From assembly GCA_035627955.1 (NCBI GenBank), contig DASPKU010000007.1:62001-126000 (forward strand): a DNA stretch of 64,000 nucleotides. Direction: 5' to 3'. Positions 1 through 64,000 of this stretch are shown here, piece after piece. The translations under genes and the position numbers were made by a program. Position 1 is the first letter of the stretch; every line of letters begins with the position of its first letter. The notes under the pieces are model-generated. The model had not been told where the DNA came from. It ran no database searches and saw nothing but the letters and a program-made list of their open reading frames with translations. The DNA comes from Phycisphaerales bacterium. Lineage in GTDB: Bacteria > Planctomycetota > Phycisphaerae > Phycisphaerales > UBA1924.

Positions 1-1
1 C

Positions 2-220
2 GCCGCGCTGCCAGGGCGCGCTGAACCACTCGATGGGGCCGAGGCGGCCGTTGCACTGCTTGTGGAGGACCGGGTCAAGGGCGATGGCAAGGTCGTGGTT
101 GTCGCCACCACTGGGCGGAGCGTTGTGCTCCGCGACGACGGGCTGCCCGGTGACGACACCGCCCTCGTTCATCTGCCAGAAGGATACATCAGGGCCGCCG
201 GTGGCACGAACGTCTTCTGA
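2..220 (+). CDS. C-terminal end of an unidentified protein (5' truncated)
   Basis: An open frame enters from the left edge and ends at a TGA at 218-220, giving 72 residues with no start inside the window. The last part reads as alternating hydrophobic and charged segments (KVVVVATTGRSVVL) and ends in GGTNVF. I do not recognise a family. The codon use is ordinary high-G+C, with G or C in most third positions, which makes this frame more credible than the competing frame that starts at 33. The next gene, rsmA, converges on it from the other strand, leaving 93 bases between the two stops. Confidence 0.55.
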   Translation, partial: AALPGRAEPLDGAEAAVALLVEDRVKGDGKVVVVATTGRSVVLRDDGLPGDDTALVHLPEGYIRAAGGTNVF

Positions 221-313
221 TCTGGTGTGCTGATTTTGGCGGTTCCCGGATCAGTTACCTGACCTGAGTTGGGCGGAGCCTGACCCAAGGTCGGGTCGTG
301 CAACCCCCTGGCC

Positions 314-1126
314 TTAGGTGGTTCCCTTGTAAAGGGCTATGAGCTGCTCCAGGCTCAGCGACTCGGCCCGGTCGGTGGGCTGCACGCCCGCCGGCCACGC
401 CCGCTCACGACCCAGCACCGCACCCAGCTGCTTCCGCCGCTTCTCGAACAGGGCCTGCACGAAGGTGCCCAGCCCCCGCGCGTCGTCGATCAGCGGGCGC
501 TCTCGCCGCACCAGTGACACCATCGCGCTCGTGACATCCGGACGCGGCCAGAAGCACTCGGGCGGCAGCTTCGCCACCGTCTCCACGTGAGCGGTCACCT
601 GGGCGATGATGCTGAGCGTGCCGTAGTCCTTGCTGCCGGGTTTGGCCGCGAGCCGATCGGCGACCTCGCGCTGGATGGTGACGAACAGGCCGCGGCAGTT
701 GGGGTGATCGGTGAGCAGCACGCTCATCACGGGCGTCGCCGCGCCGTAGGGGAGGTTCGACACGAGCGTGAACGTGCCGGGGCCAAGCGCCTCGACGATG
801 GCCGGCGCGAGCGTGCGCTTGTCGGCGAGGCAGTCGCCCTCGACCAACGTGAAGCCCGCGGCGTCCTTGAAGTGCTCCCGCAGGTGCGCGGCAAGCCCCC
901 GATCGATCTCAGCCGCCACCACCCGGCAGCCCCGCGCGACCAGCTCCTCGGTGAGCGCCCCCGTCCCGGGGCCAACCTCCAGCACCGCATCCCCCGCCTT
1001 CACCCCCGCGGCGTCCACCAGCTTGCGAATGAGGTTGTGGTCCAGCAGGAAGTTCTGCCCGAACATCTTCTGCGGCGACAGCCCGCGCGTTTCGAGGATG
1101 CGCTTGATGTCGGCAAGGGTCTGCAC
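314..1126 (-). CDS. rsmA: 16S rRNA dimethyladenosine transferase RsmA (KsgA)
   Basis: RsmA dimethylates two adjacent adenines in helix 45 of 16S rRNA during late 30S assembly, using S-adenosylmethionine. The N-terminal GQNFLLD motif (about residues 23-29), the SAM-binding motif I VLEVGPGTG (48-56) and the catalytic SNLPYGAATP motif are all present, followed by the usual helical C-terminal domain. I place the start at the GTG at 1126 because it gives the family-typical beginning MQTLADIKRIL. A GTG at 1168 would add 14 residues that do not look conserved and would nearly abut the divergent gene at 1171. The length of 270 residues is normal for the family. Confidence 0.95.
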   Translation of the reverse strand: MQTLADIKRILETRGLSPQKMFGQNFLLDHNLIRKLVDAAGVKAGDAVLEVGPGTGALTEELVARGCRVVAAEIDRGLAAHLREHFKDAAGFTLVEGDCLADKRTLAPAIVEALGPGTFTLVSNLPYGAATPVMSVLLTDHPNCRGLFVTIQREVADRLAAKPGSKDYGTLSIIAQVTAHVETVAKLPPECFWPRPDVTSAMVSLVRRERPLIDDARGLGTFVQALFEKRRKQLGAVLGRERAWPAGVQPTDRAESLSLEQLIALYKGTT

Positions 1127-1170
1127 GCCGACAGGGTACGGGTGAAGTCGCGACCACGTATCCTGCACCG

Positions 1171-1629
1171 ATGTCGAACGGGCGGATCTACCTCCTTGCC
1201 CTGCTGGTCTGGGCCGCTACCGGCGCGGCTTTCGCCATCCAGGAGAAGCGCTCCGTCGGCGAGTTCGCCGTCGCCATGATGGTGAACCTGGTAGCGCTGA
1301 CCCCGATGCTGCTGCTGGGCGGTGCTGTGCTTGGCGTCAAGGGCAGCCGCCCCGCCCTCGTCGCTACAACCCTGAGCGGTTGGATCGGCGGCACTACAGC
1401 CCTCGCCCTTGCCTCGCAGGGCGTCATCCCTGGTGTTGAGCTGGGCGGCTTCTACTGGATGACCGGTCTGCTTGCGATCTGGGTCATGGCCATGCTCGCC
1501 GGCGGCCTGGGCCTCCTCGTCGGCAGCCACATCGAGCCCAAGCCGCCCCCGTCCCACCTCTGCCTCAAGTGCGGCTACGACCGGCGCGGCCTTGCGAGCG
1601 ACGCGAAGTGCCCGGAGTGCGGCGCCTGA
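1171..1629 (+). CDS. Four-helix membrane protein with C-terminal zinc ribbon
   Basis: This 152-residue protein has four hydrophobic segments (about residues 5-22, 30-52, 62-82 and 90-116). A C-terminal cytosolic-looking zinc ribbon follows, CLKCGYDRRGL...CPECGA, with two CxxC pairs. The ribbon signature recurs in the membrane protein at 14712-15659 and is common in planctomycetal membrane proteins of unknown role. The gene is divergent from rsmA. It precedes the Ser/Thr kinase by about 50 bases, so co-transcription is possible but unproven. No function can be assigned. Confidence 0.75.
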   Translation: MSNGRIYLLALLVWAATGAAFAIQEKRSVGEFAVAMMVNLVALTPMLLLGGAVLGVKGSRPALVATTLSGWIGGTTALALASQGVIPGVELGGFYWMTGLLAIWVMAMLAGGLGLLVGSHIEPKPPPSHLCLKCGYDRRGLASDAKCPECGA

Positions 1630-1683
1630 CGCACCGCAGCCCACCCAAACAACCGGCGCTCTTTGTCCAGTAGACTTCGTGGC

Positions 1684-3450
1684 ATGGACCAGGCGCAGGT
1701 CGAGACATTGCTCCAGGTCGTCAGCGAGGCCCGGTCGCTCCCGCCGGCTGACTGGAAGTCGTTCGTGGCCTCGCGGTGCGGCAAGCAGCCGTCGGTGGTT
1801 GACGCCGCGCTGCGGCTGCTCGCGGGCGAACCGCCGGGTGAGTCGGTCAGCGTGTCCAGGCCGCTGCCCGAGCGTGTCAAACTCGGCGGGACCACGTACA
1901 CCATCGGCCCGCGCCTGGGCGGCGGCGGCAACGGCGTGGTCTACGAGGCGACGGCGGTCGATTCCGGTGAGACCGTCGCCATCAAGACCGTCCGCAACCT
2001 CGCCTCGCCCGAGATGATCGACCGCCTCCGCATCGAGGCCCGCGCCCTCCAGGCGTTCCGCCACCCCGGCATCGTCCGCTTCAAGGGCGTCGAGGTGTGG
2101 GACTCGCCCGAAGGACCCGTGCCGACCATCATCATGGAGCGGCTGCATGGCCTCACCCTCCAGCGCTTCGTCAAGGACCTTGGCCTCACCTTCGAGCAGC
2201 GGATCGCGCTACTGGGCGGGATCCTGAGGGCGGTCGCGGCGGTGCACGGCAACGGCATGGTGCACCGCGACCTCAAACCCGACAACATCGTCATCGTTTG
2301 CCCGGCGGCCAAGCCCGGACTTCGCGGTGAGGGACTCCAGCAGGCGCTCACTGATGCTCAGCCCAAACTGCTCGACTTCGGCCTCGTACGGGGCGACACG
2401 GCGGCGGAATTGTCCGCCGGCACCTACCCCGGCCAGATCATGGGCACCATCCGCTACATGAGCCCCGAGCAGTGGGAAGGGCGCGGCTGCATCGCTGATT
2501 CGCGGTCGGACGTGTTCAGCCTCGGCGTCATCCTCGCGGAGGTGGTGAGCGGCTATGAGCCCGACCGCCACGCCTACTCGCGTCCTGCGTGGGAGACGCA
2601 CCGCAGCACCGCGACGCTCATTCCCGAGCGGCTCACCGGCCTTCGTGCGGTGGTGCGGCGCGCCACTGAGTATGACCCGGCGGTGCGCTATGCCGATGCG
2701 GGGGAACTCCATCGCGCTTTGATGGAGGCATTCCGGGCCGACTTCCCAGGCGCTCAAGAACCCGGCCCTGTTGCCGCGCACCGTGCTTCCAATCGTCGGC
2801 CCTGGCTGGTGGCGGCGCTGACAAGCACGGCGGCCACCCTGATTGCGTTCTCGGTTTGGCGCTATCAGAGAGCGCCGCTCCTCACCACCGCAGACCCGCA
2901 GCCCGCAGCTCCCAAGGGAGCAGTCAAGGCGGCGCCGCCAATGCCCACTCCGGAGGACCTCTCACGCACGGAGGCCGAAGGCTGCTTCGCTCGCCTACGG
3001 CGCGCACTGTCAGAGGACGGCACAGTCAAGGCGTCAGTCCTTGCGCAGATGGCCCGCACGGCGTTCGCCGAACAACGACCACTCGAAGCCCGGCACATGT
3101 ACGGCCTGCTCGCCGCGCATTACGCGGGTGCGCGCGCCGGGTGGCGCCCGGCATACTCCGACCTGCAGGTGGCCCTCTGCGATCGCGAGATCGGGCGCAT
3201 CTCAGCCGCGTTGGCCGCGGCCGTGCCGGCGCGGTCGCCGCTCCAGGCCGCACTCGCGGAGCCGTCCCTCCTGGAAACCGACGCAGAGGTCATCCGCGCC
3301 GCACTCGCCGACATCGACCGCCTCATGAGCGAGCCCCGCGATCTGACTCACGCCGATGATGGCGACCGCAGGCTGCAAGCCTTTGCGGACCGCTTGCAGG
3401 AACTGCTGCTGCAATCCTCCACAACCGTCCGTATACTCGCGGACGATTGA
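1684..3450 (+). CDS. Membrane-anchored serine/threonine protein kinase
   Basis: This is a Hanks-type kinase of 588 residues. The glycine-rich loop LGGGGNGVVYEA, the ATP-anchoring Lys101 (VAIKTV), the catalytic loop HRDLKPDN (Asp196) and the DFG (Asp231) are intact, followed by the activation-segment end MSPEQWEGRG. A single membrane helix lies near 374-393, so the kinase faces the cytosol and the roughly 190-residue C-terminal part faces outward. That part is helical and Ala/Arg-rich with no repeat I can name. The start at 1684 is preferred over the in-frame start at 1663 because the upstream residues do not look like kinase N-termini. The exported protein at 3464 follows 13 bases after the stop, so the two probably share a transcript. 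Confidence 0.92.
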   Translation: MDQAQVETLLQVVSEARSLPPADWKSFVASRCGKQPSVVDAALRLLAGEPPGESVSVSRPLPERVKLGGTTYTIGPRLGGGGNGVVYEATAVDSGETVAIKTVRNLASPEMIDRLRIEARALQAFRHPGIVRFKGVEVWDSPEGPVPTIIMERLHGLTLQRFVKDLGLTFEQRIALLGGILRAVAAVHGNGMVHRDLKPDNIVIVCPAAKPGLRGEGLQQALTDAQPKLLDFGLVRGDTAAELSAGTYPGQIMGTIRYMSPEQWEGRGCIADSRSDVFSLGVILAEVVSGYEPDRHAYSRPAWETHRSTATLIPERLTGLRAVVRRATEYDPAVRYADAGELHRALMEAFRADFPGAQEPGPVAAHRASNRRPWLVAALTSTAATLIAFSVWRYQRAPLLTTADPQPAAPKGAVKAAPPMPTPEDLSRTEAEGCFARLRRALSEDGTVKASVLAQMARTAFAEQRPLEARHMYGLLAAHYAGARAGWRPAYSDLQVALCDREIGRISAALAAAVPARSPLQAALAEPSLLETDAEVIRAALADIDRLMSEPRDLTHADDGDRRLQAFADRLQELLLQSSTTVRILADD

Positions 3451-3463
3451 AAGGAGGGGGCGG

Positions 3464-4963
3464 ATGACCAGTTGCTTGCCGCGCATGTTCGGGGTTGCTT
3501 CTCTGGCTCTGAGCGCAATGATCGCGCCGGCGCTGCGCGCGCAGGACGGCGGCCAGCCGACAACCAGGCTCGCCGAGACCGCCGTCTTTGAGCTCACAGT
3601 CACGTACGACACCGACATCGTCGCGCAGCCCATCCAGCCCGGGTTCCTCGTCGGGCCTTCCGGCGTCGGCATCACAAGCTACAACGCGCTGCACACCGCC
3701 CGCGCCGCCAAGGCCCGCTTCCTGCACCAGCCCGACGTGTACTACAAGGTCGAACTGATGACCGCCGAGCCCGGTCGCGACCTCGCGCTCGTGAAGCTCT
3801 CGCCCATGAAGGAGGAGTCGCCCGCGATCGAGGTCTTCCTGCCGCTCGCGCCCGGCGAACTCAAGGACCGCCAGCCCGTGTGGACCCTGATCTCTTCGAG
3901 CTACCCCGATGAGATCAAGGCCAAGGCTGGCATCGCCGACATCGTGCACGAGAAGCTCAACCCCAACCCCCGGATCAACCCGCAGGGCCAGGAGGAGATC
4001 GAGCCATTCGTCGCGCCGGGCTGGATCTACAGCACGCTCCAGCAGAACCGCACGCACTCCGGCTGCCCACTGGTCGATGATCAGGGCCGCCTCGTGGGCA
4101 TCAACGTGTGGTCCTGGCCCTCAGCCGCGGCCCGCCCGGTGGGGCTGACGCAGAACTCTGTTGACGATCTGCTGAAGAAGTATCGGGAGGAGACGGAGCG
4201 GGCCAAGGCTAAGGGCGAGGGCCCGCCCATGATGCCCATCACCGCCGCGCGGTCCAAGTACCGCGAGCAGAAGCTGATCGGCAGTGTCTTCCCGCGCCTC
4301 AACTGGCCCGCTGTCGCCGGCAAGGGTGCGGAAGCCACAGCCCTCGCGGGCAACTTCGCGAGCTCCCTCACCTGCAACCTGTGCAAGGGCAAGGGCACCA
4401 TCACCGAGCGCGGGATTATCCCGAAGGAGAAGGCCGGTGGCCGCTTGCGGCAAGGGCGCGAGGAGGTGCGCAACAAGAAGTGCCCTGAGTGCGAGGGCTC
4501 CAAGGTCATCGACGCTGAGAAGATCTGGGCCAAGTCGGCCCGCGTCGCCCGTGCGATCGCTTCCCTGGACCCTGCCGACGAGCAGCACCGCAAGGTGCTT
4601 GACAAGCTCGCCGAATCCGCGGCCGAAGTGCACCGTCTGAACGGCGCCGAGTTTAGCAAGCGGCTCAAGGCCCAGGCGCGCGAGCAGCTGAATCCGCGAA
4701 GCGTGCAGCGCGGCGAGGCCGTGATGTTCATCGGCGCTCTCCAGGCAGCGGACCTGCAGAACTGGGACAAGGAGGTTGAGCGGATCTCCGTGTCGTGGGA
4801 CAACCGCGCGGGCCTGCTGGCGGTTGCACCCGCGTGCCCGCAGATCGACCGCGGTCAGCAGGCGCTGTTCGTCGGCGTCGTCAGCGGCTTCGTCACCGGA
4901 CGTCGCGGCGATCAGTGGGTCGTGCTGGAACGGGTCTCCGGCGTGCCCCTCCACGCCCGCTGA
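3464..4963 (+). CDS. Exported trypsin-like protein with degenerate triad and DnaJ-type Cys motifs
   Basis: The start is fixed by a strong ribosome-binding site, aaggaggggg, just upstream. A signal peptide covers residues 1-26 (cleavage after ALRA). Residues 40-230 resemble a DegP/S1-type chymotrypsin fold: the Asp strand (GRDLALVKL) and a Ser loop (THSGCPLVDD...GRLVGI) are recognisable, but the position that should hold the catalytic His is Asn74 (GITSYNAL), and the usual SGGP is SGCP. Residues 304-345 hold two zinc-binding-like knuckles, CNLCKGKG and CPECEGSK, as in DnaJ. The protein is therefore more likely a binding protein than an active protease. It lies directly behind the transmembrane kinase and could interact with its extracytoplasmic part. 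Confidence 0.8.
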   Translation: MTSCLPRMFGVASLALSAMIAPALRAQDGGQPTTRLAETAVFELTVTYDTDIVAQPIQPGFLVGPSGVGITSYNALHTARAAKARFLHQPDVYYKVELMTAEPGRDLALVKLSPMKEESPAIEVFLPLAPGELKDRQPVWTLISSSYPDEIKAKAGIADIVHEKLNPNPRINPQGQEEIEPFVAPGWIYSTLQQNRTHSGCPLVDDQGRLVGINVWSWPSAAARPVGLTQNSVDDLLKKYREETERAKAKGEGPPMMPITAARSKYREQKLIGSVFPRLNWPAVAGKGAEATALAGNFASSLTCNLCKGKGTITERGIIPKEKAGGRLRQGREEVRNKKCPECEGSKVIDAEKIWAKSARVARAIASLDPADEQHRKVLDKLAESAAEVHRLNGAEFSKRLKAQAREQLNPRSVQRGEAVMFIGALQAADLQNWDKEVERISVSWDNRAGLLAVAPACPQIDRGQQALFVGVVSGFVTGRRGDQWVVLERVSGVPLHAR

Positions 4964-4969
4964 CCCGTC

Positions 4970-5854
4970 TCACCACTGCCCGTCCAGAATCTTCTCCACC
5001 GCCACCGCCACCCCATCCTCGCGGTTGCTGAGCGTGTGCCGCTGCGCAACCGCGCGCACGCTCTCCACCGCGTTGCCCATCGCGACGCCCAGGGCCGCGT
5101 GCCTGACCATGGAGACGTCGTTCACCTCGTCGCCGATGGCGGCGATGCGGTCCGCGCGCAGGCCCAGCTTCTTGGCCACCATGCTCACCGCCGACCACTT
5201 GTTGGCGCCGATATCGAACAGCTCCAGCACGTGCAGCACCTCGCCGCCCGCGCGGCTGGCGTGGTCGGGCGCCACGACCGCCGAGAAGCTGTGGATGCAC
5301 GCGCGGTCGCCGCACACGCCAGCGAGGTCGTCCTTGATCTGCAACATGCGGCCGGAAAGCCCGCACGCGCCCACGCGCACGGTGTGCTCGGGATGGTCGT
5401 CCTCGTGGAGCTCGTGCACCTCGCGCACCCGCACGTTCATCGCGCCGAACCACCACTCGGTGACCGGGTCGAGCGGCAGGCGCTGGCGGCCGCGCACCAC
5501 GAGGTAGTCATACCCCGCGGCCACCGGGTCCTTGAGCACCAGCGCTGGGTGCTCATGCTCGATCAGCCGCTGCACGGTGCTGGCAACGAGGCGCTGGTCG
5601 ATCGCGAAGCGGTGCACGGTGCCGCCGCTCACCGGGTCGGCGATGATCGCCCCGCCCGCGACCACGACCGGATCGACCTGCGCGATCTGCTCCAGCACGT
5701 GTCGGCACTCAACGAGCCCGCGCCCCGTGCACACCGCCACGCGCAGCCCGGCCTCGCGGGCGTTCCGCAGCGCCGCCTTGTTCCGCTCCGACACCCGCCC
5801 CTGCGGGTCCAGCAGCGTGCCATCAAGATCGATCGCGAGCAGGTCGTACTTCAC
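4970..5854 (-). CDS. Cof-type HAD-superfamily phosphatase
   Basis: A 294-residue HAD hydrolase of the Cof/YidA (class IIB) type that dephosphorylates small phosphometabolites. Motif I is AIDLDGTLLD with the nucleophilic Asp at about residue 9, and motif IV is IGDEVNDVSMV near residue 245, followed by the typical ALGVAMGNA. A C2-type cap lies between them. It starts with GTG at 5854, with no strong ribosome-binding site. The gene is convergent with 3464-4963 (6 bases between stops) and lies 18 bases downstream of the GGDEF gene on the same strand, so it may be the last gene of that transcript. The substrate cannot be inferred. Confidence 0.9.
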   Translation of the reverse strand: MKYDLLAIDLDGTLLDPQGRVSERNKAALRNAREAGLRVAVCTGRGLVECRHVLEQIAQVDPVVVAGGAIIADPVSGGTVHRFAIDQRLVASTVQRLIEHEHPALVLKDPVAAGYDYLVVRGRQRLPLDPVTEWWFGAMNVRVREVHELHEDDHPEHTVRVGACGLSGRMLQIKDDLAGVCGDRACIHSFSAVVAPDHASRAGGEVLHVLELFDIGANKWSAVSMVAKKLGLRADRIAAIGDEVNDVSMVRHAALGVAMGNAVESVRAVAQRHTLSNREDGVAVAVEKILDGQW

Positions 5855-5872
5855 GGGCGATGGTACCCGCTG

Positions 5873-7288
5873 CTACTGCGGCTCGGGCATCACACCCAGC
5901 GTGATGGCGTTCTTGCCCTGCCGCTTGCTCGCCAGGGCCCGCTTGTCGGCCTCGCGCTGCAGGTCCTCGACGGTCAGCCCGTCCCACGGGAACGTGGCCA
6001 GGCCGCCCGACACCGTGAGCGCGCCCTGCGCCAGCCCCGCCATCTTGGGGAACTTGTGCTGCTGCACCTTCTGCTGGAAGCGCTGGGCGATGTCGAACAC
6101 CGAGCTGGGGTGCTGGCTGCCGCCCACGCGCGGGCCCTCGGGCTCGTAGAAGATCACGGCGAACTCGTCGCCGCCGATGCGGCACACGCGGTCGGTGGGG
6201 CGGATCGTGCTCCGCATCAGCTTCACCGTCTCGCGGAGGATCTCGTCGCCCGCCTCGTGCCCGTAGCGGTCGTTGTACGTCTTGAAGTCGTCGATGTCGA
6301 AGACCATCACGGTGACGTTGCGGCGGGCGCCGCGGGCCTGCTCGATCGCCGACGCCAGGAACCGCTCGAAGTAGCGGCGGTTGTACGCGCCCGTGAGGGC
6401 GTCGGTGAAGGCCGCGGTCTTCAGCTGGTTCTGCTGGTCGCGGAGGCGCAGCCACGAGCCCAGCCAGCGCGCCTGCAGCGCCACCAGGGCCTTGTCCTCG
6501 CAGCGGGTGCGGATCTCGCCGTAGACCTGCCCCTCGAACGCGACGACCGCGCCCTCGGTCGCGACCCCCTCAGCCACCTGCACGAACTCGGCGGTGTCGT
6601 CACCCAGCCGCTCTCGCAGCATCATCACCGCCGGCGGCAGGATGTCCTTGCCCCGGATGAGCTGCTGCACGAGCTCGAGGTCGCCGCCGGTGGTGATCTC
6701 GCCCGCTCCCTGCATTACGCCCGCAGCCTTCGTCGCTGCTGCGTCGGCCTTGGCGGCCACGACAGGCGCCGCCGCCTTGGGCGCCGCGTCCGTCTCCGGC
6801 GTGGGGGCATCGGCCTGGAGCAGCGGCCCGCTCAGCAGAACCGGGCGGGGCGTGTGGCCATTGGCTTCGGTCGCTGGCTCGCCCCGGACGAACCGGCGCA
6901 CCTCATCGCCCGGCATGTCCGGCGAGAGCGAGCCATCAAAGCCCTGCACGCCGCCGTCCTTGGTGGACGCGAGCACCACGACCTTGGGCTCGGCGTTCTT
7001 CAGGCCGGTCACGAACTCGCCGACCTCGCCCTTGGTGCCCAAAGCCTTGAGCGTGTCGGGCGACACCACGACGACGCTCCGCGCCGCCATCTCCTCATCC
7101 CACGAAGAGGCCAGCTCCGCCACCGCCTCCAGGGGCGTGCTCACGCGGACCAGCTCGATCTCCGGGTCAAGCCGCAGCGCGGCGTCCAGTCCGGTGCGCC
7201 CCACCAGGATCACCCGCACGCTCTGGCCGTTCTCGACGCTCACTCCACGCTCCAATCCGCCCTCCGGGCGGCTGCCGTTCGTCAGCAT
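5873..7288 (-). CDS. GGDEF-domain diguanylate cyclase
   Basis: This 471-residue protein probably makes cyclic di-GMP. The N-terminal 120 residues resemble a receiver fold (VRVILVGRTGLDAAL start). They lack the acidic cluster of a true receiver, so phosphorylation is doubtful. An Ala/Pro linker (about 165-200) is followed by a helical region. The GGDEF domain starts near residue 295 (DALTGAYNRRYFERFL), has an active RIGGDEFAVIF signature near 365, and ends at about 465. No EAL domain and no membrane helix are present. The N-terminal half of the upstream gene (7340-7996) also has a receiver-like alternation, which suggests the two work together. Confidence 0.88.
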   Translation of the reverse strand: MLTNGSRPEGGLERGVSVENGQSVRVILVGRTGLDAALRLDPEIELVRVSTPLEAVAELASSWDEEMAARSVVVVSPDTLKALGTKGEVGEFVTGLKNAEPKVVVLASTKDGGVQGFDGSLSPDMPGDEVRRFVRGEPATEANGHTPRPVLLSGPLLQADAPTPETDAAPKAAAPVVAAKADAAATKAAGVMQGAGEITTGGDLELVQQLIRGKDILPPAVMMLRERLGDDTAEFVQVAEGVATEGAVVAFEGQVYGEIRTRCEDKALVALQARWLGSWLRLRDQQNQLKTAAFTDALTGAYNRRYFERFLASAIEQARGARRNVTVMVFDIDDFKTYNDRYGHEAGDEILRETVKLMRSTIRPTDRVCRIGGDEFAVIFYEPEGPRVGGSQHPSSVFDIAQRFQQKVQQHKFPKMAGLAQGALTVSGGLATFPWDGLTVEDLQREADKRALASKRQGKNAITLGVMPEPQ

Positions 7289-7339
7289 CCGTGGCTCCGG
7301 CGTGCCCCGTTGGCACGCGGCGGTCTCCGACCGCTCCGA

Positions 7340-7996
7340 TCAATTCTGTCCTTTGTCCGGCTCAATGGCGAGCAGCATGGACAACTCTTCGTCGGTGAGG
7401 GCGTGCCCGGGCCGCGCGTCCCGCATTTCCGCCGCCGCACCCGCCCCGTGGAGCGGGTTATCAGACATGAGAGCCCCATCCTCGCCCGCTGCCGCGGGGA
7501 TTCCCGGGCCCTCGCCCGCCAGCTTCAGCCGCGGGCCGTTCATCTTTACGGTCCGCGTGGCCGCGGGATCGCCCACGATCGTGCTATCCGCCCCCGCGAC
7601 GCCCACGCGCGGCTCGGGCTCCGGCCCGCCGTCGAGCCAACCCTTGGGCTTCTTGACCCACGCGCTGCGCTCCTCGGCGGTGACGGCGCGGATCCGCTCG
7701 GCCGGCGAGGACTCGTACGCCCACAGCACCGCCTGCGGCGCGTAGCGCTCGACGATGTCGAGCACCTCGCCGATGTCGGGCAGCTGCTTGGGCTCCACGA
7801 TCAGCAGCACGTGGGCGAGGCCGGAAAGCTCGCCCACCGCGCGGGCGCGGCAGAGCTCCACCATCGCGTCGAACTCGTTGCGGACGTGCACGCCGATGCA
7901 ACCGGCCGTCACCAGCGCGCGTTCCAGCTGCGCGGGAATCGCCGAGCCCTTCGCCCGCCACACCACACACCGTGCCTTGGTCGCCTGCGCCTCCAT
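7340..7996 (-). CDS. Hypothetical protein, possibly a degenerate receiver-like domain
   Basis: This 218-residue soluble protein sits 51 bases upstream of the GGDEF gene on the same strand. Residues 8-110 alternate strands and helices (RCVVWRAKGSAIPAQLERAL, HVLLIVEPKQLPDIGEVL, APQAVLWAYES) in a way that suggests a Rossmann or receiver-like fold, without the conserved acidic residues. The C-terminal half is low-complexity and rich in Pro, Gly and Glu, ending in a short acidic helix (DEELSMLLAIEPDKGQN). Start at the ATG at 7996. I do not recognise a family. The order of the genes suggests a role in the same signalling route as the diguanylate cyclase, which is inference only. Confidence 0.6.
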   Translation of the reverse strand: MEAQATKARCVVWRAKGSAIPAQLERALVTAGCIGVHVRNEFDAMVELCRARAVGELSGLAHVLLIVEPKQLPDIGEVLDIVERYAPQAVLWAYESSPAERIRAVTAEERSAWVKKPKGWLDGGPEPEPRVGVAGADSTIVGDPAATRTVKMNGPRLKLAGEGPGIPAAAGEDGALMSDNPLHGAGAAAEMRDARPGHALTDEELSMLLAIEPDKGQN

Positions 7997-8178
7997 GGGG
8001 GCGAGTGTACCGAGTCGCGCAAAAACTACCAGCCGCGGGAGGCTCCGCCGGCGACCGAAACGCCCCGATTTGCGGCCCTGGACTTCAAGAAGCGTGTGTT
8101 AGCTGTCTCTGCCTGTCGATTGGGCGGCCCGCTCGGGGGAACACGGGCTATCGCCGCGGGATTGCGCAACCTCGCCGC

Positions 8179-8832
8179 CTACTTCGTCACCTGCGCCCGC
8201 GAAATGAAGTCGTCCGCCCGCAGCACCGTGATGCCGGTCATGTTCACCAGCGTCTCGGCCTGCACCACCGGCTCGACCTCCGGGCCCGGACGGGGCGGCA
8301 GCGCGGCCGACGTGCGGTGGTGCTTGATGAACAGCATCTGATCCTGCACCACGCCGATGACCTTGTCCATCTCCTGCTCGGCCTGCTCCATCTGCCGCAC
8401 CACCACCTTCAGGCGGTCCTTGAAGTCGTTGAGGTTTCGGCGGCTCTCCTGCCGCAGTGTCTCGTCGGCGTAGTCCTCGACCTCGCGCCCCCACTGGTCG
8501 AAGAACTCGCGCCCCGTCTCCTCCATACGGTCGCGCCGGAGCTTGGCCGTGTGGTACCGCGACTCGCACGTCGCGAGCATGCGACGGACGAGGTCGTAGG
8601 CCTCCTGCGGCTCCGCGCCGGTCCAGGCCTTGCGCCTCACCGCCCGCAGGGTGTCGACAATCTGGTCGGTCGCAGCACTGTGAGCGTCGCGGGCCGAGGT
8701 CACCTGCCGCACCAGCACCTCCATCCGGTTGCGGCTGAAGGCGTCAAAGCGCGCGGGCTGGCGGTCGGTGACGCAGGACGCGAGCGGCAGCACGGAACCC
8801 AGGGCCAGGACGAGGATGAGCCGGCGGATCAT
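8179..8832 (-). CDS. DUF2959-like lipoprotein
   Basis: A 217-residue lipoprotein. The signal peptide ends in a lipobox, LASC, with the lipidated Cys at residue 20. The rest is almost entirely helical with heptad-like coiled coil (RMEETGREFFDQW, LKVVVRQMEQAEQEMDKVIGVVQDQMLFIKHH). The pattern and length match the DUF2959 family of predicted lipoproteins, whose role is not known. It starts at the ATG at 8832, 31 bases after the stop of the large exported protein on the same strand. About 180 bases without any recognisable feature separate it from the next gene (7340-7996). Confidence 0.8.
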   Translation of the reverse strand: MIRRLILVLALGSVLPLASCVTDRQPARFDAFSRNRMEVLVRQVTSARDAHSAATDQIVDTLRAVRRKAWTGAEPQEAYDLVRRMLATCESRYHTAKLRRDRMEETGREFFDQWGREVEDYADETLRQESRRNLNDFKDRLKVVVRQMEQAEQEMDKVIGVVQDQMLFIKHHRTSAALPPRPGPEVEPVVQAETLVNMTGITVLRADDFISRAQVTK

Positions 8833-8835
8833 CGC

Positions 8836-8854
8836 TTGAGCGTACCACGCTCAA
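8836..8854 (-). terminator. Short hairpin between two minus-strand genes
   Basis: A perfect 8-base inverted repeat (TTGAGCGT and ACGCTCAA) with a 3-base loop lies between the stop of 8864-11308 and the start of 8179-8832. No T-run follows it. It could be a weak terminator or an mRNA-processing signal, and it sits only a few bases before the start codon of the lipoprotein gene. Confidence 0.35.
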
Positions 8855-8863
8855 AGCCACGGC

Positions 8864-11308
8864 TCAGCACGCCCCCCCGCCCAGCACGCGGAAGAAGCTC
8901 TCAATGTCCTGATCCGTTCCGGCGTCGCCGTCGCCGTTGAAGTCCGCCGACAGGCAGCGTGGGCAGCAGTGACCCCCGATGCAGGCGAAGAACGCCTCGA
9001 TGTCCTGGTCCGTGCCCGTGTCGCCGTCCTGGTTGAAGTCGGCGTCGCAGATGTAGGTGCAGCCGAGGATCACGCCAAAGTAGTCCGCACGGACCCTGTT
9101 GGGGGAGGTACTCGCGCCCATGAAGCTAAAAACGCCCGACAGGTACAGCGCACGTCGGCCCTGAAACCGGAAGCTCGCGGACGAGTAGGGCGCCATCGCG
9201 GATTCGATCTGCACCCATGCGCCATTCTGCCACCTGTAGCCGTGCCCCTGAGGTGTATCCAGGAGGGCGTACACGGTGGCGCCGCTGCCATCGTCGTGCA
9301 CCACCAGGTGGCCTACGTCCCTGGTCACGTCGCCTCCGCCGCCGTAGGTCCAGGCCCCCGACCGATATCGCGCCAGGCGAGTCTGGCTCACGCTCTGGGC
9401 CGACCTCACGATCGCGTAGATGGCAGCGCCTGTGCCGTCATCGAACACCTGCACTCCGTACCCGCCGGTCGCGCTCAGGCCGGGGATCACCTGCCACGCA
9501 TCACCAACTAGACGGTAGATGCCGCTGTTCGGCGCCCCGGTGACAGCTGCGAGGATGAGTTGACGTTGACCGTTTTCTTCCCAGACAGCGAGGTCGCGGT
9601 ACAGCAACGAAGTTGGCGACAGGTTGCCGGGCGGTACTGACGGCAGTCGCGTCCAGGTGTCGCCGTCAAGCCTCCACACGCCAGAGATCATCCCGCTCGC
9701 TAACAGGTACAGCTTCTCACCTTCACCCGATGCATCCAGTACCTTCAGGCGGTATTGGCCATTGAGCGAGATGCCGGAACTCAACGGCTGGCCGACCGAG
9801 GACCATTGCTGACCGTCCCACCGGATCACCGAGTTTGGGAAAGGCGGCGTGCCCGGCGAGGCCTGCCAGTTGCCCACCAGAGCCGCGTACAGCTTCGGCC
9901 CGCTTCCGTCGTCGAAGATGGTTAGCTCCAGCGGCGTCGAGGTACTCGCGGAAGCGCCCTCGTTCCAGAGCCATGCCCCAACCGCGCGCCAGCGCTCACC
10001 ATCGAACGACGCGATGCCCCGCACCGCCTCGTTCCCAGCAGTGATCATCCGACCAATGGCATAAAGCCGCTCGCCCTCTCCGATGTTACCCACCACCATG
10101 GACTCTGCATACGTAGCGAGCCCCAGCCCGACATCGTTGATTCCTTCCAGGTTCGCGCCGTCGTACCACGCGAGCCCGGGGGCGCTGGGATGGGTTCCCT
10201 GAGTCAGGGACACAAGGAGGCGTGCCGTGGGGCCGGACTGGTCGACCATCCATACTCGCTCGACGCGATGACCGAGCGAAGTCCACTGCGCGCCGTCCCA
10301 GCGCTTCAGGACCCGGTCGATTGTGGCATGAACCGCGGGCACGCCACCGACGGTGAACGACGCGGCATCGCCTACATACGTGCTCGCAGGCGCCGAGGTG
10401 TCGACACCCATCGACTGCCACTCACCATCCCTGAACAGCGCCACGTTGCGGGCGTTCGTGCCGCCAGGATTCGAGAACAAACCTGCAACGTACAGCGCGC
10501 GTCCACCAGTGCCGGGCGTATCCACCGAAGCAAGCGACGACACCGCGCCCACGAAGTCCTGCACGACGGACACGCTTGCGCCGTCCCAGCGGCACAGGTT
10601 GCCCGGCTCGGTGGCGGAAGCCAAAGTCTCGTATGTTCCGATATATAGGCGCGGCCCCCCTGCCTCGGTGTGAGACTCGAGTATTCCGTTTGCGAACGGA
10701 ACACCGGCGCCCACGGCCGACCACGTGCTCCCGTTGTAGCGCGCCAGGTTGTTCGCAGGGACTGCGGAGACTCCCTGGAACGAGCCGTGGATGTAGAGCT
10801 GCGGTCCGGTCCCATCGTCGTGCACAGTCATGTCACTGACGTAGGTCGATGGCCCGTCCAGACCCGCGAACGGCCACCAGGTGCTGCCCGTCCATACCGC
10901 TATTTTTAATGCGACAGGCTCGCCGGGCACCTGGGAGAAACCGCCCGCGATGTAGATCTCCTCTGGTCGAGGGCCAGACCCGTCGGGGTCGTAAGCCGTA
11001 ATCGCCTTCACGGCGCCAACAACGCCCGGACCGATTGTCGCCCAGCCGTCGGCGGTCTTCCGTGCGGGAGAGCGGAGGGTCTCATTCCGCAAGCGCGTGA
11101 AGGTGCCACCAATCAGCATCTCGGGGCCCGAACCCAGGTTGGCGAACGCGATGCAGGAAAGACTCTCGTTCGCCGGGAAGTGCCCGCCGCCCAGCTCGCT
11201 GTAGTAGAAGCCTTGGGCGTACGCAGGCGTGCACTGGCCGCTAGCCTGCACCCCGAAGCCAGCCAACACCGCGACCGCAAGCCGAACCATCTTGTGCCAA
11301 TGCTGCAT
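8864..11308 (-). CDS. Large exported propeller-like repeat protein with paired GTDQDIE tail
   Basis: This protein of about 814 residues starts at the ATG at 11308, seven bases after a GGAGGT ribosome-binding site. A signal peptide covers roughly residues 1-24. Then come many repeats of about 55 residues with the pattern (DDGTGPxLYxxGxF)...(ARYNGSTWSxxG), the hallmark of beta-propeller-like surface proteins that record named values. The C-terminus carries two EF-hand/dockerin-like copies, DFNQDGDTGTDQDIEAFF with CIGGHCCPRC, then DFNGDGDAGTDQDIESFF, ending in LGGGAC with a terminal Cys. The same tail ends the proteins at 37213-39993 and 42540-44123. The likely place of action is the cell surface or outside the cell. 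The start region forms a hairpin over the ribosome-binding site. Confidence 0.82.
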   Translation of the reverse strand: MQHWHKMVRLAVAVLAGFGVQASGQCTPAYAQGFYYSELGGGHFPANESLSCIAFANLGSGPEMLIGGTFTRLRNETLRSPARKTADGWATIGPGVVGAVKAITAYDPDGSGPRPEEIYIAGGFSQVPGEPVALKIAVWTGSTWWPFAGLDGPSTYVSDMTVHDDGTGPQLYIHGSFQGVSAVPANNLARYNGSTWSAVGAGVPFANGILESHTEAGGPRLYIGTYETLASATEPGNLCRWDGASVSVVQDFVGAVSSLASVDTPGTGGRALYVAGLFSNPGGTNARNVALFRDGEWQSMGVDTSAPASTYVGDAASFTVGGVPAVHATIDRVLKRWDGAQWTSLGHRVERVWMVDQSGPTARLLVSLTQGTHPSAPGLAWYDGANLEGINDVGLGLATYAESMVVGNIGEGERLYAIGRMITAGNEAVRGIASFDGERWRAVGAWLWNEGASASTSTPLELTIFDDGSGPKLYAALVGNWQASPGTPPFPNSVIRWDGQQWSSVGQPLSSGISLNGQYRLKVLDASGEGEKLYLLASGMISGVWRLDGDTWTRLPSVPPGNLSPTSLLYRDLAVWEENGQRQLILAAVTGAPNSGIYRLVGDAWQVIPGLSATGGYGVQVFDDGTGAAIYAIVRSAQSVSQTRLARYRSGAWTYGGGGDVTRDVGHLVVHDDGSGATVYALLDTPQGHGYRWQNGAWVQIESAMAPYSSASFRFQGRRALYLSGVFSFMGASTSPNRVRADYFGVILGCTYICDADFNQDGDTGTDQDIEAFFACIGGHCCPRCLSADFNGDGDAGTDQDIESFFRVLGGGAC

Positions 11309-11314
11309 GGATAT

Positions 11315-11332
11315 ACCTCCGGTCCCGGAGGT
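11315..11332 (-). promoter_or_regulatory. Hairpin that can sequester the ribosome-binding site of the exported repeat protein
   Basis: On the minus strand the sequence reads ACCTCCGGGACCGGAGGT, then tatatcc-like spacing and the ATG at 11308. ACCTCCG pairs perfectly with CGGAGGT (7 bp, 4-base loop), burying the Shine-Dalgarno GGAGGT. A second anti-Shine-Dalgarno ACCTCC lies about 20 bases further upstream. The arrangement would hold translation low unless the stem is opened. Confidence 0.5.
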
Positions 11333-11395
11333 GTACCGGTGCTTTACCCGGAGGTTGCAGATTTCCATCGCCCGGTCTTCTGAGCAATCAGATCG

Positions 11396-11797
11396 CTAAC
11401 GGGCGACTCCCGGCCCGATCCGCAGCATCCCCTCCAGCACCGCCCCGCGCTCCACCACAATCTCCGGAGCCTCGAAGTCCCCCTTCACCCGCGCGGTCTT
11501 GCCCAGATACACCGTTCCGTAGCTCACCACCTTGGCCTCGACCGCGCCCAGGATGTCCACGCCCTGGCACGCCTCGATCTGGCGGGTCACCGCGCGCCCC
11601 TTCTTCTCGATGAGCACCTTGCCGCACGTGGTCAGCTTGCCCGCAAAGCCCGAGTCGCGGACCAGCAGATCGTCCAGGATCAGCCCGCGGTGGCACAACG
11701 GGCAACTCGCCGAGCGGGCCGCCATCGGCACCGTCAGCTCGCCCTTGCAGTGGTAGCACCGGACCGGACGCCCGGGCACTGATTCCTTCGGGGGCAT
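11396..11797 (-). CDS. Bactofilin-like protein with N-terminal zinc ribbon
   Basis: The protein has 133 residues. The N-terminus has two Cys pairs, CYHC (14-17) and CPLC (32-35), spaced like a zinc ribbon. The rest (about 45-133) has the short repeating valine/isoleucine-glycine strands of a polymer-forming bactofilin (DUF583) right-handed beta-helix: VDILGAVEAKVV, GTVYLGKTARVKGDFEAPEIVV, GAVLEGMLRIG. It is the second gene of a minus-strand pair behind another bactofilin, with 18 bases between them. Bactofilins assemble into membrane-associated filaments. The zinc ribbon is an unusual addition and may bind a partner. Confidence 0.82.
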   Translation of the reverse strand: MPPKESVPGRPVRCYHCKGELTVPMAARSASCPLCHRGLILDDLLVRDSGFAGKLTTCGKVLIEKKGRAVTRQIEACQGVDILGAVEAKVVSYGTVYLGKTARVKGDFEAPEIVVERGAVLEGMLRIGPGVAR

Positions 11798-11815
11798 CTC
11801 CGTCCCCTTTCCGGC

Positions 11816-12319
11816 TTACCGCGACGGCGGCACGGCCGTGGCCAGCCAGTCGCCCGTCTGCGGTGCGCCGTTATGGCCGTTGGACTCCATCCAATCGCCC
11901 GTGCGCGGCTTCCTCGTGATCGTCGGCTTGGGCTCGGCCAGCCTCTCGCTCTGGGCCGCGGCCGGGCGGGTCGTGCTCAGTGCGTCAGGACCAACCACGC
12001 AGCGGCCCACGAAGGTGGCGCCCTGCGCCACCGCGAGCTCCGCGGCCGTGACGTCGCCCTGCACGTTGGCCTTGTTCGTCAGCTGGAGGCACTCGCGGGC
12101 GACGATGTCGCCCTGATGCTTGCCGTCAACCACGACGGTGTTCGCCTCGATAGCGCAGTTGGAGTGGGCGGAGGGCCCGATGTGCACCTCGCCGGCCTTC
12201 AGAGCGCCGTCGAAGCTGCCAAGCACCTTCAGCACGCCCTCGACCACCAGCTCGCCCTTGAAGCGGGCATCGGGTCCGATGACGGTCACCTGCTCACGGG
12301 CGGTCTCGCGCACGTCCAT
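11816..12319 (-). CDS. Bactofilin family polymer-forming protein
   Basis: This 167-residue protein starts at the ATG at 12319, behind a GAGGAG ribosome-binding site about 8 bases away. Residues 10-115 form the bactofilin beta-helix: successive short strands such as VIGPDARFKGELVVEGVLKVLGSFDGAL, each turn about 17 residues. The C-terminal 50 residues are a disordered, Thr/Arg-rich tail in which TGDW occurs twice. It is the first gene of the bactofilin pair. Bactofilins scaffold cell-shape and envelope enzymes, and a paired arrangement suggests co-polymerisation. Confidence 0.88.
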   Translation of the reverse strand: MDVRETAREQVTVIGPDARFKGELVVEGVLKVLGSFDGALKAGEVHIGPSAHSNCAIEANTVVVDGKHQGDIVARECLQLTNKANVQGDVTAAELAVAQGATFVGRCVVGPDALSTTRPAAAQSERLAEPKPTITRKPRTGDWMESNGHNGAPQTGDWLATAVPPSR

Positions 12320-12392
12320 GCAAAAACTCCTCGGGCGGCCGGTTCCTTGGCAGCCCGAGGAGTTATCGGTTGTGGTCGTTCAGTTTCTTGAA

Positions 12393-12424
12393 GTGCCACG
12401 ATCATGGCTCTGCATGATCGTGCC
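12393..12424. repeat. GTGCCAC hairpin, copy 1
   Basis: Palindrome with 9-base arms ACGATCATG/CATGATCGT, flanked by gtgcc and gccc, and a 6-base loop. It lies between the prolyl oligopeptidase stop (12439) and the bactofilin start (12319), both on the minus strand. It matches copies at 20781 and 37181 closely and may terminate the oligopeptidase transcript. Confidence 0.7.
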
Positions 12425-12438
12425 CGGTCGGCTGATGC

Positions 12439-14670
12439 TTACTCCGACTTCCCGCCCTGCCTCCCCGCTTTCCCCTTGAACTCCACCCCCACCTGATCGA
12501 ACAGGAACGCGTACATATCCACGACCTGCTCGATCCGCTGGGAGAGCGAGCTGCCCATCCCGTGCCCGCTGTTGGCGCTGGTGCGCAGCAGGGCCGTGCC
12601 CCCCACCGCCTGCAGGCGGGCCGTCATCTTGCGGCTCTGCATGGGGTCCACCCGCGGGTCGTTGGCCCCGGTCAGGAACAGCACCGCGGGGTACGCGACG
12701 CCCTCCTTCACGTGGTGATAGGGCGAGTACGCGTAAAGGGCCTTGAACTGCTCCGGGTCCTTCACCGTGCCGAACTCGGGGATGTTGTACTCCCCGTTGG
12801 CCGAGAGCTCCACCCGCAGCATGTCGTAGATGCCCACGCTGGCGATCACGCACTTGGCCACCTCGGGGTGCTGCGTGAACGTCGCGCCCATCAGCAGCCC
12901 GCCGTTGCTCCCGCCCATGATCGCCAGCCTGTCGTTGCTGGTGTACTTCTCCTTCACCATGTGCTGGCATGCGGCGTAGAAGTCGTCGAACACGTTCTGC
13001 TTGTTCGTCAGGTTCCCCTGGTGGTGCCACTCCTCGCCATACTCCCCGCCGCCGCGGATGTTGGCCTCCGCCCACACGAAGCCCTGCTCGAGCAGGATGC
13101 GGACCTCGGGCCGGTAGCGCGGGGCGATGTTGACGCCGTAGCCGCCGTACGCGGTGATCAGGCACGGGTGGCTGCCGTCCTGCTTGATTCCCTTCCGGCG
13201 GACGATGTTCACTGGCACCTTCGTGCCGTCCTTGCTGGTGGCGAACTCGCGGACGACCTCGACGTCGTCCCACGACACCTTGGGCTCCTGCGAAAGCGTG
13301 GTCACCCGCGCAGTCTTGCCCGTGGTCGCGTCGTAGCTGAACCACGCCGAGGGGCTGGTGTAGCTCACGCTGGAGAACAGGATCGAGTCGCCCGCGCCGT
13401 GGATCGGCACGATCGAGCTGACATCCCCGATCTCGTGCTGCTGCTGCTTGCCCAGCAGCTTGCCCTTGTGGTCATAGACGCGGACCTCGCTGGGCCCGCC
13501 CTTCTGGTAGGTCACGTACAGCCGGCTGGGCGTCGCGATGAGGTTGCCCGTGTGCTCGCCGAACTCCGATACCAGCGTGTCCTCGCCCTGCGGGATGAGC
13601 ACCTCGGCGCAGCACACCCGCTCCACCTTCTTCTTGCCGTCGTTCTGGAACGTATGCTTGAGCAGCTGCCCGCGCGGGGCGTCCATCCGCGAGACCATCA
13701 GGACCGTCGAGGTCTCCTTGCTGTCGCTGTGGCCGAACTCGGCCTGCACCACGCGGTCCTCGTAGCTGTCCAGCTCGTGCCACTTGCCGTCAAGCGTCCG
13801 CACGTAGTGCTGGAACTCGCCGCCGTCGCCCTTCTGCATGTTCACCAGCGCGACGCCCGCGTCATTGGTGAACACCACGACCTCGGCGATCTTGGGGAAC
13901 TCTTTGCCGATCTCGTAGCGGTCCTTCTCCGTCGGCGTGCCCAGCTCGTGGTAGTACAGCTGCATGTAGAACGCGCGGTCGGCCTCGGGGCGCTCGCCCG
14001 CGCGCGGGTACCGCGTGTAATAGAAGCCCTTCGCGTCCGGCGTCCACGCCAGCGCCCCGCCGCCCGTGCCGTACTGCACGCCCGGCACCACCTCGAACAC
14101 CTGTTTGCCCGTCGCCACCTCGAACACGTGCACGTCGCCGCTCTCGCTGCCCCCGCTGCTCAGCGACACGGCCACCATCCGCCCATCCGGGCTCGGCACA
14201 AACCAGTCGATGGCCGTGGTCCCCTGCTTGTCGATCACGTTTGGATCAACCAACACCGCCGCCTTGTCCGGATGGTGGATCGAGTCCATCACCACCAGGA
14301 ACGGCTGCTGCTTGGGCGGCTGCCGCTTGAGGGCGAACAGCTTTCCGCCGTGGAAGCTGAGGTACGAGTACGACTCGCTCGTCGCGCCCAGCACTTCGGT
14401 CACGCGTGCACGGATCGCCTCGGTGTTGGGCAGCTTGTCCAGGATTGCGCGGGTGTACTCGTTCTGCGCCTCCGACCACGCCTTCACCTTGGGGTCGTTC
14501 CAGTCCTCCAGCCAGCGGTACGGGTCCTCGACCTTTGTGCCGTGGTAGGTGTCGGTCACCACGTTCACCGGGGTTTCCGGCGGCTTGGGGGCCTGGGCGA
14601 AGAGCGGGGCCGTGAGGCAGGAACCCGTGAGCACCAGCGAAGCGAGCAGCGCAGCAGGACGCATCATCAT
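12439..14670 (-). CDS. Exported prolyl oligopeptidase (family S9A)
   Basis: This protein of about 743 residues hydrolyses proline-containing peptides. A signal peptide covers about the first 26 residues (ending in APLFAQA). Residues 35-430 form the seven-bladed propeller, starting with the family signature DTYHGTKVEDPYRWLED. The C-terminal alpha/beta-hydrolase domain holds the triad: Ser in GGSNGGLLMG, Asp in TGANDPRVDP and His in NSGHGMGSS. Three ATG codons lie in a row at 14664-14670 behind a GGAG. The third, at 14664, has the best spacing, and I annotate the longest. The predicted location is the periplasm. The gene is preceded by the zinc-ribbon membrane protein gene on the same strand. 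Confidence 0.95.
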   Translation of the reverse strand: MMMRPAALLASLVLTGSCLTAPLFAQAPKPPETPVNVVTDTYHGTKVEDPYRWLEDWNDPKVKAWSEAQNEYTRAILDKLPNTEAIRARVTEVLGATSESYSYLSFHGGKLFALKRQPPKQQPFLVVMDSIHHPDKAAVLVDPNVIDKQGTTAIDWFVPSPDGRMVAVSLSSGGSESGDVHVFEVATGKQVFEVVPGVQYGTGGGALAWTPDAKGFYYTRYPRAGERPEADRAFYMQLYYHELGTPTEKDRYEIGKEFPKIAEVVVFTNDAGVALVNMQKGDGGEFQHYVRTLDGKWHELDSYEDRVVQAEFGHSDSKETSTVLMVSRMDAPRGQLLKHTFQNDGKKKVERVCCAEVLIPQGEDTLVSEFGEHTGNLIATPSRLYVTYQKGGPSEVRVYDHKGKLLGKQQQHEIGDVSSIVPIHGAGDSILFSSVSYTSPSAWFSYDATTGKTARVTTLSQEPKVSWDDVEVVREFATSKDGTKVPVNIVRRKGIKQDGSHPCLITAYGGYGVNIAPRYRPEVRILLEQGFVWAEANIRGGGEYGEEWHHQGNLTNKQNVFDDFYAACQHMVKEKYTSNDRLAIMGGSNGGLLMGATFTQHPEVAKCVIASVGIYDMLRVELSANGEYNIPEFGTVKDPEQFKALYAYSPYHHVKEGVAYPAVLFLTGANDPRVDPMQSRKMTARLQAVGGTALLRTSANSGHGMGSSLSQRIEQVVDMYAFLFDQVGVEFKGKAGRQGGKSE

Positions 14671-14711
14671 TACTCCATCCGCGGCCACCCCAGCGCCGCC
14701 CCCCAACAGTA

Positions 14712-15659
14712 CTACACCTCGTACGCCTCTGCCCTGATCGGCGCCCCCGCGCTGTCCCGGGCCTTCGCCAACGCGGCACGGCAGCGGTCGATCACGATGA
14801 AGTAGAAGATGAACGCCCCCAGTCCCGTGAACGGGAGCACGAAGAAGCAGAGGATCGAGGCCAGCAGCAGGCCCGGGTTGAGCCACGTCGCTACCGTCGC
14901 GGTCGATGCCATCGTCGGGTTGGGCAGCCGCCGCATCAGCTCCGATACGTACGCGGTCTGCACGCCGATCGAGACGACCCACACCGCGAAGAACACCAGC
15001 GAAATACAAGGCACGCCGGGGATGACGAGGGACGTCAGCGCCGTCGGCGAGGGCGAAATGCCGCCCGCCGAAGCGAACGCCATCAGTTCCAGCCCGTTCC
15101 CCACCACTGCCGACCAGCGCGCCCAGCCCCGCAGCCGCAGGCGAGAGACCAGCGTGTGCTCGCTCGTAACCTGCCACCAGCCCCACGTAGACATTGAGAT
15201 CGCGATGAGCGCCGTCACGATCATCGCGCCGATCGCCAAGTTGTCATTCGCCTGGCCGGCAACGCTGACCACGAACAGGAAGATGGCCCCCAGCAGCCGC
15301 ACCGCCAATCCCAGCACCACCCACAAAAGCCCGCCGCTCAGCCGCTCCAGGTAGTCCCGCCCCGCGAACCGCAAATACCCGCCCATCAGCGACTGCGACG
15401 CCGGCGTGCCGCACTCCGGGCACATCGAACTCGCGCTCAACCCCCGCAACGTGTACCCGCACGACAGGCACGGCACATCCCGCGTGATCGACCCGTCCCC
15501 CACATGCGGCGGCGGCTCCGGCGGCGGCTGACGGCTCTGCGCCAGCTCCTGGTACATCGTGAGCACGGGCGTCCCGCACCCCGGGCACGCCGCGCGGTAG
15601 CTCACCCCCTTGAGGTCCCACCCGCAGTTGCGGCAGTGCCGCGGGTTCTCAGCGTCCAT
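14712..15659 (-). CDS. Membrane protein with two N-terminal zinc ribbons
   Basis: The protein has 315 residues. Two zinc ribbons lie at the N-terminus: CRNCGWDLKGV...CPGCG (residues 9-29) and CLSCGYTLRGL...CPECG (about 64-85), separated by a Pro/Glu-rich linker. About five to six membrane helices follow from residue 105 to the end (LLWVVLGLAVRLLGAIFLFVV, AIGAMIVTALIAISM, and others). The ribbons resemble the one ending the protein at 1171-1629, but here they are at the other end and doubled. The function is unknown. The gene ends 42 bases before the oligopeptidase start, so the two may be co-transcribed. Confidence 0.78.
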   Translation of the reverse strand: MDAENPRHCRNCGWDLKGVSYRAACPGCGTPVLTMYQELAQSRQPPPEPPPHVGDGSITRDVPCLSCGYTLRGLSASSMCPECGTPASQSLMGGYLRFAGRDYLERLSGGLLWVVLGLAVRLLGAIFLFVVSVAGQANDNLAIGAMIVTALIAISMSTWGWWQVTSEHTLVSRLRLRGWARWSAVVGNGLELMAFASAGGISPSPTALTSLVIPGVPCISLVFFAVWVVSIGVQTAYVSELMRRLPNPTMASTATVATWLNPGLLLASILCFFVLPFTGLGAFIFYFIVIDRCRAALAKARDSAGAPIRAEAYEV

Positions 15660-15682
15660 CGCCGCCCCCCGCGCTTACCTTC

Positions 15683-16234
15683 TCAGTGGTGGTGCCCGCC
15701 GCCCTTGCCCGCGCGCACATCATCGATCGCCTTCAGAATCCCCTCGGGCGTCACGTCCTCGTACAGCTTCTCGCCGATGAGGGCCGCGGGGGCCGTGCCG
15801 CAGGAGCCCAGGCACTCGAGCTCGATCAGCGTGAACTCGCCGTCATCAGTGGTCTCGCCCACGTCGATGCCGAGCTTGTTTCGGATGGCGTCGGTGATCT
15901 TCTGCTGCCCGCAGAACTCGCACGCGATCGACCGGCAGACCTGGATGAGGTGCCGCCCGCGGGGCTTGAGCCAGTACTCCTCGTAGAAGCTGGCGGTGTC
16001 GTACACCTGCGAGGGCTCGATCTTCAGGAACTCGCCGATCTCCAGCATCGCCTGCGGCGGGATCCACCCGTACGCGTGCTGCACCGCGTGCAGGCACGGC
16101 AGCAGGGCCGCCAGGCGCGTCTCGTACCGCGGCAGCACCGTCTCGGTGAGCTTCTTCTGCATCGCCGCCGTCAGGTACGGCTCCGCCCGCCGCTCCACCT
16201 TCATCATGCCCGAGTTCTTGGTGATCCACGCCAT
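15683..16234 (-). CDS. nuoE: NADH-quinone oxidoreductase subunit E (NuoE-like, 2Fe-2S)
   Basis: A thioredoxin-fold 2Fe-2S subunit of 183 residues. The four cluster ligands are seen as CRSIACEFCG (about 107-115; the first Cys and the one four or five residues later) and CLGSCG (about 145-149). The N-terminal helical part YETRLAALLPCLHAVQHAYGWIP is family-typical. The C-terminus ends in GGGHHH. In complex I this subunit passes electrons near the flavin in NuoF, yet no other nuo gene is present in this window. It could serve complex I encoded elsewhere or an NAD-linked hydrogenase or formate dehydrogenase. Start at the ATG at 16234; an internal ATG pair lies at 16207/16204. Confidence 0.9.
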   Translation of the reverse strand: MAWITKNSGMMKVERRAEPYLTAAMQKKLTETVLPRYETRLAALLPCLHAVQHAYGWIPPQAMLEIGEFLKIEPSQVYDTASFYEEYWLKPRGRHLIQVCRSIACEFCGQQKITDAIRNKLGIDVGETTDDGEFTLIELECLGSCGTAPAALIGEKLYEDVTPEGILKAIDDVRAGKGGGHHH

Positions 16235-16247
16235 AGGCGGGCATGGT

Positions 16248-16365
16248 AGGAACCCCGACCGTAAGGGAGGGACACCGCCGCGCCTCGCGGCGGTCCGCTC
16301 CGCATGCCATCCGCCCCACGCCCGCGAAGCGCGGGCGTATCGCTCCCTTACGGTCGCGGTTCCTA
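16248..16365. repeat. Inverted pair of TAGGAACCCCGACCGT units
   Basis: The left unit reads aggaaccccgaccgtaaggg and the right unit is its near-perfect inverse ending ggtcgcggttcct. Two GC-rich hairpins lie inside: ccgccgcg-cctcgcggcgg and cgcccgcg-aagcgcgggcg. Single units of the same family occur at 23190-23239 and 49627-49677. Confidence 0.8.
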
Positions 16366-16419
16366 TTGCTCACCTACACACAACTCTGTACCTTGCACAT
16401 CACTCAGAAGGAGCACACC

Positions 16420-16704
16420 ATGAGCAAGTCCGGCACCCCCAACTCCAAAGGTCTCGGCGGCGCCAAGAAGCCCACCGGCATCGCAGGCGCGGTGAAGAAA
16501 ATCACCACCGCCGTCAGCAAGGGCAAGGCCCCCACGCCCCCCAAGGCCCCCGCCTTCAAGCAGGCCGAGGTCAAGAGCACCGCTCGCCTCAAGCCCGCCT
16601 CGCCCATCATCGGCACCCGCGGCAACACCAGCGTCAACGGCCCCGCCATCGAGAAGGACCGCATGAAGGACCGCGTCAAGAAGGCCGGCCTGGGCGGCCT
16701 CTGA
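16420..16704 (+). CDS. Small basic Lys/Pro/Ala-rich protein
   Basis: This 94-residue protein starts at the ATG at 16420 behind a clear agaaggag ribosome-binding site. It has about 20 lysines and arginines and many Pro, Ala and Gly (MSKSGTPNSKGLGG, KGKAPTPPKAPAFK), with a conserved-looking end KDRMKDRVKKAGLGGL. It is predicted to be disordered. The composition resembles small nucleic-acid-binding or nucleoid proteins, as for the proteins at 32907 and 33690, but no family is recognised. It has its own terminator (16760-16812). Confidence 0.6.
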   Translation: MSKSGTPNSKGLGGAKKPTGIAGAVKKITTAVSKGKAPTPPKAPAFKQAEVKSTARLKPASPIIGTRGNTSVNGPAIEKDRMKDRVKKAGLGGL

Positions 16705-16710
16705 TTTCTT

Positions 16711-16748
16711 GGGTACCCCGCCGCTCCGCGGCGGCTCTTCGCTAGCGC
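16711..16748 (+). repeat. GGGTACCCCGCCGC repeat, copy 1
   Basis: The unit gggtaccccgccgctccgcg is followed by gcggctcttcgctagcgc. It forms a hairpin (ccgccg/cggcgg) and is repeated as an inverted pair at 55450-55569. It lies just after the stop codon of the small basic protein. Confidence 0.7.
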
Positions 16749-16759
16749 GGCCAATCATC

Positions 16760-16812
16760 AGAGCCGATCTCGCCAGCGATCCACACCGATCGCTCGCGCG
16801 ATCGGCTCTTTC
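16760..16812 (+). terminator. Terminator of the small basic protein gene
   Basis: Stem AGAGCCGAT (16760-16768) pairs with ATCGGCTCT (16801-16809), followed by TTT. A smaller inner hairpin AGCGATC/GATCGCT lies within, giving a branched structure. It serves the plus-strand gene at 16420 and could also help end the opposing gene at 16826. Confidence 0.6.
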
Positions 16813-16825
16813 CTGCGCCGAGCCA

Positions 16826-17239
16826 TCACTCCACCGGCGCCCACTCCTTCCCCCGCAGTTGCTTCAGCCGCCGCACCACCGCCCCCACCAGCCGCGCTTC
16901 GCGCTCCTTGTCCCCCCCGAACCGCCCGATGGTGGCCGACACCGTCAGCACCTCCCCGCCCGCCCGTTCCACCACCAGCTCCCCCGGCTCATCGCTCACC
17001 GTCCGCAGGCTGTACACCATCCGCGACCGCGACCGGCGCGGCGGCCCATCCAGCGCCACCTCCGCGCTCTTGACCGCCACCTCCACCGCCGCGTCCACGT
17101 CGTCCCAGTCCGCGAGCACCGTCCGCGGCCCCGGCGGACCAGCCGGCTCCAGCGATGCGCACCCCGGCTGACCCACAGCAATTAGGGTTAGCACCCACCA
17201 ACCACAAACCAAACAAAGCCGCCTCCCCTGAGTGTGCAT
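16826..17239 (-). CDS. Small predicted lipoprotein
   Basis: This 137-residue protein has an N-terminal hydrophobic segment (residues 7-25) ending in a lipobox-like GQPGCAS, with Cys at about residue 27. The mature part is short and charged, with an alternating pattern that could be a small alpha/beta fold (RMVYSLRTVSDEPGELVVERAGGEVLTVSATIGRFG). I recognise no family. It is divergent from phoH, with its start (17239) about 80 bases from the phoH start, so the two may share a promoter region. Confidence 0.6.
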   Translation of the reverse strand: MHTQGRRLCLVCGWWVLTLIAVGQPGCASLEPAGPPGPRTVLADWDDVDAAVEVAVKSAEVALDGPPRRSRSRMVYSLRTVSDEPGELVVERAGGEVLTVSATIGRFGGDKEREARLVGAVVRRLKQLRGKEWAPVE

Positions 17240-17316
17240 GTCCCTATCATAAAGATCACGCCCCGGGGCTGCCCGGGACGCCCGCGCCGGGTTCGGCGAA
17301 CCGGGAGCACCCAGCG

Positions 17317-18378
17317 TTGGAAGTCAGTATCCGTGTCCCCTCCGGCTCCGAGCGCGTCGCCGTGCTCGGCTCGGCCGAGCGAAACCTCAAGATGATCCGC
17401 GAAGGGCTTGGCGTCGGCGTGATCGCCCGCGAGGGCAGCGTCCGCATCTCCGGCTCCAAGCAGGCCGTGACCGCCGCGCGCCGGGTCATCGAGCGCCTCA
17501 CCGAGGCCGCTTCCGGTGAGCCGCTGGACCGCCAGCGGGTGCTCGACCTGATCGCCGAGGAATCCGGCGAGAACAAGAAGGCCCCCCGCGGCTGGGAAGT
17601 CGCCGCCAACGGCGAGACCAACGACGTCTACCACCCCGAGGAGTGGGACGGTCACCTCAACGTCTACTCCGGCGGCAAGGCCCTCAAGCCCCGCACGCCC
17701 AACCAGGAGAAGTACCTCGAGGCCATCCGCACCAACGACCTCGTGTTCGGCATCGGCCCCGCCGGCACCGGCAAGACCTACCTCGCCGTCGCCGCGGCCG
17801 TGCACCTGCTCAAGACCGGTCGCGTGCGCCGCGTCGTGCTCGCACGCCCCGCGGTCGAAGCGGGCGAGAAGCTCGGCTTCCTCCCCGGCGATCTGCGCGA
17901 GAAGGTCAACCCCTACCTCCGCCCGCTCTTTGACGCCCTCAACGACATGATGGACTACTCCACCGTCGCCCGCTTCCTCCAGAGCGACGTTGTCGAGGTC
18001 GTCCCCCTCGCCTTCATGCGCGGGCGCACGCTCAACAACGCCGTCATCATCCTCGACGAGGCCCAGAACACCACCCGCGGCCAGATGCTCATGTTCCTCA
18101 CCCGCATGGGCCAGGGCTCCAAGATGATTGTCACCGGTGACGTCACCCAGATCGACCTCCCCGACCCAGCCGAGTCGGGCCTGGTCGACGCCGCCCGCCG
18201 CCTCAACCGCACTCGCGGCGTCGGCTTCGTGCAGTTCGAGAAGGAGGACGTCGTCCGCCACGACCTCGTGCAGCGCGTCATCGAGGCCTACGGCGAGGAC
18301 GCCCTGTCGGATAACTCCGCCCGCACCCGCCAAAGACGCAAGCCCGTGACCGATAACCCGCCAACCACCCCCGCCTGA
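17317..18378 (+). CDS. phoH: PhoH family ATPase
   Basis: This 353-residue protein has an N-terminal KH-like part (residues 1-75, with [23 protein letters not shown]) and a C-terminal P-loop ATPase. The Walker A is GPAGTGKT (147-154) and the Walker B is [11 protein letters not shown] (about 240-250). I choose the TTG at 17317: a GGGAG lies about 10 bases upstream and the resulting start ([18 protein letters not shown]) matches the family. The only ATG in frame upstream, at 17155, would put the start inside the divergent lipoprotein gene. PhoH proteins are linked to RNA metabolism. The next gene, pgpH, follows after 37 bases, the classic phoH-pgpH(yqfF) order, but ybeY is not here. Confidence 0.93.
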
Positions 18379-18415
18379 ATCGCCGATCTACTAGATAGCT
18401 CTTCCCCTGCCCCCC

Positions 18416-20773
18416 ATGCCCAGAGACCCGGACAACACCGCCCCCGCCACGCGCACCGGTGACCTCGCGCGCAGCCTGCGGGCCCGCCGCCCGCACCCCG
18501 GGCGCTTCTCGGGCATGGGCGCCTTCGTCCGGCTGCTCGACGCCCTCGCCCAGCCCAGCCTGGGCCTGGGCCTCTTTATCGCGGCCCTCTTCGCGCTGGT
18601 CTGCTCAGCGTTCGTGATCTGGGGACGCACGCAGCCGCTCGTGGCCGTAGGTCGCGTCATGGACGACACCCGCCTGGTCCGCGTGCAGATGCGCGTGCCC
18701 GACGAGGAAGCCACCAACCAGGCCCGGGAAATCGCCCGCCAGGCCACCCCCCGCGTCTTCCGCCCCGATAACGCCGTGCTGGAGGCCCTTGGCAACTCCC
18801 TGTCCACTCTGCCCACCGTGCTCGCCGGCGCCGAGACCCTCGACAACGTCGACCCCACCATCCGCGCCGAGTACAACCTCACCCCCGAGACCTTCGCGGC
18901 CATCAAGGCCCAGGCCTTCGACGGGCACGCCAGCCCCGAGTGGCTCAGCAACGTCGGCGCCCTCGACACCCTGCTCCGCCGCCGCCCGTTCCTGGAAAGC
19001 CAGACGTGGCAGCGCGCCCTCCAGGAGGGCACGACCTCCGTCGTTGCCCTGGTGGAAGAGAACCGGCGCGAGGAAGTCCCCAAGTCCGACCTCGTGAACC
19101 TCGGCGACCGCGAGCGCCTCACCCGCGCCGCCGACGAGATCGCCCGGGCGGCGGGCTTTTACGGGCCTCTTCACACGCTGGTCGCCGAGCGCCTCGCCAC
19201 CAAGGTCCGCCCCACCTTCACCTTCGACGAGGCCGCCACCGCCCAGGCGCAGGCCACCATCACCAGCGGCGTCAAGCCCATCGAACGCATCAGCACGCCC
19301 GGCCAGGTCATCTTCCAGCGCGGCTTCGTCCTCACCCAGCCCCAGCACGACCTCTTCAAGGCCGAGCAGGAGTTCTTCCAGGAGCACGGCCGGCTCTACT
19401 ACGGCCTCGCCCGCAATATCGCGATCGTCTCCGCCTGCTTCGCGGTCACCCTCGCCCTCGCCGGCTACACCTACCTCTTCTGCCCCCGCGTCCGCAGGAA
19501 CGCCAGCCGCATGGGCGGCATCGCCCTCACCCTCGCCGCGGCCCTCGGCATCGCTGTGATCGGCGCCGCCCAGGCCCCGCAGTTCAACATCTTCTTCGCC
19601 GTGACCCCCACGCTGATGGTCGCGATGCTGCTGGCGATCGCCTACGACCGCCGCTCCGCCCTCGCCTTCGCCCTGCTGCACTCGGTGCTGGTGTGCCTCG
19701 CCCTCCGCGAGTCCGTCGGCGTCATGGCGGTCATGATCACCGGCATCGCCTGCGTGGTGTGGTCGCTCAAGGAGATCCGCGACCGCAACTCGCTCTTCCG
19801 CACCTCGATGGTCTCGGCGGTGGGCGTCGCTCTCGCGACCGCCATCTTCAGCCTCATCGAGCGCCCCATCTCCCCCAACATCCTGCCCAAGGTTCTCAAG
19901 GAGATCGGCGTCGACGCCGGCACCGCGGGCGGGGGCGCCCTGCTCGTCGGCGGCATCACCCTCTTCATGCTGCCGCTCATCGAGAAGGTCTTCAACGTCA
20001 CCACCGGCATGACGCTGATCGACCTGCGCGACCCCAAGCAGCCCCTGCTCAAGGAGCTCCAGTTCCGCGCCCCCGGCACCTACAACCACTCGCTCAACGT
20101 CGCCGCCGTCGCCGAGGCCGCGGCCGACGCCATCGGCGCCGACAGCCTGCTGACCTACGTCGGCGCCCTCTACCACGACGTGGGCAAGATGAACAAGCCC
20201 GAGTACTTCGTCGAGAACCAGGTCGGCGGCACCAACAAGCACGACAAGCTCAGCCCCGCCATGTCCCTGCTCGTGGTCGTCGGGCACGTCAAGGACGGCA
20301 TGGAGCTCGCCCGCGAGTTCCAGCTCCCCCAGAAGGTCCAGCACTTCATCGAGGCCCACCACGGCACCACCCTCGTCGAGTTCTTCTACCACCGCGCCCG
20401 CCAGCAGGCCCTCAAGGGCAAGGACGGCATGGACCTCGACCCCGACGACACCTATGTGCCCGACGAGTTCGAGTTCCGCTACCCCGGCCCCAAGCCCCGC
20501 AACAAGGAAGTCGCGATCCTCATGATCGCCGACGCCGTCGAGTCCGCCGCCCGCGCCATGCCCGACCCCACCCCCTCGCGCATCGACGCCCTCGTCCGCA
20601 CCATCGCCAACAAGCGACTCATGGACGGCCAGTTCGACGACTGCGAGCTCACCCTCAAGGAGCTCCACATCATCGTCGAGTCCGTCTCCCGCACCCTCAC
20701 CAGCATGTACCACGGGCGCATCGCCTACCCCACCGGCGAAATCGAGACGATCCCCGCCGAACAGCGCGCGTGA
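18416..20773 (+). CDS. pgpH: Membrane HD-domain phosphodiesterase of the PgpH (YqfF) family
   Basis: A 785-residue 7TM-HD protein. After an N-terminal helix (about 40-65) there is an extracytoplasmic domain of the 7TMR-HDED type (about 75-320). Seven membrane helices follow (about 335-530), then a cytosolic HD domain. HD-domain ligands are in TYNHSLNVAAVAEAAA, GALYHDVGKMNKPEYF and FIEAHHGTTLVEFFY. Relatives in Firmicutes hydrolyse cyclic di-AMP. Whether this planctomycete makes that nucleotide cannot be told from the window. It forms a two-gene operon with phoH and ends just before a hairpin repeat that may terminate it. Confidence 0.9.
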   Translation: MPRDPDNTAPATRTGDLARSLRARRPHPGRFSGMGAFVRLLDALAQPSLGLGLFIAALFALVCSAFVIWGRTQPLVAVGRVMDDTRLVRVQMRVPDEEATNQAREIARQATPRVFRPDNAVLEALGNSLSTLPTVLAGAETLDNVDPTIRAEYNLTPETFAAIKAQAFDGHASPEWLSNVGALDTLLRRRPFLESQTWQRALQEGTTSVVALVEENRREEVPKSDLVNLGDRERLTRAADEIARAAGFYGPLHTLVAERLATKVRPTFTFDEAATAQAQATITSGVKPIERISTPGQVIFQRGFVLTQPQHDLFKAEQEFFQEHGRLYYGLARNIAIVSACFAVTLALAGYTYLFCPRVRRNASRMGGIALTLAAALGIAVIGAAQAPQFNIFFAVTPTLMVAMLLAIAYDRRSALAFALLHSVLVCLALRESVGVMAVMITGIACVVWSLKEIRDRNSLFRTSMVSAVGVALATAIFSLIERPISPNILPKVLKEIGVDAGTAGGGALLVGGITLFMLPLIEKVFNVTTGMTLIDLRDPKQPLLKELQFRAPGTYNHSLNVAAVAEAAADAIGADSLLTYVGALYHDVGKMNKPEYFVENQVGGTNKHDKLSPAMSLLVVVGHVKDGMELAREFQLPQKVQHFIEAHHGTTLVEFFYHRARQQALKGKDGMDLDPDDTYVPDEFEFRYPGPKPRNKEVAILMIADAVESAARAMPDPTPSRIDALVRTIANKRLMDGQFDDCELTLKELHIIVESVSRTLTSMYHGRIAYPTGEIETIPAEQRA

Positions 20774-20780
20774 CGACGCT

Positions 20781-20812
20781 GTGCCACGATCATGTCCTCA
20801 TGATCGTGTCAC
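20781..20812. repeat. GTGCCAC hairpin, copy 2 (overlaps a stop codon)
   Basis: gtgccacgatcatg-tcct-catgatcgtgtcac: 14-base arms with one mismatch and a 4-base loop, eight bases after the pgpH stop. The TGA stop of the convergent acetyltransferase gene (20809-20811) lies inside the right arm. A bidirectional terminator is the simplest role. Confidence 0.75.
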
Positions 20813-21618
20813 CCCCCAGCCCCCACCGCCCCTTCCACCGTCTTCGTCATGATCATCTTCGTGTACGCCACCTGAAACCCGGCCCGCCGCACGTTCCGCT
20901 CCGTGGCCGCGCCCGGCTTGGACCCGATCGTCACCACCCGCACGCCGCGCTCCGCGCACGCACGCAGCCGCGCCGCGATCAGCGCCTGCTGGATCCCCCG
21001 CCGCCGGTACTCGGGCAGCACGCTCGCGCCCAGCAGCGCCGCCACCTCGCCATCAACCTGCAGCGTGCCGCCCCCGACGATCCGCCCGTCCATCCACGCC
21101 GCGATCGCCACCGTGCTGGGGAGCCGCACGAACCGCGCCGACAGCTCGTGATCGATCTCCGTGGGCTCCACCCCCGGCCCCCTGAACCCGCGGATCACCG
21201 CGTCGCCATACGCCCGTACCTGATGAGCGTCGCCCGCATCCACCACCCGCAGCTCCAGCCCCGGCACCTCCGCCCGCGTGGTTTCGCCCGGTAAAACCTC
21301 CCGGAACAAGGTGCTGGTCGAGTCACGCCACGCGAACCCCGCCTCCGCGATAGTCCGCAGCGTCGCGTCGCTCACAAACGGCGTCACCTCCAGCCGCGGC
21401 TCGATCCCCTCCGCCGACCACCACCGCGACACCTCCCCCAGCTCCCCGCCATCGACATCGCCCTCAAGCCCGAGCCCCACTGCGTAGTTGATCCACGACC
21501 CCCGCTTGCCGCGGAGTGCCGCGCCCCCGCCCCGCAACCAGCGGCAATCGTCCGCGATGGCAGCCGCGCTGCGGGCACGCCGCATCTCCTCCAGCCTGGC
21601 GATCTCGATCAGGTCCAT
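20809..21618 (-). CDS. GNAT-family N-acetyltransferase
   Basis: This 269-residue acetyltransferase has its GNAT core in the C-terminal half: IVGGGTLQVDGEVAALLGASVLPEYRRRGIQ covers strands beta4-beta5 and the acetyl-CoA loop (RRRGIQQALI, about 205-215). The first 140 residues form a second, partly degenerate GNAT-like domain. It begins at the ATG at 21618 (MDLIEIARLEEM); an open frame continues upstream but looks non-coding. The substrate is unknown. It converges on pgpH and its stop codon lies in a hairpin repeat. Confidence 0.8.
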   Translation of the reverse strand: MDLIEIARLEEMRRARSAAAIADDCRWLRGGGAALRGKRGSWINYAVGLGLEGDVDGGELGEVSRWWSAEGIEPRLEVTPFVSDATLRTIAEAGFAWRDSTSTLFREVLPGETTRAEVPGLELRVVDAGDAHQVRAYGDAVIRGFRGPGVEPTEIDHELSARFVRLPSTVAIAAWMDGRIVGGGTLQVDGEVAALLGASVLPEYRRRGIQQALIAARLRACAERGVRVVTIGSKPGAATERNVRRAGFQVAYTKMIMTKTVEGAVGAGG

Positions 21619-21758
21619 GCCCAAGGCTACGCGTAAACCACCCTCCCTTGGCGCAACCTTCGCGCCAGCGCAACGCGCCGGGACACCATCCCAGTGAACC
21701 CGTCGCCTACACTCCCGCCCACCCCGCTTGACGGCGGGCGAGAGAAGGAGAGAGACCA

Positions 21759-22451
21759 ATGACGAAGATGCTGGCCCTGGTTGTGGCCTGCGCGGCAACC
21801 GCCTCCGCGCACGCCGACATGATCGCGTACTGGAACTTCAACACCCTGACGACCGCCACGAACAACGGCACGACTTACGCCGCCGATCAGGGGCTGGGTC
21901 AGCTGCTGCTCAACGTGCCCAGCACCGACCAGGCGGGTTCAAACCGCGGCATCAACTCTTTCGGCGGCACCACCGTCAACGGCCTGACCGGCGAGGTCAA
22001 CGGCCAGGCGCTCTCCGTGCAGGGCAGCTCGCTCGATAGCGGCTCCACCACCGCCGTGCTCAACAACGGCTCGACGCTCACCTTCTCCTTCAGCATGACG
22101 AGCTTCGAGGACCTGATCCTCAGCTTCGCCAGCCAGCGCACCAGCACGGGCTTCAACAGCAACATCGTGTCCTGGTCCATCGACGGCGCTAACTTCACCG
22201 ACCTGGGCCCCGCCTACACCCCCAACACCACCTTCGCCACCACCGGCGTGCTGACCTTCGACTTCTCCTCCATCGCCGCCCTGGACAATGCCGCCACGGC
22301 TTATGTCCGCATCACCCTCAACGGCGCGACCAACATCGGCGGCAACAACCGCTTCGACAACATCCAGCTCAACGCCACCCTCGTCCCCACCCCCGGCGCC
22401 GCCGCCCTCATGGGCCTGGGCCTCCTGGCGTTCCGCCGCCGCACCCGCTGA
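21759..22451 (+). CDS. PEP-CTERM-like exported protein
   Basis: The protein has 230 residues and starts at the ATG at 21759 behind gagaaggagaga. The signal peptide covers about 1-19 (ATASAHAD). The mature part is rich in Ser, Thr, Asn and Gly, with a jelly-roll-like strand pattern and few Lys. The C-terminus is the tripartite sorting signal: VPTPG, a hydrophobic helix AAALMGLGLLAF, and RRRTR. Such proteins are processed by an exosortase-type enzyme, which is not encoded in this window. A strong terminator follows at 22481. A second protein of this type is at 36555-37157. Confidence 0.85.
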   Translation: MTKMLALVVACAATASAHADMIAYWNFNTLTTATNNGTTYAADQGLGQLLLNVPSTDQAGSNRGINSFGGTTVNGLTGEVNGQALSVQGSSLDSGSTTAVLNNGSTLTFSFSMTSFEDLILSFASQRTSTGFNSNIVSWSIDGANFTDLGPAYTPNTTFATTGVLTFDFSSIAALDNAATAYVRITLNGATNIGGNNRFDNIQLNATLVPTPGAAALMGLGLLAFRRRTR

Positions 22452-22480
22452 TCCGTTCCCGACGGTCCAACGTCAACACC

Positions 22481-22510
22481 CAACGCCCGTGCCGCCCGGC
22501 ACGGGCGTTG
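22481..22510 (+). terminator. Intrinsic-type terminator after the PEP-CTERM-like gene
   Basis: A perfect 13-base stem, CAACGCCCGTGCC and GGCACGGGCGTTG, with a 4-base loop GCCC. Only TC-rich sequence follows, so the U-tract is weak, but the stem is very stable. Confidence 0.7.
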
Positions 22511-22523
22511 TCATTACGGGGCC

Positions 22524-22555
22524 GTGCCACCGAGATGTCCTCATCTCGGCGGTGC
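22524..22555. repeat. GTGCCAC hairpin, copy 3 (GAGATG subtype, overlaps the mug stop)
   Basis: gtgccaccgagatg-tcct-catctcggcggtgc: 14-base arms with one mismatch. The stop codon TGA and the last three or four codons of the minus-strand mug gene (stop at 22541-22543) come from this element, so the C-terminus of the glycosylase is repeat-derived. Confidence 0.75.
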
Positions 22556-23140
22556 TCTTCGTCTCGCCCCGCGCCCGCCCTCCAGCAACCCCGCCGCCTC
22601 CCCCACCTCCCTGAACAGCCGCACGAAGTCGCGCAGCTGGTAGTTCGCATTCAGCCCGCTCGGGTTTGGCAGCACCCACAGCTGGGCGCCCTCGAACAGC
22701 TCCGCCTGCACGCCCACCTTCACCTTCTTCACGCCGTACGCCTGCTGGAAGATCCCCACACCCAGGAAGCACACCACCCGCGGCCTGTGCTTCCGCACCA
22801 TGTTTCGCACCACCTCGCCCCCGGCGCGGACCTCCTCGAGCGTCAGCTCCGCCGCGGTCGCCGTCGCCCGCTGCACCACCTTGGTCATGCCGATCCCAAA
22901 CTTCAGCAACTCGCGCGACTCGCTGGGGTGCAGCTGACGCGGTGTCAAACCCGCCTGGTGCAGCGCCGGCCAGAACCGATTCCCCGGCCGCGCAAAGTGG
23001 TACCCCGTCGCCCCCGACCACAGCCCCGGGTTGATCCCCACGAACAGCAGCGCCAACCCCGGCCGCACCAGGTCCGGCACCGTCTCCCGCCCATGCGCCG
23101 CCGCCAGCTCGTCCTTCGTTGGCTTCCTCGCACCACTCAT
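22541..23140 (-). CDS. mug: G/U mismatch-specific DNA glycosylase (Mug/TDG family)
   Basis: This 199-residue enzyme removes uracil or thymine mispaired with guanine. The active-site motif is FVGINPGLWSGATGYHFARPGNRFWPAL (about 31-58), in which GINPG carries the catalytic Asn. The second motif, LPNPSGLNA, is near 164-172. Start at the ATG at 23140, with GGAG five bases upstream; a GTG two codons earlier is possible. The Arg-rich tail GARRRAPPR derives in part from a hairpin repeat. Its neighbours share no obvious repair function. A second uracil-DNA glycosylase is at 52366. Confidence 0.93.
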   Translation of the reverse strand: MSGARKPTKDELAAAHGRETVPDLVRPGLALLFVGINPGLWSGATGYHFARPGNRFWPALHQAGLTPRQLHPSESRELLKFGIGMTKVVQRATATAAELTLEEVRAGGEVVRNMVRKHRPRVVCFLGVGIFQQAYGVKKVKVGVQAELFEGAQLWVLPNPSGLNANYQLRDFVRLFREVGEAAGLLEGGRGARRRAPPR

Positions 23141-23189
23141 GACCACTCCAAGCCAACGAGCCCGACGCGCAAGCGAGGGTCTACTCCTT

Positions 23190-23239
23190 ATAGGAACCCC
23201 GACCGTCAGAGAGGGATACAGCCGCGCTTCGCGGCTGTC
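23190..23239 (+). repeat. TAGGAACCCCGACCGT repeat, single unit
   Basis: ataggaaccccgaccgtcag followed by agggataca and the hairpin gccgcg-cttcgcggc. Same family as 16248-16365 and 49627-49677. It lies between the mug start and the stop of the HExxH gene. Confidence 0.75.
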
Positions 23240-23242
23240 CTC

Positions 23243-23734
23243 CTACCCCACCTCAAACACCTCACCCCGCTCAAACCGCGCCTGCAAGGCGAACGCCTCC
23301 TCCTCGAACGCGATCCCCATGTATCCATACATCACGTAATCCCGCACATACGCACGGCAGAACGCCCCCACCCCCACCCGCCGCATCTGCACAGTGTGCA
23401 CCAGCTCATGGAACACCGTGGACAATCCGCGCTCGTCCATCGCCCGCGACGTCACCGCCACCACATCCCCGAAGCACATCCCCCACACCCCGGTCAGGTC
23501 CACCGGCACCCGCACACCACACCGCCGCAGCACGCGGAACACCCACGGGTTCTCCACCCGCTCCACCACCGCCAGCCGCGCCGCATCCAGCACCTCGCGC
23601 GCGAAGTACGCGCGGAGCACCGCGCTCTCCTCATCGCTCAACCTGCGCGCACCACGCCGCAGCCCCCCGCGCCGCGCCCACAACCACCACGGCCCACCCA
23701 CATACGCAACCACCCCCCAAAGCCCAGGGATCAT
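23243..23734 (-). CDS. Predicted zinc metalloprotease-like protein (HExxH)
   Basis: This 163-residue protein carries STVFHELVHTVQ (about 104-115), an HExxH zinc-binding motif in the context of the DUF4157 group, and a downstream glutamate-rich segment IAFEEEAFALQ that could supply the third ligand. An N-terminal hydrophobic stretch (residues 3-20) may anchor it to the membrane. The ATG at 23732-23734 overlaps the TGA of rmuC in an ATGA, so it is translationally coupled to rmuC. Function unknown; the metalloprotease call rests on the motif only. Confidence 0.7.
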   Translation of the reverse strand: MIPGLWGVVAYVGGPWWLWARRGGLRRGARRLSDEESAVLRAYFAREVLDAARLAVVERVENPWVFRVLRRCGVRVPVDLTGVWGMCFGDVVAVTSRAMDERGLSTVFHELVHTVQMRRVGVGAFCRAYVRDYVMYGYMGIAFEEEAFALQARFERGEVFEVG

Positions 23735-25275
23735 GAACCCTGGGCTTTCGCGCCCTCCAGCAGCGCCGGCTTCGGCTCAATCACCACCTCCCGCACGATC
23801 CCGGCGACCGGCGTCACTTCCGGCAGCTCCTTCCCGCTCTTCACCCCCGCATCCTCAAACTTCCGCAGCGTGGGCTCCAGCCGGCTCTCATAGCTCCCGA
23901 CGAACTTGTTGTACCGCTCCACCGCCGCCGTCAGCGCCTTGCCCACGCTCGCGATGTTCGCAAAGGCCGTCGCCGCGCGGTCGTGCAGCTCGCGCCCGAG
24001 CTCAAACAGCTCCCGCGCCTGCTCCTCGATCCGCTTCTCCCGCCACCCCACCGCCACCGCTCGCAAAAGCCCGATCAGCGTCGAAGGGCTCGCCAGGATC
24101 ACATTCTGCTCCGCGGCCTTCTCCAAGAGGTCCCCCCGCCGCGCCAACGCCGCATCCAGGAACTGATCCCCGGGCACGAACATCACCACAAAGTCCGGCG
24201 ACCCGTCCAGCTCCGCCCAGTATCCCTTCTTTGACAGCGCCGAAACCTGCTCCGAAACGTGCCGCGCAAATCGCTCGAGGCACTCCTCGCGCACGACATC
24301 ATCCGTCGCCTCCGCCGCCTGCACATACGCGTACGTGTTGCACTTCGCATCAACGGCGATCACGCGGTCATTGGGCAGCTTCACGACCATATCCGGCCTC
24401 AGCAGCCGCCCCGCGTCATCCCGGTGGCTCGCCTGCTCCGCGAAGTCGCAGTAGCTGGTCATGCCCGCGAGCTCCGCCACCCGCCGCAGCTGGATCTCGC
24501 CGTACCGCCCGCGCACCTCCGGCTTGCTCAGCGCCTTCGCCAGCTTCATCGTCTCCGCCCGCAGCCCGTCGCTCTGCGCCGCCACGCCGCGGATGTGCTC
24601 CACCAGCGACGCCCGGTCGCTCGCCCACTCCTTGCCCATGAGCGCGAGCTTCTCGTCCGTGCGCTTGAGCGTCTCGCTGATCGGCTTGAGCAGCTGGTCC
24701 ACCTCCGCGCGCTTGCGGTCGAGCTCCTGCTCCCCCTGCTTCTGCGCCGCGGCAAGCTTCGTCTCTGCCAGCTTCAGGAAGCTCTCGTTGTTGTTCCGCA
24801 GCACCTCGCCCGCCAGCGCCCCGAAGCTCTCCTTCATCTTCACGTCGAACGCGGCCAGCTTCTCCTCGATCTCCTTCCGCGCCACGTTCACCGCGATCAG
24901 CTTCTCCGCGTGCACCGACTCCAGCCGCCGCACCTCCTCCGCGTGCAGCCGCCGCTCGTTCTCGACCGCGGCCTCCACCTCGCGCACCCCCCGCGCCCGC
25001 TCCTCCTCGCGCGTCCGCTGCTCCCGCTGCAGCGCCTCACCGAGCCGCGCCTGCTCCGCCTGCGCCAGCGTCACCCGCCGCCCCATCTCCTCCAGCGAGC
25101 CGCGCACCTCCCCCAGCGCCCGCTCCGCCGCGTCCTTCGCTGCCGAAGCCGCTCGACCCTCCGCCTCCGCCACCCCCACCCGGGCCGCCAGCCGCCCGCG
25201 CTCAATCAAAAACCAAACAACCGCCCCAACCCCCGCCGCGGCAGCGAGCCCCAGCACGATGTGTCCAGCATCCAT
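23731..25275 (-). CDS. rmuC: DNA recombination protein RmuC
   Basis: This 514-residue protein has an N-terminal membrane helix (about 4-22), a long coiled coil (about 30-210, rich in Glu, Arg and Ala) and the RmuC nuclease-like domain (about 220-460). That domain contains GRYGEIQLRRVAELAGM, VVKLPNDRVIAVDAKCNTYAYV (the Asp-x-Lys of PD-(D/E)xK type enzymes) and DFVVMFVPGDQFL. RmuC affects inversion rates at short inverted repeats in E. coli, which is of note because this chromosome is rich in palindromic repeats. Start at the ATG at 25275; it ends overlapping the HExxH gene. Confidence 0.95.
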   Translation of the reverse strand: MDAGHIVLGLAAAAGVGAVVWFLIERGRLAARVGVAEAEGRAASAAKDAAERALGEVRGSLEEMGRRVTLAQAEQARLGEALQREQRTREEERARGVREVEAAVENERRLHAEEVRRLESVHAEKLIAVNVARKEIEEKLAAFDVKMKESFGALAGEVLRNNNESFLKLAETKLAAAQKQGEQELDRKRAEVDQLLKPISETLKRTDEKLALMGKEWASDRASLVEHIRGVAAQSDGLRAETMKLAKALSKPEVRGRYGEIQLRRVAELAGMTSYCDFAEQASHRDDAGRLLRPDMVVKLPNDRVIAVDAKCNTYAYVQAAEATDDVVREECLERFARHVSEQVSALSKKGYWAELDGSPDFVVMFVPGDQFLDAALARRGDLLEKAAEQNVILASPSTLIGLLRAVAVGWREKRIEEQARELFELGRELHDRAATAFANIASVGKALTAAVERYNKFVGSYESRLEPTLRKFEDAGVKSGKELPEVTPVAGIVREVVIEPKPALLEGAKAQGS

Positions 25276-25441
25276 AACCCCGAGTCTACCACCCCGCACC
25301 AGCTCTCCAGCCCAACCGACACCCCTGCCAACTTGGCACCTGACACCCTGCTGTCACCCCCGCTGGCAGCAAAAACCCCCGACGCCGGCACCCTTCCGCC
25401 CCCCGCCACTCCGGCACGCCCCTTGCCTTGGGTCCGGAGAG

Positions 25442-25990
25442 ATGCAGTCGGTCCGCGCCCATCCCGGCCACCCCTACGACCCCACCAACGGGGGCGGCAA
25501 CGGCCACGCCCACACCGGCTGCAACGGCGGGAGCTGCCGCCTCAACCTCCTCCTCTCCTACGCCGGCTGGCACCCCGACCCCTGGGTCGACCGCCTACCC
25601 CGCCTGCTCGAGCCCATGGGCGTCATCTCCCACATGGCCGGCAACGGGCGCGAGGCCACCAAACTCCTCTCCTCCGTCCCCATCCATGTCGCGGTCGTGG
25701 ACATGGCCCTACCACTGGACATGTCCCGCCCCGAGGTCGAGCCCGAGTTCGAGGAGGGCGGCCCCCGCCTGCTCGAGCTCCTCCGCCGCCTCGACGAGCC
25801 CCCGCCCGTCGTCGCCATCAAGCGCTCCCGCACCCACCGCGACGACGCCCGCGACATCGCGGCCGCCCTCCGCATGGGCGCCTTCGCCATCCTCGACCGC
25901 CCGCAGACCACCGCGGACCTCAACGTCGTCCTCGACGTCCTCCGCCGCTGCCTCGAACGTCACTATCAAGGACGTTGGCCAAGCACTTGA
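25442..25990 (+). CDS. Degenerate receiver-like protein with His/Cys-rich N-terminus
   Basis: The protein has 182 residues and starts at the ATG at 25442 behind GGAG. The first 32 residues are Gly/His-rich with two Cys (HPGHPYDPTNGGGNGHAHTGCNGGSC), a possible metal site. Residues 35-170 have the five-strand alternation of a receiver: LNLLLSYAGW, VAVVDMALPL (Asp at the phosphorylation position), PPVVAIKRSRTHRDDA, GAFAILDRPQTTADLNVVL. The acidic pair at the first strand is missing, so phosphorylation by a kinase is doubtful. It lies 63 bases upstream of groES, possibly in the same transcript. Confidence 0.65.
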   Translation: MQSVRAHPGHPYDPTNGGGNGHAHTGCNGGSCRLNLLLSYAGWHPDPWVDRLPRLLEPMGVISHMAGNGREATKLLSSVPIHVAVVDMALPLDMSRPEVEPEFEEGGPRLLELLRRLDEPPPVVAIKRSRTHRDDARDIAAALRMGAFAILDRPQTTADLNVVLDVLRRCLERHYQGRWPST

Positions 25991-26053
25991 TGCCTTGGTG
26001 CCCTATGCCTTGATGCCCTCTTCTAAGTTTCACCCTCTTCCGGAGATTGCAGA

Positions 26054-26392
26054 ATGTCCAAGACTGCCAGCCCCAGCAAAACGAACAAGCCAGCCTCCAA
26101 GACCAACGTCCGCCCCCTGGGCGACAAGATCCTCGTCCGCCGCGACGAGGCCGCCAGCAAGACCGAGAGCGGCATCATCATCCCCGAGGCCGGCAAGGAG
26201 CGCCCCAAGACCGGCGTGGTTGAGGCCGTGGGATCCGGCGCTCTCGACAAGACCACCGGCGAGCGCGTGCCGCTGAGCGTCAAGAAGGGCGACCGCATCC
26301 TCTTCACCAGCTACGCCGGCACCGAGCTCAAGCTCGACGGCGACGAGCTCCTCATCATGACCGAGGACGACATCCTGGCTGTCATTGACTGA
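26054..26392 (+). CDS. groES: Co-chaperonin GroES
   Basis: A 112-residue co-chaperonin that caps the GroEL folding chamber. The family core starts at NVRPLGDKILVRRDEAASKTESGIIIPEAGKERP (the mobile loop is within it) and ends TEDDILAVID. About 16 extra N-terminal residues rich in Ser, Thr and Lys precede the core. Start at the ATG at 26054, with CCGGAG ten bases upstream. No CIRCE inverted repeat is visible in front, so HrcA control of the usual type is not indicated. groEL follows, but about 510 bases away, with another gene and two inverted repeats in between. Confidence 0.97.
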   Translation: MSKTASPSKTNKPASKTNVRPLGDKILVRRDEAASKTESGIIIPEAGKERPKTGVVEAVGSGALDKTTGERVPLSVKKGDRILFTSYAGTELKLDGDELLIMTEDDILAVID

Positions 26393-26395
26393 TGC

Positions 26396-26500
26396 AAGTG
26401 GCAGAGTGGCGGAGTGGCACAGTGGCAAAGTGAAAGGCCACGAGCCACCGGCCTCGGTCCCCCCACTTTGCCACTCAGCCACTTTGCCACTCTGCCACTT
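26396..26500. repeat. Inverted repeat made of tandem GTGGCAGA-like units
   Basis: The left arm (26396-26432) is a run of units agtggcaga, gtggcgg, agtggcac, agtggcaaagtg. The right arm (26464-26500) is its inverse, cactttgccactcagccac and so on, identical at 33 of 37 positions. It lies between groES and the small gene at 26518 and can form a long hairpin in DNA or RNA. Confidence 0.85.
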
Positions 26501-26517
26501 CTTCCTCCCCCCGAGCT

Positions 26518-26748
26518 ATGACACCAGACCAGCTACGCACCGCCCTCCGCGAGCTCAACGGCGAGCGCGACTGCACCTTCGCATTCGCCGGCCCCGCCAC
26601 CGACGCCTCGCACCTGCTGGTCCACGGGGCCATGCTCATCCCCGACGAGCCCGACCACCTCGTCAAGGTCACCGACGGCCAGAACGTGTACATCATCGAC
26701 TCAGAGCGCGTCGCCTGGGTCCGCATCGCCATCCGCAAACACAAGTAA
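26518..26748 (+). CDS. Small conserved-looking protein between groES and groEL
   Basis: This 76-residue protein has a pattern of helix, strands and a short basic end: MTPDQLRTALREL, CTFAFAGPATDASHLLVHGAMLIPDE, HLVKVTDGQNVYIIDSERVAWVRIAIRKHK. It is soluble, with no signal or helix in the membrane. Start at the ATG at 26518; no strong ribosome-binding site is visible. It sits between two inverted repeats that separate groES from groEL, and it is not a GroES or GroEL fragment. Its function is not recognised. Confidence 0.55.
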   Translation: MTPDQLRTALRELNGERDCTFAFAGPATDASHLLVHGAMLIPDEPDHLVKVTDGQNVYIIDSERVAWVRIAIRKHK

Positions 26749-26757
26749 GACTCGGTC

Positions 26758-28542
<1,785 letters not shown>

Positions 28543-28552
28543 TATTTATGCC

Positions 28553-28577
28553 GAGAGTCGCTGAGCAGGCGACTCTC
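28553..28577 (+). terminator. Hairpin after groEL
   Basis: GAGAGTCGC and GCGACTCTC form a perfect 9-base stem with a 7-base loop, followed by agctttctct. The T-tract is imperfect, so read-through into the next gene, which starts 22 bases later, is possible. Confidence 0.65.
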
Positions 28578-28598
28578 AGCTTTCTCTAAGGTGAACAC

Positions 28599-29456
28599 AT
28601 GGCAGCAGTCGACAGTAATGGTGCGACCATCTTTGTGGTCGATGACGACTTCGCGTCGGAGGCGCTCGTTGAAGCTTTGAATCTGCATGGATTCAACGCC
28701 GAGCGGCTGCGTTCCACCGCGCTCGCGATGAAAAATCTGGAGCGTCTGGCCTCAGCCGATCTTGTGATCCTCGATCTGATGATGGAGGGCGGGAACGGTG
28801 CCGGTTCTGCGGGGATGAAAGTCGCAACTGCAGTTCGAAAGAGGAATCCCGACGCGAGTATCATGGTATTGTCCGGCGTTTCCGATCCGACCACAATCGC
28901 AACCTTGAGGAGCGCGGGACTCGAGTTCAGGTCGAAACAGACCTACTCCGACATTCACTCTCTCATTGAGCAGATCGAACTCCTTGCCGGACCGAATGCT
29001 CGTTCTCGCACGCCTGAGCCACCAGTAGTTTTCATCGTGCATGGGCACGACGAGGCGGCCAAATTGGATCTCAAGAACTACCTCCAGAATACCTTGAGAC
29101 TTCCAGAGCCGATCATACTCCACGAGCAGCCTTCCCTCGGACGGACCATCATTGAGAAATTTGAGGCGTACGCTTCGCGGGCAACGCTCGTGTTCGTACT
29201 CCTCACTCCGGATGACAAGGGCGCGGCCGTCACCGCTGACAACGACATGAAGCGTCGGGCCCGGCAGAACGTCATCTTCGAGATGGGGTATTTCCTTGCT
29301 AAACTTGGTCGACATTCAGGCCGTGTGATCTTGCTCCACAAGGGAGGCTTGGAGTTGCCGACCGACATTGCCGGGATGATTTACATTGATATTACTCACG
29401 GCATTGGTTCAGCCGGCGAGATTATCCGAAAGGAACTTGCGAGTGCCCTTGCCTGA
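28599..29456 (+). CDS. Receiver domain fused to a Cap12/PycTIR-type TIR domain
   Basis: Residues 1-128 are a receiver: an acidic cluster at 15-17 (FVVDDDF), phosphoacceptor Asp59 (VILDLMMEG), a Ser at 92 (MVLSG) and Lys113 (FRSK). Residues 143-285 match the TIR family of CBASS Cap12 and Pycsar effectors (PF10137 type): FIVHGHDEAAK, ILHEQPSLGRTIIEKFE (likely catalytic Glu at 186 or 189), FVLLTPDDKG, RARQNVIFEMGYFLAKLG, LPTDIAGMIYIDI. Relatives cleave NAD, so an NAD-depleting or nucleotide-sensing effector controlled by phosphorylation is plausible. No signal or membrane segment is present. The ribosome-binding site is aaggtg. The stop overlaps the start of the histidine kinase by 14 bases, showing one transcript. 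G+C is lower than in groEL. Confidence 0.9.
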   Translation: MAAVDSNGATIFVVDDDFASEALVEALNLHGFNAERLRSTALAMKNLERLASADLVILDLMMEGGNGAGSAGMKVATAVRKRNPDASIMVLSGVSDPTTIATLRSAGLEFRSKQTYSDIHSLIEQIELLAGPNARSRTPEPPVVFIVHGHDEAAKLDLKNYLQNTLRLPEPIILHEQPSLGRTIIEKFEAYASRATLVFVLLTPDDKGAAVTADNDMKRRARQNVIFEMGYFLAKLGRHSGRVILLHKGGLELPTDIAGMIYIDITHGIGSAGEIIRKELASALA

Positions 29457-30270
29457 CGAAGGTCCCGACATCGGAAAACTGCAAAGCCGCGTCGCTGAAC
29501 TTGAGCGCGAACTTGCTCGCGTTCAGAAGGAACGGGCGGAATACCTGCAGAATGTCTCGCATCAACTTGTAGCACCTCTGAATGCTATCAAGTGGCACAT
29601 TGAAAACTTGACGAGCGGGCGGCTTGGTGTCGATCGTGCAAAGAAGGTGTTGCGTTCGGTGTACTCTCAAGCCACTATCGCCGTTCACTTGGCCAAGAAT
29701 TTCGCGCTTATGTCCAATCTGGAGGGGGATCACGCGCTCGCAAGTCTCAAGGAGCCTCTTCAGGAGGTTGACCTGTGCCGTCTAGCGATCAACCTGGCCG
29801 ACGATTTCCAGCCACAGGGCTGGGAGCGGGAAATTCAGATTAAGGTCGATGACGCGCAGCTTGGCGAGGCTCCGCCTGTGCTTGCCATGAAGCCGCTGAT
29901 TAGCCAAGTGTTCAGCAACATTATTGAGAATGCGGTGAAGTATTCTCACGACGGAACGCTTATTCAGATTGCAGGACTCCACGACAAGAGCACAAACACC
30001 GTGGTTGTAGAGGTCGCGAACCGCGGGATCGGTGTGGACAGTAAGGAAACCGACTTAGTATTTGAGCGTGCTTACCGTAGCGAACGGGCTAAAAACAAGT
30101 ACCCCGCTGGAACTGGATTTGGACTGTACATCGCTAAGAAGATTGTCGATCTCCATGAAGGCACTATCGAAGCTTACACTGACGAGCGGGGTTTCACTGT
30201 TTTCGCCGTTACGCTTCCTGTAAGCGCTCTCGAGGGTAAGGCCCGAGTCGTCCAACGTTCACGCGCGTGA
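29443..30270 (+). CDS. Sensorless soluble histidine kinase of the TIR locus
   Basis: This 275-residue kinase starts at the GTG at 29443, with aaaggaac seven bases upstream, inside the end of the receiver-TIR gene. It has a short coiled coil (10-36), then a HisKA domain with phosphoacceptor His40 in NVSHQLVAPLNAIKWHIENL. A HATPase domain follows: N box VFSNIIENAVKYS, G1 VANRGIGVD, and G2 GTGFGLYIAKKIVDLHEG. No sensor domain or membrane helix precedes it, so the input must come from another protein or from the coiled coil. It probably phosphorylates the receiver of the TIR protein and the stand-alone receiver that follows 7 bases after its stop. Confidence 0.9.
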   Translation: MPLPDEGPDIGKLQSRVAELERELARVQKERAEYLQNVSHQLVAPLNAIKWHIENLTSGRLGVDRAKKVLRSVYSQATIAVHLAKNFALMSNLEGDHALASLKEPLQEVDLCRLAINLADDFQPQGWEREIQIKVDDAQLGEAPPVLAMKPLISQVFSNIIENAVKYSHDGTLIQIAGLHDKSTNTVVVEVANRGIGVDSKETDLVFERAYRSERAKNKYPAGTGFGLYIAKKIVDLHEGTIEAYTDERGFTVFAVTLPVSALEGKARVVQRSRA

Positions 30271-30277
30271 GGTACCG

Positions 30278-30709
30278 ATGCCAAAGACAGTGCTACTTGT
30301 TGACGATGAGCAAGGCTACCTTGAGGCACTGGCTGATGCACTAGAGTTCCAAGGCTACCGTGTTCTTAAGGCGACCAACGGATCGGCAGCGCTCGAGATC
30401 CTCAGCAGAGAGAGTGTTGATCTAATCTCCGTCGACATAATGATGCCGCCGGGTCCCGCGCTTGAAGGTGTAACTGGTAGTCACAGCACGGGGGTGTATC
30501 TATGCGGCGAGATCCGAAAGGTGATGCCATTTGTTGACCTTTTCTGCATCAGTGTCGTCAGCGAGCAGTCAGTAATCCGGAAACTTGAGGCGATTAACGT
30601 GCGGTTCCTCCGAAAGGGTGAAACGCCGCTCAAGACGGTGCTCGACATGTTCAACTCGCGGCTGACGGGAGTGGCCTACTCGCCGGATCGGCGAGGTCGC
30701 AAGAAGTAG
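30278..30709 (+). CDS. Stand-alone receiver protein of the TIR locus
   Basis: This 143-residue receiver has Asp9-Asp10-Glu11, phosphoacceptor Asp53 (ISVDIMMP), Ser92 (CISVVS) and Lys113 (FLRKGE). It has no output domain; a basic tail (PDRRGRKK) ends it. An insertion (GPALEGVTGSHSTG) lies between the phosphorylation strand and the next helix; the receiver of the TIR protein also has an extension there (EGGNGAGSAGMK), which hints at common ancestry. It may act as a phosphate sink or as a carrier that competes with the TIR receiver. The start ATG is 7 bases after the kinase stop. Confidence 0.88.
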   Translation: MPKTVLLVDDEQGYLEALADALEFQGYRVLKATNGSAALEILSRESVDLISVDIMMPPGPALEGVTGSHSTGVYLCGEIRKVMPFVDLFCISVVSEQSVIRKLEAINVRFLRKGETPLKTVLDMFNSRLTGVAYSPDRRGRKK

Positions 30710-30747
30710 CCGCGGGCTTCCTCTTCTAGCAAGGCAGTGCGCCCTAT

Positions 30748-30778
30748 TGAGCGCGCAGGAGCCGCTCCCGCGCGCTCA
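30748..30778 (+). terminator. Hairpin after the TIR locus
   Basis: TGAGCGCGC (30748-30756) and GCGCGCTCA (30770-30778) form a perfect 9-base stem with a 13-base loop. No T-run follows, so termination would need another factor. The following 130 bases to the next gene are C-rich with no recognised feature. Confidence 0.45.
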
Positions 30779-30915
30779 GCACCCTCTCCCGACCGCCCAT
30801 TCCCCGCCCCCGCCCGCTCCTAACCCCCTCCCGCACGACCACTAACGCCCCCAGCACGCCAAAAACGCACTCCAGCTCAACCACCCCCCGCTCCCAACCG
30901 ATCTTCTCCTTCATC

Positions 30916-31602
30916 ATGGCCACACTCCCCACCGACCCTGCGCAGCTGCTCGCCTTTGTGAAGGGCCACGGGCCGACATGGATCGAGCGGGCGGCGGAGC
31001 TCGGCCTTCAACCCGGCCAAGTAGCCGAGCTGGAGGCGGCGCTGGCGGCCACCGACGCGGCGTGGAGGCGGGCGTTTGACCTGCGGCGGGAGAGCGAGGC
31101 GGCGACGGCGGCGTACTACAACGAGGCGAGGTTCCTGTACGAGGCCAGCAGCGCCGTCGTGCGGACGGTGCGGACCAACGCCCTCAACACCGGCAACGAG
31201 TCGCTGTACGCCCTGGCCCAGATCGACGCCCCCCGCCCGCGCCGGCGCGAGGCCCCCGCGCCCGGGCAGCCGCACTCGGTGCGGTGGACGCTGGGCCCCT
31301 TGGGCGAAGTCACGCTCACGTGGAAGAGCCGCAACCCCCGCGGCGTGGCCAACGTCGTGTACCAGATCACGCGGAGCGTGCAGCTCATCGGCGAGCGGCC
31401 CGGCGCCGAGCCGCCCTTTGAGTCCATCGGCCTCGCCCACGGCGGCCGCACCTTCACCGATTCCACGATCCCGCCGGGGGCGCGCACCGTGCAGTACCGC
31501 ATCCGCCCCGTCCGCGGGCAGCAGGTGGGCCCGGCGTCGGCGACGGTGGTGGTGCAGTTCGGCAGGTCGGAGGGTGATAGCGCAGTGAGGCTGGCGGCGT
31601 GA
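30916..31602 (+). CDS. Hypothetical protein with C-terminal fibronectin-III-like domain
   Basis: The protein has 228 residues. The first 95 are helical and Ala-rich (LLAFVKGHGPTWIERAAELGLQPGQVAELEAALAATDAAW), with no signal peptide. Residues 125-225 have a beta-sandwich pattern like fibronectin type III: VTLTWKSRNPRGVANVVYQITRSV, FTDSTIPPGARTVQYRIRPVRGQQVGPASATVVVQF. It starts at the ATG at 30916. It is followed after 21 bases by the PIN-domain gene. The function is unknown; an FN3 domain in a cytosolic protein suggests a protein-binding role. Confidence 0.65.
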   Translation: MATLPTDPAQLLAFVKGHGPTWIERAAELGLQPGQVAELEAALAATDAAWRRAFDLRRESEAATAAYYNEARFLYEASSAVVRTVRTNALNTGNESLYALAQIDAPRPRRREAPAPGQPHSVRWTLGPLGEVTLTWKSRNPRGVANVVYQITRSVQLIGERPGAEPPFESIGLAHGGRTFTDSTIPPGARTVQYRIRPVRGQQVGPASATVVVQFGRSEGDSAVRLAA

Positions 31603-31623
31603 AAGTGCTGGTAGACTCCGCCC

Positions 31624-32106
31624 GTGCCCGGACCCACCGTCTATATCGAGACGACCATCCCAAGCTATTACTTCGAGACGCGCACCACCGCGCGGGCGGT
31701 GGCGTGGCGGGAAGCGACGCGGCAGTGGTGGAATCGGCACCGCGCGGGCTACTCGCTGGTGACCTCGAGCTTCGTGCTCAACGAGCTCGCACTCGCGCCG
31801 GCGGCCAAGTCCGCCCCCGGCGCGTCCCTGCTCGCCGGGCGGCCCATCCTGGAGAGCTCGCCGGAGGTCGAGCGGATTGCGGGCGAGTACATCCGTCGCA
31901 GGGTGATGCCCGCCAGCGCCGTCGGCGACGCCGCGCACCTCGCCGCGTGCTCCCTCCACGGCGTCAACTTCCTGCTCACGTGGAACTGCAAGCACCTGGC
32001 CAACGCCAACAAGGCATCGCACATACGATTCGTCAACGAGCAGTTGGGGCTGTCCGTTCCGATCCTCACGACCCCGCTGGAGCTGGTGCCCGAGGACGCG
32101 TCATGA
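31624..32106 (+). CDS. PIN-domain ribonuclease-like protein (VapC-related)
   Basis: A 160-residue PIN-domain protein beginning with GTG. Acidic residues typical of the PIN active site are found at YIETTIPSYY (Glu8), FVLNELALA (Glu54), GDAAHLAACS (Asp102) and near LLTWNCKHLAN. PIN-domain toxins cleave RNA and are usually paired with an antitoxin. The short gene that overlaps its stop by four bases (ATGA) is a candidate partner, but it is downstream, the reverse of the usual order. The gene could be a relic or a housekeeping PIN protein. Confidence 0.75.
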   Translation: MPGPTVYIETTIPSYYFETRTTARAVAWREATRQWWNRHRAGYSLVTSSFVLNELALAPAAKSAPGASLLAGRPILESSPEVERIAGEYIRRRVMPASAVGDAAHLAACSLHGVNFLLTWNCKHLANANKASHIRFVNEQLGLSVPILTTPLELVPEDAS

Positions 32107-32303
32107 AGAAGACCGCCAGGAAGAAGGCCGGCACACGCCCGCGCGGAAGCGGCGGTGATGATCCGGTCGTGAAGGAAGTGCGCGCCGTCCGTGCCAGGCT
32201 GCTCAAGAAGGGCGGCGGGACGGTGGCCGGTTACTTCCGCGCGATGGACGAGGTGAGCGAACGGCGCGCGATGTCCGGCGGGAAGCGCCGGCGCTCCGCC
32301 TAA
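32103..32303 (+). CDS. Small Lys/Arg-rich protein coupled to the PIN gene
   Basis: This 66-residue protein has a basic N-terminus (MKKTARKKAGTRPRGSGG), a helix VVKEVRAVRARLLKKGGG, and a basic end SGGKRRRSA. It starts at the ATG overlapping the TGA of the PIN gene, so it is translationally coupled. The helix could be the neutralising part of an antitoxin, but no antitoxin DNA-binding fold is visible. It ends 4 bases inside the convergent SMI1/KNR4 gene. Confidence 0.55.
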   Translation: MKKTARKKAGTRPRGSGGDDPVVKEVRAVRARLLKKGGGTVAGYFRAMDEVSERRAMSGGKRRRSA

Positions 32304-32830
32304 ACCGTCTTGCGCATCCCGCTGCCCCACAGGTCCTCGCCGCGCGCCCACGCCTCCAGCCACCCAACGAAGCCCTTCCCCTCGTCCCACATCGCCTGGC
32401 CCATGCGCCCGTCCGACTCGATGCCGCAGGGATCGAAGCGCACCATCGGCAGACCCTCGCGCGTGCAGTCCACGCACGACTGCACGGCGCAGCCCCAGTG
32501 GCAGATTGGCAGAACGCCCCGCGGCCACTTCCACAGCGGCTGCTCAGGGTCTTTCATGCAAAGCGACAGGTACAGGTCGAGCACGCACATGCCCTGGTCG
32601 TCGCGGTGGCCGTTGACCAGCCCCGCGAGCAAGTAGCCGGGGCCGAAGCCGCCGTTGCCAACCAACTGGTACACCTCGCGGACGGCCGCGGGCAGAACGA
32701 GCCCGGATTCGCTCTCGAAGATCGAGACCTCCAGGTCGGTCGCGGGCTTGCACGCGCCCGCCGCGGCCTCCCGCACTTCGTCGAGCCACTTCATCAGGCC
32801 ACTGTAATGAACGCGCAGGCGACGCTCCAT
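32300..32830 (-). CDS. SMI1/KNR4 (SUKH) family protein
   Basis: This 176-residue protein has the SUKH/SMI1-KNR4 pattern: SIFESESGLVLPAAVREVYQLVGNGGFGPGYLLAGL in the N-terminal half, and RFDPCGIESDGRM with GKGFVGWLEAWARGED near the end. SUKH proteins are often immunity proteins in toxin systems. No matching toxin is seen next to it, so a cellular role is equally possible. Start at the ATG at 32830 or the ATG 12 codons later (MKWLDEV). It converges on the PIN-linked gene. Confidence 0.75.
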   Translation of the reverse strand: MERRLRVHYSGLMKWLDEVREAAAGACKPATDLEVSIFESESGLVLPAAVREVYQLVGNGGFGPGYLLAGLVNGHRDDQGMCVLDLYLSLCMKDPEQPLWKWPRGVLPICHWGCAVQSCVDCTREGLPMVRFDPCGIESDGRMGQAMWDEGKGFVGWLEAWARGEDLWGSGMRKTV

Positions 32831-32906
32831 TGACGTGGGTTCTCCAGCCGTTCTTCACCCGTCCCTCACCGTGTGACGCCCCGCTTGAAGGTGAAGGAGT
32901 CCACCG

Positions 32907-33668
32907 ATGGCACGCAAGGCATCCACAAAGAAGTCGGGCGGGGGCCGCAAGGCTGCTACCCGCGCGGCGTCCAGAAAGACGGCGAAGAAAGCGGGCAGCA
33001 GGACCAGCACCACGCGCAAGGCCACGACGCGCAAAGCCAGCACCCGCAAGGCCAGCACCAGGAAGGCGGGCACAGCGGCCGCGAAGAAGCCGGCCTCGCG
33101 CCGCTCGGGCTCCCAGCCGTGGAACCGGCCCAACCCGCTGCCTAAGTCGGAGCGCTCGCACCTCACGCCCGCGCAGAAGAAGAAGGCGCAGGCACAGGCC
33201 CGCAAGCACGGGCGCAGCCGCCCCAGCCTGGTGGACAACATGAACGCGGCCAAGACCCCGGCTGGCGGCGGCACGCGGCGCCATTCGAAGTCAAAGACGT
33301 CGGGCGCCGGCAAGTCCCGCGCGAGCAAGTCCGGCGCGAGCAGTTCCCCCGCGAGGAACTCACCGACCGATCGCCCCTCCGCGGCCCGAAGCGGCAAGCG
33401 TTCGCGCGCCGGCAGCGACAGCGACACAGGGGCCTCCCCGAGCCCCGGCCTGCACCCCGCCGCGCGGAACGTGCTGGTGGCTGTCGGCGCGGCACCGCAG
33501 CCTGAGCCCGGGGCCATGCACCTCTTTGACGCCCCGGTCCAGGCCGACGGCCATGTGGCGGCGAGTTCCACCAGCCCCTTCAACCCCGCGGCCCTGTCGC
33601 CCCGGCGGGCCGACCGCGAAATGCCGCCGCCGCGCTCGCGCTACGCCCGCAAGGCCCCCGGCGAGTGA
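32907..33668 (+). CDS. Histone H1-like basic repetitive protein
   Basis: The protein has 253 residues. The first 65 have short basic repeats (KATTRKASTRKASTRKAGTA) of the kind found in H1-like nucleoid proteins and AlgP. A conserved-looking helix-rich segment follows (QPWNRPNPLPKSERSHLTP, AQKKKAQAQARKHGRSRPSLVDN), then a Ser/Gly-rich region and a Pro/Ala-rich end. It is disordered and strongly basic. A role in DNA compaction or RNA binding is inferred from composition only. The next gene, also Lys/Pro/Ala-rich, follows after 21 bases. Confidence 0.65.
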   Translation: MARKASTKKSGGGRKAATRAASRKTAKKAGSRTSTTRKATTRKASTRKASTRKAGTAAAKKPASRRSGSQPWNRPNPLPKSERSHLTPAQKKKAQAQARKHGRSRPSLVDNMNAAKTPAGGGTRRHSKSKTSGAGKSRASKSGASSSPARNSPTDRPSAARSGKRSRAGSDSDTGASPSPGLHPAARNVLVAVGAAPQPEPGAMHLFDAPVQADGHVAASSTSPFNPAALSPRRADREMPPPRSRYARKAPGE

Positions 33669-33689
33669 TTCCGCGGGATACCCTCACGC

Positions 33690-34007
33690 ATGGCCACCCC
33701 GAAAAAGCCCGCCAAAGGGAACGCTGACAAGCCCGCCGAACCCGCGAAGCCTGCTGCGAAGCAGGCGGCGCAGCCCGCGCCCAAGCCCAGCGGCGGCAGC
33801 GCCAAGCACCTGCTCCGCGGCATGGGCGGCATGGGCATGGTGGGCGGCTCCGGCGGCTTCGGTGGCATGAACGCGGGCCCCGGCAACGCCGGCGCGGCCA
33901 AGGACACGCACAGCCCCTTCAACAGCAACGCCATGCAGGCCCAGAAGGCCGCGAGCCAGAACACGAAGGCGAACACCATCCAGGGCCGCAAGGCGCCGGG
34001 CGCCTGA
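33690..34007 (+). CDS. Small Lys/Pro/Gly-rich protein
   Basis: This 105-residue protein has an Ala/Pro/Lys-rich N-terminus (MATPKKPAKGNADKPAEPAKPAAK), a Gly/Met-rich middle (RGMGGMGMVGGSGGFGGMN) and a polar end (NTKANTIQGRKAPGA). It is predicted to be disordered and belongs to no family I recognise. It follows the H1-like gene after 21 bases and is probably in the same transcript. It resembles the protein at 16420-16704 in composition. Confidence 0.55.
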   Translation: MATPKKPAKGNADKPAEPAKPAAKQAAQPAPKPSGGSAKHLLRGMGGMGMVGGSGGFGGMNAGPGNAGAAKDTHSPFNSNAMQAQKAASQNTKANTIQGRKAPGA

Positions 34008-34088
34008 GCCGCGTCTGACACGAGCATCCGACCCCGCGCCGCACTCCCGGCGCGAACCTTCCGCCCCCTGGGGCGTAGTATCTACACG

Positions 34089-34205
34089 ATGACCCACGCG
34101 CCCGCCAACCTCACGCCGCGTTGCAGCAGTCCGCGGCCGGTGCGCGCAGGCCTTACGGGTCACGTCATCACGCCGCAGATCGCGCGCGAGCTCGCCCCCG
34201 GCTGA
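34089..34205 (+). CDS. Possible short leader peptide (38 residues)
   Basis: A short frame of 39 codons, starting MTHAPANLTPRCSSPRP and ending PQIARELAPG, precedes a terminator-like hairpin and the GreA/Rnk-type gene. It has no strong ribosome-binding site. A short coding leader followed by a terminator and then a gene suggests attenuation, but the peptide has no run of identical codons that would name a regulated amino acid. Confidence 0.35.
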   Translation: MTHAPANLTPRCSSPRPVRAGLTGHVITPQIARELAPG

Positions 34206-34238
34206 GCCCTTCCCCGAGCACACACGGCCAAGCAGCCG

Positions 34239-34268
34239 AGAAGCCCGGGGACAGCTCTCCGGGCTTCT
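34239..34268 (+). terminator. Terminator-like hairpin in front of the GreA/Rnk-type gene
   Basis: AGAAGCCCGG and CCGGGCTTCT form a perfect 10-base stem with a 10-base loop, followed by cttctttt. It is the best intrinsic terminator in the window by stem and U-tract. It lies 34 bases after the short frame and 94 bases before the next start codon. It may end the basic-protein transcript or act as an attenuator. Confidence 0.7.
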
Positions 34269-34361
34269 CTTCTTTTCCAGCGTCCCCGTGTCGGGGCGCG
34301 ACCACTCACCAACCGCTGTTGTCTCAGAAGGATCCGAGAGATCCGCGAAAGGAGTCCGCGC

Positions 34362-34751
34362 ATGTCCACCGTGATGAGCAGCGTCGACAAGTCCCGCCTC
34401 GAGCCGGTGCTGGGGCCCGGCACCTCGTGGCCCAGCCACCACCTCCGCAACCTGATCGACACCTCGAAGATCGTCACGCCCAAGCGCATCCCGCCGGACG
34501 TGGTGACGATGAACTCGCGGGTGCGCATCCGCGACCTGCAGTGGGACGAGGTCGAGGTCGTCACGCTGGTGTACCCCGACGCCACCGGCTACGCGCCGGG
34601 GAGCGTGAGCGTCACCGCGCCGCTGGGCGCGGCCCTGCTGGGGGCGCGCGTCGGTGAGGAGGCGCGTTGGATGGGGGCGCGTGGGCCGCGGCGCGTGGTC
34701 GTCGAGGCCATCGAGTTCCAGCCCGAGAGCGCGGGCCAGTACGACCTGTGA
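34362..34751 (+). CDS. GreA/GreB C-terminal-domain protein, Rnk type
   Basis: The protein has 129 residues and starts at the ATG behind GAAAGGAG. The N-terminal 40 residues are short and helical, too short for the GreA coiled coil. The FKBP-like C-terminal domain is complete: VTMNSRVRIRDL, EVEVVTLVYPDA, GSVSVTAPLGAALLGARVGEEARW. It therefore resembles Rnk, which binds RNA polymerase near the secondary channel. A terminator-like hairpin and a short frame precede it, which suggests transcriptional control. Its neighbours give no pathway. Confidence 0.85.
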   Translation: MSTVMSSVDKSRLEPVLGPGTSWPSHHLRNLIDTSKIVTPKRIPPDVVTMNSRVRIRDLQWDEVEVVTLVYPDATGYAPGSVSVTAPLGAALLGARVGEEARWMGARGPRRVVVEAIEFQPESAGQYDL

Positions 34752-34844
34752 TGTGAGAGCCATCGCGAACGCCCGGCGCGGCCGACGCCGCGCCGTGTGC
34801 ATAGAGACCGGGTAGTCTGATTCGCAGTAGCGAGGAGAGAGAGC

Positions 34845-35351
34845 ATGGACGTGCAGATCAGACGGCTGACCGCCGCCGACACCGGCGCGTACGCCGCGCT
34901 GCGGCGCGAGGGGCTGGCCGACACGCCGCACGCGTTCACCGCGAGCGACGGCGACGACCCCGGGCAGGACGAGGCGGGCGTGGCGAGGTCGCTCGCGGGA
35001 CCGGGCTACGCGATCTTCGGGGCGTTTGCTGCTGATGGAAGGCTCGTCGGGGCCGCCGGGATCAACCGCGAAACCCGCCTCAAGCGGGCCCACCGCGCCT
35101 GGGTGTGGGGCGTGTACGTGACCCCCGCCTTCCGCGGGCGCGGGCTCGCGCGCGGGCTGGTGGGCGCGTGCGTCGACGCGGCCAAAGGATGGGACGGCGT
35201 GCACCGGGTGCAGTTGTCGGTGAGCGCTACATCCGACACGGCGCGGCGCGTGTACGAGTCGCTGGGCTTTGTGGCGTGGGGCACGGAGATCGACGCCCTG
35301 CGGACGGGCGGGAAGTCGTACGACGAGGTCTACATGAGCCTGGCGATCTGA
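34845..35351 (+). CDS. GNAT-family N-acetyltransferase
   Basis: A 168-residue acetyltransferase starting at the ATG behind gaggagagag. The GNAT core is DGRLVGAAGINRET, WGVYVTPAFRGRGLARGLVGACVDAA (acetyl-CoA loop RGRGLA near 90) and VYESLGFVAWGTEIDALR. The length is that of a single-domain GNAT. The substrate is unknown. It converges on the O-methyltransferase, with 22 bases between the stops. Confidence 0.9.
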   Translation: MDVQIRRLTAADTGAYAALRREGLADTPHAFTASDGDDPGQDEAGVARSLAGPGYAIFGAFAADGRLVGAAGINRETRLKRAHRAWVWGVYVTPAFRGRGLARGLVGACVDAAKGWDGVHRVQLSVSATSDTARRVYESLGFVAWGTEIDALRTGGKSYDEVYMSLAI

Positions 35352-35373
35352 GCCGGGTTCTCTTGATGCTGGT

Positions 35374-36396
35374 TCACTTGACGCCGACGACCATGCCGTC
35401 GGGGCCGCAGAGGTGCTCGACGCGGGTGGAGGTGAAGCCGACCTCGCGCATCCAGCCCTGGCAGTCGGCGCCGGTGTAGTCGAAGCCGCCGTGGGTCTCG
35501 ATGAGCATGTTGAGGCTCATGAGCAGGCCGAAGGCGTTGGTGCGGCGCTCGTCGTCGATGAACGACTCGTAGACGATGAGCGACCCGCCGCGGGGCAGGG
35601 CGTCGTAGCACTTGCGGAGCAGCTGCATCTTCTCCGCGAGGTCCCAGTCATGGAGGATGTGGCCCATGATGTAGACGTCGGCCCTGGGCAGCTCGTCCTT
35701 GAAGAAGTCGCCGGGGTGGAACTTCAGGCGCGAAGAGAGGGCGTGCTGCTGCACGTACTCATTGAAGATGGGGCCGACCTCGGGCAGGTCGAAGTTGCCG
35801 CCGGTGAGGTGCGGGTGGGCGAGGGCGACCTGCACGGGCACCGCGCCCTGCGCGGCCCCGACATCGATGAACGTCTTGTAGTCCTTCCACGGGAACTTCT
35901 GGGCGATGGCAGTGGCCGCGCCGAAGGAGAGGCCGGTCATGCCCTGCAGGAACTGGCGGAGGCGGGCGGGGTCGGCATAGAGCGTGGCGAAGAAGCTGCC
36001 GCCGTCGCGGACCTCGTTCTGCGGCGTGCCGGAGCGCAGGCCGTCGGTGAGGCGACCCCAGAAGCCGTAGAGGCGGGCGTTGCACATCTCGAGCATACCG
36101 CCGGCGTAGGTGGGCTTGTTCTTGTCGAGGTAGAGGTCGGTCGCGGGCGTGTTGCTGTACTTGCCGAAGAGGCCGCCCTCGCGGTGGAGCATGCCCAGGG
36201 CGACGAGGGCGTCGAGGAAGTCGCGGCTGGAGCGCGGGTGGAGGTTGAGCTTCTTCTCGAGCGTCTTGAGGTCGGCAGGGGCCTTTGCGAGCTCGGTGAA
36301 GAGGCCGATCTCGATGGCCGTGAGCAGGGTCTTGCTGCCCCAGAAGGCCATGCCCAGCTGCATGATGGCGTCGGGGGTGACGGGCGGGGTGCTCAT
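35374..36396 (-). CDS. Class I SAM-dependent O-methyltransferase
   Basis: A 340-residue methyltransferase of the plant-type O-methyltransferase (acetylserotonin/caffeate) fold. A winged-helix dimerisation domain (1-105) precedes the SAM-binding domain: [46 protein letters not shown] (catalytic His in HILHDWD), and [16 protein letters not shown]. Start at the ATG at 36396 behind GGAGGAG. The substrate is probably a small aromatic or polyketide-like molecule. No biosynthetic gene cluster lies around it. Confidence 0.9.
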
Positions 36397-36554
36397 TGGG
36401 GTGCTCCTCCGGGTAGGAGGAGATTCTAGTTCTCAGGCCCGAGAATTGCGGATTTTCCGGTGCAAGGAGCGGCGGCTGGAACGCAAGTCATTGCGGTCGC
36501 GGGTGCTCTTGGTAGGCTGGCGTGGCCGCGGGAACGCGGCGGAGGAGAGTGGTC

Positions 36555-37157
36555 ATGAGGATGCTGATCGCGGCGGGTGTGTGCGCGCTAGTTGCCGGCG
36601 CTGCGCAGGGCGTCATCGTGGAGGGGACGGAGCTGGCGCCGTACACGGCGGTGAGCAACCAGCTGGCGAGCAGCCACGGCGTGCTGTTCAGCTCGCTGAA
36701 CTATCCGGCGGTGACCTTCACCGAGGTGTACCCGACGATCTGGGGCGTGCAGGGGTGCGAGCCGTGGGCGCTGCCGAGCAACGGCGGGTGGTACAGCTCG
36801 CCGATCTTTGTGTCGTTCGTTGACCCCAGCGATGGCGTGACACCGGCGGTCGTGGGTACGTTCAGCGCCAACTGGGGCGACGGTGGCGGGGACTTCGACG
36901 CCGTGGACCTGCGGGCGTACGACCTCTCCAACAACCTGATCCTGACGCAGACGTTCACGGGCATTGGGCTGACGCAGATCTCGATCACGGCGGCGGGAAT
37001 CAATCGCGTGGAGTTCTGGGCGAACACGGTGGTGGGCGACGTGACGTCCGACACCGGGTTTGACTGGATCTCGTATCCGACGCCACAAGTGCCGGGGCCG
37101 GGGGTGGTGGCGGTGATGGCGGGCGGGTTGATGGCCGGCGCGCGGCGGAGGCGGTGA
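36555..37157 (+). CDS. PEP-CTERM-like exported protein
   Basis: A 200-residue protein with a signal peptide (1-22, VCALVAGAAQG), a beta-rich mature part (DGGGDFDAVDLRAYDLSNNLILTQTFTG) and a C-terminal sorting signal, VPGPG, a hydrophobic stretch VVAVMAGGLMAGA, and RRRR. Start at the ATG at 36555, behind ggaggagag. Its architecture matches the protein at 21759. It is followed by the hairpin repeat at 37181, which may terminate it, and converges on the large exported protein. Confidence 0.82.
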   Translation: MRMLIAAGVCALVAGAAQGVIVEGTELAPYTAVSNQLASSHGVLFSSLNYPAVTFTEVYPTIWGVQGCEPWALPSNGGWYSSPIFVSFVDPSDGVTPAVVGTFSANWGDGGGDFDAVDLRAYDLSNNLILTQTFTGIGLTQISITAAGINRVEFWANTVVGDVTSDTGFDWISYPTPQVPGPGVVAVMAGGLMAGARRRR

Positions 37158-37180
37158 TCGCTTCGGTGTGGTGGGCGCAG

Positions 37181-37209
37181 GCACGATCATGAGGACATGA
37201 TCGTGGCAC
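37181..37209. repeat. GTGCCAC hairpin, copy 4
   Basis: gcacgatcatg-agga-catgatcgtggcac: near-perfect arms and a 4-base loop. It lies exactly between the stops of two convergent genes (37157 and 37213), the place expected of a bidirectional terminator. Confidence 0.75.
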
Positions 37210-37212
37210 GGG

Positions 37213-39993
37213 TCAGCAGGGGTGGCCGCCCAGGACGCGGAAGAAGGCCTCGATGTCCTGGTCGGTTCCGGTGTCGCCGTCGTTGTTGAAGTCTGCGGTG
37301 CCGCAGCTGGGACAGCAGTGGCCGCCGATGCAGGCGAAGAAGGCCTCGATGTCCTGGTCGGTGCCGGTGTCGCCGTCGTTGTTGAAGTCAGCGGTGCCGC
37401 ACGTGCGCGGCGGGTGGATGAAGAACAGCTCGTTGCCGTAGGTTGGGTGGGAAAAGCGAGCGAAGACGCGCGTGCCAACCTTGTAGTAGGTAGCGCTGTA
37501 GAGGCTGACGTAGGGGTGGATGTCGTAAAGGGGTGCGGGCGGATTGAGAGTGTCGTAGTAGAAAGGAATATGACGCGGGACGAGGCTCGCGGAAGGAACG
37601 GCTGCGCTGAAGAACAGACCGTCAGGGGATGCGATTCCGGAGATGCTGGAGTTCGCAACTCCTGGGTTCAGGTCAACAACGAGCCTGGTGCCTTGAGGAG
37701 TGCCGTCACTACGCCACAACTCGCGCCCATTGGTAGAGTCAGAGGCCTGGAAGTAGAGCACACCGTCCTTCACCATCTGTCGGTAGGGGTTGAGCGTCAG
37801 GTCGAGGTTTGGCCCGGGCAGATGGAATGTGCCGGCCAAAGTGCCGTCGGTAGACCACAACTCGAACGTATTCGCGGCGATGTAGCGGCGGAACAGGGCA
37901 CGGGGTCCGACCGAGATGAGTGATTCTCGGGCCGGGCCACCCGCTGGGCTAGTGATGTTGACCACCATGGAGGTGCCCGGCTGCGTGAGATCCGAGCGCC
38001 ACAGTTCGGTACCGTTCCAGAAAAGCAGCCCAGAGTCGAACGCAGTGAGCCCTGTCGGATTAGCAGCGACAGGAAGCTGCACCAGCATGTTGTTGGCAGT
38101 GGGCGTGAGCGAGAAGAGCCCACGCCCGGTGGCGTTGCGGGCGTTGTTCACGAGGTGACCAGAAAGTGGGACTACTTCCGTAGGTGCGCCCGAGTTGGTC
38201 CCGGCCCAAGAATCCGAAACGAGGCTCGCACCGGTGGGCGAGAGCACGTACACCTCGCGCCCAGTTGCAGCTGTGGACGCGGTGGCGTACACGACCTCCC
38301 CGCTGGCGTACAACGCCGCAGGTGTTGAGGCCCCTGCGCCGGGCATGAGGTCTGATACCCGAGAAGCGGCGTTCGTTGCAGTATCGACAACCCACGGCTC
38401 CACTCCCGAGGACAGATCGTCGTACGCGAAGTAGATGTTTGCACCGCCGATGCCCAGGAACGCGAAGCCGGTGAGGTTGGCGGGGGTTACTAGGAAGTGG
38501 CTGGTGACCTCCGGAGCATCGGGGTCGAAGGTGAAGATCTCCAGACCACGGTGGGTTGTCGCGGTGACCGCTACCCGCCCATCGCAGACTCCACGGACTG
38601 TTGGAAATGCATGATCAGTGGACCAGCGCGGGTCAAAGACAATGGAGGTCCCCTGAACGGTTCCATCGGTGCGCATCAGGGCCCGCCCGTGCAAAGGGTC
38701 GTCGGCGGTGAAGTACGCGCGGTCGCCCACCACGACGGGGCGCGATGGATCAGAGGCGGACCGAGGGTGCACGTTCGCGCCGCTCACGAGCGGCACAGTG
38801 CCCGCAGAGGTGCCATCGCTCAGCCACAGGTCGTACTCGTCGCGAATCCCATTGTGATCCCATGTGTCGATCGCCAACAGGGCCTTTCCGTTGATGGCGG
38901 CGGACCACCCGTACCACGCGACGTCGTTGGGCTTCATGAGTGTCGCGAGCAGGCGGCTAGACTCGGGCGTGCCGTCAGTCGCGTTGAGCGTGCGGCCCGT
39001 GGTGTCGCGGGCGTACACAGCATCCCCGGCGACACCGACTGGGAAGCACAGCGCAAGGGGTGGGCCCCCGAGATTCAGCAGACCGCCACCCGGGGAATAG
39101 CGGTACATGCGGGACTGGTTGATATTGAAGTAGATGCTGCCGCCATGGGCGAAGATGGAGGCGGGGAGACTGGAGCCAGTCCCATCGTTAACGTCCGCAG
39201 CAAGCAGTGTTCCGAGGGTGGTGCCGTCGGTGCGCCAGAGCTCGGCCCCGTGCTCAGAGTCAAAGAGACGGAGATAGAGCTGCCCGTCCAGCCACGCGCT
39301 GGAGGTTGGGTCGGTCATTGTCGTGTGCGACGTGAAAAGGACGGGGGGGGTTATCCCGTCGCAGCGGACCAGCCCAGTCTCGGGATTGCGTGTCTGCATG
39401 ATCGCGAACTGCTCATTTGCGTTGATAAAGGTGAACTCACCGTGAGCCAGCAGTTGCACGCTCGACGTCACTGGATCAGCGCTGTAGAGCCCCAAGCCCG
39501 CTGAGCTCTCGGCGACGAACAACAGCCGTCCACTCACGACGGCGTATGGCTCAGGGTCTGACGAAGCTGCACCGGGATTCAGGTCGGACACCAGCGTAGC
39601 CCCAGTGAGAGCCGCGTTGGTCATCCAGAGCTCTCGCCCGAGTGACGTCTGTGCGGTGAAGAACACCCGGTCAGCGACCGTCGTGAAGTGCATAGGGGAA
39701 GAACTCTCGGGACCAGGGGTGATGTCTGCGATTTTCCACGAATGAGCACTTGTGGTTTCGTACGCCCAGGGCTCGAAGTCAGTCTGGGGAACAGGTGCGG
39801 CATTGAAGTGGATAGTGGAGTCGGAGCCGCTGAACACGATGGTGGTGTCCCGGGCGGCCAAGTCCAGCCCTGCCGAGCCTCCAAACGTGCCAGAGGCGAC
39901 GTTGAAATCGTGTACAAGCCTCGGCTGTGCGGCCGCGGCATTGGTAAACAGGAGGAGTGCGGCGAGTGGCATGCGGAGCATCTCTGGGATCAT
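37213..39993 (-). CDS. Exported ELWxTDGT-repeat protein with paired GTDQDIE tail
   Basis: This protein of about 926 residues starts at the ATG at 39993. A signal peptide covers roughly 1-22 (LLLFTNAAAAQP). It then has at least seven ELWxxDGTxxGT repeats (ELWRTDGTTLGT, LWLSDGTSAGT, ELWSTDGTLAGT, ELWRSDGTPQGT), the repeat of the hyalin/ELWxxDGT surface proteins. The C-terminus has the paired tail: DFNNDGDTGTDQDIEAFF with CIGGHCCP, then a second copy, ending LGGHPC. The frame is open further upstream to 40692, but that part is antisense to another gene and has no signal peptide. The likely location is the cell surface. Confidence 0.82.
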   Translation of the reverse strand: MIPEMLRMPLAALLLFTNAAAAQPRLVHDFNVASGTFGGSAGLDLAARDTTIVFSGSDSTIHFNAAPVPQTDFEPWAYETTSAHSWKIADITPGPESSSPMHFTTVADRVFFTAQTSLGRELWMTNAALTGATLVSDLNPGAASSDPEPYAVVSGRLLFVAESSAGLGLYSADPVTSSVQLLAHGEFTFINANEQFAIMQTRNPETGLVRCDGITPPVLFTSHTTMTDPTSSAWLDGQLYLRLFDSEHGAELWRTDGTTLGTLLAADVNDGTGSSLPASIFAHGGSIYFNINQSRMYRYSPGGGLLNLGGPPLALCFPVGVAGDAVYARDTTGRTLNATDGTPESSRLLATLMKPNDVAWYGWSAAINGKALLAIDTWDHNGIRDEYDLWLSDGTSAGTVPLVSGANVHPRSASDPSRPVVVGDRAYFTADDPLHGRALMRTDGTVQGTSIVFDPRWSTDHAFPTVRGVCDGRVAVTATTHRGLEIFTFDPDAPEVTSHFLVTPANLTGFAFLGIGGANIYFAYDDLSSGVEPWVVDTATNAASRVSDLMPGAGASTPAALYASGEVVYATASTAATGREVYVLSPTGASLVSDSWAGTNSGAPTEVVPLSGHLVNNARNATGRGLFSLTPTANNMLVQLPVAANPTGLTAFDSGLLFWNGTELWRSDLTQPGTSMVVNITSPAGGPARESLISVGPRALFRRYIAANTFELWSTDGTLAGTFHLPGPNLDLTLNPYRQMVKDGVLYFQASDSTNGRELWRSDGTPQGTRLVVDLNPGVANSSISGIASPDGLFFSAAVPSASLVPRHIPFYYDTLNPPAPLYDIHPYVSLYSATYYKVGTRVFARFSHPTYGNELFFIHPPRTCGTADFNNDGDTGTDQDIEAFFACIGGHCCPSCGTADFNNDGDTGTDQDIEAFFRVLGGHPC

Positions 39994-40089
39994 ACAGAGT
40001 GGGTGTGGTGGAAGAGGTGCAAAAGCTGGCTTTCTACAGCTGTTATTAGTCCCAGTGCGCGGGGGCTGGGTTCTCGCTAGGGTGCGGGC

Positions 40090-40866
40090 ATGGCGTTGTT
40101 GCTGAGCTTTGTTGCGGCGGTGTTCTCCATGTGGGTTCGGGCGCCGGCGGGGGTGGCGCCGCCGCTGGGGGCCGCGGCGCAGGTGGCGGGTGCCGTCCAT
40201 CGGGCCGGCACGCCGCGGCACGTGGAGGCGGCGCGGGGGCTGCTGGCGGCGATGACGCCGGAGAAGATGGAGTACCGGCACCGGCCGAGCGTGGTGGTTT
40301 TTGAGGTTGGGAGGGAGGAGTGCCGGACGGACTGCTCGGGGTTCATCACGGCGGTGCTGCGGCACAGCTATGGGCTGAGCGATGAGGACGTGCGGCGGTG
40401 GCTGAAGAGCAAGCGGCCGGTGGCGCGGACGTATGCGCGGGCGACCAGGGAGGGGCAAGGGTTTTCGCGCGTGGAGAAGGTGGAGGAGTGGCGGGCCGGC
40501 GATGTGCTCGCGGTGGAGTACCCGCGGGAGGCGGAGGACACGGGGCACACGATGATCGTGGATGCGCGCCCGCTGCGGCGCGATGCGACGGCGCCGCTGC
40601 TGGACGGGACGGTGCAGTACGAGGTGACGGTGATCGATGTGACAGGCTCGCCGCACTCGCGGGACACGCGGCGAGTCGGTGGGATGACCCACGCGGGGTT
40701 AGGAAAAGGCGTGATCCGGGTGTACGCGGATGCGGAGGGGCGCGCGGCGGGGTACACGTGGGGGCTGGGCGCGAGGTCGGAGCTGAGGCGGCAGGGGGAG
40801 CGGGAGATGGTGGCGGGGAGGTGGGTGGGGATGCGTGGGCAGGGGAATGGTGCGCGGTCCCGCTAG
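40090..40866 (+). CDS. NlpC/P60-like cysteine peptidase-fold protein
   Basis: This 258-residue protein has an N-terminal hydrophobic segment (1-20) that could be a signal peptide or anchor. The papain-like fold is suggested by ECRTDCSGFITAVLRHSYG (catalytic Cys in DCSGF, about residue 82), EEWRAGDVLAVEYP and TGHTMIVDARP (His at about residue 155). The family usually cuts peptidoglycan cross-links or acts on other amides. The C-terminal 50 residues are basic. A repeat cluster (40876-40999) follows its stop. Confidence 0.72.
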   Translation: MALLLSFVAAVFSMWVRAPAGVAPPLGAAAQVAGAVHRAGTPRHVEAARGLLAAMTPEKMEYRHRPSVVVFEVGREECRTDCSGFITAVLRHSYGLSDEDVRRWLKSKRPVARTYARATREGQGFSRVEKVEEWRAGDVLAVEYPREAEDTGHTMIVDARPLRRDATAPLLDGTVQYEVTVIDVTGSPHSRDTRRVGGMTHAGLGKGVIRVYADAEGRAAGYTWGLGARSELRRQGEREMVAGRWVGMRGQGNGARSR

Positions 40867-40875
40867 TGATTGCTG

Positions 40876-40916
40876 AACCCGGGACTTCGGCCCAAGGCGG
40901 CCTCAGTCCCGGCGTC
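40876..40916. repeat. Half copy of the GACGCCGGGACTGAG palindrome
   Basis: A single arm, aacccgggacttcggcccaa ending agtcccggcgtc, of 41 bases. The full palindrome of two such arms is in the dus gene (50414-50512) and after mgtE (57058-57149). Confidence 0.75.
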
Positions 40917-40926
40917 TAAGAAAAGA

Positions 40927-40999
40927 GCACCGAGATGAAGACATCTCGGTGGCACGATGTGAGTTTGAAAGCACCGAGATGAAGACATCTCGGTGGCAC
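40927..40999. repeat. Two tandem GTGCCAC hairpins (GAGATG subtype), copies 5 and 6
   Basis: gcaccgagatg-aag-acatctcggtggcac occurs twice, at 40927-40955 and 40971-40999, separated by 15 bases. The remaining stretch 41000-41168, between these and the deoxyhypusine synthase gene, holds no gene I can support. The whole gap between genes here is 302 bases. Confidence 0.8.
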
Positions 41000-41168
41000 G
41001 ATTTGGTGAACAACCCTGGGTGGGGGTCGTATACTTTGCTCGCACGTTCCCCGTGAGCGCCACCCCCGCTCCGGCCCGTGCGTCCACACTTCACTCGCCA
41101 GCCAGGGGGGATGGCTGACCTTGACCGGCGTTCTCGCCGCGAGGCGGACGCCACCCCGGAGGCCCGTG

Positions 41169-42311
41169 ATGACCAAGTGGACGAAGAAGGACCTGCTCAG
41201 CAACCCGGTGAAGCACATCGATGTGACGGCGTTCGACGCCCGCCCGGTGATCAACAGCTACCGCAAGATGGCGTACAGCAGCCGCACGCTGGCGAACGCC
41301 GCGGACATCTACTCGATGATGCTGGCGGACAAGGAGTGCGCGGTGATCCTGACCCTCGCGGGCTCGCTGATCTCGGCGGGGCTCAAGAAGGCGATCATCA
41401 CGCTGCTGGAGAACAACATGGTGGACGCGATCGTGTCCACCGGCGCGAACATCGTGGACCAGGACTTTTTCGAGGGCCTGGGGTTCAAGCACTACATCGC
41501 GCCCGGCAGCCCCGAGGCTCCGCCCGTCGACGACATGACGCTGCGGAACCTGATGATCGACCGCATCTACGACACCTACATCGATGAGGACAACCTGCGC
41601 GACTGCGACGCGCGGACGAAGGAGATCTTCGACGCGTTCCAGCCGGGCGCGTACTCCAGCCGCGAGTTCATCGAGGCGATGGGCGCGTACCTGGCGAACA
41701 ACCCCAAGTTCGCGAAGAACGAGAGCCTGGTGAAGACCGCGTATCTCAAGCGCGTGCCGATCTTCGTGCCCGCGTTCAGCGACTGCTCGGCCGGCTTCGG
41801 CATCGTGCTGCAGCAGACCGAGGCGATCGAGGAGGGGCGCGGCCAGGTGGCGTTCGACAGCGGCAAGGACTTCCGCGAGCTGACGGACATCAAGCTGGCC
41901 TGCCGTGACACCGGCCTGCTGATGCTCGGCGGCGGCGTGCCCAAGAACTTCGCGCAGGACATCGTGGTGGCGGCGGAGCTGCTGAACGAGCGCAAGGGCG
42001 GCAAGGCCCGCGGCGACATCGGCATGCACAAGTACGCCATCCAGATGACGGTGGCCGACTCGCGCGACGGGGCGCTCTCGGGCTCCACGCTGCGCGAGGC
42101 GTGCAGCTGGGGCAAGGTGGACGTGGTGCACGAGCAGATGGTGTTCGGCGAGCTGACGGCGCTGTTCCCGCTGCTGGCCAGCGACGCCGTGCACCGCAAG
42201 GCGTGGAAGGCCCGCAAGGGGTTCAAGTTCGCCGACCTGTTCGAGAAGGACGGCGGGATCCCGCAGTTCAAGGCCGGGAACGGGAAGCGGGCGAAGGCCG
42301 CGGCGCGGTAA
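41169..42311 (+). CDS. Deoxyhypusine synthase homologue
   Basis: This 380-residue protein belongs to the deoxyhypusine/homospermidine synthase family. The NAD-binding TLAGSLISAGLKKAI and DAIVSTGANIVDQDF are typical, as is ACSWGKVDVV, where Lys316 corresponds to the active-site lysine of eukaryotic deoxyhypusine synthase. Start at the ATG at 41169, with ggaggcc 6-8 bases upstream. Eukaryotes use the enzyme on eIF5A, which bacteria lack, so the partner here is unknown; polyamine chemistry such as homospermidine formation is an alternative. A strong terminator follows at 42339. The upstream region is full of palindromic repeats. Confidence 0.93.
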   Translation: MTKWTKKDLLSNPVKHIDVTAFDARPVINSYRKMAYSSRTLANAADIYSMMLADKECAVILTLAGSLISAGLKKAIITLLENNMVDAIVSTGANIVDQDFFEGLGFKHYIAPGSPEAPPVDDMTLRNLMIDRIYDTYIDEDNLRDCDARTKEIFDAFQPGAYSSREFIEAMGAYLANNPKFAKNESLVKTAYLKRVPIFVPAFSDCSAGFGIVLQQTEAIEEGRGQVAFDSGKDFRELTDIKLACRDTGLLMLGGGVPKNFAQDIVVAAELLNERKGGKARGDIGMHKYAIQMTVADSRDGALSGSTLREACSWGKVDVVHEQMVFGELTALFPLLASDAVHRKAWKARKGFKFADLFEKDGGIPQFKAGNGKRAKAAAR

Positions 42312-42338
42312 GCGGCCACGACAAAACGGGTAAGTTCA

Positions 42339-42363
42339 GGGGCCGCCGCGGGGCGGCCCCTTT
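42339..42363 (+). terminator. Terminator of the deoxyhypusine synthase gene
   Basis: GGGGCCGCC and GGCGGCCCC form a perfect 9-base stem with a 4-base loop, followed by TTTCTG. A typical intrinsic terminator placed 27 bases after the stop. Confidence 0.85.
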
Positions 42364-42539
42364 CTGTTGATGAGCGGCACCCCGAGCGGATGCCGACCCT
42401 CGGAGGTTCCAACTGATGGAATCCGAGTCGCGCTCGCGTCGAATAAATGGCGCCGTGCCGGGTGGTGATTCCGGGGGCTGGCCGTATGCTGGCGTCCCCC
42501 ACCCGCGCGGTTGGATTTCCCATCATCAGGAGAGTTGCG

Positions 42540-44123
42540 ATGCGTTCAGGCTTTGCGATGGCGGCTGTGGCGGTCCTGGCGGGCGCGGCGAGCGCGCAGT
42601 TGACCCAGCAGTGGGCGACGCGGTACACGTCGGCGGGGAACATCGCGGACGAGACCCGCGGCGTAGCAGTTGACGGGGCGGGCAACGTGATCCTGGTGGG
42701 CAACGGGCGCGGGCCGACGAGCACGAACACCGACTCGGTGATCGTCAAGTTCGGGCCCGACGGGTCGCAGCAGTGGGTGCGGGCGATCGGCGGCGCGGCC
42801 AACGGTACCGACGCGTCGGTGAGCGTGGCGGTGGACGCCGCGGGGAACATCTTCGTCGGCGGCTATGTGCTGAACAACGGGACGTCGATCTCGTCGCGCG
42901 ACGCGTTCGTGGCCAAGTACTCGTCGGACGGGAATCAGGACTGGATCCGCACGTTCGACTTCTACGGGCGCGAGGAGCAGCCCGGCGTGGTGCGCGTGAC
43001 GCCCGATGGGCAGCACGTGTACCTGGGCGGCTACGTGAAGGTGGGCACGGGCGCCTTCGACTGGGAGTGGTTCGTCATCAAGTGGGACGGCCTGGGCAAC
43101 AACGAGTGGAACCGCGTGTGGGACGGTCCGGCGGGGCCGGGGCAGTCGGACCAGGCCGACGCGGGCGTGATCGACGCCAACGGCAACTTCTACATGACCG
43201 GATCGTCGGCGAACACGTCGACGAGCTTCGACACCGATGCGGCCGTGGTGGGCTGGCAGCCCGACGGCACGCAGTTCTACACGGCCCGCTGGAACGGGGA
43301 GTTGAACGCTGGGGACCGCGGCAACGCGATCGCGGTGGACGCCACCGGCGTGTACATCGCGGTGACGGCCAACAACACGGCCAGCCCTGCGAACACGGAC
43401 TTCGCGCTGGTGAAGTTCGACAGCACGGGCGCGGTGGTGTGGGAGCGCGTGTATGACGCAGCGGGGCTGAACGACGCGGGGCTGGGCGTGACCCTCAGCG
43501 GCGGGAACGTCTACGTCGGCGGCGTCACGCGCACGGCGTCCACTGACGCGGACATGACCGTCCGACGCTACAACACCAGCGGCGACCTTGCGTGGACGGC
43601 GACCTGGAACCGCAGCGCGGTGAACGGGACGGACTCGTTCCGCAACATGGCGTTGCTGGGGGACAGGGTGGTCATGCTGGGCACGAGCAATAACGTGATC
43701 GGCGGAAGCTTCGGCATCCGTGAGGACATCGCCACGGTGGTGGTGGACGCCAACTCGGGCGCGGTGGCCGGGGCGGTGCTGTACGACGGGGCCGCGGCGC
43801 GGGGCGACTTCTCGTGGGATGTGGTGGCGGACGCTGCACGGAACCGCGTGGTCGTGGGCGGCCACTCCAGCGGCGGCACGACGAGCAACTACGACATGCT
43901 GGCGGTGGCGTATACGCCGGCGCCGGTGTGCGGCACGGCGGACTACAACGGCGACGGGGACATCGGCACCGATCAGGACATCGAGGCGTTCTTCGCGTGC
44001 CTCGGCGGCAACTGCTGCCCAACCTGCTTCGCGGGCGGGGCGGACTTCAATGCTGACGGCGATATCGGCACGGACCAGGACATCGAGTCGTTCTTCCGCG
44101 TGCTGGGCGGCGGGCCCTGCTGA
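42540..44123 (+). CDS. Exported SBBP-type propeller protein with paired GTDQDIE tail
   Basis: This 527-residue protein has a signal peptide (1-20, AVLAGAASAQ) and repeats of about 55 residues with the pattern GVAVDGAGNVILVGN...VKFGPDGSQQW, the SBBP beta-propeller repeat, six or seven times. It ends in the paired tail: DYNGDGDIGTDQDIEAFF with CLGGNCCPTC, then DFNADGDIGTDQDIESFF, ending LGGGPC. Start at the ATG at 42540 behind caggagag. The tail is shared with the proteins at 8864 and 37213 although the repeats differ. A strong terminator follows at 44157. Confidence 0.85.
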   Translation: MRSGFAMAAVAVLAGAASAQLTQQWATRYTSAGNIADETRGVAVDGAGNVILVGNGRGPTSTNTDSVIVKFGPDGSQQWVRAIGGAANGTDASVSVAVDAAGNIFVGGYVLNNGTSISSRDAFVAKYSSDGNQDWIRTFDFYGREEQPGVVRVTPDGQHVYLGGYVKVGTGAFDWEWFVIKWDGLGNNEWNRVWDGPAGPGQSDQADAGVIDANGNFYMTGSSANTSTSFDTDAAVVGWQPDGTQFYTARWNGELNAGDRGNAIAVDATGVYIAVTANNTASPANTDFALVKFDSTGAVVWERVYDAAGLNDAGLGVTLSGGNVYVGGVTRTASTDADMTVRRYNTSGDLAWTATWNRSAVNGTDSFRNMALLGDRVVMLGTSNNVIGGSFGIREDIATVVVDANSGAVAGAVLYDGAAARGDFSWDVVADAARNRVVVGGHSSGGTTSNYDMLAVAYTPAPVCGTADYNGDGDIGTDQDIEAFFACLGGNCCPTCFAGGADFNADGDIGTDQDIESFFRVLGGGPC

Positions 44124-44156
44124 GTTTCCGGCGTGAGTGAGATGTGAGTGAGACAG

Positions 44157-44186
44157 GCCCCGGGGCGAGCGCCCCGGGGCTTTTTT
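44157..44186 (+). terminator. Terminator after the SBBP-type gene
   Basis: GCCCCGGGGC-GAGC-GCCCCGGGGC followed by TTTTTT. A perfect 10-base stem, 4-base loop and a six-T tract: an unusually clear intrinsic terminator. Confidence 0.9.
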
Positions 44187-44241
44187 GTTGGTGAATGCAA
44201 TTCCGCGTGCGTTGTGGCCGGATTGGTAATCTTTCGGCGTG

Positions 44242-44784
44242 ATGCTGCCGCTGCCCTATCCGACTTCCCGCCTGGTGCTGCGACGGTTCGAGCGTGCGGA
44301 CGCCGCGCCGATGCTGCCGCTGATCGGCGACTTTGAGGTGGCCAACGGCGTGCTGCGCATCCCGCACCCCTACACGACGGAGGATGCGGACGCGTTCCTG
44401 TCGATGCTGGAGCGTGAACCGGAGAAGCCGATCGCGGCGGTGACGCTGGATGGCGCCGTGATTGGCGCGGTGGGGCTTGAGCTCGACGGCGTGCACGGAC
44501 GCGGGGAACTGGGGTACTGGATCGGGCGGCCGTACTGGGGCAGGGGCTACGCAACGGAGGCGGCGCGGGCGATGATCGCGATCGGGTTCACGCGCCTCTC
44601 GCTCAACAAGATCACGGCCCACCATTACACGCGCAACCCAGCGTCGGGGCGGGTGCTGGAGAAGGTGGGGATGGTGCGCGAGGGGCTGCTCAAGCAGCAC
44701 TTCCAACGGTGGGGCAGGTACGAGGACAGCGTGGCGTATGGGCTGACGCGGGATGTGTGGGAGGTGCGATGCGCAGGTACTTGA
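44242..44784 (+). CDS. GNAT-family acetyltransferase of the RimJ/RimL type
   Basis: A 180-residue acetyltransferase with PYPTSRLVLRRFERADAAPML at the start, AAVTLDGAVIGAVGLELDG and GELGYWIGRPYWGRGYATEAARAMIAIGF (acetyl-CoA loop about 92-100), and NKITAHHYTRNPASGRVLEKVGMVREG near the end. This is the pattern of the RimJ/RimL protein N-terminal acetyltransferase type. A GTG one codon before the ATG at 44242 is also possible. The substrate is unknown. About 280 bases follow, up to the next gene, in which I see no feature. Confidence 0.92.
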   Translation: MLPLPYPTSRLVLRRFERADAAPMLPLIGDFEVANGVLRIPHPYTTEDADAFLSMLEREPEKPIAAVTLDGAVIGAVGLELDGVHGRGELGYWIGRPYWGRGYATEAARAMIAIGFTRLSLNKITAHHYTRNPASGRVLEKVGMVREGLLKQHFQRWGRYEDSVAYGLTRDVWEVRCAGT

Positions 44785-45064
44785 TGGCTGCACCCCGCGC
44801 TGAGAATGGATGAGCCGGTGTTGCAACCTGCATGTAAGACGCTGACTTTCTCGGACCTTACGATCCTTGCCAGAATCCCCAGAGGCCCTCGCTTCACAGT
44901 ATCCACTCCCCATCTACCGCGCGCAAGTTGTTGATCCTTGGGCAGCTGCAGCCCATGAGCAAAAAAACCGATGGAATCCCTGATTGGCCCTTGCATGCGG
45001 ATTGAGGAGCCCGTTAGTCTGTTTTTTCAGCGCCGCACGTGGCGGCGTACTTCGGGGGGAAATC

Positions 45065-46096
45065 ATGAAACTCGCAAAGGCGCTCGCCCTTCTCACGGCT
45101 GTCATTTCGCTTGTAACGAGCTCACGCAACGCAGTGGCGGATGATGTGTTCCGCCCGGACGGGGTGCGCATCGTGCAAGCCGACTGGACCTTCGTTCCGG
45201 TGGTGCAGATCACAGAGACAAACTCGGTCGACGTGGTCGGGGTGCTCGCGCTGCGTGACTCCTCTCAGGTGTACGGCGACAATCTCGTGGCGGTGTGGTA
45301 CGAGAACCCACACGCAGATGAGACATGGCCGGCGATCTCGTGGAAGTCGCAGTCGCAGTGGGACGCGATCACCTGGGTGAAGGACACCTACGGCATCACC
45401 GAAGAGTGCGATTTCATGTGGCCCACGAGCGAGGAGAATCCGAACGAGCCCGCGCTGGTAGAGCCTGAGGGCTACGAGGGCGGGCTGATCGAGGGTGATC
45501 CCTTCGCGGAGCTGCTGGGGCAGTACACGCACGCGGAGGTCGTCGCGATCCTGGTGGAAGCGGGCTACGCCGCGGCGAGCATCCCGGTGGACGTCGCGGG
45601 GCCCTGCGACAGCAAGTCGCTCCTGCCCGCGCTGGTTGACGTGACGGTGGCTCACGTCCTCTTCGATATCACAGAGGCCGAGGCTCAAAATGCGCTTGTC
45701 ACGATGGTCTCATCGAGCTGCGCTCAACTGACTATCGCGGCCTGGAATCCGTTCCCGCCTCCCGGCACAACCGCGCCGGGGATCTATGTTCCGCGCCCGG
45801 CCTTACCTGGTTATCCGGCCTCGGACCCGCGGTCGGTGCCGGGGCACCCATCTGTACCACGTTGCAGGACCACCGTGAGCCCCGCGGCGTGCATCTGCAC
45901 GTGGACCGAAGTGTGGTACAACTGCCCCGGGTGCCCGCCCGCGCCGGGAGGTGCGCCAGGCGCCATCCGCCGGCGGGTCACCCTGAACTGCCCGGCATCG
46001 GTGTGCACCGGGCCCGTCCCCAATGCCCCCGGCGCGGTGCCTGGCGCGGCGGGGTGCACGCCGGACGATCGACTGGTGGTGGTAAGAAAGCCATGA
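45065..46096 (+). CDS. Secreted Cys-rich hypothetical protein
   Basis: The protein has 343 residues and starts at the ATG at 45065, behind cttcggggggaaatc. A signal peptide covers about 1-26 (SLVTSSRNAVADD). The N-terminal two thirds are acidic and beta-rich. The last 100 residues are rich in Cys, Pro and Gly (CRTTVSPAACICTWTEVWYNC, PGCPPAPGGAPGA, CPASVCTGPVPNAPGAVPG), with about ten Cys that could form disulfides outside the cell. No family is recognised. The stop overlaps the ATG of the membrane protein at 46093 by four bases, so the two are translationally coupled. Confidence 0.65.
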   Translation: MKLAKALALLTAVISLVTSSRNAVADDVFRPDGVRIVQADWTFVPVVQITETNSVDVVGVLALRDSSQVYGDNLVAVWYENPHADETWPAISWKSQSQWDAITWVKDTYGITEECDFMWPTSEENPNEPALVEPEGYEGGLIEGDPFAELLGQYTHAEVVAILVEAGYAAASIPVDVAGPCDSKSLLPALVDVTVAHVLFDITEAEAQNALVTMVSSSCAQLTIAAWNPFPPPGTTAPGIYVPRPALPGYPASDPRSVPGHPSVPRCRTTVSPAACICTWTEVWYNCPGCPPAPGGAPGAIRRRVTLNCPASVCTGPVPNAPGAVPGAAGCTPDDRLVVVRKP

Positions 46097-47274
46097 TCCA
46101 AGAGAGCAAACACTCGAAGGTCTGGCTCGTACTCACGCTCCTCTGCGCGGGCAACCTCCTGGGTTGGGCGTTGCTGGTGAGCCATGTTCGGGGCAACTAC
46201 TACCGGGAGTTCCACAGCGGGACGCTGCCGGGCGACTGGCATGGAACCGTCTACTCGGCGTTTGCGCCGGCGATCGGTTATGGGGGCGCTGACCCTCACC
46301 TCTTGTGGAGCGCTGCGGATGCGTCGATGTTCTCGCTGGGAATGCCGGACACGGCCGCGCGTCCGTTCATATTGACGTCGCTGGGGCTGCTCGGGGTATT
46401 GGGCGTGCTGGTCGGCGCCTTCCTCCTCTACGGGGCGCGTCTCACATGGGGGCGCGGGCTTGCGCTTGGAGTAGTTGCCTCCCTGGCGGCCTGGGCGTCG
46501 CTGGACCGAACGTGGGAGGCGAGCACGCTGGTGACGCTGGGGCGACTGGTGCTTGGCATGGCCGCGGCGCCGGTAGTGGCCTGGTCATTGGGGCGGCTCT
46601 GGTCCGGGGCACGCGTGCTCCGCTCGCGGGATGTCGCGGCCTGGATGAAAGGGTATCTGCCGGCTGCTTGCGTCGGCGCATTGGTTGTCGCCCTCATACT
46701 GGCAGCCACGCTCGGGATTTTCGAGTGGGGGAAGTCGCTGCGTGCGCGAGCCTACCAGCTGAGTCATTGGGCGCAGGCGTGGGCCTCTGTGCGGACGGTA
46801 TCTGCAAGCACCTCGGAGCTCATGGGCGTGCTGCGGGTCAAGATCGGCCCGTGGTATCACTTCTCGTCGGGAGAAGGTGACGGCTGGTTACGCATCACCG
46901 ATGGCGGAGGCGAACCTTCGCAAGCGCGAACGTGGTGGCTGGTGGTGCGTCCAGCGGGCACGGTCGACGCGGCGGCGTCACGCGTGGTTCGGCCGGATTC
47001 GACGTACGCCGAGGGGCGGCTGGCGATCACCGAGACATCGTTCATCATCATGTCGGCGATCCCGAGCCCGGAGATCTTTGGACAGAACCAGACCGCCGTG
47101 CTGAGCCATGTGTGGAAGCCCACGCTCGCGGTTGTGGAAGACGACAAGGTTCCACCGGTTGTTTCGGACTGGTGCCAGCGGGTTGCCGCGGCGTCCCCAT
47201 CGACCCCTCGGGCGGCTTCTATCGGGCACGCTTCGCGCTTCGCTGTGGCGCACCTGGCGGCGTTCCGGCCTTGA
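46093..47274 (+). CDS. Membrane protein coupled to the Cys-rich secreted protein
   Basis: The protein has 393 residues. It has four hydrophobic segments: about 10-32, 95-118, 123-140 and 190-214, with another possible at 150-170. The C-terminal 175 residues are outside the membrane and include a beta-rich part (WYHFSSGEGDGWLRITDGGG, TWWLVVRPAGTVDAAASRVV). No family is recognised. Its ATG overlaps the stop of the preceding gene. The pair looks like a secreted protein and its membrane partner, which is inference from the coupling. Confidence 0.65.
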   Translation: MIQESKHSKVWLVLTLLCAGNLLGWALLVSHVRGNYYREFHSGTLPGDWHGTVYSAFAPAIGYGGADPHLLWSAADASMFSLGMPDTAARPFILTSLGLLGVLGVLVGAFLLYGARLTWGRGLALGVVASLAAWASLDRTWEASTLVTLGRLVLGMAAAPVVAWSLGRLWSGARVLRSRDVAAWMKGYLPAACVGALVVALILAATLGIFEWGKSLRARAYQLSHWAQAWASVRTVSASTSELMGVLRVKIGPWYHFSSGEGDGWLRITDGGGEPSQARTWWLVVRPAGTVDAAASRVVRPDSTYAEGRLAITETSFIIMSAIPSPEIFGQNQTAVLSHVWKPTLAVVEDDKVPPVVSDWCQRVAAASPSTPRAASIGHASRFAVAHLAAFRP

Positions 47275-47325
47275 GCGATCAAAGGAAGCCGGGTCTGCTC
47301 TGCTCGAGGTGGGTATGCTGAGCGC

Positions 47326-47784
47326 ATGCCGAAACCACCCTACGAGAGCCGTCAGCCCTACGACCGCACCCGCATCCACGCCGCGGCGATTTACTGCTCG
47401 GACGGGCGTATCGGCGAGCACTTCGACGACTTCCTGCAGAACGGCCTGAACCTGCCGCGGTATGACCGGGTGGCGCTGCCGGGCGGGCCGGCGTGCCTGG
47501 CGGCGCACCCGCAGGCGACGCTGGAGCAGCAGGGCGTGGTGGATGAGCTCAACTTTCTCGTGGAGGCGCACAAGCTGCAGCGGATCGTGCTCATCCAGCA
47601 CGAGGGGTGCGCGTTCTATGCCACGCGGCTGGAGCTGAAGGAGCCGCGGATGGAGCTGGTGCAGCGGGCCGACCTGGTGCGGGCCGCGGCATTCGTGCAC
47701 AAGGTGACGGGGCTGTCGAACATCACCGCGTACTTCGCGCGGCTGGTGGAAGACCGTGTGGTGTTCGAGGGCGTTGAGGTGTGA
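47326..47784 (+). CDS. Beta-carbonic-anhydrase-like protein
   Basis: This 152-residue protein has IYCSDGRIGEHF (Cys24, Asp26, Arg28) and LIQHEGCAFY (His92, Cys95), which fit the zinc ligands Cys-His-Cys and the Asp-Arg dyad of beta-class carbonic anhydrases. The protein is shorter than typical (about 190-220 residues), and the segment between is PGGPACLAAHPQATLEQQGVVDELNFL. It may be a true carbonic anhydrase, or one of the related small zinc proteins of unknown substrate. Start at the ATG at 47326. It converges on the small gene at 47785. Confidence 0.7.
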   Translation: MPKPPYESRQPYDRTRIHAAAIYCSDGRIGEHFDDFLQNGLNLPRYDRVALPGGPACLAAHPQATLEQQGVVDELNFLVEAHKLQRIVLIQHEGCAFYATRLELKEPRMELVQRADLVRAAAFVHKVTGLSNITAYFARLVEDRVVFEGVEV

Positions 47785-48024
47785 TCAGCCGGCCCGGCGC
47801 TTACGGGCGCGTTTGTCAGGCCCGCCGGACTCGAGCGCGGCAATGTGCAGGTACGGGATGTGTGCCCAGCGGTCCGAGTTGGGTTCGGCGATAAAGACCG
47901 CGCTTTTCATCAGCACCACGAGGTCAGGGTTGCTGACCGTGACCGCGCGTCCGCTGCTGCTGATCACGCGGAACGGTTCGAAGGGTTCCTGTTCGAGGCG
48001 CTCGCGGAGGTCGTCAACGATCAT
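47785..48024 (-). CDS. Small conserved-looking protein
   Basis: This 79-residue protein has a pattern of helix and three to four strands: MIVDDLRERLEQEPFEPFRVISSSGRAVTVSNPDLVVLMKSAVFIAEPNSDRW (the RERL...PFxPFRV start is common in planctomycetal small proteins), and ends in a basic tail DKRARKRRAG. Function unknown. It is immediately adjacent to the beta-carbonic-anhydrase-like gene on the other strand (1 base between stops). Start at the ATG at 48024. Confidence 0.6.
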   Translation of the reverse strand: MIVDDLRERLEQEPFEPFRVISSSGRAVTVSNPDLVVLMKSAVFIAEPNSDRWAHIPYLHIAALESGGPDKRARKRRAG

Positions 48025-48051
48025 GCAGGATTCTACCGCGCGTGGGCAGAC

Positions 48052-49161
48052 TCAGGCCTGCTCGAACTTTCTGGCCGTGTCTTCGAGCTTTTTGATGCGG
48101 TCGCGGCGTTGCTGGACCATGGCGCGCCACTTGGTGGTGTAGGTGGACGGCTTGCCGGCGACGGCGGTTTGGCCGGGGGCGGGGCGGCGCATGACCTCGG
48201 GGTAGGTTTCGAGGAGCTTCTCGAGCTCAGTGAGCGCGGCCGTGGCCTGCTTGAGCGCGGCGAGGGCGGTCGCCGCGGCCTTGTGGTATTCGGCGGCGGA
48301 GAGGTCCTTGGCGGCGGGCCAGGGGAGCTTCAGCGCGGCCTTGGCGGCGTCGTGCTGCTGGTCGATGGTGGTAAGGAGCGACTCGGCGCGCATGGAGCGG
48401 ATCGCGACGCCGGCGGTGATCGAGCGCTCGACGCGCGGTGCGTTCTTGAGGTCGCGCCGGTTCAGCACGAGCGGCCAGGTCTCGAGCGTGGCGCTGGCGT
48501 ACCGGAGGCGCACGGCGTCCCTGGCGGCGAGGGAGACGAGGTGGTGGCCGTCCTTCTCGATGACCACGGGGATGACCTCGCCGTCAGCGGGGCGCTCCCA
48601 TGCAGCCTTCACTTCATTGCTGTTGATCACGGCCCACACGGGGCGCGAGGGGCTGAGGAGGGCGGTGTCGAGGGACTCGGGGAGGGCGCGTTCCTTTGCC
48701 TGCGGCTGCATCCACGCCGCGAGTTCCTCGAGGACCGTGTCGTTGCTGGCGGCGTCGGGGGCGAGCGCGGCCTGGGAGATGCCCGCGGTGCGCCCGTGGA
48801 TGGTGAGCTGCGGGGCGAGGATGCAGTCGTCGGCGACGAGTCCAAGGGCGAGGGCGCCGGCGCCGACCTTCTGGTCAGAGTCCTGGAGGTAGGCAACAGT
48901 GGGCACGGGGCACTCGCGGAGGGCGCGGGCCATCGCGTGCACGACATCGAGGCGGGATTCGTCGCCGCTGAGGTGAAGAACGACCAGCGCGCAGCGGTCG
49001 CGCTCGGCCTCGACCAGCGCGACCTTGAGCTCCCTGGCGGCCTGCATGGTCTCCAGGTTCCCGGTGATGGTGAGGTGGACGACCGAGCCGGGGCGGGCGC
49101 GCGGCTGGGCGTGGGCGGTGGTGGCGAGGAGCAGGGCGAGAGCGAGGAGGAGGGTGCGCAT
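48052..49161 (-). CDS. Exported protein with NfeD/ClpP-like domain
   Basis: This 369-residue protein has a signal peptide (1-18, LLLATTAHAQ). Residues 25-150 match the ClpP/crotonase-like fold of NfeD-type proteases: VVHLTITGNLETMQAARELKVALVEAERDRCALVVLHL and VPTVAYLQDSDQKVGAGALALGLVADDCILAP. The usual catalytic Ser-Lys pair of NfeD1b is not obvious (KVGAGALAL). The C-terminal 100 residues are a coiled coil (AAKDLSAAEYHKAAATALAALKQATAALTELEKLLE). It may bind membrane proteases or their substrates. Start at the ATG at 49161, with ggaggt upstream. Confidence 0.65.
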   Translation of the reverse strand: MRTLLLALALLLATTAHAQPRARPGSVVHLTITGNLETMQAARELKVALVEAERDRCALVVLHLSGDESRLDVVHAMARALRECPVPTVAYLQDSDQKVGAGALALGLVADDCILAPQLTIHGRTAGISQAALAPDAASNDTVLEELAAWMQPQAKERALPESLDTALLSPSRPVWAVINSNEVKAAWERPADGEVIPVVIEKDGHHLVSLAARDAVRLRYASATLETWPLVLNRRDLKNAPRVERSITAGVAIRSMRAESLLTTIDQQHDAAKAALKLPWPAAKDLSAAEYHKAAATALAALKQATAALTELEKLLETYPEVMRRPAPGQTAVAGKPSTYTTKWRAMVQQRRDRIKKLEDTARKFEQA

Positions 49162-49304
49162 GGGGTGTGGACCTCCGTGCGCAGGTTATCACGAAGGCAC
49201 ACCCTCCAAGCGGGTCGTGCCGCCCCTCTCATTGCGGGGTTGAGCGAAAGTCGCTCCCAAATGCCGCCGATGACTGGAGGTACGACGGCTTTTGGAGGTG
49301 TGTT

Positions 49305-49535
49305 ATGGGTCCCTCGGAGAAGGCGTTCAACCAGGTGAAGTCGATCCTCGGGAAGCTGGATCGGTCGATCGATCAGCTGCGTGAGCAGCGGACGACGCCG
49401 CCGGCCCCGGCCGCGGCGGTTGTGACGCACGCGCGGGTGGAGCCGCCCAAGCCTGCGCCGGCTCCGGCACCCGCGCCCTATCGCTCGGCAAGCGGGTTCG
49501 GGCGGGCGACGCCGATTACGCCGACGAACAACTGA
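49305..49535 (+). CDS. Small protein with N-terminal helix and Pro/Ala-rich tail
   Basis: This 76-residue protein starts at the ATG at 49305 behind tggaggtgtg. A helix (MGPSEKAFNQVKSILGKLDRSIDQLREQR) is followed by a Pro/Ala-rich disordered part (PAPAAAVVTHARVEPPKPAPAPA) and FGRATPITPTNN. The family is not recognised. The gene is divergent from 48052-49161. Confidence 0.5.
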   Translation: MGPSEKAFNQVKSILGKLDRSIDQLREQRTTPPAPAAAVVTHARVEPPKPAPAPAPAPYRSASGFGRATPITPTNN

Positions 49536-49626
49536 GCGCGACAGGAAGCCCGCGCGTGAGCAAGGGCATCGCCGCGCTTTGCAGAGATACGAGCAGCTGC
49601 GGTCGCACGCACCTGTTCACCCAACG

Positions 49627-49677
49627 CACGCCCGCGAAGCGCGGGCGTGTCGCTCCCTGACGGTCGCGGTTCCTATA
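49627..49677 (-). repeat. TAGGAACCGCGACCGT repeat unit (supplies the dus stop codon)
   Basis: On the minus strand: tataggaaccgcgaccgtca, then gggagcgacac and the hairpin cgcccgcg-cttcgcgggcg. The TAG in tataggaacc is the stop codon of the dihydrouridine synthase gene (49673-49675). Confidence 0.8.
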
Positions 49678-50854
49678 CCGCCGCGGGCTCGGTGTAGAAC
49701 TCGTCCAGCACGTTCATCCAGTCCGCGGTGCTGCTGATGGCGATCATGCGCAGGCGGACCTGTTCGGCGCGCGGGTGGTGGGCGGCGAAGCGGATGCCGA
49801 ACTTGCGCATCATCTTGCTGGTGGCGTCCTCGCCGTGCTTGAAGCGGCGGGTCACTGCCAACGACAGCTCGAAGTGCTGGCGGAGGACCTCGCGCTGCTC
49901 GCTCACTGTGGGCGCGGCGGGGGCATTGCCGGCCATCATCTGGCGGGCCTGGCGGAAGATCCACGGGTTGCCGATGCAGCCGCGGGCGACGCTCACGCCG
50001 CTGACGCCGGTGTAGGCGATCATGCGGAAGATCTCGTGCACGTTCCAGATGTCGCCCGAGCCGAGGATGGGCGCCTGGTGGTGCTTCTTCACGATGTCGC
50101 GCAGCAGGTCCCAGCGCGAAGGGCCGACGTACTTCTGCTGCACGGTGCGCGCGTGCACGGTCGCCCAGGCGTAGCCCATGCTGAACGCGGCGCTGAGGAT
50201 GCGGTCGAAGTTCGCGGCCATCTCGGGCGTGTCGTCGAAGGCCCGCCGGATCTTTAGGGTGCAGGGGATGCCGGCGGGCACGGCCTCGCGCACGGCCTCG
50301 AGGATGGCGATGGCGCCGTTGGGCTCGGCGAGCCAGTGGCCGCCGCGGGCCTTCTTCTCGATCTTCTTGACGGGACAGGCGAGGTTGACGTCGATGACCT
50401 CGAAGGAACTCTCGACGCCGGGACTGAGCCGCTCGGGGCGAAGTCCCGGGTTGAAGTTGGGCGCAACTGCCAACCCGGGACTTCGGCCCAGAGCGGCCTC
50501 AGTCCCGGCGTCGTACGCGATCTTCCTGTACTCCCGATCGCTCCGCGCCTTCTGCTCCACCATCTTGAGGGCGGCCGCGGCCATCTCCCGGGGGTCGCTG
50601 CCCATGATCTGGCCGGCGAGGGGGTGGTCCTCTTCGCCGCCGGGGATGTTGTCGTGGAGTTCGCCCAGGTCGGCCTTGTCGAAGCCGCGGCCCCCGGCGA
50701 GGAGGGTGCGGTCGAGAAGAGCCTCGGTGACGCAGAAGGGGCAGCCGTGGCGGCGGGCGATGATGCGCATGGCCGCGTCGGAGTACCCGGCGAGGCCGGC
50801 CTGGAAGAAGGGGGCGTCAAACGCGGGGACGAGGGCGGTGATGCGGGGGTCCAT
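49673..50854 (-). CDS. dus: tRNA-dihydrouridine synthase with an in-frame palindromic insertion
   Basis: Dus reduces uridine to dihydrouridine in tRNA with FMN and NADPH. The family core is present: FFQAGLAGYSDAAMR near the N-terminus, IDVNLACPVKKIEKK (catalytic Cys in NLACP), the HARTVQQKYVG segment, and SGDIWNVHEI and VSVARGCIGNPWIF for FMN phosphate binding. Just before VIDVNLACP, 33 residues (DAGTEAALGRSPG... to ...LSPGV) are encoded by a 99-base palindromic element whose length keeps the frame. I place the start at the ATG at 50854, with a GGAGG upstream; an ATG 35 codons earlier at 50959 is 18 bases from the divergent lipoprotein gene. The TAG stop is repeat-derived. Confidence 0.93.
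   Translation of the reverse strand: MDPRITALVPAFDAPFFQAGLAGYSDAAMRIIARRHGCPFCVTEALLDRTLLAGGRGFDKADLGELHDNIPGGEEDHPLAGQIMGSDPREMAAAALKMVEQKARSDREYRKIAYDAGTEAALGRSPGLAVAPNFNPGLRPERLSPGVESSFEVIDVNLACPVKKIEKKARGGHWLAEPNGAIAILEAVREAVPAGIPCTLKIRRAFDDTPEMAANFDRILSAAFSMGYAWATVHARTVQQKYVGPSRWDLLRDIVKKHHQAPILGSGDIWNVHEIFRMIAYTGVSGVSVARGCIGNPWIFRQARQMMAGNAPAAPTVSEQREVLRQHFELSLAVTRRFKHGEDATSKMMRKFGIRFAAHHPRAEQVRLRMIAISSTADWMNVLDEFYTEPAAV
50414..50512. repeat. Full GACGCCGGGACTGAG palindrome inside dus
   Basis: A left arm of 39 bases (from gacgccgggactgagccg), a 19-base spacer, and a right arm of 41 bases ending agtcccggcgtc, 99 bases in total. Related copies are at 57058-57149 and, as a half, at 40876-40916. 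It is read through in frame as 33 residues. Confidence 0.9.
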
Positions 50855-50977
50855 GCCGCGACGCCCCACCTCCTCCGCGATGCGGCGGGAGTCGAGGTTC
50901 TCGCCGCCCGGGGCGATCGCGGGGCTGGGCGGCGTAGCGTTGTTGCTCTCGCAGGACATTCAAGGGACTATAGAGAC

Positions 50978-51448
50978 GTGACCCAACACTCCCCCACCGC
51001 TGTTATCCGCGTTCCAGGGCTTGCGACCCGTGTTCTTGCCGCGGCGCTCGCGGCGGCCACCTTGCTGGGTGCTTGCAGGTCGGGCCCTTCCAAGGTGGAC
51101 TACGCCCGCTCGTTCCCGCCGCTGGCGCAGCAGGGGAACGTGAACGTGCAGGTGGTGCGGAAGGTGACGAAGATCGAGCTGACCAACACCACGGCCCGGG
51201 ACTTCGGCCCATCAACGCTGTGGATCAACTCGCGCTTTGCCCGGCCGGTGGAGTCGTTCAAGGTGGGTGAGACGCTGACGCTGGATCTCCGTGAGTTCCG
51301 CGACGAGCACCATGACGCGTTCCGCGCGGGCGGGTTCTTCGCGGCCGAGCCGCCGGACAAGATCGCGCTGGTGCAGATCGAGACGCAGGGGGCGGAGGGG
51401 AAGCCGGAGCTGATCGGATTTGTCGTGGTGGGCGGGGGCGAAGAGTGA
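50978..51448 (+). CDS. Predicted lipoprotein
   Basis: This 156-residue protein starts with GTG at 50978. A signal sequence (about 10-31) ends in the lipobox LLGAC, with Cys about residue 32. The mature part is small and beta-rich (VNVQVVRKVTKIELTNTTARDF, LTLDLREFRDEHHDAF, DKIALVQIETQGAEGKPELIGFVVVGGGEE). No family recognised. The stop overlaps the GTG start of the PIG-L gene in GTGA, so the two are translationally coupled. It is divergent from dus. Confidence 0.7.
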   Translation: MTQHSPTAVIRVPGLATRVLAAALAAATLLGACRSGPSKVDYARSFPPLAQQGNVNVQVVRKVTKIELTNTTARDFGPSTLWINSRFARPVESFKVGETLTLDLREFRDEHHDAFRAGGFFAAEPPDKIALVQIETQGAEGKPELIGFVVVGGGEE

Positions 51449-52137
51449 ACATTCTCGTTGTGGGCCCGCACCCGGATGATCAGGAGCTCGGCATGGGCGG
51501 CACGGTTGCGCTGCTGGCCGACCAGGGGCACGACGTGCTGCTGCTGGACGTCACTGACGGGTGCCCGACGCCCCGGGGAGACCGGCCCACGCGCCTGAAG
51601 GAGGCGGCGGAGGCCGCGGCGGTGCTGAGGGTGAGGCGGCAGCTGCTGGACCTTCCGAATCGGCGGGTCGAGCACACGATCGAGAACCGGTACAAGGTGG
51701 CGGGTGTGATCCGGGCGCACCAGGCGCAGGTGGTGTTCCTGCCGCACCCGGAGGATGCGCACCCGGATCATCTTGCGGTGACGCGGATCGTGGAGGATGC
51801 GCGGTTCGACGCCAAGCTCACGAAGCTCGAGCTGCCCGGGGATCAGGGACGGCCGCCGATCTACCCGAAATGGCTGATCTATTACTACTGCTCGCACCTG
51901 CGGCGGGTGCCGGATCCGACGCTGGTGATGGACATCAGCGCGACCGAGGAGCGGAAGATGGCGAGCATCATGGCGTACCGCTCGCAGTTCGCGGATAACC
52001 CGCTGAATATGCAGGTGCCGGAGTGGATCGCCGCGGGCAACCGCTACTTCGGCTCGCGGATCGGCACGCGGGCGGGCGAGCCGTTCTACACGAAGGAGCC
52101 GCTGGGGCTCGGCAGCCTCGGCGGGCTGGTTTTCTAG
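51445..52137 (+). CDS. PIG-L (LmbE) family deacetylase, BshB-like
   Basis: A 230-residue zinc-dependent N-acetylglucosaminyl deacetylase of the LmbE family. The metal-binding motif PHPDDQELGMGG is at residues 8-19, and FLPHPEDAHPDHLAV (about 103-117) supplies the remaining His ligands. LmbE members make bacillithiol, mycothiol or GPI-like sugars; the likeness to the BshB1 pattern is by eye only. A bacillithiol pathway would need bshA and bshC, which are not in this window. It starts with GTG overlapping the upstream lipoprotein. Confidence 0.9.
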   Translation: MNILVVGPHPDDQELGMGGTVALLADQGHDVLLLDVTDGCPTPRGDRPTRLKEAAEAAAVLRVRRQLLDLPNRRVEHTIENRYKVAGVIRAHQAQVVFLPHPEDAHPDHLAVTRIVEDARFDAKLTKLELPGDQGRPPIYPKWLIYYYCSHLRRVPDPTLVMDISATEERKMASIMAYRSQFADNPLNMQVPEWIAAGNRYFGSRIGTRAGEPFYTKEPLGLGSLGGLVF

Positions 52138-52152
52138 GCCAAAAAAGAAAAA

Positions 52153-52186
52153 ACCCGGCATTCAGAAACAGAGCCGAACGCCGGGT
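52153..52186. terminator. Bidirectional terminator after the PIG-L gene
   Basis: ACCCGGC and GCCGGGT pair with a 20-base loop. A run of A (aaaaaagaaaaaa) lies immediately before it, giving a U-tract for transcripts from the minus strand, and T-rich sequence is lacking on the other side. It serves best as the terminator of the gene at 52366. Between 52187 and 52365 no gene is seen. Confidence 0.65.
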
Positions 52187-52365
52187 CTCGTGGGGGTCTG
52201 GGTTGTTCAGGGTCGGGTCGAAGAAGCGGAACGAATCGGACGCAAGAACATTCGGCGCACACGCCGCGGCGGTTGCTGATCAGAAGAAAAAATTTGTGGG
52301 TGCCCCGGGGGGTGCACGCCTGTCTGCACGCCCCAACGGGGGGTCTGCGGCGATAACGCGGCTGG

Positions 52366-53172
52366 TCAGGCCGGTGCGCCGGCTTTGGGCTTGAGGCCCA
52401 GGCGCTCCATGACCATCTGGAGGTCCGCCCACACCTTGGCGCGGTTTTCCGGCGTGTAGCTGCGGAGCAGGAACGCGGGGTGGTAGGTGGGCATGACCGG
52501 CACTTGCGTGCCGCCCGGCAGGCACATGCTGGCCCACTTGGAGCGGAGCGCGCCCATCGCTGCGGTGGGCGGGCAGCGGAGCACCGCCTTGGCGGCGGGG
52601 AGGCCAAGGGTCACGATCGCCTCGGGCCGGATAATCGCGACCTGCTCGTAGAGGTACGGGGCGCAGGCCTCGATCTCTGTGGGCGTGGGCGTGGCGTTGT
52701 TGAGCGGGCGCGTCTTGAGCACGTTGCAGATGTAGACGGTCTCGCGCGAGAGGCCCATGGCCTCGATCATCTTGTTGAGGAGCTGGCCGCTGCGGCCGAC
52801 GAAGGGCTTGCCCTCGCGGTCCTCGTCTTCCCCGGGGGCTTCGCCGATGAACATGAGCCTGGCATCGGGGTCGCCGTCTCCCCAGACGATGTTGGTGAAG
52901 GCGGTGACGAAGTTCTTGTGCGGGGCTTCTTTCTCGTAGCGGGCGCGGAGGGCCTCGAGCGCGGCGACCTTGGCCTCGCGCCCGTGGACGGGGGCGATGG
53001 GCTTGGCCTCGACGACACTGACTGGGGCGGCCACCGGTTCGGGCGCGGCGGCGGGCGCGGGTTGAATCTCCTCGTCGACGCTGGTGCGGTAGACGGGGAC
53101 GAAGTCAACGCCGAGCAGGCGCGCCGTTTCGGCGTGCTGGCGAGCGAGCCTGACCAGCCGTTCCTGATCCAT
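52366..53172 (-). CDS. Family 4-like uracil-DNA glycosylase lacking most Fe-S ligands
   Basis: The protein has 268 residues (276 if the GTG at 53196 is used). The catalytic core is RLMFIGEAPGEDEDREGKPFVGRSGQLL and the second motif TYHPAFLLR, as in family 4 uracil-DNA glycosylases. In that family four cysteines bind a 4Fe-4S cluster. Here the two N-terminal ones are absent (EAPHKNFVTAFTNIVWGDG), and the usual KCRP is KTRP. Only the Cys of EACAPYL remains, plus one nearby (YICNV). The N-terminal 95 residues include a Pro/Ala/Glu-rich linker. The gene start overlaps the stop of 53193-53534. Confidence 0.85.
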   Translation of the reverse strand: MDQERLVRLARQHAETARLLGVDFVPVYRTSVDEEIQPAPAAAPEPVAAPVSVVEAKPIAPVHGREAKVAALEALRARYEKEAPHKNFVTAFTNIVWGDGDPDARLMFIGEAPGEDEDREGKPFVGRSGQLLNKMIEAMGLSRETVYICNVLKTRPLNNATPTPTEIEACAPYLYEQVAIIRPEAIVTLGLPAAKAVLRCPPTAAMGALRSKWASMCLPGGTQVPVMPTYHPAFLLRSYTPENRAKVWADLQMVMERLGLKPKAGAPA

Positions 53173-53192
53173 GGGCGGAGTGTACGTGGGGA

Positions 53193-53534
53193 TCACTTGG
53201 GGGCCGGCGCAGTCGAGGGGGAGGTCGGCGTCTCTGCGGGCGGCGTGGGCTGCTCGCCCTGCGGCTTGGGCTCTTCCTTGACGGGGTCGACCGGCGTCTT
53301 CTCGGCCGGGGGCTGAGCGGAGGGCTGAGTCCTCTCACCGGGGACCGTGTCGCGCGGGCCGGCCGGGCGGGCCTGAGCGCCGCCGGTGACGGGAGCGCTT
53401 GGGGTGCCCGCGTAGCGCTCGAGGATGGGCGGGAGGATCGCGCCGGCGAGGCCGCCGCAGATGAGGCCGACGACCAGGCCGGGGATGAACATGCGGACGA
53501 ACGGGCTGGACTGCTTGGGTTGATCGTTGGCCAT
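53193..53534 (-). CDS. Single-helix membrane protein with Pro-rich tail
   Basis: A 113-residue protein with one hydrophobic helix (about 16-38, FIPGLVVGLICGGLAGAILPPIL) and a Pro/Glu/Thr-rich, disordered tail (residues 45-113). The helix resembles that of the protein at 53602-53775 (GLILGVVCGGLLAAFMTPI), which suggests the two are paralogues. It starts at the ATG at 53534. The stop overlaps the upstream end of the uracil-DNA glycosylase frame. Function unknown. Confidence 0.65.
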   Translation of the reverse strand: MANDQPKQSSPFVRMFIPGLVVGLICGGLAGAILPPILERYAGTPSAPVTGGAQARPAGPRDTVPGERTQPSAQPPAEKTPVDPVKEEPKPQGEQPTPPAETPTSPSTAPAPK

Positions 53535-53601
53535 AGCCCCTCCGTGAGGCGAGTGGGGTCGCTCCGTCGCCGGCGGACTTTGCCGGGCGTGCGTGTACAG
53601 G

Positions 53602-53775
53602 TTACCGATTCGCGAGCCTCACGGAGGTGTGGGTGGGGTCAGGCTGGCGGTTAGCCCAGGACTCGGCGATGGGGGTCATGAAGGCCGCGAGGAGGCCGCC
53701 GCAGACGACGCCCAGGATGAGGCCGGGCAGGAAGTTGAGGATGAGGGAGACGATGCCGCTGCTCTTGTTGCTCAT
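53602..53775 (-). CDS. Small single-helix membrane protein
   Basis: This 57-residue protein has one hydrophobic helix (about 9-37, IVSLILNFLPGLILGVVCGGLLAAFMTPI) and a polar tail. It starts at the ATG at 53775, with aaggaaggtgg upstream. The helix and position are similar to 53193-53534. No function can be given. Confidence 0.6.
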   Translation of the reverse strand: MSNKSSGIVSLILNFLPGLILGVVCGGLLAAFMTPIAESWANRQPDPTHTSVRLANR

Positions 53776-53839
53776 GGGACTGACCACCTTCCTTGGTCAG
53801 TCGCTATCGGATTTTTCGGGCGCGGGGTTGAGGCGGGGG

Positions 53840-54040
53840 CTAGAGGCGGCGCATGCGGGCCATCCAGCGGCCGTACTCGAGGACGGAGGCGATGAGCTCG
53901 CGTTTGGTGGCGGGCATGCCCCGCCCGAAGGCGGTCTGCATGCGCCAGGTCCAATAAGGACCCTTGAATCGGAATCCGGAGATCCAGCCCAGGCGGAAGA
54001 GCTGCCAGAGGCCGGCGAGGTTGTCAAGGAGGCGGCGCAC
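53840..54040 (-). CDS. Small Arg/Trp-rich protein
   Basis: A 66-residue protein, starting with GTG, rich in aromatic and basic residues (LWQLFRLGWISGFRFKGPYWTWR, YGRWMARMRRL). It may lie against a membrane. No family is recognised. It lies 64 bases upstream of the small membrane-protein gene at 53602 on the same strand. Confidence 0.5.
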   Translation of the reverse strand: MRRLLDNLAGLWQLFRLGWISGFRFKGPYWTWRMQTAFGRGMPATKRELIASVLEYGRWMARMRRL

Positions 54041-54076
54041 GTCCGCGTGAGTTTATCGCGGTAGTCCTTCAAGTAC

Positions 54077-54346
54077 TCAGCGTCGGTCTTTTACCACGGC
54101 TTCTTGGGGCCGGCGGGGGCTAGGCTCTACTTCGCTTTGCTTGCGCTTCGCTGCCGACTCCCGAATCGCCGTCTGCTCCTTCACTGACGTCGGCACCCCC
54201 GGCTGCACCCCGTCCTTGCCCGCCTGGCTGAGTGCCCGCAGCCCGGCCTGATCCAGCGCCCGCATCTGAGCTTTCACTGCCGGCGACGGCGGCGATGACT
54301 GCCTCCGGGACCCGCTTGAGCTCTCGCTACTTGGTGATTGCGGCAT
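54077..54346 (-). CDS. Small Ser/Arg-rich protein of uncertain reality
   Basis: An 89-residue reading frame (MPQSPSSESSSGSRRQ, ALSQAGKDGVQPGVPTSVKEQ) with no family signature, low complexity at both ends and no clear ribosome-binding site. It lies between the epimerase stop and the small gene at 53840, all on the minus strand. It may be a minor gene or a chance frame. Confidence 0.35.
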   Translation of the reverse strand: MPQSPSSESSSGSRRQSSPPSPAVKAQMRALDQAGLRALSQAGKDGVQPGVPTSVKEQTAIRESAAKRKQSEVEPSPRRPQEAVVKDRR

Positions 54347-54358
54347 CGGGAATTGGAA

Positions 54359-55372
54359 TCAGCGGGCGCCGGCGAGGGAGCGGCGGTACCACTCGACCGT
54401 CTCGGCGAGCCCCTCCTCGAGCGTGGCGACGGGCTCGTAGCCGATGAGCTGGCGGGCGGCGGAGATGTCGGCGAGGGAGTGCTTGACGTCGCCGGCGCGC
54501 TCGGGCTTGTGGGCGGGTTGGAGGTGGGGCTGGCCGGTCTGCTGGGCCATGATGGTGGCGAGCTCGGCGATGCTGATGCGGCGGGCGGTGCCGACGTTGA
54601 GGACCTGGCCGCTCAGCGGGGCCTGCGAGGCGCCGGCGAGCAGCGTCGCGAGCACGGCGTTGCTGACATAGGTGAAGTCCCGGGTCTGGGCGCCGTCGCC
54701 GTAGATAGTGGGCGGCTCGCCGGCGATGAGGGCCTTGGCGAAGGCGGCGACGACCGCGGCGTAGGCCGAGTCGGCGGGCTGGCGGGGGCCGAAGACATTG
54801 AAGTAGCGGAGGCTGACGGTGGAGAGGCCGTAGCAGCGGGCCCAGACGGAGAGGAGCTGCTCGCCCGCGATCTTGCTGGCGGCGTAGGGCGAGAGCGGGT
54901 TGAGCGGTTGAGTCTCGACCTTTGGGAGCGTGGGCTGGTCGCCGTAGGCCGAGGAGGACGCGGCGAAGACGACGCGCCGAGCGGAGACCTTGCGGGCGGC
55001 CTCGAGGACGCGGAGCGTGCCGGTGGCGTTGACGCTCCAGTAGCGCTGGGGCTCGAGCATCGAGCGGGGTACGGAGCCCAGCGCGGCCAGGTGCAGGATG
55101 ATCTGGGCGCCCTGGGCGGCGTCGGCGAGGGCGTCGTCATCAAGGATCGAGGCATGGGTGAAGCGGACGCGCTCGGGCTCGAGCTCGATGAGGCCGGAGA
55201 GGTGCTCGAGGGTCGAGTTGGAGAGGTCGTCGATCACGCTGACGGTGGCGCCGAGGGAGACGAGGGCGTCCACGAGGTGGCCGCCGATGAAGCCGGTGCC
55301 GCCGGTGACGCACACCGTTTGCCCCGAGTACACGGAGCGCAGGCGGGCGACCTTGTCGGCGGGGAGCTTCAT
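54359..55372 (-). CDS. NAD-dependent epimerase/dehydratase (UDP-glucose 4-epimerase type)
   Basis: A 337-residue extended short-chain dehydrogenase. The NAD-binding motif is VCVTGGTGFIGGHLVDAL (about 19-36). The catalytic triad is Ser in FAASSSAYGD, and Tyr and Lys in SPYAASKIAGEQLL. YFNVFGPRQ and RDFTYVSNAV are the typical sugar-binding segments. It probably interconverts nucleotide sugars for envelope polysaccharides. It starts at the ATG at 55372; an open frame reaches 55699 but contains no epimerase-like sequence and is antisense to mgtE. It is divergent from mgtE across a 240-base region with a repeat pair. Confidence 0.92.
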   Translation of the reverse strand: MKLPADKVARLRSVYSGQTVCVTGGTGFIGGHLVDALVSLGATVSVIDDLSNSTLEHLSGLIELEPERVRFTHASILDDDALADAAQGAQIILHLAALGSVPRSMLEPQRYWSVNATGTLRVLEAARKVSARRVVFAASSSAYGDQPTLPKVETQPLNPLSPYAASKIAGEQLLSVWARCYGLSTVSLRYFNVFGPRQPADSAYAAVVAAFAKALIAGEPPTIYGDGAQTRDFTYVSNAVLATLLAGASQAPLSGQVLNVGTARRISIAELATIMAQQTGQPHLQPAHKPERAGDVKHSLADISAARQLIGYEPVATLEEGLAETVEWYRRSLAGAR

Positions 55373-55449
55373 CAAGCCTTCAATCTTACGGAGAACAGGG
55401 AGATAGGACCAGCCACGAATGGGGTGAGGTGGTTTGTGGCTTGGGCTTT

Positions 55450-55569
55450 GGGTACCCCGCCGCTCCGCGGCGGTGGTTCGGCGCAGGGATGGCGGGTGCG
55501 GGCGTGCACCCTGGGGTGTCAGGTAGTCGCGTGTCGCGCGAAGAGCCGCCGCGGAGGGGCGGGGTACCC
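55450..55569. repeat. Inverted pair of GGGTACCCCGCCGC units
   Basis: The left unit begins gggtaccccgccgctccgcg and the right unit (55535-55569) is its inverse, cgaagagccgccgcggaggg then gcggggtaccc. A third unit is at 16711-16748. The pair lies in the gap between the divergent epimerase and mgtE genes. Confidence 0.8.
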
Positions 55570-55614
55570 ACTGCCCACTGACACCCACGCCTCGTGGTAT
55601 ATCTTTGATCCACC

Positions 55615-57051
55615 GTGACGATGAACCCCACCGCACAACTGCTGGAGCCCGAGGTCCGGGAGCTGATCCTGGAGGGGCGGTACAGCGAGCTGCGGGCAAT
55701 TCTGCACGAACTGCCGCCCGCGGACGTGGCGGACATCCTGTCGGAGCTCACGCCGGAGCAGGCGGCGCTGGGGTTCCGGTTTTTGCCGCGGGACGACGCG
55801 GGCCTGGTGTTCAGCTACTTCTCGCCGGAGTTCCAGGAGGAGTTGCTGGCGAAGCTGGGGGCCGAGGCGTCGGTGAAGGTGGTCGAGGCGATGACGCCCG
55901 ACGACCGCGTGCGGCTGCTGGATGAGCTGCCGCCCGAGGTGGCGCAGCGGCTGATCGCGAGCTTCAGCCCTGAGAACCGGCGGGAGACGCAGGCGATCCT
56001 GGGGTACCCCGCGCGGAGCGTGGGGCGCCTGATGACGCCCGACTACATCGCGATCCGCCCGGAGTGGACGGTGGCGCGGTCGCTCGAGCACGTGCGCAAG
56101 GTGGGGCGGGACGCCGAGACGATCAACGTTCTTTATGTGGTGGACGACCAGGGCCGGCTGATCGACGACCTGCGGCTGCGGCAGGTGCTGCTCTCCCCGC
56201 CTGAGGCGACGATCGACTCGCTGATGAACCAGTCGTTCGTGCACCTCACGGCCGACCAGCCGCAAGAGATCGCAGTGCAGCTCATGAGCCGCTACGACCG
56301 GCTGGCGCTGCCGGTGGTGGACTCGCGGGGCGTGCTGGTGGGGATCGTCACGGCGGACGACGTGGCGGACGTTGCCGAGCAGCAGGCCACTGAGCAGATG
56401 CAGCGGATGGGCGGCGTGCAGGCCCTGGAAGAGCCGTACATCGACGCGACGATTTTTCAGCTGGCGCGGAAGCGGTTCACGTGGCTGGCGGTGCTGTTCG
56501 TGGGCGGCATGGGGACGCAGTTCGCGATGGAGGGGTTCGAGAGCGAGATCGACAAAGCGGCGGTGCTGAGCACGTTCGTGCCCATGATCGTGTCGGCGGG
56601 CGGCAACAGCGGGTCGCAGGCGACGGCGCTGGTAATCCGGTCGCTGACGGTGGGCGAGATCGCACTGCGGGACTGGGTGCGGGTGCTCAAGCGCGAGCTT
56701 CAGGTGGGCATGCTGCTGGGCGCCGTGCTGGGGGTGCTGGGGCTGCTGCGGGTGGCGGTCTGGGGCTGGATGGGCTGGTTCGCGAAGACGGGGGCGGACG
56801 GCAAGATCACTGATGAGAGCGCGCGGGTGCAGGACCACTTCGCGCTGATGGGCATGAGCATCGGGATGGCGGTGGTGGGCGTGGTGCTGTGGGGCACGAT
56901 CATGGGGGCGATGCTGCCGTTCCTGCTGAAGAAGATCGGGCTGGACCCGGCAACGAGCTCGGCGCCCTTTGTGGCGACGCTGGTGGACGTGGTGGGCGTG
57001 GTGATCTACTTCACCGCTTGCGTGATGCTGCTGCGGGGGACGCTGCTGTAG
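55615..57051 (+). CDS. mgtE: MgtE-family magnesium transporter
   Basis: A 478-residue transporter. The N-terminal MgtE domain (about 10-115: HELPPADVADILSELTPEQAAL) is followed by two CBS domains (about 140-250, MTPDYIAIRPEWTVARSL and MNQSFVHLTADQPQEIAVQL), a linker helix, and the membrane domain with five helices (about 285-475). It has GGMGTQFAMEGFE, FVPMIVSAGGNSGSQATALVIRSL and PFVATLVDVVGVVIYF; the last two carry the Mg2+-binding Asn/Asp residues. The start is either the GTG at 55615 or the ATG two codons later. A palindromic repeat follows its stop. Confidence 0.95.
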   Translation: MTMNPTAQLLEPEVRELILEGRYSELRAILHELPPADVADILSELTPEQAALGFRFLPRDDAGLVFSYFSPEFQEELLAKLGAEASVKVVEAMTPDDRVRLLDELPPEVAQRLIASFSPENRRETQAILGYPARSVGRLMTPDYIAIRPEWTVARSLEHVRKVGRDAETINVLYVVDDQGRLIDDLRLRQVLLSPPEATIDSLMNQSFVHLTADQPQEIAVQLMSRYDRLALPVVDSRGVLVGIVTADDVADVAEQQATEQMQRMGGVQALEEPYIDATIFQLARKRFTWLAVLFVGGMGTQFAMEGFESEIDKAAVLSTFVPMIVSAGGNSGSQATALVIRSLTVGEIALRDWVRVLKRELQVGMLLGAVLGVLGLLRVAVWGWMGWFAKTGADGKITDESARVQDHFALMGMSIGMAVVGVVLWGTIMGAMLPFLLKKIGLDPATSSAPFVATLVDVVGVVIYFTACVMLLRGTLL

Positions 57052-57057
57052 AAGGAC

Positions 57058-57149
57058 GATGCCGGGACTGAGGCCGCACTGGGCCGAAGTCCAGGTTTGC
57101 TGCGCGCACGAACCCGGGACTTCGTCGAGGATTCCTCAGTCCCGGCGTC
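57058..57149. repeat. GACGCCGGGACTGAG palindrome after mgtE
   Basis: gatgccgggactgaggccgc and, at the other end, cctcagtcccggcgtc form a palindrome of about 92 bases with a less conserved middle. It is closely related to the element in dus. Confidence 0.8.
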
Positions 57150-57157
57150 ACGATGAA

Positions 57158-57195
57158 CCAAAAACAAAGCCGGGCGCCCTGGAGGGGCGCCCGGC
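57158..57195 (-). terminator. Terminator of the porin gene
   Basis: GCCGGGCGCCC (57169-57179) and GGGCGCCCGGC (57185-57195) form a perfect 11-base stem with a 5-base loop. The A-run at 57158-57168 gives a U-tract on the minus strand, as expected for the gene at 57232. Confidence 0.85.
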
Positions 57196-57231
57196 CGAAG
57201 GATTCACAGGATCACGCTCAGGTGAACTGGA

Positions 57232-58506
57232 TTAGAACACCAGCTGCATCTGGGCGATGAAGGCGATCTCGCCCTCCTCGGTGTCGCCGAGGAAGCCGTT
57301 GCGGGTGTTGCCTTCCACGAAGCCACCGGTGCCGAAGAGGGCGGAGGTGTCCTCGAAGGCGTAGGCGGCCTGGAAGGTGAACTTGGCGGCGTGGCTCTCC
57401 TTGGAGATGTAGTAGTTCATGCCGATGGTGGCGAACATGTTGGTGTCCTCGCCGAGGCCACGGTCATCGTCCCAGAAGATGGCGTCCCAGCGGCCGAAGA
57501 GCTCGACCTGCTCGGTGACGAAGATGCCGCCCTGGATCATGGCGCCGAAGTCATCGACGTCGGAACCGGCGGGCGGGGAGAAGTGGGCGCCGTAACCGGC
57601 GGCCATCACGTTGTAGCCGGGGCCTTCCCAGCTGGCGTCGATGGTGTAGACGAAGGTGTCACCGTTGTCGACGGTGCCGCCGGTCTCGCCGCCGGACTCC
57701 CAGTTGACGCCGGCGCCGATGAGCAGGCCGTTGTCGGGAGCGGAGCGCCAGCTGGTGATGTCGTTGAAGCGCTCGAAGGAGCCGCCCATGGCCTTGAAGT
57801 CAAAGCGGGCGTTGAGGCCGAAGTCGTTGGACTCGCTGGTGAAGTCGGTGTTGCCCGAGTTCGTGCCGTCGGTGATGCCGCCGACGAAGCGGAAGGCATC
57901 AGCCTGGTAGGAGAACTGGAGGCCCTGGGTGTAGCCGGGGGAGAAGACGCGGCTGGTCACCGAGCGCTCGGCGGCGAGCTGGAACTCGTCCTCGACGCTC
58001 CACTCGCGGGTCAGGGGCATACGGAACTGGCCCCACTTGAGGCCGAAGCCGTTGTCCCAGGTGTACATGCCGTAGGCGTCCTCGAGGCCGAAGGAGCCGA
58101 CGTCAGAGAACTCGCCGCCGAAGTTGCCCTGGATCTTGAAGGTGAGGTTCTTGTCCCACACGTTGCCCCAGAAGCGGAGGCGGGTGGTGGGCTGGCTGAA
58201 GCCGGTGGTGAGATCGTCGGGCTCGGCAACCGTGGCGTCGTCGCGGAGCGAGACGGTGTAGCGGGTGACCGAGGTGCCGCCGATGTTCAGGCGGTTGTTG
58301 CCGGTGCTGTCGCCGATGCCGAAGGTGGCGGCGTACAGCGAGTTACCGGCGGGGCCGCCGGCCAGGAGGCTGGCGCGGGCGCCGGCGTCGGACATGAGCT
58401 CGGCGTTGTACGCGCGGCCCTGGTCCAGGTTGGCGTTCTGAGCGAACGCGGAGGCCGTGAGGCCCAGCGCCGCACCGGCGACGATCACAAGCATCTTGGT
58501 CTGCAT
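57232..58506 (-). CDS. Outer-membrane porin of the OprO/OprP type
   Basis: This 424-residue protein has a signal peptide (1-22, LTASAFAQ) and beta-strands with alternating hydrophobic residues and aromatic girdles typical of porins (LRFWGNVWDKNLTFKIQGNFGGEF, YGMYTWDNGFGLKWGQFRMPLTREW, QVELFGRWDAIFWDDD), ending in LVF with a terminal Phe. The family includes phosphate-selective porins, in line with the PhoB/PhoR-like pair that follows on the other strand, but specificity cannot be read. Start at the ATG at 58506 behind AAGGAG. About 600 bases of non-coding sequence lie upstream. Confidence 0.88.
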   Translation of the reverse strand: MQTKMLVIVAGAALGLTASAFAQNANLDQGRAYNAELMSDAGARASLLAGGPAGNSLYAATFGIGDSTGNNRLNIGGTSVTRYTVSLRDDATVAEPDDLTTGFSQPTTRLRFWGNVWDKNLTFKIQGNFGGEFSDVGSFGLEDAYGMYTWDNGFGLKWGQFRMPLTREWSVEDEFQLAAERSVTSRVFSPGYTQGLQFSYQADAFRFVGGITDGTNSGNTDFTSESNDFGLNARFDFKAMGGSFERFNDITSWRSAPDNGLLIGAGVNWESGGETGGTVDNGDTFVYTIDASWEGPGYNVMAAGYGAHFSPPAGSDVDDFGAMIQGGIFVTEQVELFGRWDAIFWDDDRGLGEDTNMFATIGMNYYISKESHAAKFTFQAAYAFEDTSALFGTGGFVEGNTRNGFLGDTEEGEIAFIAQMQLVF

Positions 58507-59105
58507 CTATTCGACTCCTTCTTGAAACACTGCTGACACGTGATCCTTCGAATGGCCTTCGGGCGCTCCGTCCCGAGAGACCCACGACTTCCGGCGGCTA
58601 CAACAGCCGACCGGTGACCTGACCTGTCTGGCACGCGGGACTCCGTCCTGCGGGCCGTTCCTACGCATGAGCCCCGGGGGAACCGTGGCTGTTTGTCTGG
58701 CACGAACGAGAGGGGTTCAAACTCGACTTCCGTCACTCGACCTTCGAACCGCCGTGCTGCTGAATCCCCCAGCCGTCGGCGGTGGGGCGTTTGATTCAGC
58801 CCCCGTCAGAAACCACAGGCCTATCTCGCGCCTGTCGCGGTCCTTGACGCCCCAATCGGGGTCGGACTATACCCAGCCCGATTAGCGAACGCAAACTCCC
58901 GCGGTCAACTTTTTCGGTTGATCCCCGGTGCGTGGACCACACTTTCTCTGGACATTTGCGATTCGACTCTTAACCAAAACCGAACCGAGAGGGTCTGGCC
59001 GTTGCCCGGTCCCCCACTTAGTCTTCTGTGCGCATGGCCGACGCGGAGTGGTATAAGCAGTCACTAACTGTTTGTGGTTTGGTTACTTAGACGAGGCGGC
59101 ACAGC
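58507..59105. other. Long intergenic region with inverted repeats upstream of the porin
   Basis: This 599-base stretch between the divergent porin and phoB-like genes holds no gene I can support. It contains an 11-base direct repeat, tgtctggcacg, at 58625 and 58694, and an inverted repeat GCTGAATC/GATTCAGC at 58759-58766 and 58793-58800 that encloses a further CCCC...GGGG stem. On the minus strand these would be in the porin leader. No known riboswitch or Pho box was recognised. Confidence 0.55.
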
Positions 59106-59828
59106 ATGGCAGAAACCCGGCACGTGCTCGTCGTGGACGACGAGAAGGACTTATTGGACCTTCTCTCGTACAACCTGCGGAAGGCGGGGTACCAGGTGAG
59201 CACGGCCGCGACGGGGCTCAAGGCACTGCAGATGCTGAGTGACCGGCGGCCGGACCTGATGATCCTGGACGTCATGCTGCCGGAGCTGTCGGGCACGGAA
59301 GTCGCCTCGCGGGTGCGGTCGAACCCCGAGACCGCGGCGATCCCCATCATCATGCTCACGGCCAAAACAGCGGAGGCTGATCAGCTGGTGGGGCTGACGG
59401 CGGGCGCGGATGACTATGTGACCAAGCCGTTCTCGCCACGGGTCCTGCTGGCTCGGGTAGAAGCGGTGCTGCGGCGGGTGGCGAAGCCGAGTGATGATCG
59501 AAAGCTGATCGAGCTCGGTCCGATCAGCGTGAACCTCGAGACACACGAGGCGTTTGTCGGGGGCGAGCTGATGAAGCTGACGCTCACGGAGTTCCGGCTG
59601 CTGAGCTCGCTGATCGCGGCCGGGGGCAAGGTGCTGTCGCGCCAGCTGCTGATGGAGCGGGCGATGGGACCGGGGGTCATGGTGACCGAGCGGACGATCG
59701 ATGTGCACATGACGGCGGTGCGCAAGAAGCTCGGGTCGCAGGCCGGGGTGATAAAGACAGTGCGGGGGGTGGGGTACCGGGCGACGCTGGACGAGGGCGG
59801 AGACGAGGGCGGGGGCGAGCAGGCCTGA
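59106..59828 (+). CDS. phoB: PhoB-like response regulator
   Basis: A 240-residue OmpR/PhoB-family regulator. The receiver has VVDDEKD (Asp11, Asp12), phosphoacceptor Asp55 (ILDVMLPELSG), Thr in MLTAK and Lys in VTKPFSP. The DNA-binding winged helix is LTLTEFRLLSSLIAAGGKVLSRQLLME and VTERTIDVHMTAVRKKLG...TVRGVGYRA. The C-terminus has a short Glu/Gly-rich tail. It forms an operon with the histidine kinase gene 22 bases downstream. The PhoB name is given for the arrangement and the neighbouring porin; other OmpR-type functions are possible. Confidence 0.9.
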   Translation: MAETRHVLVVDDEKDLLDLLSYNLRKAGYQVSTAATGLKALQMLSDRRPDLMILDVMLPELSGTEVASRVRSNPETAAIPIIMLTAKTAEADQLVGLTAGADDYVTKPFSPRVLLARVEAVLRRVAKPSDDRKLIELGPISVNLETHEAFVGGELMKLTLTEFRLLSSLIAAGGKVLSRQLLMERAMGPGVMVTERTIDVHMTAVRKKLGSQAGVIKTVRGVGYRATLDEGGDEGGGEQA

Positions 59829-59850
59829 TCCTCTTATAGGATGGGCGCTG

Positions 59851-61155
59851 GTGGAGCCGTCGAGCCCGACAATCACGTTCCAGAGGTGCATGGTGCTGGG
59901 TGCGCCGGCGATAGCCGGACTGGCGTGTGCCGCGACGGGGATGCCGCCGGTCGGAGTCGCAATCGTGGCGGGCATCGCAGCAGTGGCGTCCGGGTGGACG
60001 CTGGTTCGCGCGGGAGATCGCGCGCTCGGCGGTGTGCGCGAAGAGTTGCGGCGTCACGCCCGCGAGCTGGAGGAGACTCGGGAGTCAGCCCAAGCGGTGG
60101 AACAGGAGCTTGGCTCTGTGCGGGCGGTGCTGGAGGCATCGCCCTGGCCGATGTTCGCCACGGGGGCGGCGGGCGAGGTGGTATTGGCGAACCGCGCGGC
60201 GGAGGAGTTCTTCCAGCGGGGCCCGCGGGGGCTGATCGGGCGGTCAGTTGAGGACCTGGTGACGCAGGGGGATGTGATCACGCTGCACGCCGCGGCGTTG
60301 TCGGGGCGGGAGGCGACAGGCCAGGTGCGGCTGCAGCGGTCGGACGGGACGCGGATTTACCAGGTGAAGGCCGGGCCGGTGCGGCTTGGGGCGGCGCGGT
60401 CAGGGGCGGTAGTGTCGCTGCGGGACATCACGGAGCTTGCGACGGCCCTGCAGCTGAAGACGGACTTTGTGGCGAACGCGAGCCACGAGCTGCGGACGCC
60501 GGTGGCGAGCATCAAGGCGGCGATCGAGACGCTGGCGGACGGGGCGTGGGAAGACGAGGGGATGCGGTCGCGGTTCACGCAGATGATCGCGAACAACGCC
60601 CAGCGGCTGGACGAGATGATCCGCGACCTGATGGAGCTGTCACGTTTGGAGTCGCCGGAGTCGGTCATTCGAGTCGAGGAGGTGGACCTGGGCGCGGTGA
60701 TCGAGGACGTGTACGAGCAGCTCGGCGCGTTCGCGGCGGAGAAGCAGCTGCGGCTGGAGGTGGACGTCGAGCCTGGGGTGACGCGGCTACGGAGCGACCC
60801 GAAGCTGCTGCGGCTGGTGATCAAGAACCTGGTGGACAACGCGATCAAGTTCGCGAACGTTGGGACGCCGGTGCGGGTGGTGGCGCGGCGTGGCGAGGGG
60901 AACGGGGGCCTGCGGGTGCAGGTGATCGATCAAGGGGTGGGGATCCCGATCAACCAGCAGCAGCGGGTGTTCGAGCGGTTCTTCCAGGTGGACCCGGCGA
61001 GGACGGGGTTTCAGCACCGGCGCGGCACGGGGCTGGGGCTGGCGATCGTGAAGCACGCGGTGAAGGCGCTGGGCGGGGCTATTTCTGTCGAGTCGGTGTG
61101 GAAGCAGGGGACGACGATGACGGTGGAGCTGCCGTGGGAGGGGCCTGCTTCGTAG
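59851..61155 (+). CDS. phoR: PhoR-like sensor histidine kinase
   Basis: A 434-residue kinase starting with GTG at 59851. Two closely spaced hydrophobic segments (about 15-31 and 33-50) suggest a membrane anchor with little outside. A coiled coil follows and then a PAS domain (about 80-200: LEASPWPMFATGAAGEVVLANRAAEEFF). The HisKA domain has the phosphoacceptor His in ANASHELRTPVASIKAAIETL, and the HATPase domain has DNAIKFAN, VIDQGVGIP and GTGLGLAIVKHAVKALGG. Its end overlaps the stop region of the convergent gene at 61079 by 77 bases. As in PhoR, signals may come through other proteins. Confidence 0.9.
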   Translation: MEPSSPTITFQRCMVLGAPAIAGLACAATGMPPVGVAIVAGIAAVASGWTLVRAGDRALGGVREELRRHARELEETRESAQAVEQELGSVRAVLEASPWPMFATGAAGEVVLANRAAEEFFQRGPRGLIGRSVEDLVTQGDVITLHAAALSGREATGQVRLQRSDGTRIYQVKAGPVRLGAARSGAVVSLRDITELATALQLKTDFVANASHELRTPVASIKAAIETLADGAWEDEGMRSRFTQMIANNAQRLDEMIRDLMELSRLESPESVIRVEEVDLGAVIEDVYEQLGAFAAEKQLRLEVDVEPGVTRLRSDPKLLRLVIKNLVDNAIKFANVGTPVRVVARRGEGNGGLRVQVIDQGVGIPINQQQRVFERFFQVDPARTGFQHRRGTGLGLAIVKHAVKALGGAISVESVWKQGTTMTVELPWEGPAS

Positions 61156-61870
61156 ATTCTGTGGAGGCCTTGAGGCTGAACTTGCCGGGGCTGCAGGTGT
61201 CGTTGCCGGGCAGTTCGGTGTGGGGGACGAAGTCGCCGGTGGGGCTGGAGCGCTGCACGCTGCTGCGGGCCTCGGGGAGCTTGGACTGCCTTGGGGCGGC
61301 TTCGGGCTGCTGCTTCTCGCCCCAATAGAGGCACTCGACGGGCTGGCCGTCGGCGTCGTAGAGGGCGATGCAGTCGGCGCTGTTTGAGAAGGCGACGTAC
61401 TGGGACCTGGTCTCCGCGGAGAAGACGTAGGCGTCGTGGAACTTGGGGTTCTTCGTCGGGGCTGAGTCCTTGGTGCCGCAGGGCTGGGCGGGGCTCGACT
61501 GGTAGCCGTTGAAGAGGACGACGACCTCGCCGGGCTGGAGGGTGAGGTCCGGGAAGGTGAAGGAGAAGCGGTTGTCCTGGTCGCCGGGCTTGTCCTTTGC
61601 TTTGTTCTTGTCCTTGGAGTCGGTCGGCGGGGACTTGCGGGCGTCGGCGATGCGGTAGCCCTTGAGGTTGATGGGCTTGGCGTGCGGGTTGACGATCTCG
61701 ATGAACTCGTCGCCGGTGGCGGAGCGCTTGCCGTCCTGATCAGGGTCGGCATCGCGGGGCACGGCGTAGAAGACCTCGGTGACGAGCGGGTGCAGCGGGG
61801 CGTCCTTCGCCTTGTCGGCGGCGGGTTGCGTGGTCGGCTGCATCAACAGAGTGGCGGCGAGCGCGAGCAT
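61079..61870 (-). CDS. Lamin-tail-domain protein
   Basis: This 263-residue protein starts at the ATG at 61870 behind gggaggaa. A short hydrophobic N-terminus (MLALAATLLM) may be a signal peptide. Residues 30-185 look like a lamin-tail domain: PLVTEVFYAVPRDADPDQDGK, GDEFIEIVNPHAKPINLKGYRIADA, FPDLTLQPGEVVVLFNGY, SADCIALYDADGQPVECLYWG. Such domains occur in exported bacterial proteins. The Ser/Pro-rich C-terminus is encoded in the 3' end of the sensor kinase gene on the opposite strand, overlapping by 77 bases. Confidence 0.75.
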   Translation of the reverse strand: MLALAATLLMQPTTQPAADKAKDAPLHPLVTEVFYAVPRDADPDQDGKRSATGDEFIEIVNPHAKPINLKGYRIADARKSPPTDSKDKNKAKDKPGDQDNRFSFTFPDLTLQPGEVVVLFNGYQSSPAQPCGTKDSAPTKNPKFHDAYVFSAETRSQYVAFSNSADCIALYDADGQPVECLYWGEKQQPEAAPRQSKLPEARSSVQRSSPTGDFVPHTELPGNDTCSPGKFSLKASTESTKQAPPTAAPPSSSSPASTPTRQK

Positions 61871-61967
61871 GGGTTCCTCCCCCATTGGTGGGCGGGGAGA
61901 TTACCAGATACGGCGCGGGCGGCGATAGCATTTGGGCCTCACGGGAGGCTGTCACAGGAGACTGGCG

Positions 61968-63092
61968 ATGCGGATGTACGGGATTCTCGCGGTGGTGGCG
62001 GCGGGCCTGGCTTCGGCGGCGTGGGCTCAGGAGAAGAAGGACGCGGCGCCGGTAAAGACCCAGCCGGCGGGTGACGCGCCCAAGGAGGCGCCGAAGCAGG
62101 AGGTGCAGCCGGAGTACCGCCCGGAGGCCGTGGACTGGCTGAGGAAAGAGGCCGGGACGGTGATGCCGCTGATCGCCAATATGGACGTGCGGAAGATCGC
62201 GTTCAGCACGACGTGGCTGCCGGTGATCGACGAGCGGGTGATCTACGTCGACAAGCGGTGGACGAAGGCGTTCACGCCCGAGCAGTTCGAGAAGCTGAGC
62301 GAGGAGGAGAAGAAGACGCTGCACCCGGAGAAGTTCGACGGGTACCGCTTCTACTTCACGCGCTACGGCTCGCCGCTGGCGTACCTGCGGCCGCTGGACC
62401 TGGTGGCGGATGCGATCGGCGGGCCGATGCCGCTGCGGGGCAAGAAGATCCTGGATTACGGGTACGGCACCATCGGGCACCTGCGGCTGATGGCGAGCCA
62501 GAACATGGACGTGACGGGCGTGGAGGTCGACCCCTCGCTGAAGGCGCTGTACTCGCGCGAGGAGGACACGGGAAAGGTTCCGGGTGTTGGGATGGACGAC
62601 ATCCCGCCGCCGGGGAGCCTGACGCTGGTGCACGGCAAGTGGCCGGGGGACAAGGACGTCGCGGAAAAGGTGGGCGGCGGGTACGACATCATCACCAGCA
62701 AGAACACGCTGAAGAACGGGTACATCAACCCTGAGCAGAAGGTGCCCAAGGAGATGCTGGTCGACTTGAGCGTGCCGCCCGAGGAGTTCGTGGCCAAGGT
62801 GCACGCGGCCCTCAAGCCGGGCGGGGTGTTCATGATCTACAACATCAGCCCCAAGCAGACGCCGCCGGGCGAGGGCTATAAGCCGTGGTCGGACGGGCGG
62901 TGCCCCTTCCCGCGCGAGATGCTGGAGAAGGCGGGGTTCGAGGTGCTCGAGTACAACAAGGACGACAGCGCGACGATCCGGCGGTTCGGCGCGGCTCTGG
63001 AGTGGGACAAGAAGATGGACCTGGAGAATGACTGCTTTGCGGTGTACACGCTGGTGAGGAGGAAGGCGGAGGAGCCCCCCACTCCGAAGTGA
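61968..63092 (+). CDS. Exported methyltransferase-like protein
   Basis: A 374-residue protein with a signal peptide (1-20, AGLASAAWAQ). A class I methyltransferase fold follows from about residue 145: the SAM-binding-like KKILDYGYGTIGHLRLMASQN, VTGVEVDPSLKAL (the second acidic strand) and HAALKPGGVFMIYNIS. The conserved GxGxG is GYGTIG. The presence of a signal peptide before an apparently cytosolic-type SAM enzyme is odd, since S-adenosylmethionine is not known to be available outside the cytosol. Start at the ATG at 61968, behind caggag. A strong terminator follows. Confidence 0.78.
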   Translation: MRMYGILAVVAAGLASAAWAQEKKDAAPVKTQPAGDAPKEAPKQEVQPEYRPEAVDWLRKEAGTVMPLIANMDVRKIAFSTTWLPVIDERVIYVDKRWTKAFTPEQFEKLSEEEKKTLHPEKFDGYRFYFTRYGSPLAYLRPLDLVADAIGGPMPLRGKKILDYGYGTIGHLRLMASQNMDVTGVEVDPSLKALYSREEDTGKVPGVGMDDIPPPGSLTLVHGKWPGDKDVAEKVGGGYDIITSKNTLKNGYINPEQKVPKEMLVDLSVPPEEFVAKVHAALKPGGVFMIYNISPKQTPPGEGYKPWSDGRCPFPREMLEKAGFEVLEYNKDDSATIRRFGAALEWDKKMDLENDCFAVYTLVRRKAEEPPTPK

Positions 63093-63110
63093 TTGCACGA
63101 TCCACAGTTA

Positions 63111-63146
63111 CGGACAGCGCGGCCCGACGGCGGGCCGTGCTGTGTT
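63111..63146 (+). terminator. Terminator after the methyltransferase-like gene
   Basis: A 13-base stem with one G-U pair, ACAGCGCGGCCCG and CGGGCCGTGCTGT, loop ACGG, followed by gtttt. It lies 19 bases after the stop. Confidence 0.85.
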
Positions 63147-63510
63147 TTCGGGTGTGCCCGGTCTGCCAAATGGGCAGAGTTGGGAGTGCGTTTCCGGGGA
63201 GTGGCTGGTCGGAATCGCCTCTGGGGCAATCTCGCGGGGTTTGGTGGACCGGCACGGGGCTCGCTCCGATAGAACCGAGGACGGCGCGGCTGTGCTGGAG
63301 ACCTGGTGGTCGTCGGCGCGGGCGCGGCGTTGGCCGGTGCTGGTGCAAGCCCGGTGCTGGGCGTGAGTTGGTGTTGGTGCGAAGCCGGTGATCAGCAGAT
63401 TCAGGGGAAATCAACAACGCGTGAGCGAACCTGACGCCTGATAATCATCGAACTGTGGTTGGGACCCGCGACGATTCCCCAATCGTTTACGGGCACCCGG
63501 GAGCAAGCAG
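63147..63510. other. Intergenic region upstream of clpC
   Basis: These 364 bases contain a small hairpin (ctgccaaatgggcag, 63160-63174) and short frames that do not look coding. The ribosome-binding site of clpC (cgggag) lies at the right end. The region probably carries the clpC promoter. I could not identify a CtsR or HrcA operator. Confidence 0.5.
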
Positions 63511-64000
63511 ATGTTTGAACGTTTCACCGATCGAGCCCGCAAGGTCATGGCCCTGGCGAACCAGGAGGCCCAGCGGCTGAACCACGAGTACATCGGGACC
63601 GAGCACATCCTGCTCGGGCTGGTGAAGGAGGGTTCGGGCGTGGGGGCGAACGTCCTGCGAAACCTGGACGTGGACCTTCGGCGCGTGCGTCTCGAGGTGG
63701 AGAAGCTGGTCAAGGCCGGGCCTGAGATGGTGACGATGGGGAAGCTGCCCCAGACGCCGCGGGCCAAGAAGGTGATCGAGTACGCCATCGAAGAGGCGCG
63801 GAACCTGAATCACAACTACGTGGGCACCGAGCACCTGCTGCTCGGGCTGCTGCGTGAGCACGACGGCGTCGCGGCCCAGGTGCTGCTGAACCTCGGCCTG
63901 CGCCTGGAGGAGGTCCGCGAGGAGGTGCTCAACCTGCTCGGGGCTGGCAACGAGGGCCAGAGCGAGGGCGGCGAGACCGCGGGCGGGGCCGGCGGGCTGG
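63511..64000 (+). CDS. clpC: ATP-dependent Clp protease ATP-binding subunit ClpC (3' truncated)
   Basis: The frame begins at the ATG at 63511 behind cccgggag and runs off the window. The 163 visible residues are the Clp N-terminal double repeat: FERFTDRARKVMALANQEAQRLNHEYIGTEHILLGLVKEG, then RAKKVIEYAIEEARNLNHNYVGTEHLLLGLLREHDGVAAQVL, followed by a Gly/Glu-rich linker (GAGNEGQSEGGETAGGAGG). The AAA+ domains lie outside the window. ClpC with ClpP degrades damaged or tagged proteins in the cytosol. Confidence 0.95.
   Translation, partial: MFERFTDRARKVMALANQEAQRLNHEYIGTEHILLGLVKEGSGVGANVLRNLDVDLRRVRLEVEKLVKAGPEMVTMGKLPQTPRAKKVIEYAIEEARNLNHNYVGTEHLLLGLLREHDGVAAQVLLNLGLRLEEVREEVLNLLGAGNEGQSEGGETAGGAGGL

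Follow-up and report, generated by a model that had tools for sequence, protein, structure and literature searches.

How does an enzyme that modifies tRNA come to carry, within its reading frame, a long palindrome of a kind that lies mostly between genes? The question is raised by the gene of a tRNA-dihydrouridine synthase (Dus) in the stretch of DNA analyzed here (the window), 64,000 nucleotides from a Phycisphaerales bacterium (NCBI GenBank assembly GCA_035627955.1, contig DASPKU010000007.1, positions 62,001 to 126,000), whose genome we refer to as G000. An initial annotation had described a 99-base palindrome read in frame as 33 residues just before the NLACP strand of Dus, with no stop and with further copies in the window, and all of this was confirmed. 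The answer that we favor, and consider highly probable, is that a head-to-head pair of REP-like units entered a disordered loop of Dus, and that in the family of G000 (f1, whose members, where named, are Phycisphaerales genomes, most of them assembled from metagenomes) this loop is a recurrent landing site for lineage-specific, unrelated repeats.

When the sequence is inspected directly, positions 50414-50512 form a near-perfect palindrome of 99 bp, in frame and free of stops, that is translated as Dus residues 150-182 (DAGTEAALGRSPGLAVAPNFNPGLRPERLSPGV) and finishes about four residues ahead of the IDVNLACP strand. As a single strand it folds into one long hairpin (-93.5 kcal/mol, z -12.2), a result equaled by none of 200 shuffles. 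The palindrome is made of two hairpin units of ~41 nt, set head-to-head around a spacer of 17 nt. A half-unit search placed the first unit on the plus strand (50414-50454, GACGCCGGGACTGAG...CGAAGTCCCGGGTT) and the second in the opposite orientation (50472-50512, minus strand), the latter being a variant with a 12-nt inner part, GCCGCTCTGGGC. The spacer (50455-50471) has a dyad of its own, AGTTG..CAACT, and closes the long hairpin. A search with the unit found the same family twice more in the window, as a single intergenic unit on the minus strand (40876-40916), 9 nt past a plus-strand gene, and as an intergenic head-to-head doublet near two gene ends (57058-57149). One arm is matched exactly over 16 nt (CCCGGGACTTCGGCCC) in the neighboring plus-strand ORF (51195-51210); this stretch was rejected as a further insertion because it has no partner arm, and it is possibly a remnant or a chance match. 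The window also holds a second family of intergenic palindromes (TAGGAACC...GACCGTMAGGGAG...CGCCCGCGAAGCGCGGGCG), at 16247-16366, 23191-23240 and 49618-49676, the last copy directly adjoining the dus gene.

The host gene (49673-50959, minus strand) encodes a protein of 428 aa with the Pfam domain PF01207 (E 7.7e-43), and the best PDB fold matches of its AlphaFold model include E. coli DusB, E. coli DusC and T. thermophilus Dus, so that both domain and fold are those of a dihydrouridine synthase. All the residues that are invariant in a 34-sequence alignment, in which the window Dus is included, are kept in it. The enzyme is presumably active. The model has a pTM of 0.83 and most of the barrel is confident; residues 151-181, nearly the whole of the element, have pLDDT below 50 and are predicted to be disordered.

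In order to place the element within the enzyme, we have used an alignment of 30 homologues and the parsed loops of about 130 Dus proteins. The element falls in a hypervariable alpha-beta loop (50405-50542, minus strand) that runs from the EYRKIAY helix to the FEVIDVNLACP strand. A Dus orthologue was found in 144 of the 150 family genomes, and every parsed Dus of f1 has extra residues at this loop, from a few to ~125, whereas the examined members of other families have none; measured from anchor to anchor, the span is 35-153 aa in f1 against 29 where the loop is lacking. Since Dus of f1 already has a hypervariable loop here, the element lengthens that tolerated loop or takes its place, instead of breaking into a compact enzyme. 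By ordinary TIM-barrel logic, the loop should lie on the face of the barrel opposite the active site. Long loops (G011, G075, G111, G119, G139 and others; loci L124, L216, L220, L223 and L218) often contain LRLPGGEQLG, DPTEGLGDD..ESCDPLD or CETLIDEVN, short motifs which, as read in the sequences, hint that part of the loop may be conserved for binding.

Beyond the window, pattern and DNA searches recovered ~66 recognizable units of ~41 nt in G000, an approximate copy number, with genic and intergenic fractions taken from the retrieved loci. The consensus is CGACGCCGGGACTGAG, a variable inner part and CGAAGTCCCGG(G/A)TTGG. The inner part differs among copies, often with its complementarity kept (GCG..CGC, ATCGC..GCGAT, GTCG..CGAC, GGCG..CGCC), and the doublets of G000 are all oriented plus-then-minus. 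With genes called by codon usage and not curated, the 56 non-genic units include 31 that follow a stop codon in the sense orientation at a distance of no more than 100 nt, in many cases of only 3-10 nt, and eight that do so in antisense. The exact unit pattern has 56 copies in G000 and one match each in two of the other ~149 family genomes, and the unit, as far as these searches of sequence go, is almost confined to G000. The same genome also has copies of an 8-nt repeat found in the Dus loop of G118 (L382, C8:98314; L393, C6:193096).

Dus is one of several translated hosts. In-frame units were found in RadA, in a SNF2-type helicase (a doublet), in a linker of DNA polymerase I (PolA) and in TruA, all hosts being identified by Pfam, and an antisense unit lies in an ORF recognized by eye, and not by a family search, as alpha-mannosidase-like. 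One more copy forms the end of a protein and another is inside a small ORF. All seven forward in-frame insertions start in the frame DAGTE. The common unit is open in one other frame as well, and the choice is suggestive of selection on the frame, albeit in a small sample (n=7). Rickettsia palindromic elements (RPEs; cited in PMC3733652) are palindromes of ~100 nt that occur between genes and in frame within unrelated protein genes, and it was to these that the initial annotation had likened the planctomycete element. The likeness stands as one of habit, since the units of G000 are mostly intergenic and are also translated in several unrelated enzymes (Dus, RadA, SNF2, PolA and TruA), so that the palindrome is far from being limited to dus. 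It differs from RPEs in belonging to other organisms, in having a lineage-specific sequence and in being a doublet of ~41-nt units. The Dus site is not a plain one, the host loop being already expanded.

In its anatomy the element is REP-like. A palindromic unit of 20-60 nt in many dispersed copies, pairing in opposite orientation and a location mostly just downstream of genes, the general marks of REPs and REPINs, are all seen in G000. Intragenic REPs of the GTAG and CGTC families have been described as short palindromes, often in head-to-head doublets, that lie mostly after gene ends and in some cases wholly within ORFs (Di Nocera et al., 2013; PMC3733652). More than half of those intragenic inserts were doublets or groups, the hosts were biased to DNA repair genes (PolA, UvrABCD, RecBCD) and tRNA pseudouridine synthases, and recB, in two Xanthomonas species, was the sole reported case of insertion at the same site (PMC3733652). 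Unit size, doublets, gene-end bias and the G000 hosts PolA, RadA, SNF2, TruA and Dus all recall that system; the difference is that here a single Dus loop holds unrelated repeats in 23 genera, and dihydrouridine synthase is not mentioned in the text of that study (word count 0; PMC3733652). The unit fits neither superfamily. GTAG is absent from the foot of its stem (CGACGCC / GGGTTGG). CGTC REPs have a CGTC tag, a stem of 8-9 bp starting with A/T pairs, a loop of 4-5 nt and a CCA tail (PMC3733652), whereas the stem of our unit starts with C-G pairs and has an inner part of 8-13 nt; CGTC and CCA do stand at the ends of its complement, but each at the end where the other would be expected. In Rfam the unit matched nothing but generic hairpins, every one scoring far below its gathering threshold.

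Could the element then be a REPIN moved by a RAYT (REP-associated tyrosine transposase), with the Dus copy as a single transposition event? Unit size, inverted doublets with a short spacer and location at gene ends fit REPs and REPIN/BIME doublets, and G000 has nine matches to the Y1_Tnp domain. Around eight of these nine loci, all RAYT-like, the unit core is absent within 3.2-3.3 kb, one RAYT-like locus has another palindrome, with an end of the GTAG type, at its flanks, and the unit itself has no GTAG tag, so that we consider this origin unlikely. The locus in question is L102 (G000:C11:59887-60231), whose flanking palindrome contains CTACAG/CTGTAG, and this implies one or more further REP families in G000. 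As no RAYT or other mobilizer was found beside the element, we say "inserted" on the strength of dispersal and of empty sites, and not of a known mechanism of transposition.

In many relatives, too, the loop is encoded by repeat DNA. Inverted repeats with a score of at least 13 (IR>=13) were present in 27 of 126 distinct loops and in none of 373 control windows, of the same length and from the same genes; when short-period tandem repeats (DR>=12) were accepted as well, the figures became 41 of 126 and 4 of 373, with thresholds set after inspection of the data and applied identically to the controls. In the 29 named loci, repeat density was 1.30 per kb in the loop and below 0.08 per kb elsewhere, the latter figure including three runs of N (~0.06 without them). 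Repeat-bearing loops made up 38 of 126 rows and occurred in 23 of 65 genera, though the genomes compared are kin and such counts should not be read as numbers of independent events. Mapped onto a Dus tree from which the loop had been left out, these loops require at least 29 state changes, which do not separate gain from loss, on a tree from a quick method with many weak forks.

The repeat words in the loops are unrelated across lineages (e.g., GTGACGAAG, GGCAATGG, GGCACGAAG, AGAGACGAAG, TCGGGAATC and AGTTCC), and REP-like palindromes recur in the Dus loops of G099, G153 and G154. In G153 and G158 (L222, L260), peptides resembling ETGWKPVPL are encoded twice in the loop by the palindrome ACCGGCTGGAAGCCGGT, which is dispersed in G153. 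The loop word of G011 is found at dozens of further places in its own genome, and the loop repeat is likewise dispersed in the genomes of G002, G016, G053, G065, G099, G152, G153 and G154; for G124, no second dispersed copy above threshold was found in its own genome. Dus homologues do carry segments of unrelated DNA at the same place, a pattern that could have spoken against the initial reading; yet in about a third of the loops the segment is itself a repeat, and each such repeat that was traced has dispersed copies in the genome it comes from, so that the reading becomes broader and not false. Repeats of this kind also reach other proteins, as in G016 (C26:64949-64998, L396), where an 8-nt repeat (SRDEETERRRDEVGGGG) has been inserted in frame in the gene of a protein bearing the von Willebrand-like motif DMSGSM.

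These dispersed copies bear on the idea that the segments arose where they are, through replication slippage in a loop that evolves fast and is free of constraint, their likeness to intergenic repeats being coincidental. Many loops do have tandem repeats of 7-8 nt, and loop length is highly variable. A match between the loop sequences and dispersed copies in their own genomes contradicts this in G000 and in no fewer than nine further genomes; besides, the doublet of G000 is no tandem array, both of its units have matches at dozens of other loci, and simple slippage does not produce inverted arms of 20-37 nt. Growth in place is thus very improbable as the general explanation. We infer that the copies arrived by insertion, and not by local growth, in every case, while the 7-8-nt tandem arrays could have partly grown in place by slippage. 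The cyanobacterial heptanucleotide repeats (STRRs) are repeat words with a period of 7 nt dispersed in the genome, and the words in many of the relatives' Dus loops may resemble them; the repeats described here belong to planctomycetes, often have long inverted arms and lie inside dus and mutS.

Empty sites support arrival from elsewhere. In genus g23 the loops of G022, G098 and G161 are empty and those of G124, G142, G152 and G157 contain four different repeats, and between G022 (empty) and G124 (filled) the flanking DNA is closely aligned on both sides of the loop. The empty sites thus belong to near relatives of other filled lineages, not of the lineage with the G000 element. Many of the genomes compared are metagenome-assembled and repeats can mislead assembly, so that an artifact of assembly or binning might be suspected; nonetheless, the element is far from the ends of its 369-kb contig, the frame is intact on both sides, the parsed loops stay in frame, and repeats are also found in the Dus loops of the near-complete single-contig genomes G124 and G082. 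An artifact is hardly credible.

Is Dus special, or would any loop do? In the same kind of scan, repeats were found in 33 of 128 Dus genes, in 2 of 30 MutS genes and in none of 21 RadA or 29 TruA genes; RadA and TruA were accordingly rejected as common insertion hotspots, although the TruA of G008 has one weaker repeat at another position. MutS is a second, weaker hotspot of the same-site kind, as its repeats of 7-8 nt lie in frame at a single site just ahead of the Walker A motif ITGPNMAGKS in G000, G011 and G153 (loci L418, at G000:C1:349335-351182, L405 and L384), one case, in G153, having been found apart from the scan of 30 genes. This site is short in most relatives, including G066, of the same genus.

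These differences bring in another possibility, that the repeats are kept for a useful RNA or DNA hairpin inside dus, which would slow ribosomes, protect the mRNA or direct its cleavage, or let Dus bind its own message; unrelated words could then replace each other because any strong hairpin would do. Along these lines, inverted repeats are far above the control windows and above RadA, TruA and MutS, the unrelated loop sequences share only self-complementarity and short-period repetition, and compensatory inner-stem variants exist among the units of G000. Against it, about two thirds of the Dus loops of the family have no such repeat and close species differ, some filled loops are tandem with no inverted partner (G013, G023, G141), and the same habit in MutS at a lower rate suits tolerance. 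We regard this explanation as quite unlikely. Tolerance of length is probably the main reason why the loop is filled, but by itself it fails to explain the richness of Dus with respect to RadA, TruA, MutS or the flanking DNA. The strength of the enrichment leaves some room, a modest minority chance in our view, for a positive role of hairpins in dus mRNA or for a target preference. A bolder version, that the loop is an actively favored site of landing or retention where any strong self-complementary repeat is beneficial, through an mRNA hairpin or through modulation of Dus by a disordered insert, is unlikely; if true, unrelated genome repeats would converge on the same codons across many genera.

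Returning to recurrent landing in a tolerant loop, the course of events was probably as follows. Dispersed palindromes restricted to one lineage, whose normal place is just downstream of genes, contributed a pair of units to the DNA encoding a disordered surface loop of Dus; the pair would have entered in an open frame, adding 33 translated residues. The loop leads from a helix into the barrel strand ahead of the catalytic region, and the enzyme would tolerate the insert because this side is expected to face away from the active site. Lineage after lineage would have gained its own, unrelated repeat here, by tolerance together with recurrent arrival.

In-frame insertion of REPs and RPEs is already known. 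In the open-licence literature, we found no prior report of a single enzyme loop being colonized time and again by many unrelated families of repeats, and the open-licence papers on Dus insertions, Phycisphaerae repeats and cyanobacterial small dispersed repeats do not report the Dus loop site. The recurring hosts (Dus, TruA, MutS, PolA, RadA) echo the unexplained bias toward repair and tRNA modification reported in 2013 (PMC3733652). A palindrome read in frame in a bacterial gene is usually an isolated curiosity, and comparison cannot test its effect. The Dus loop of this family offers dozens of natural replicates, the same gene and site with many unrelated repeats and with empty sites in close relatives, and these make it testable whether insertions are tolerated or selected, how small non-autonomous repeats choose their targets and by what route conserved enzymes gain new peptide segments from repeats.
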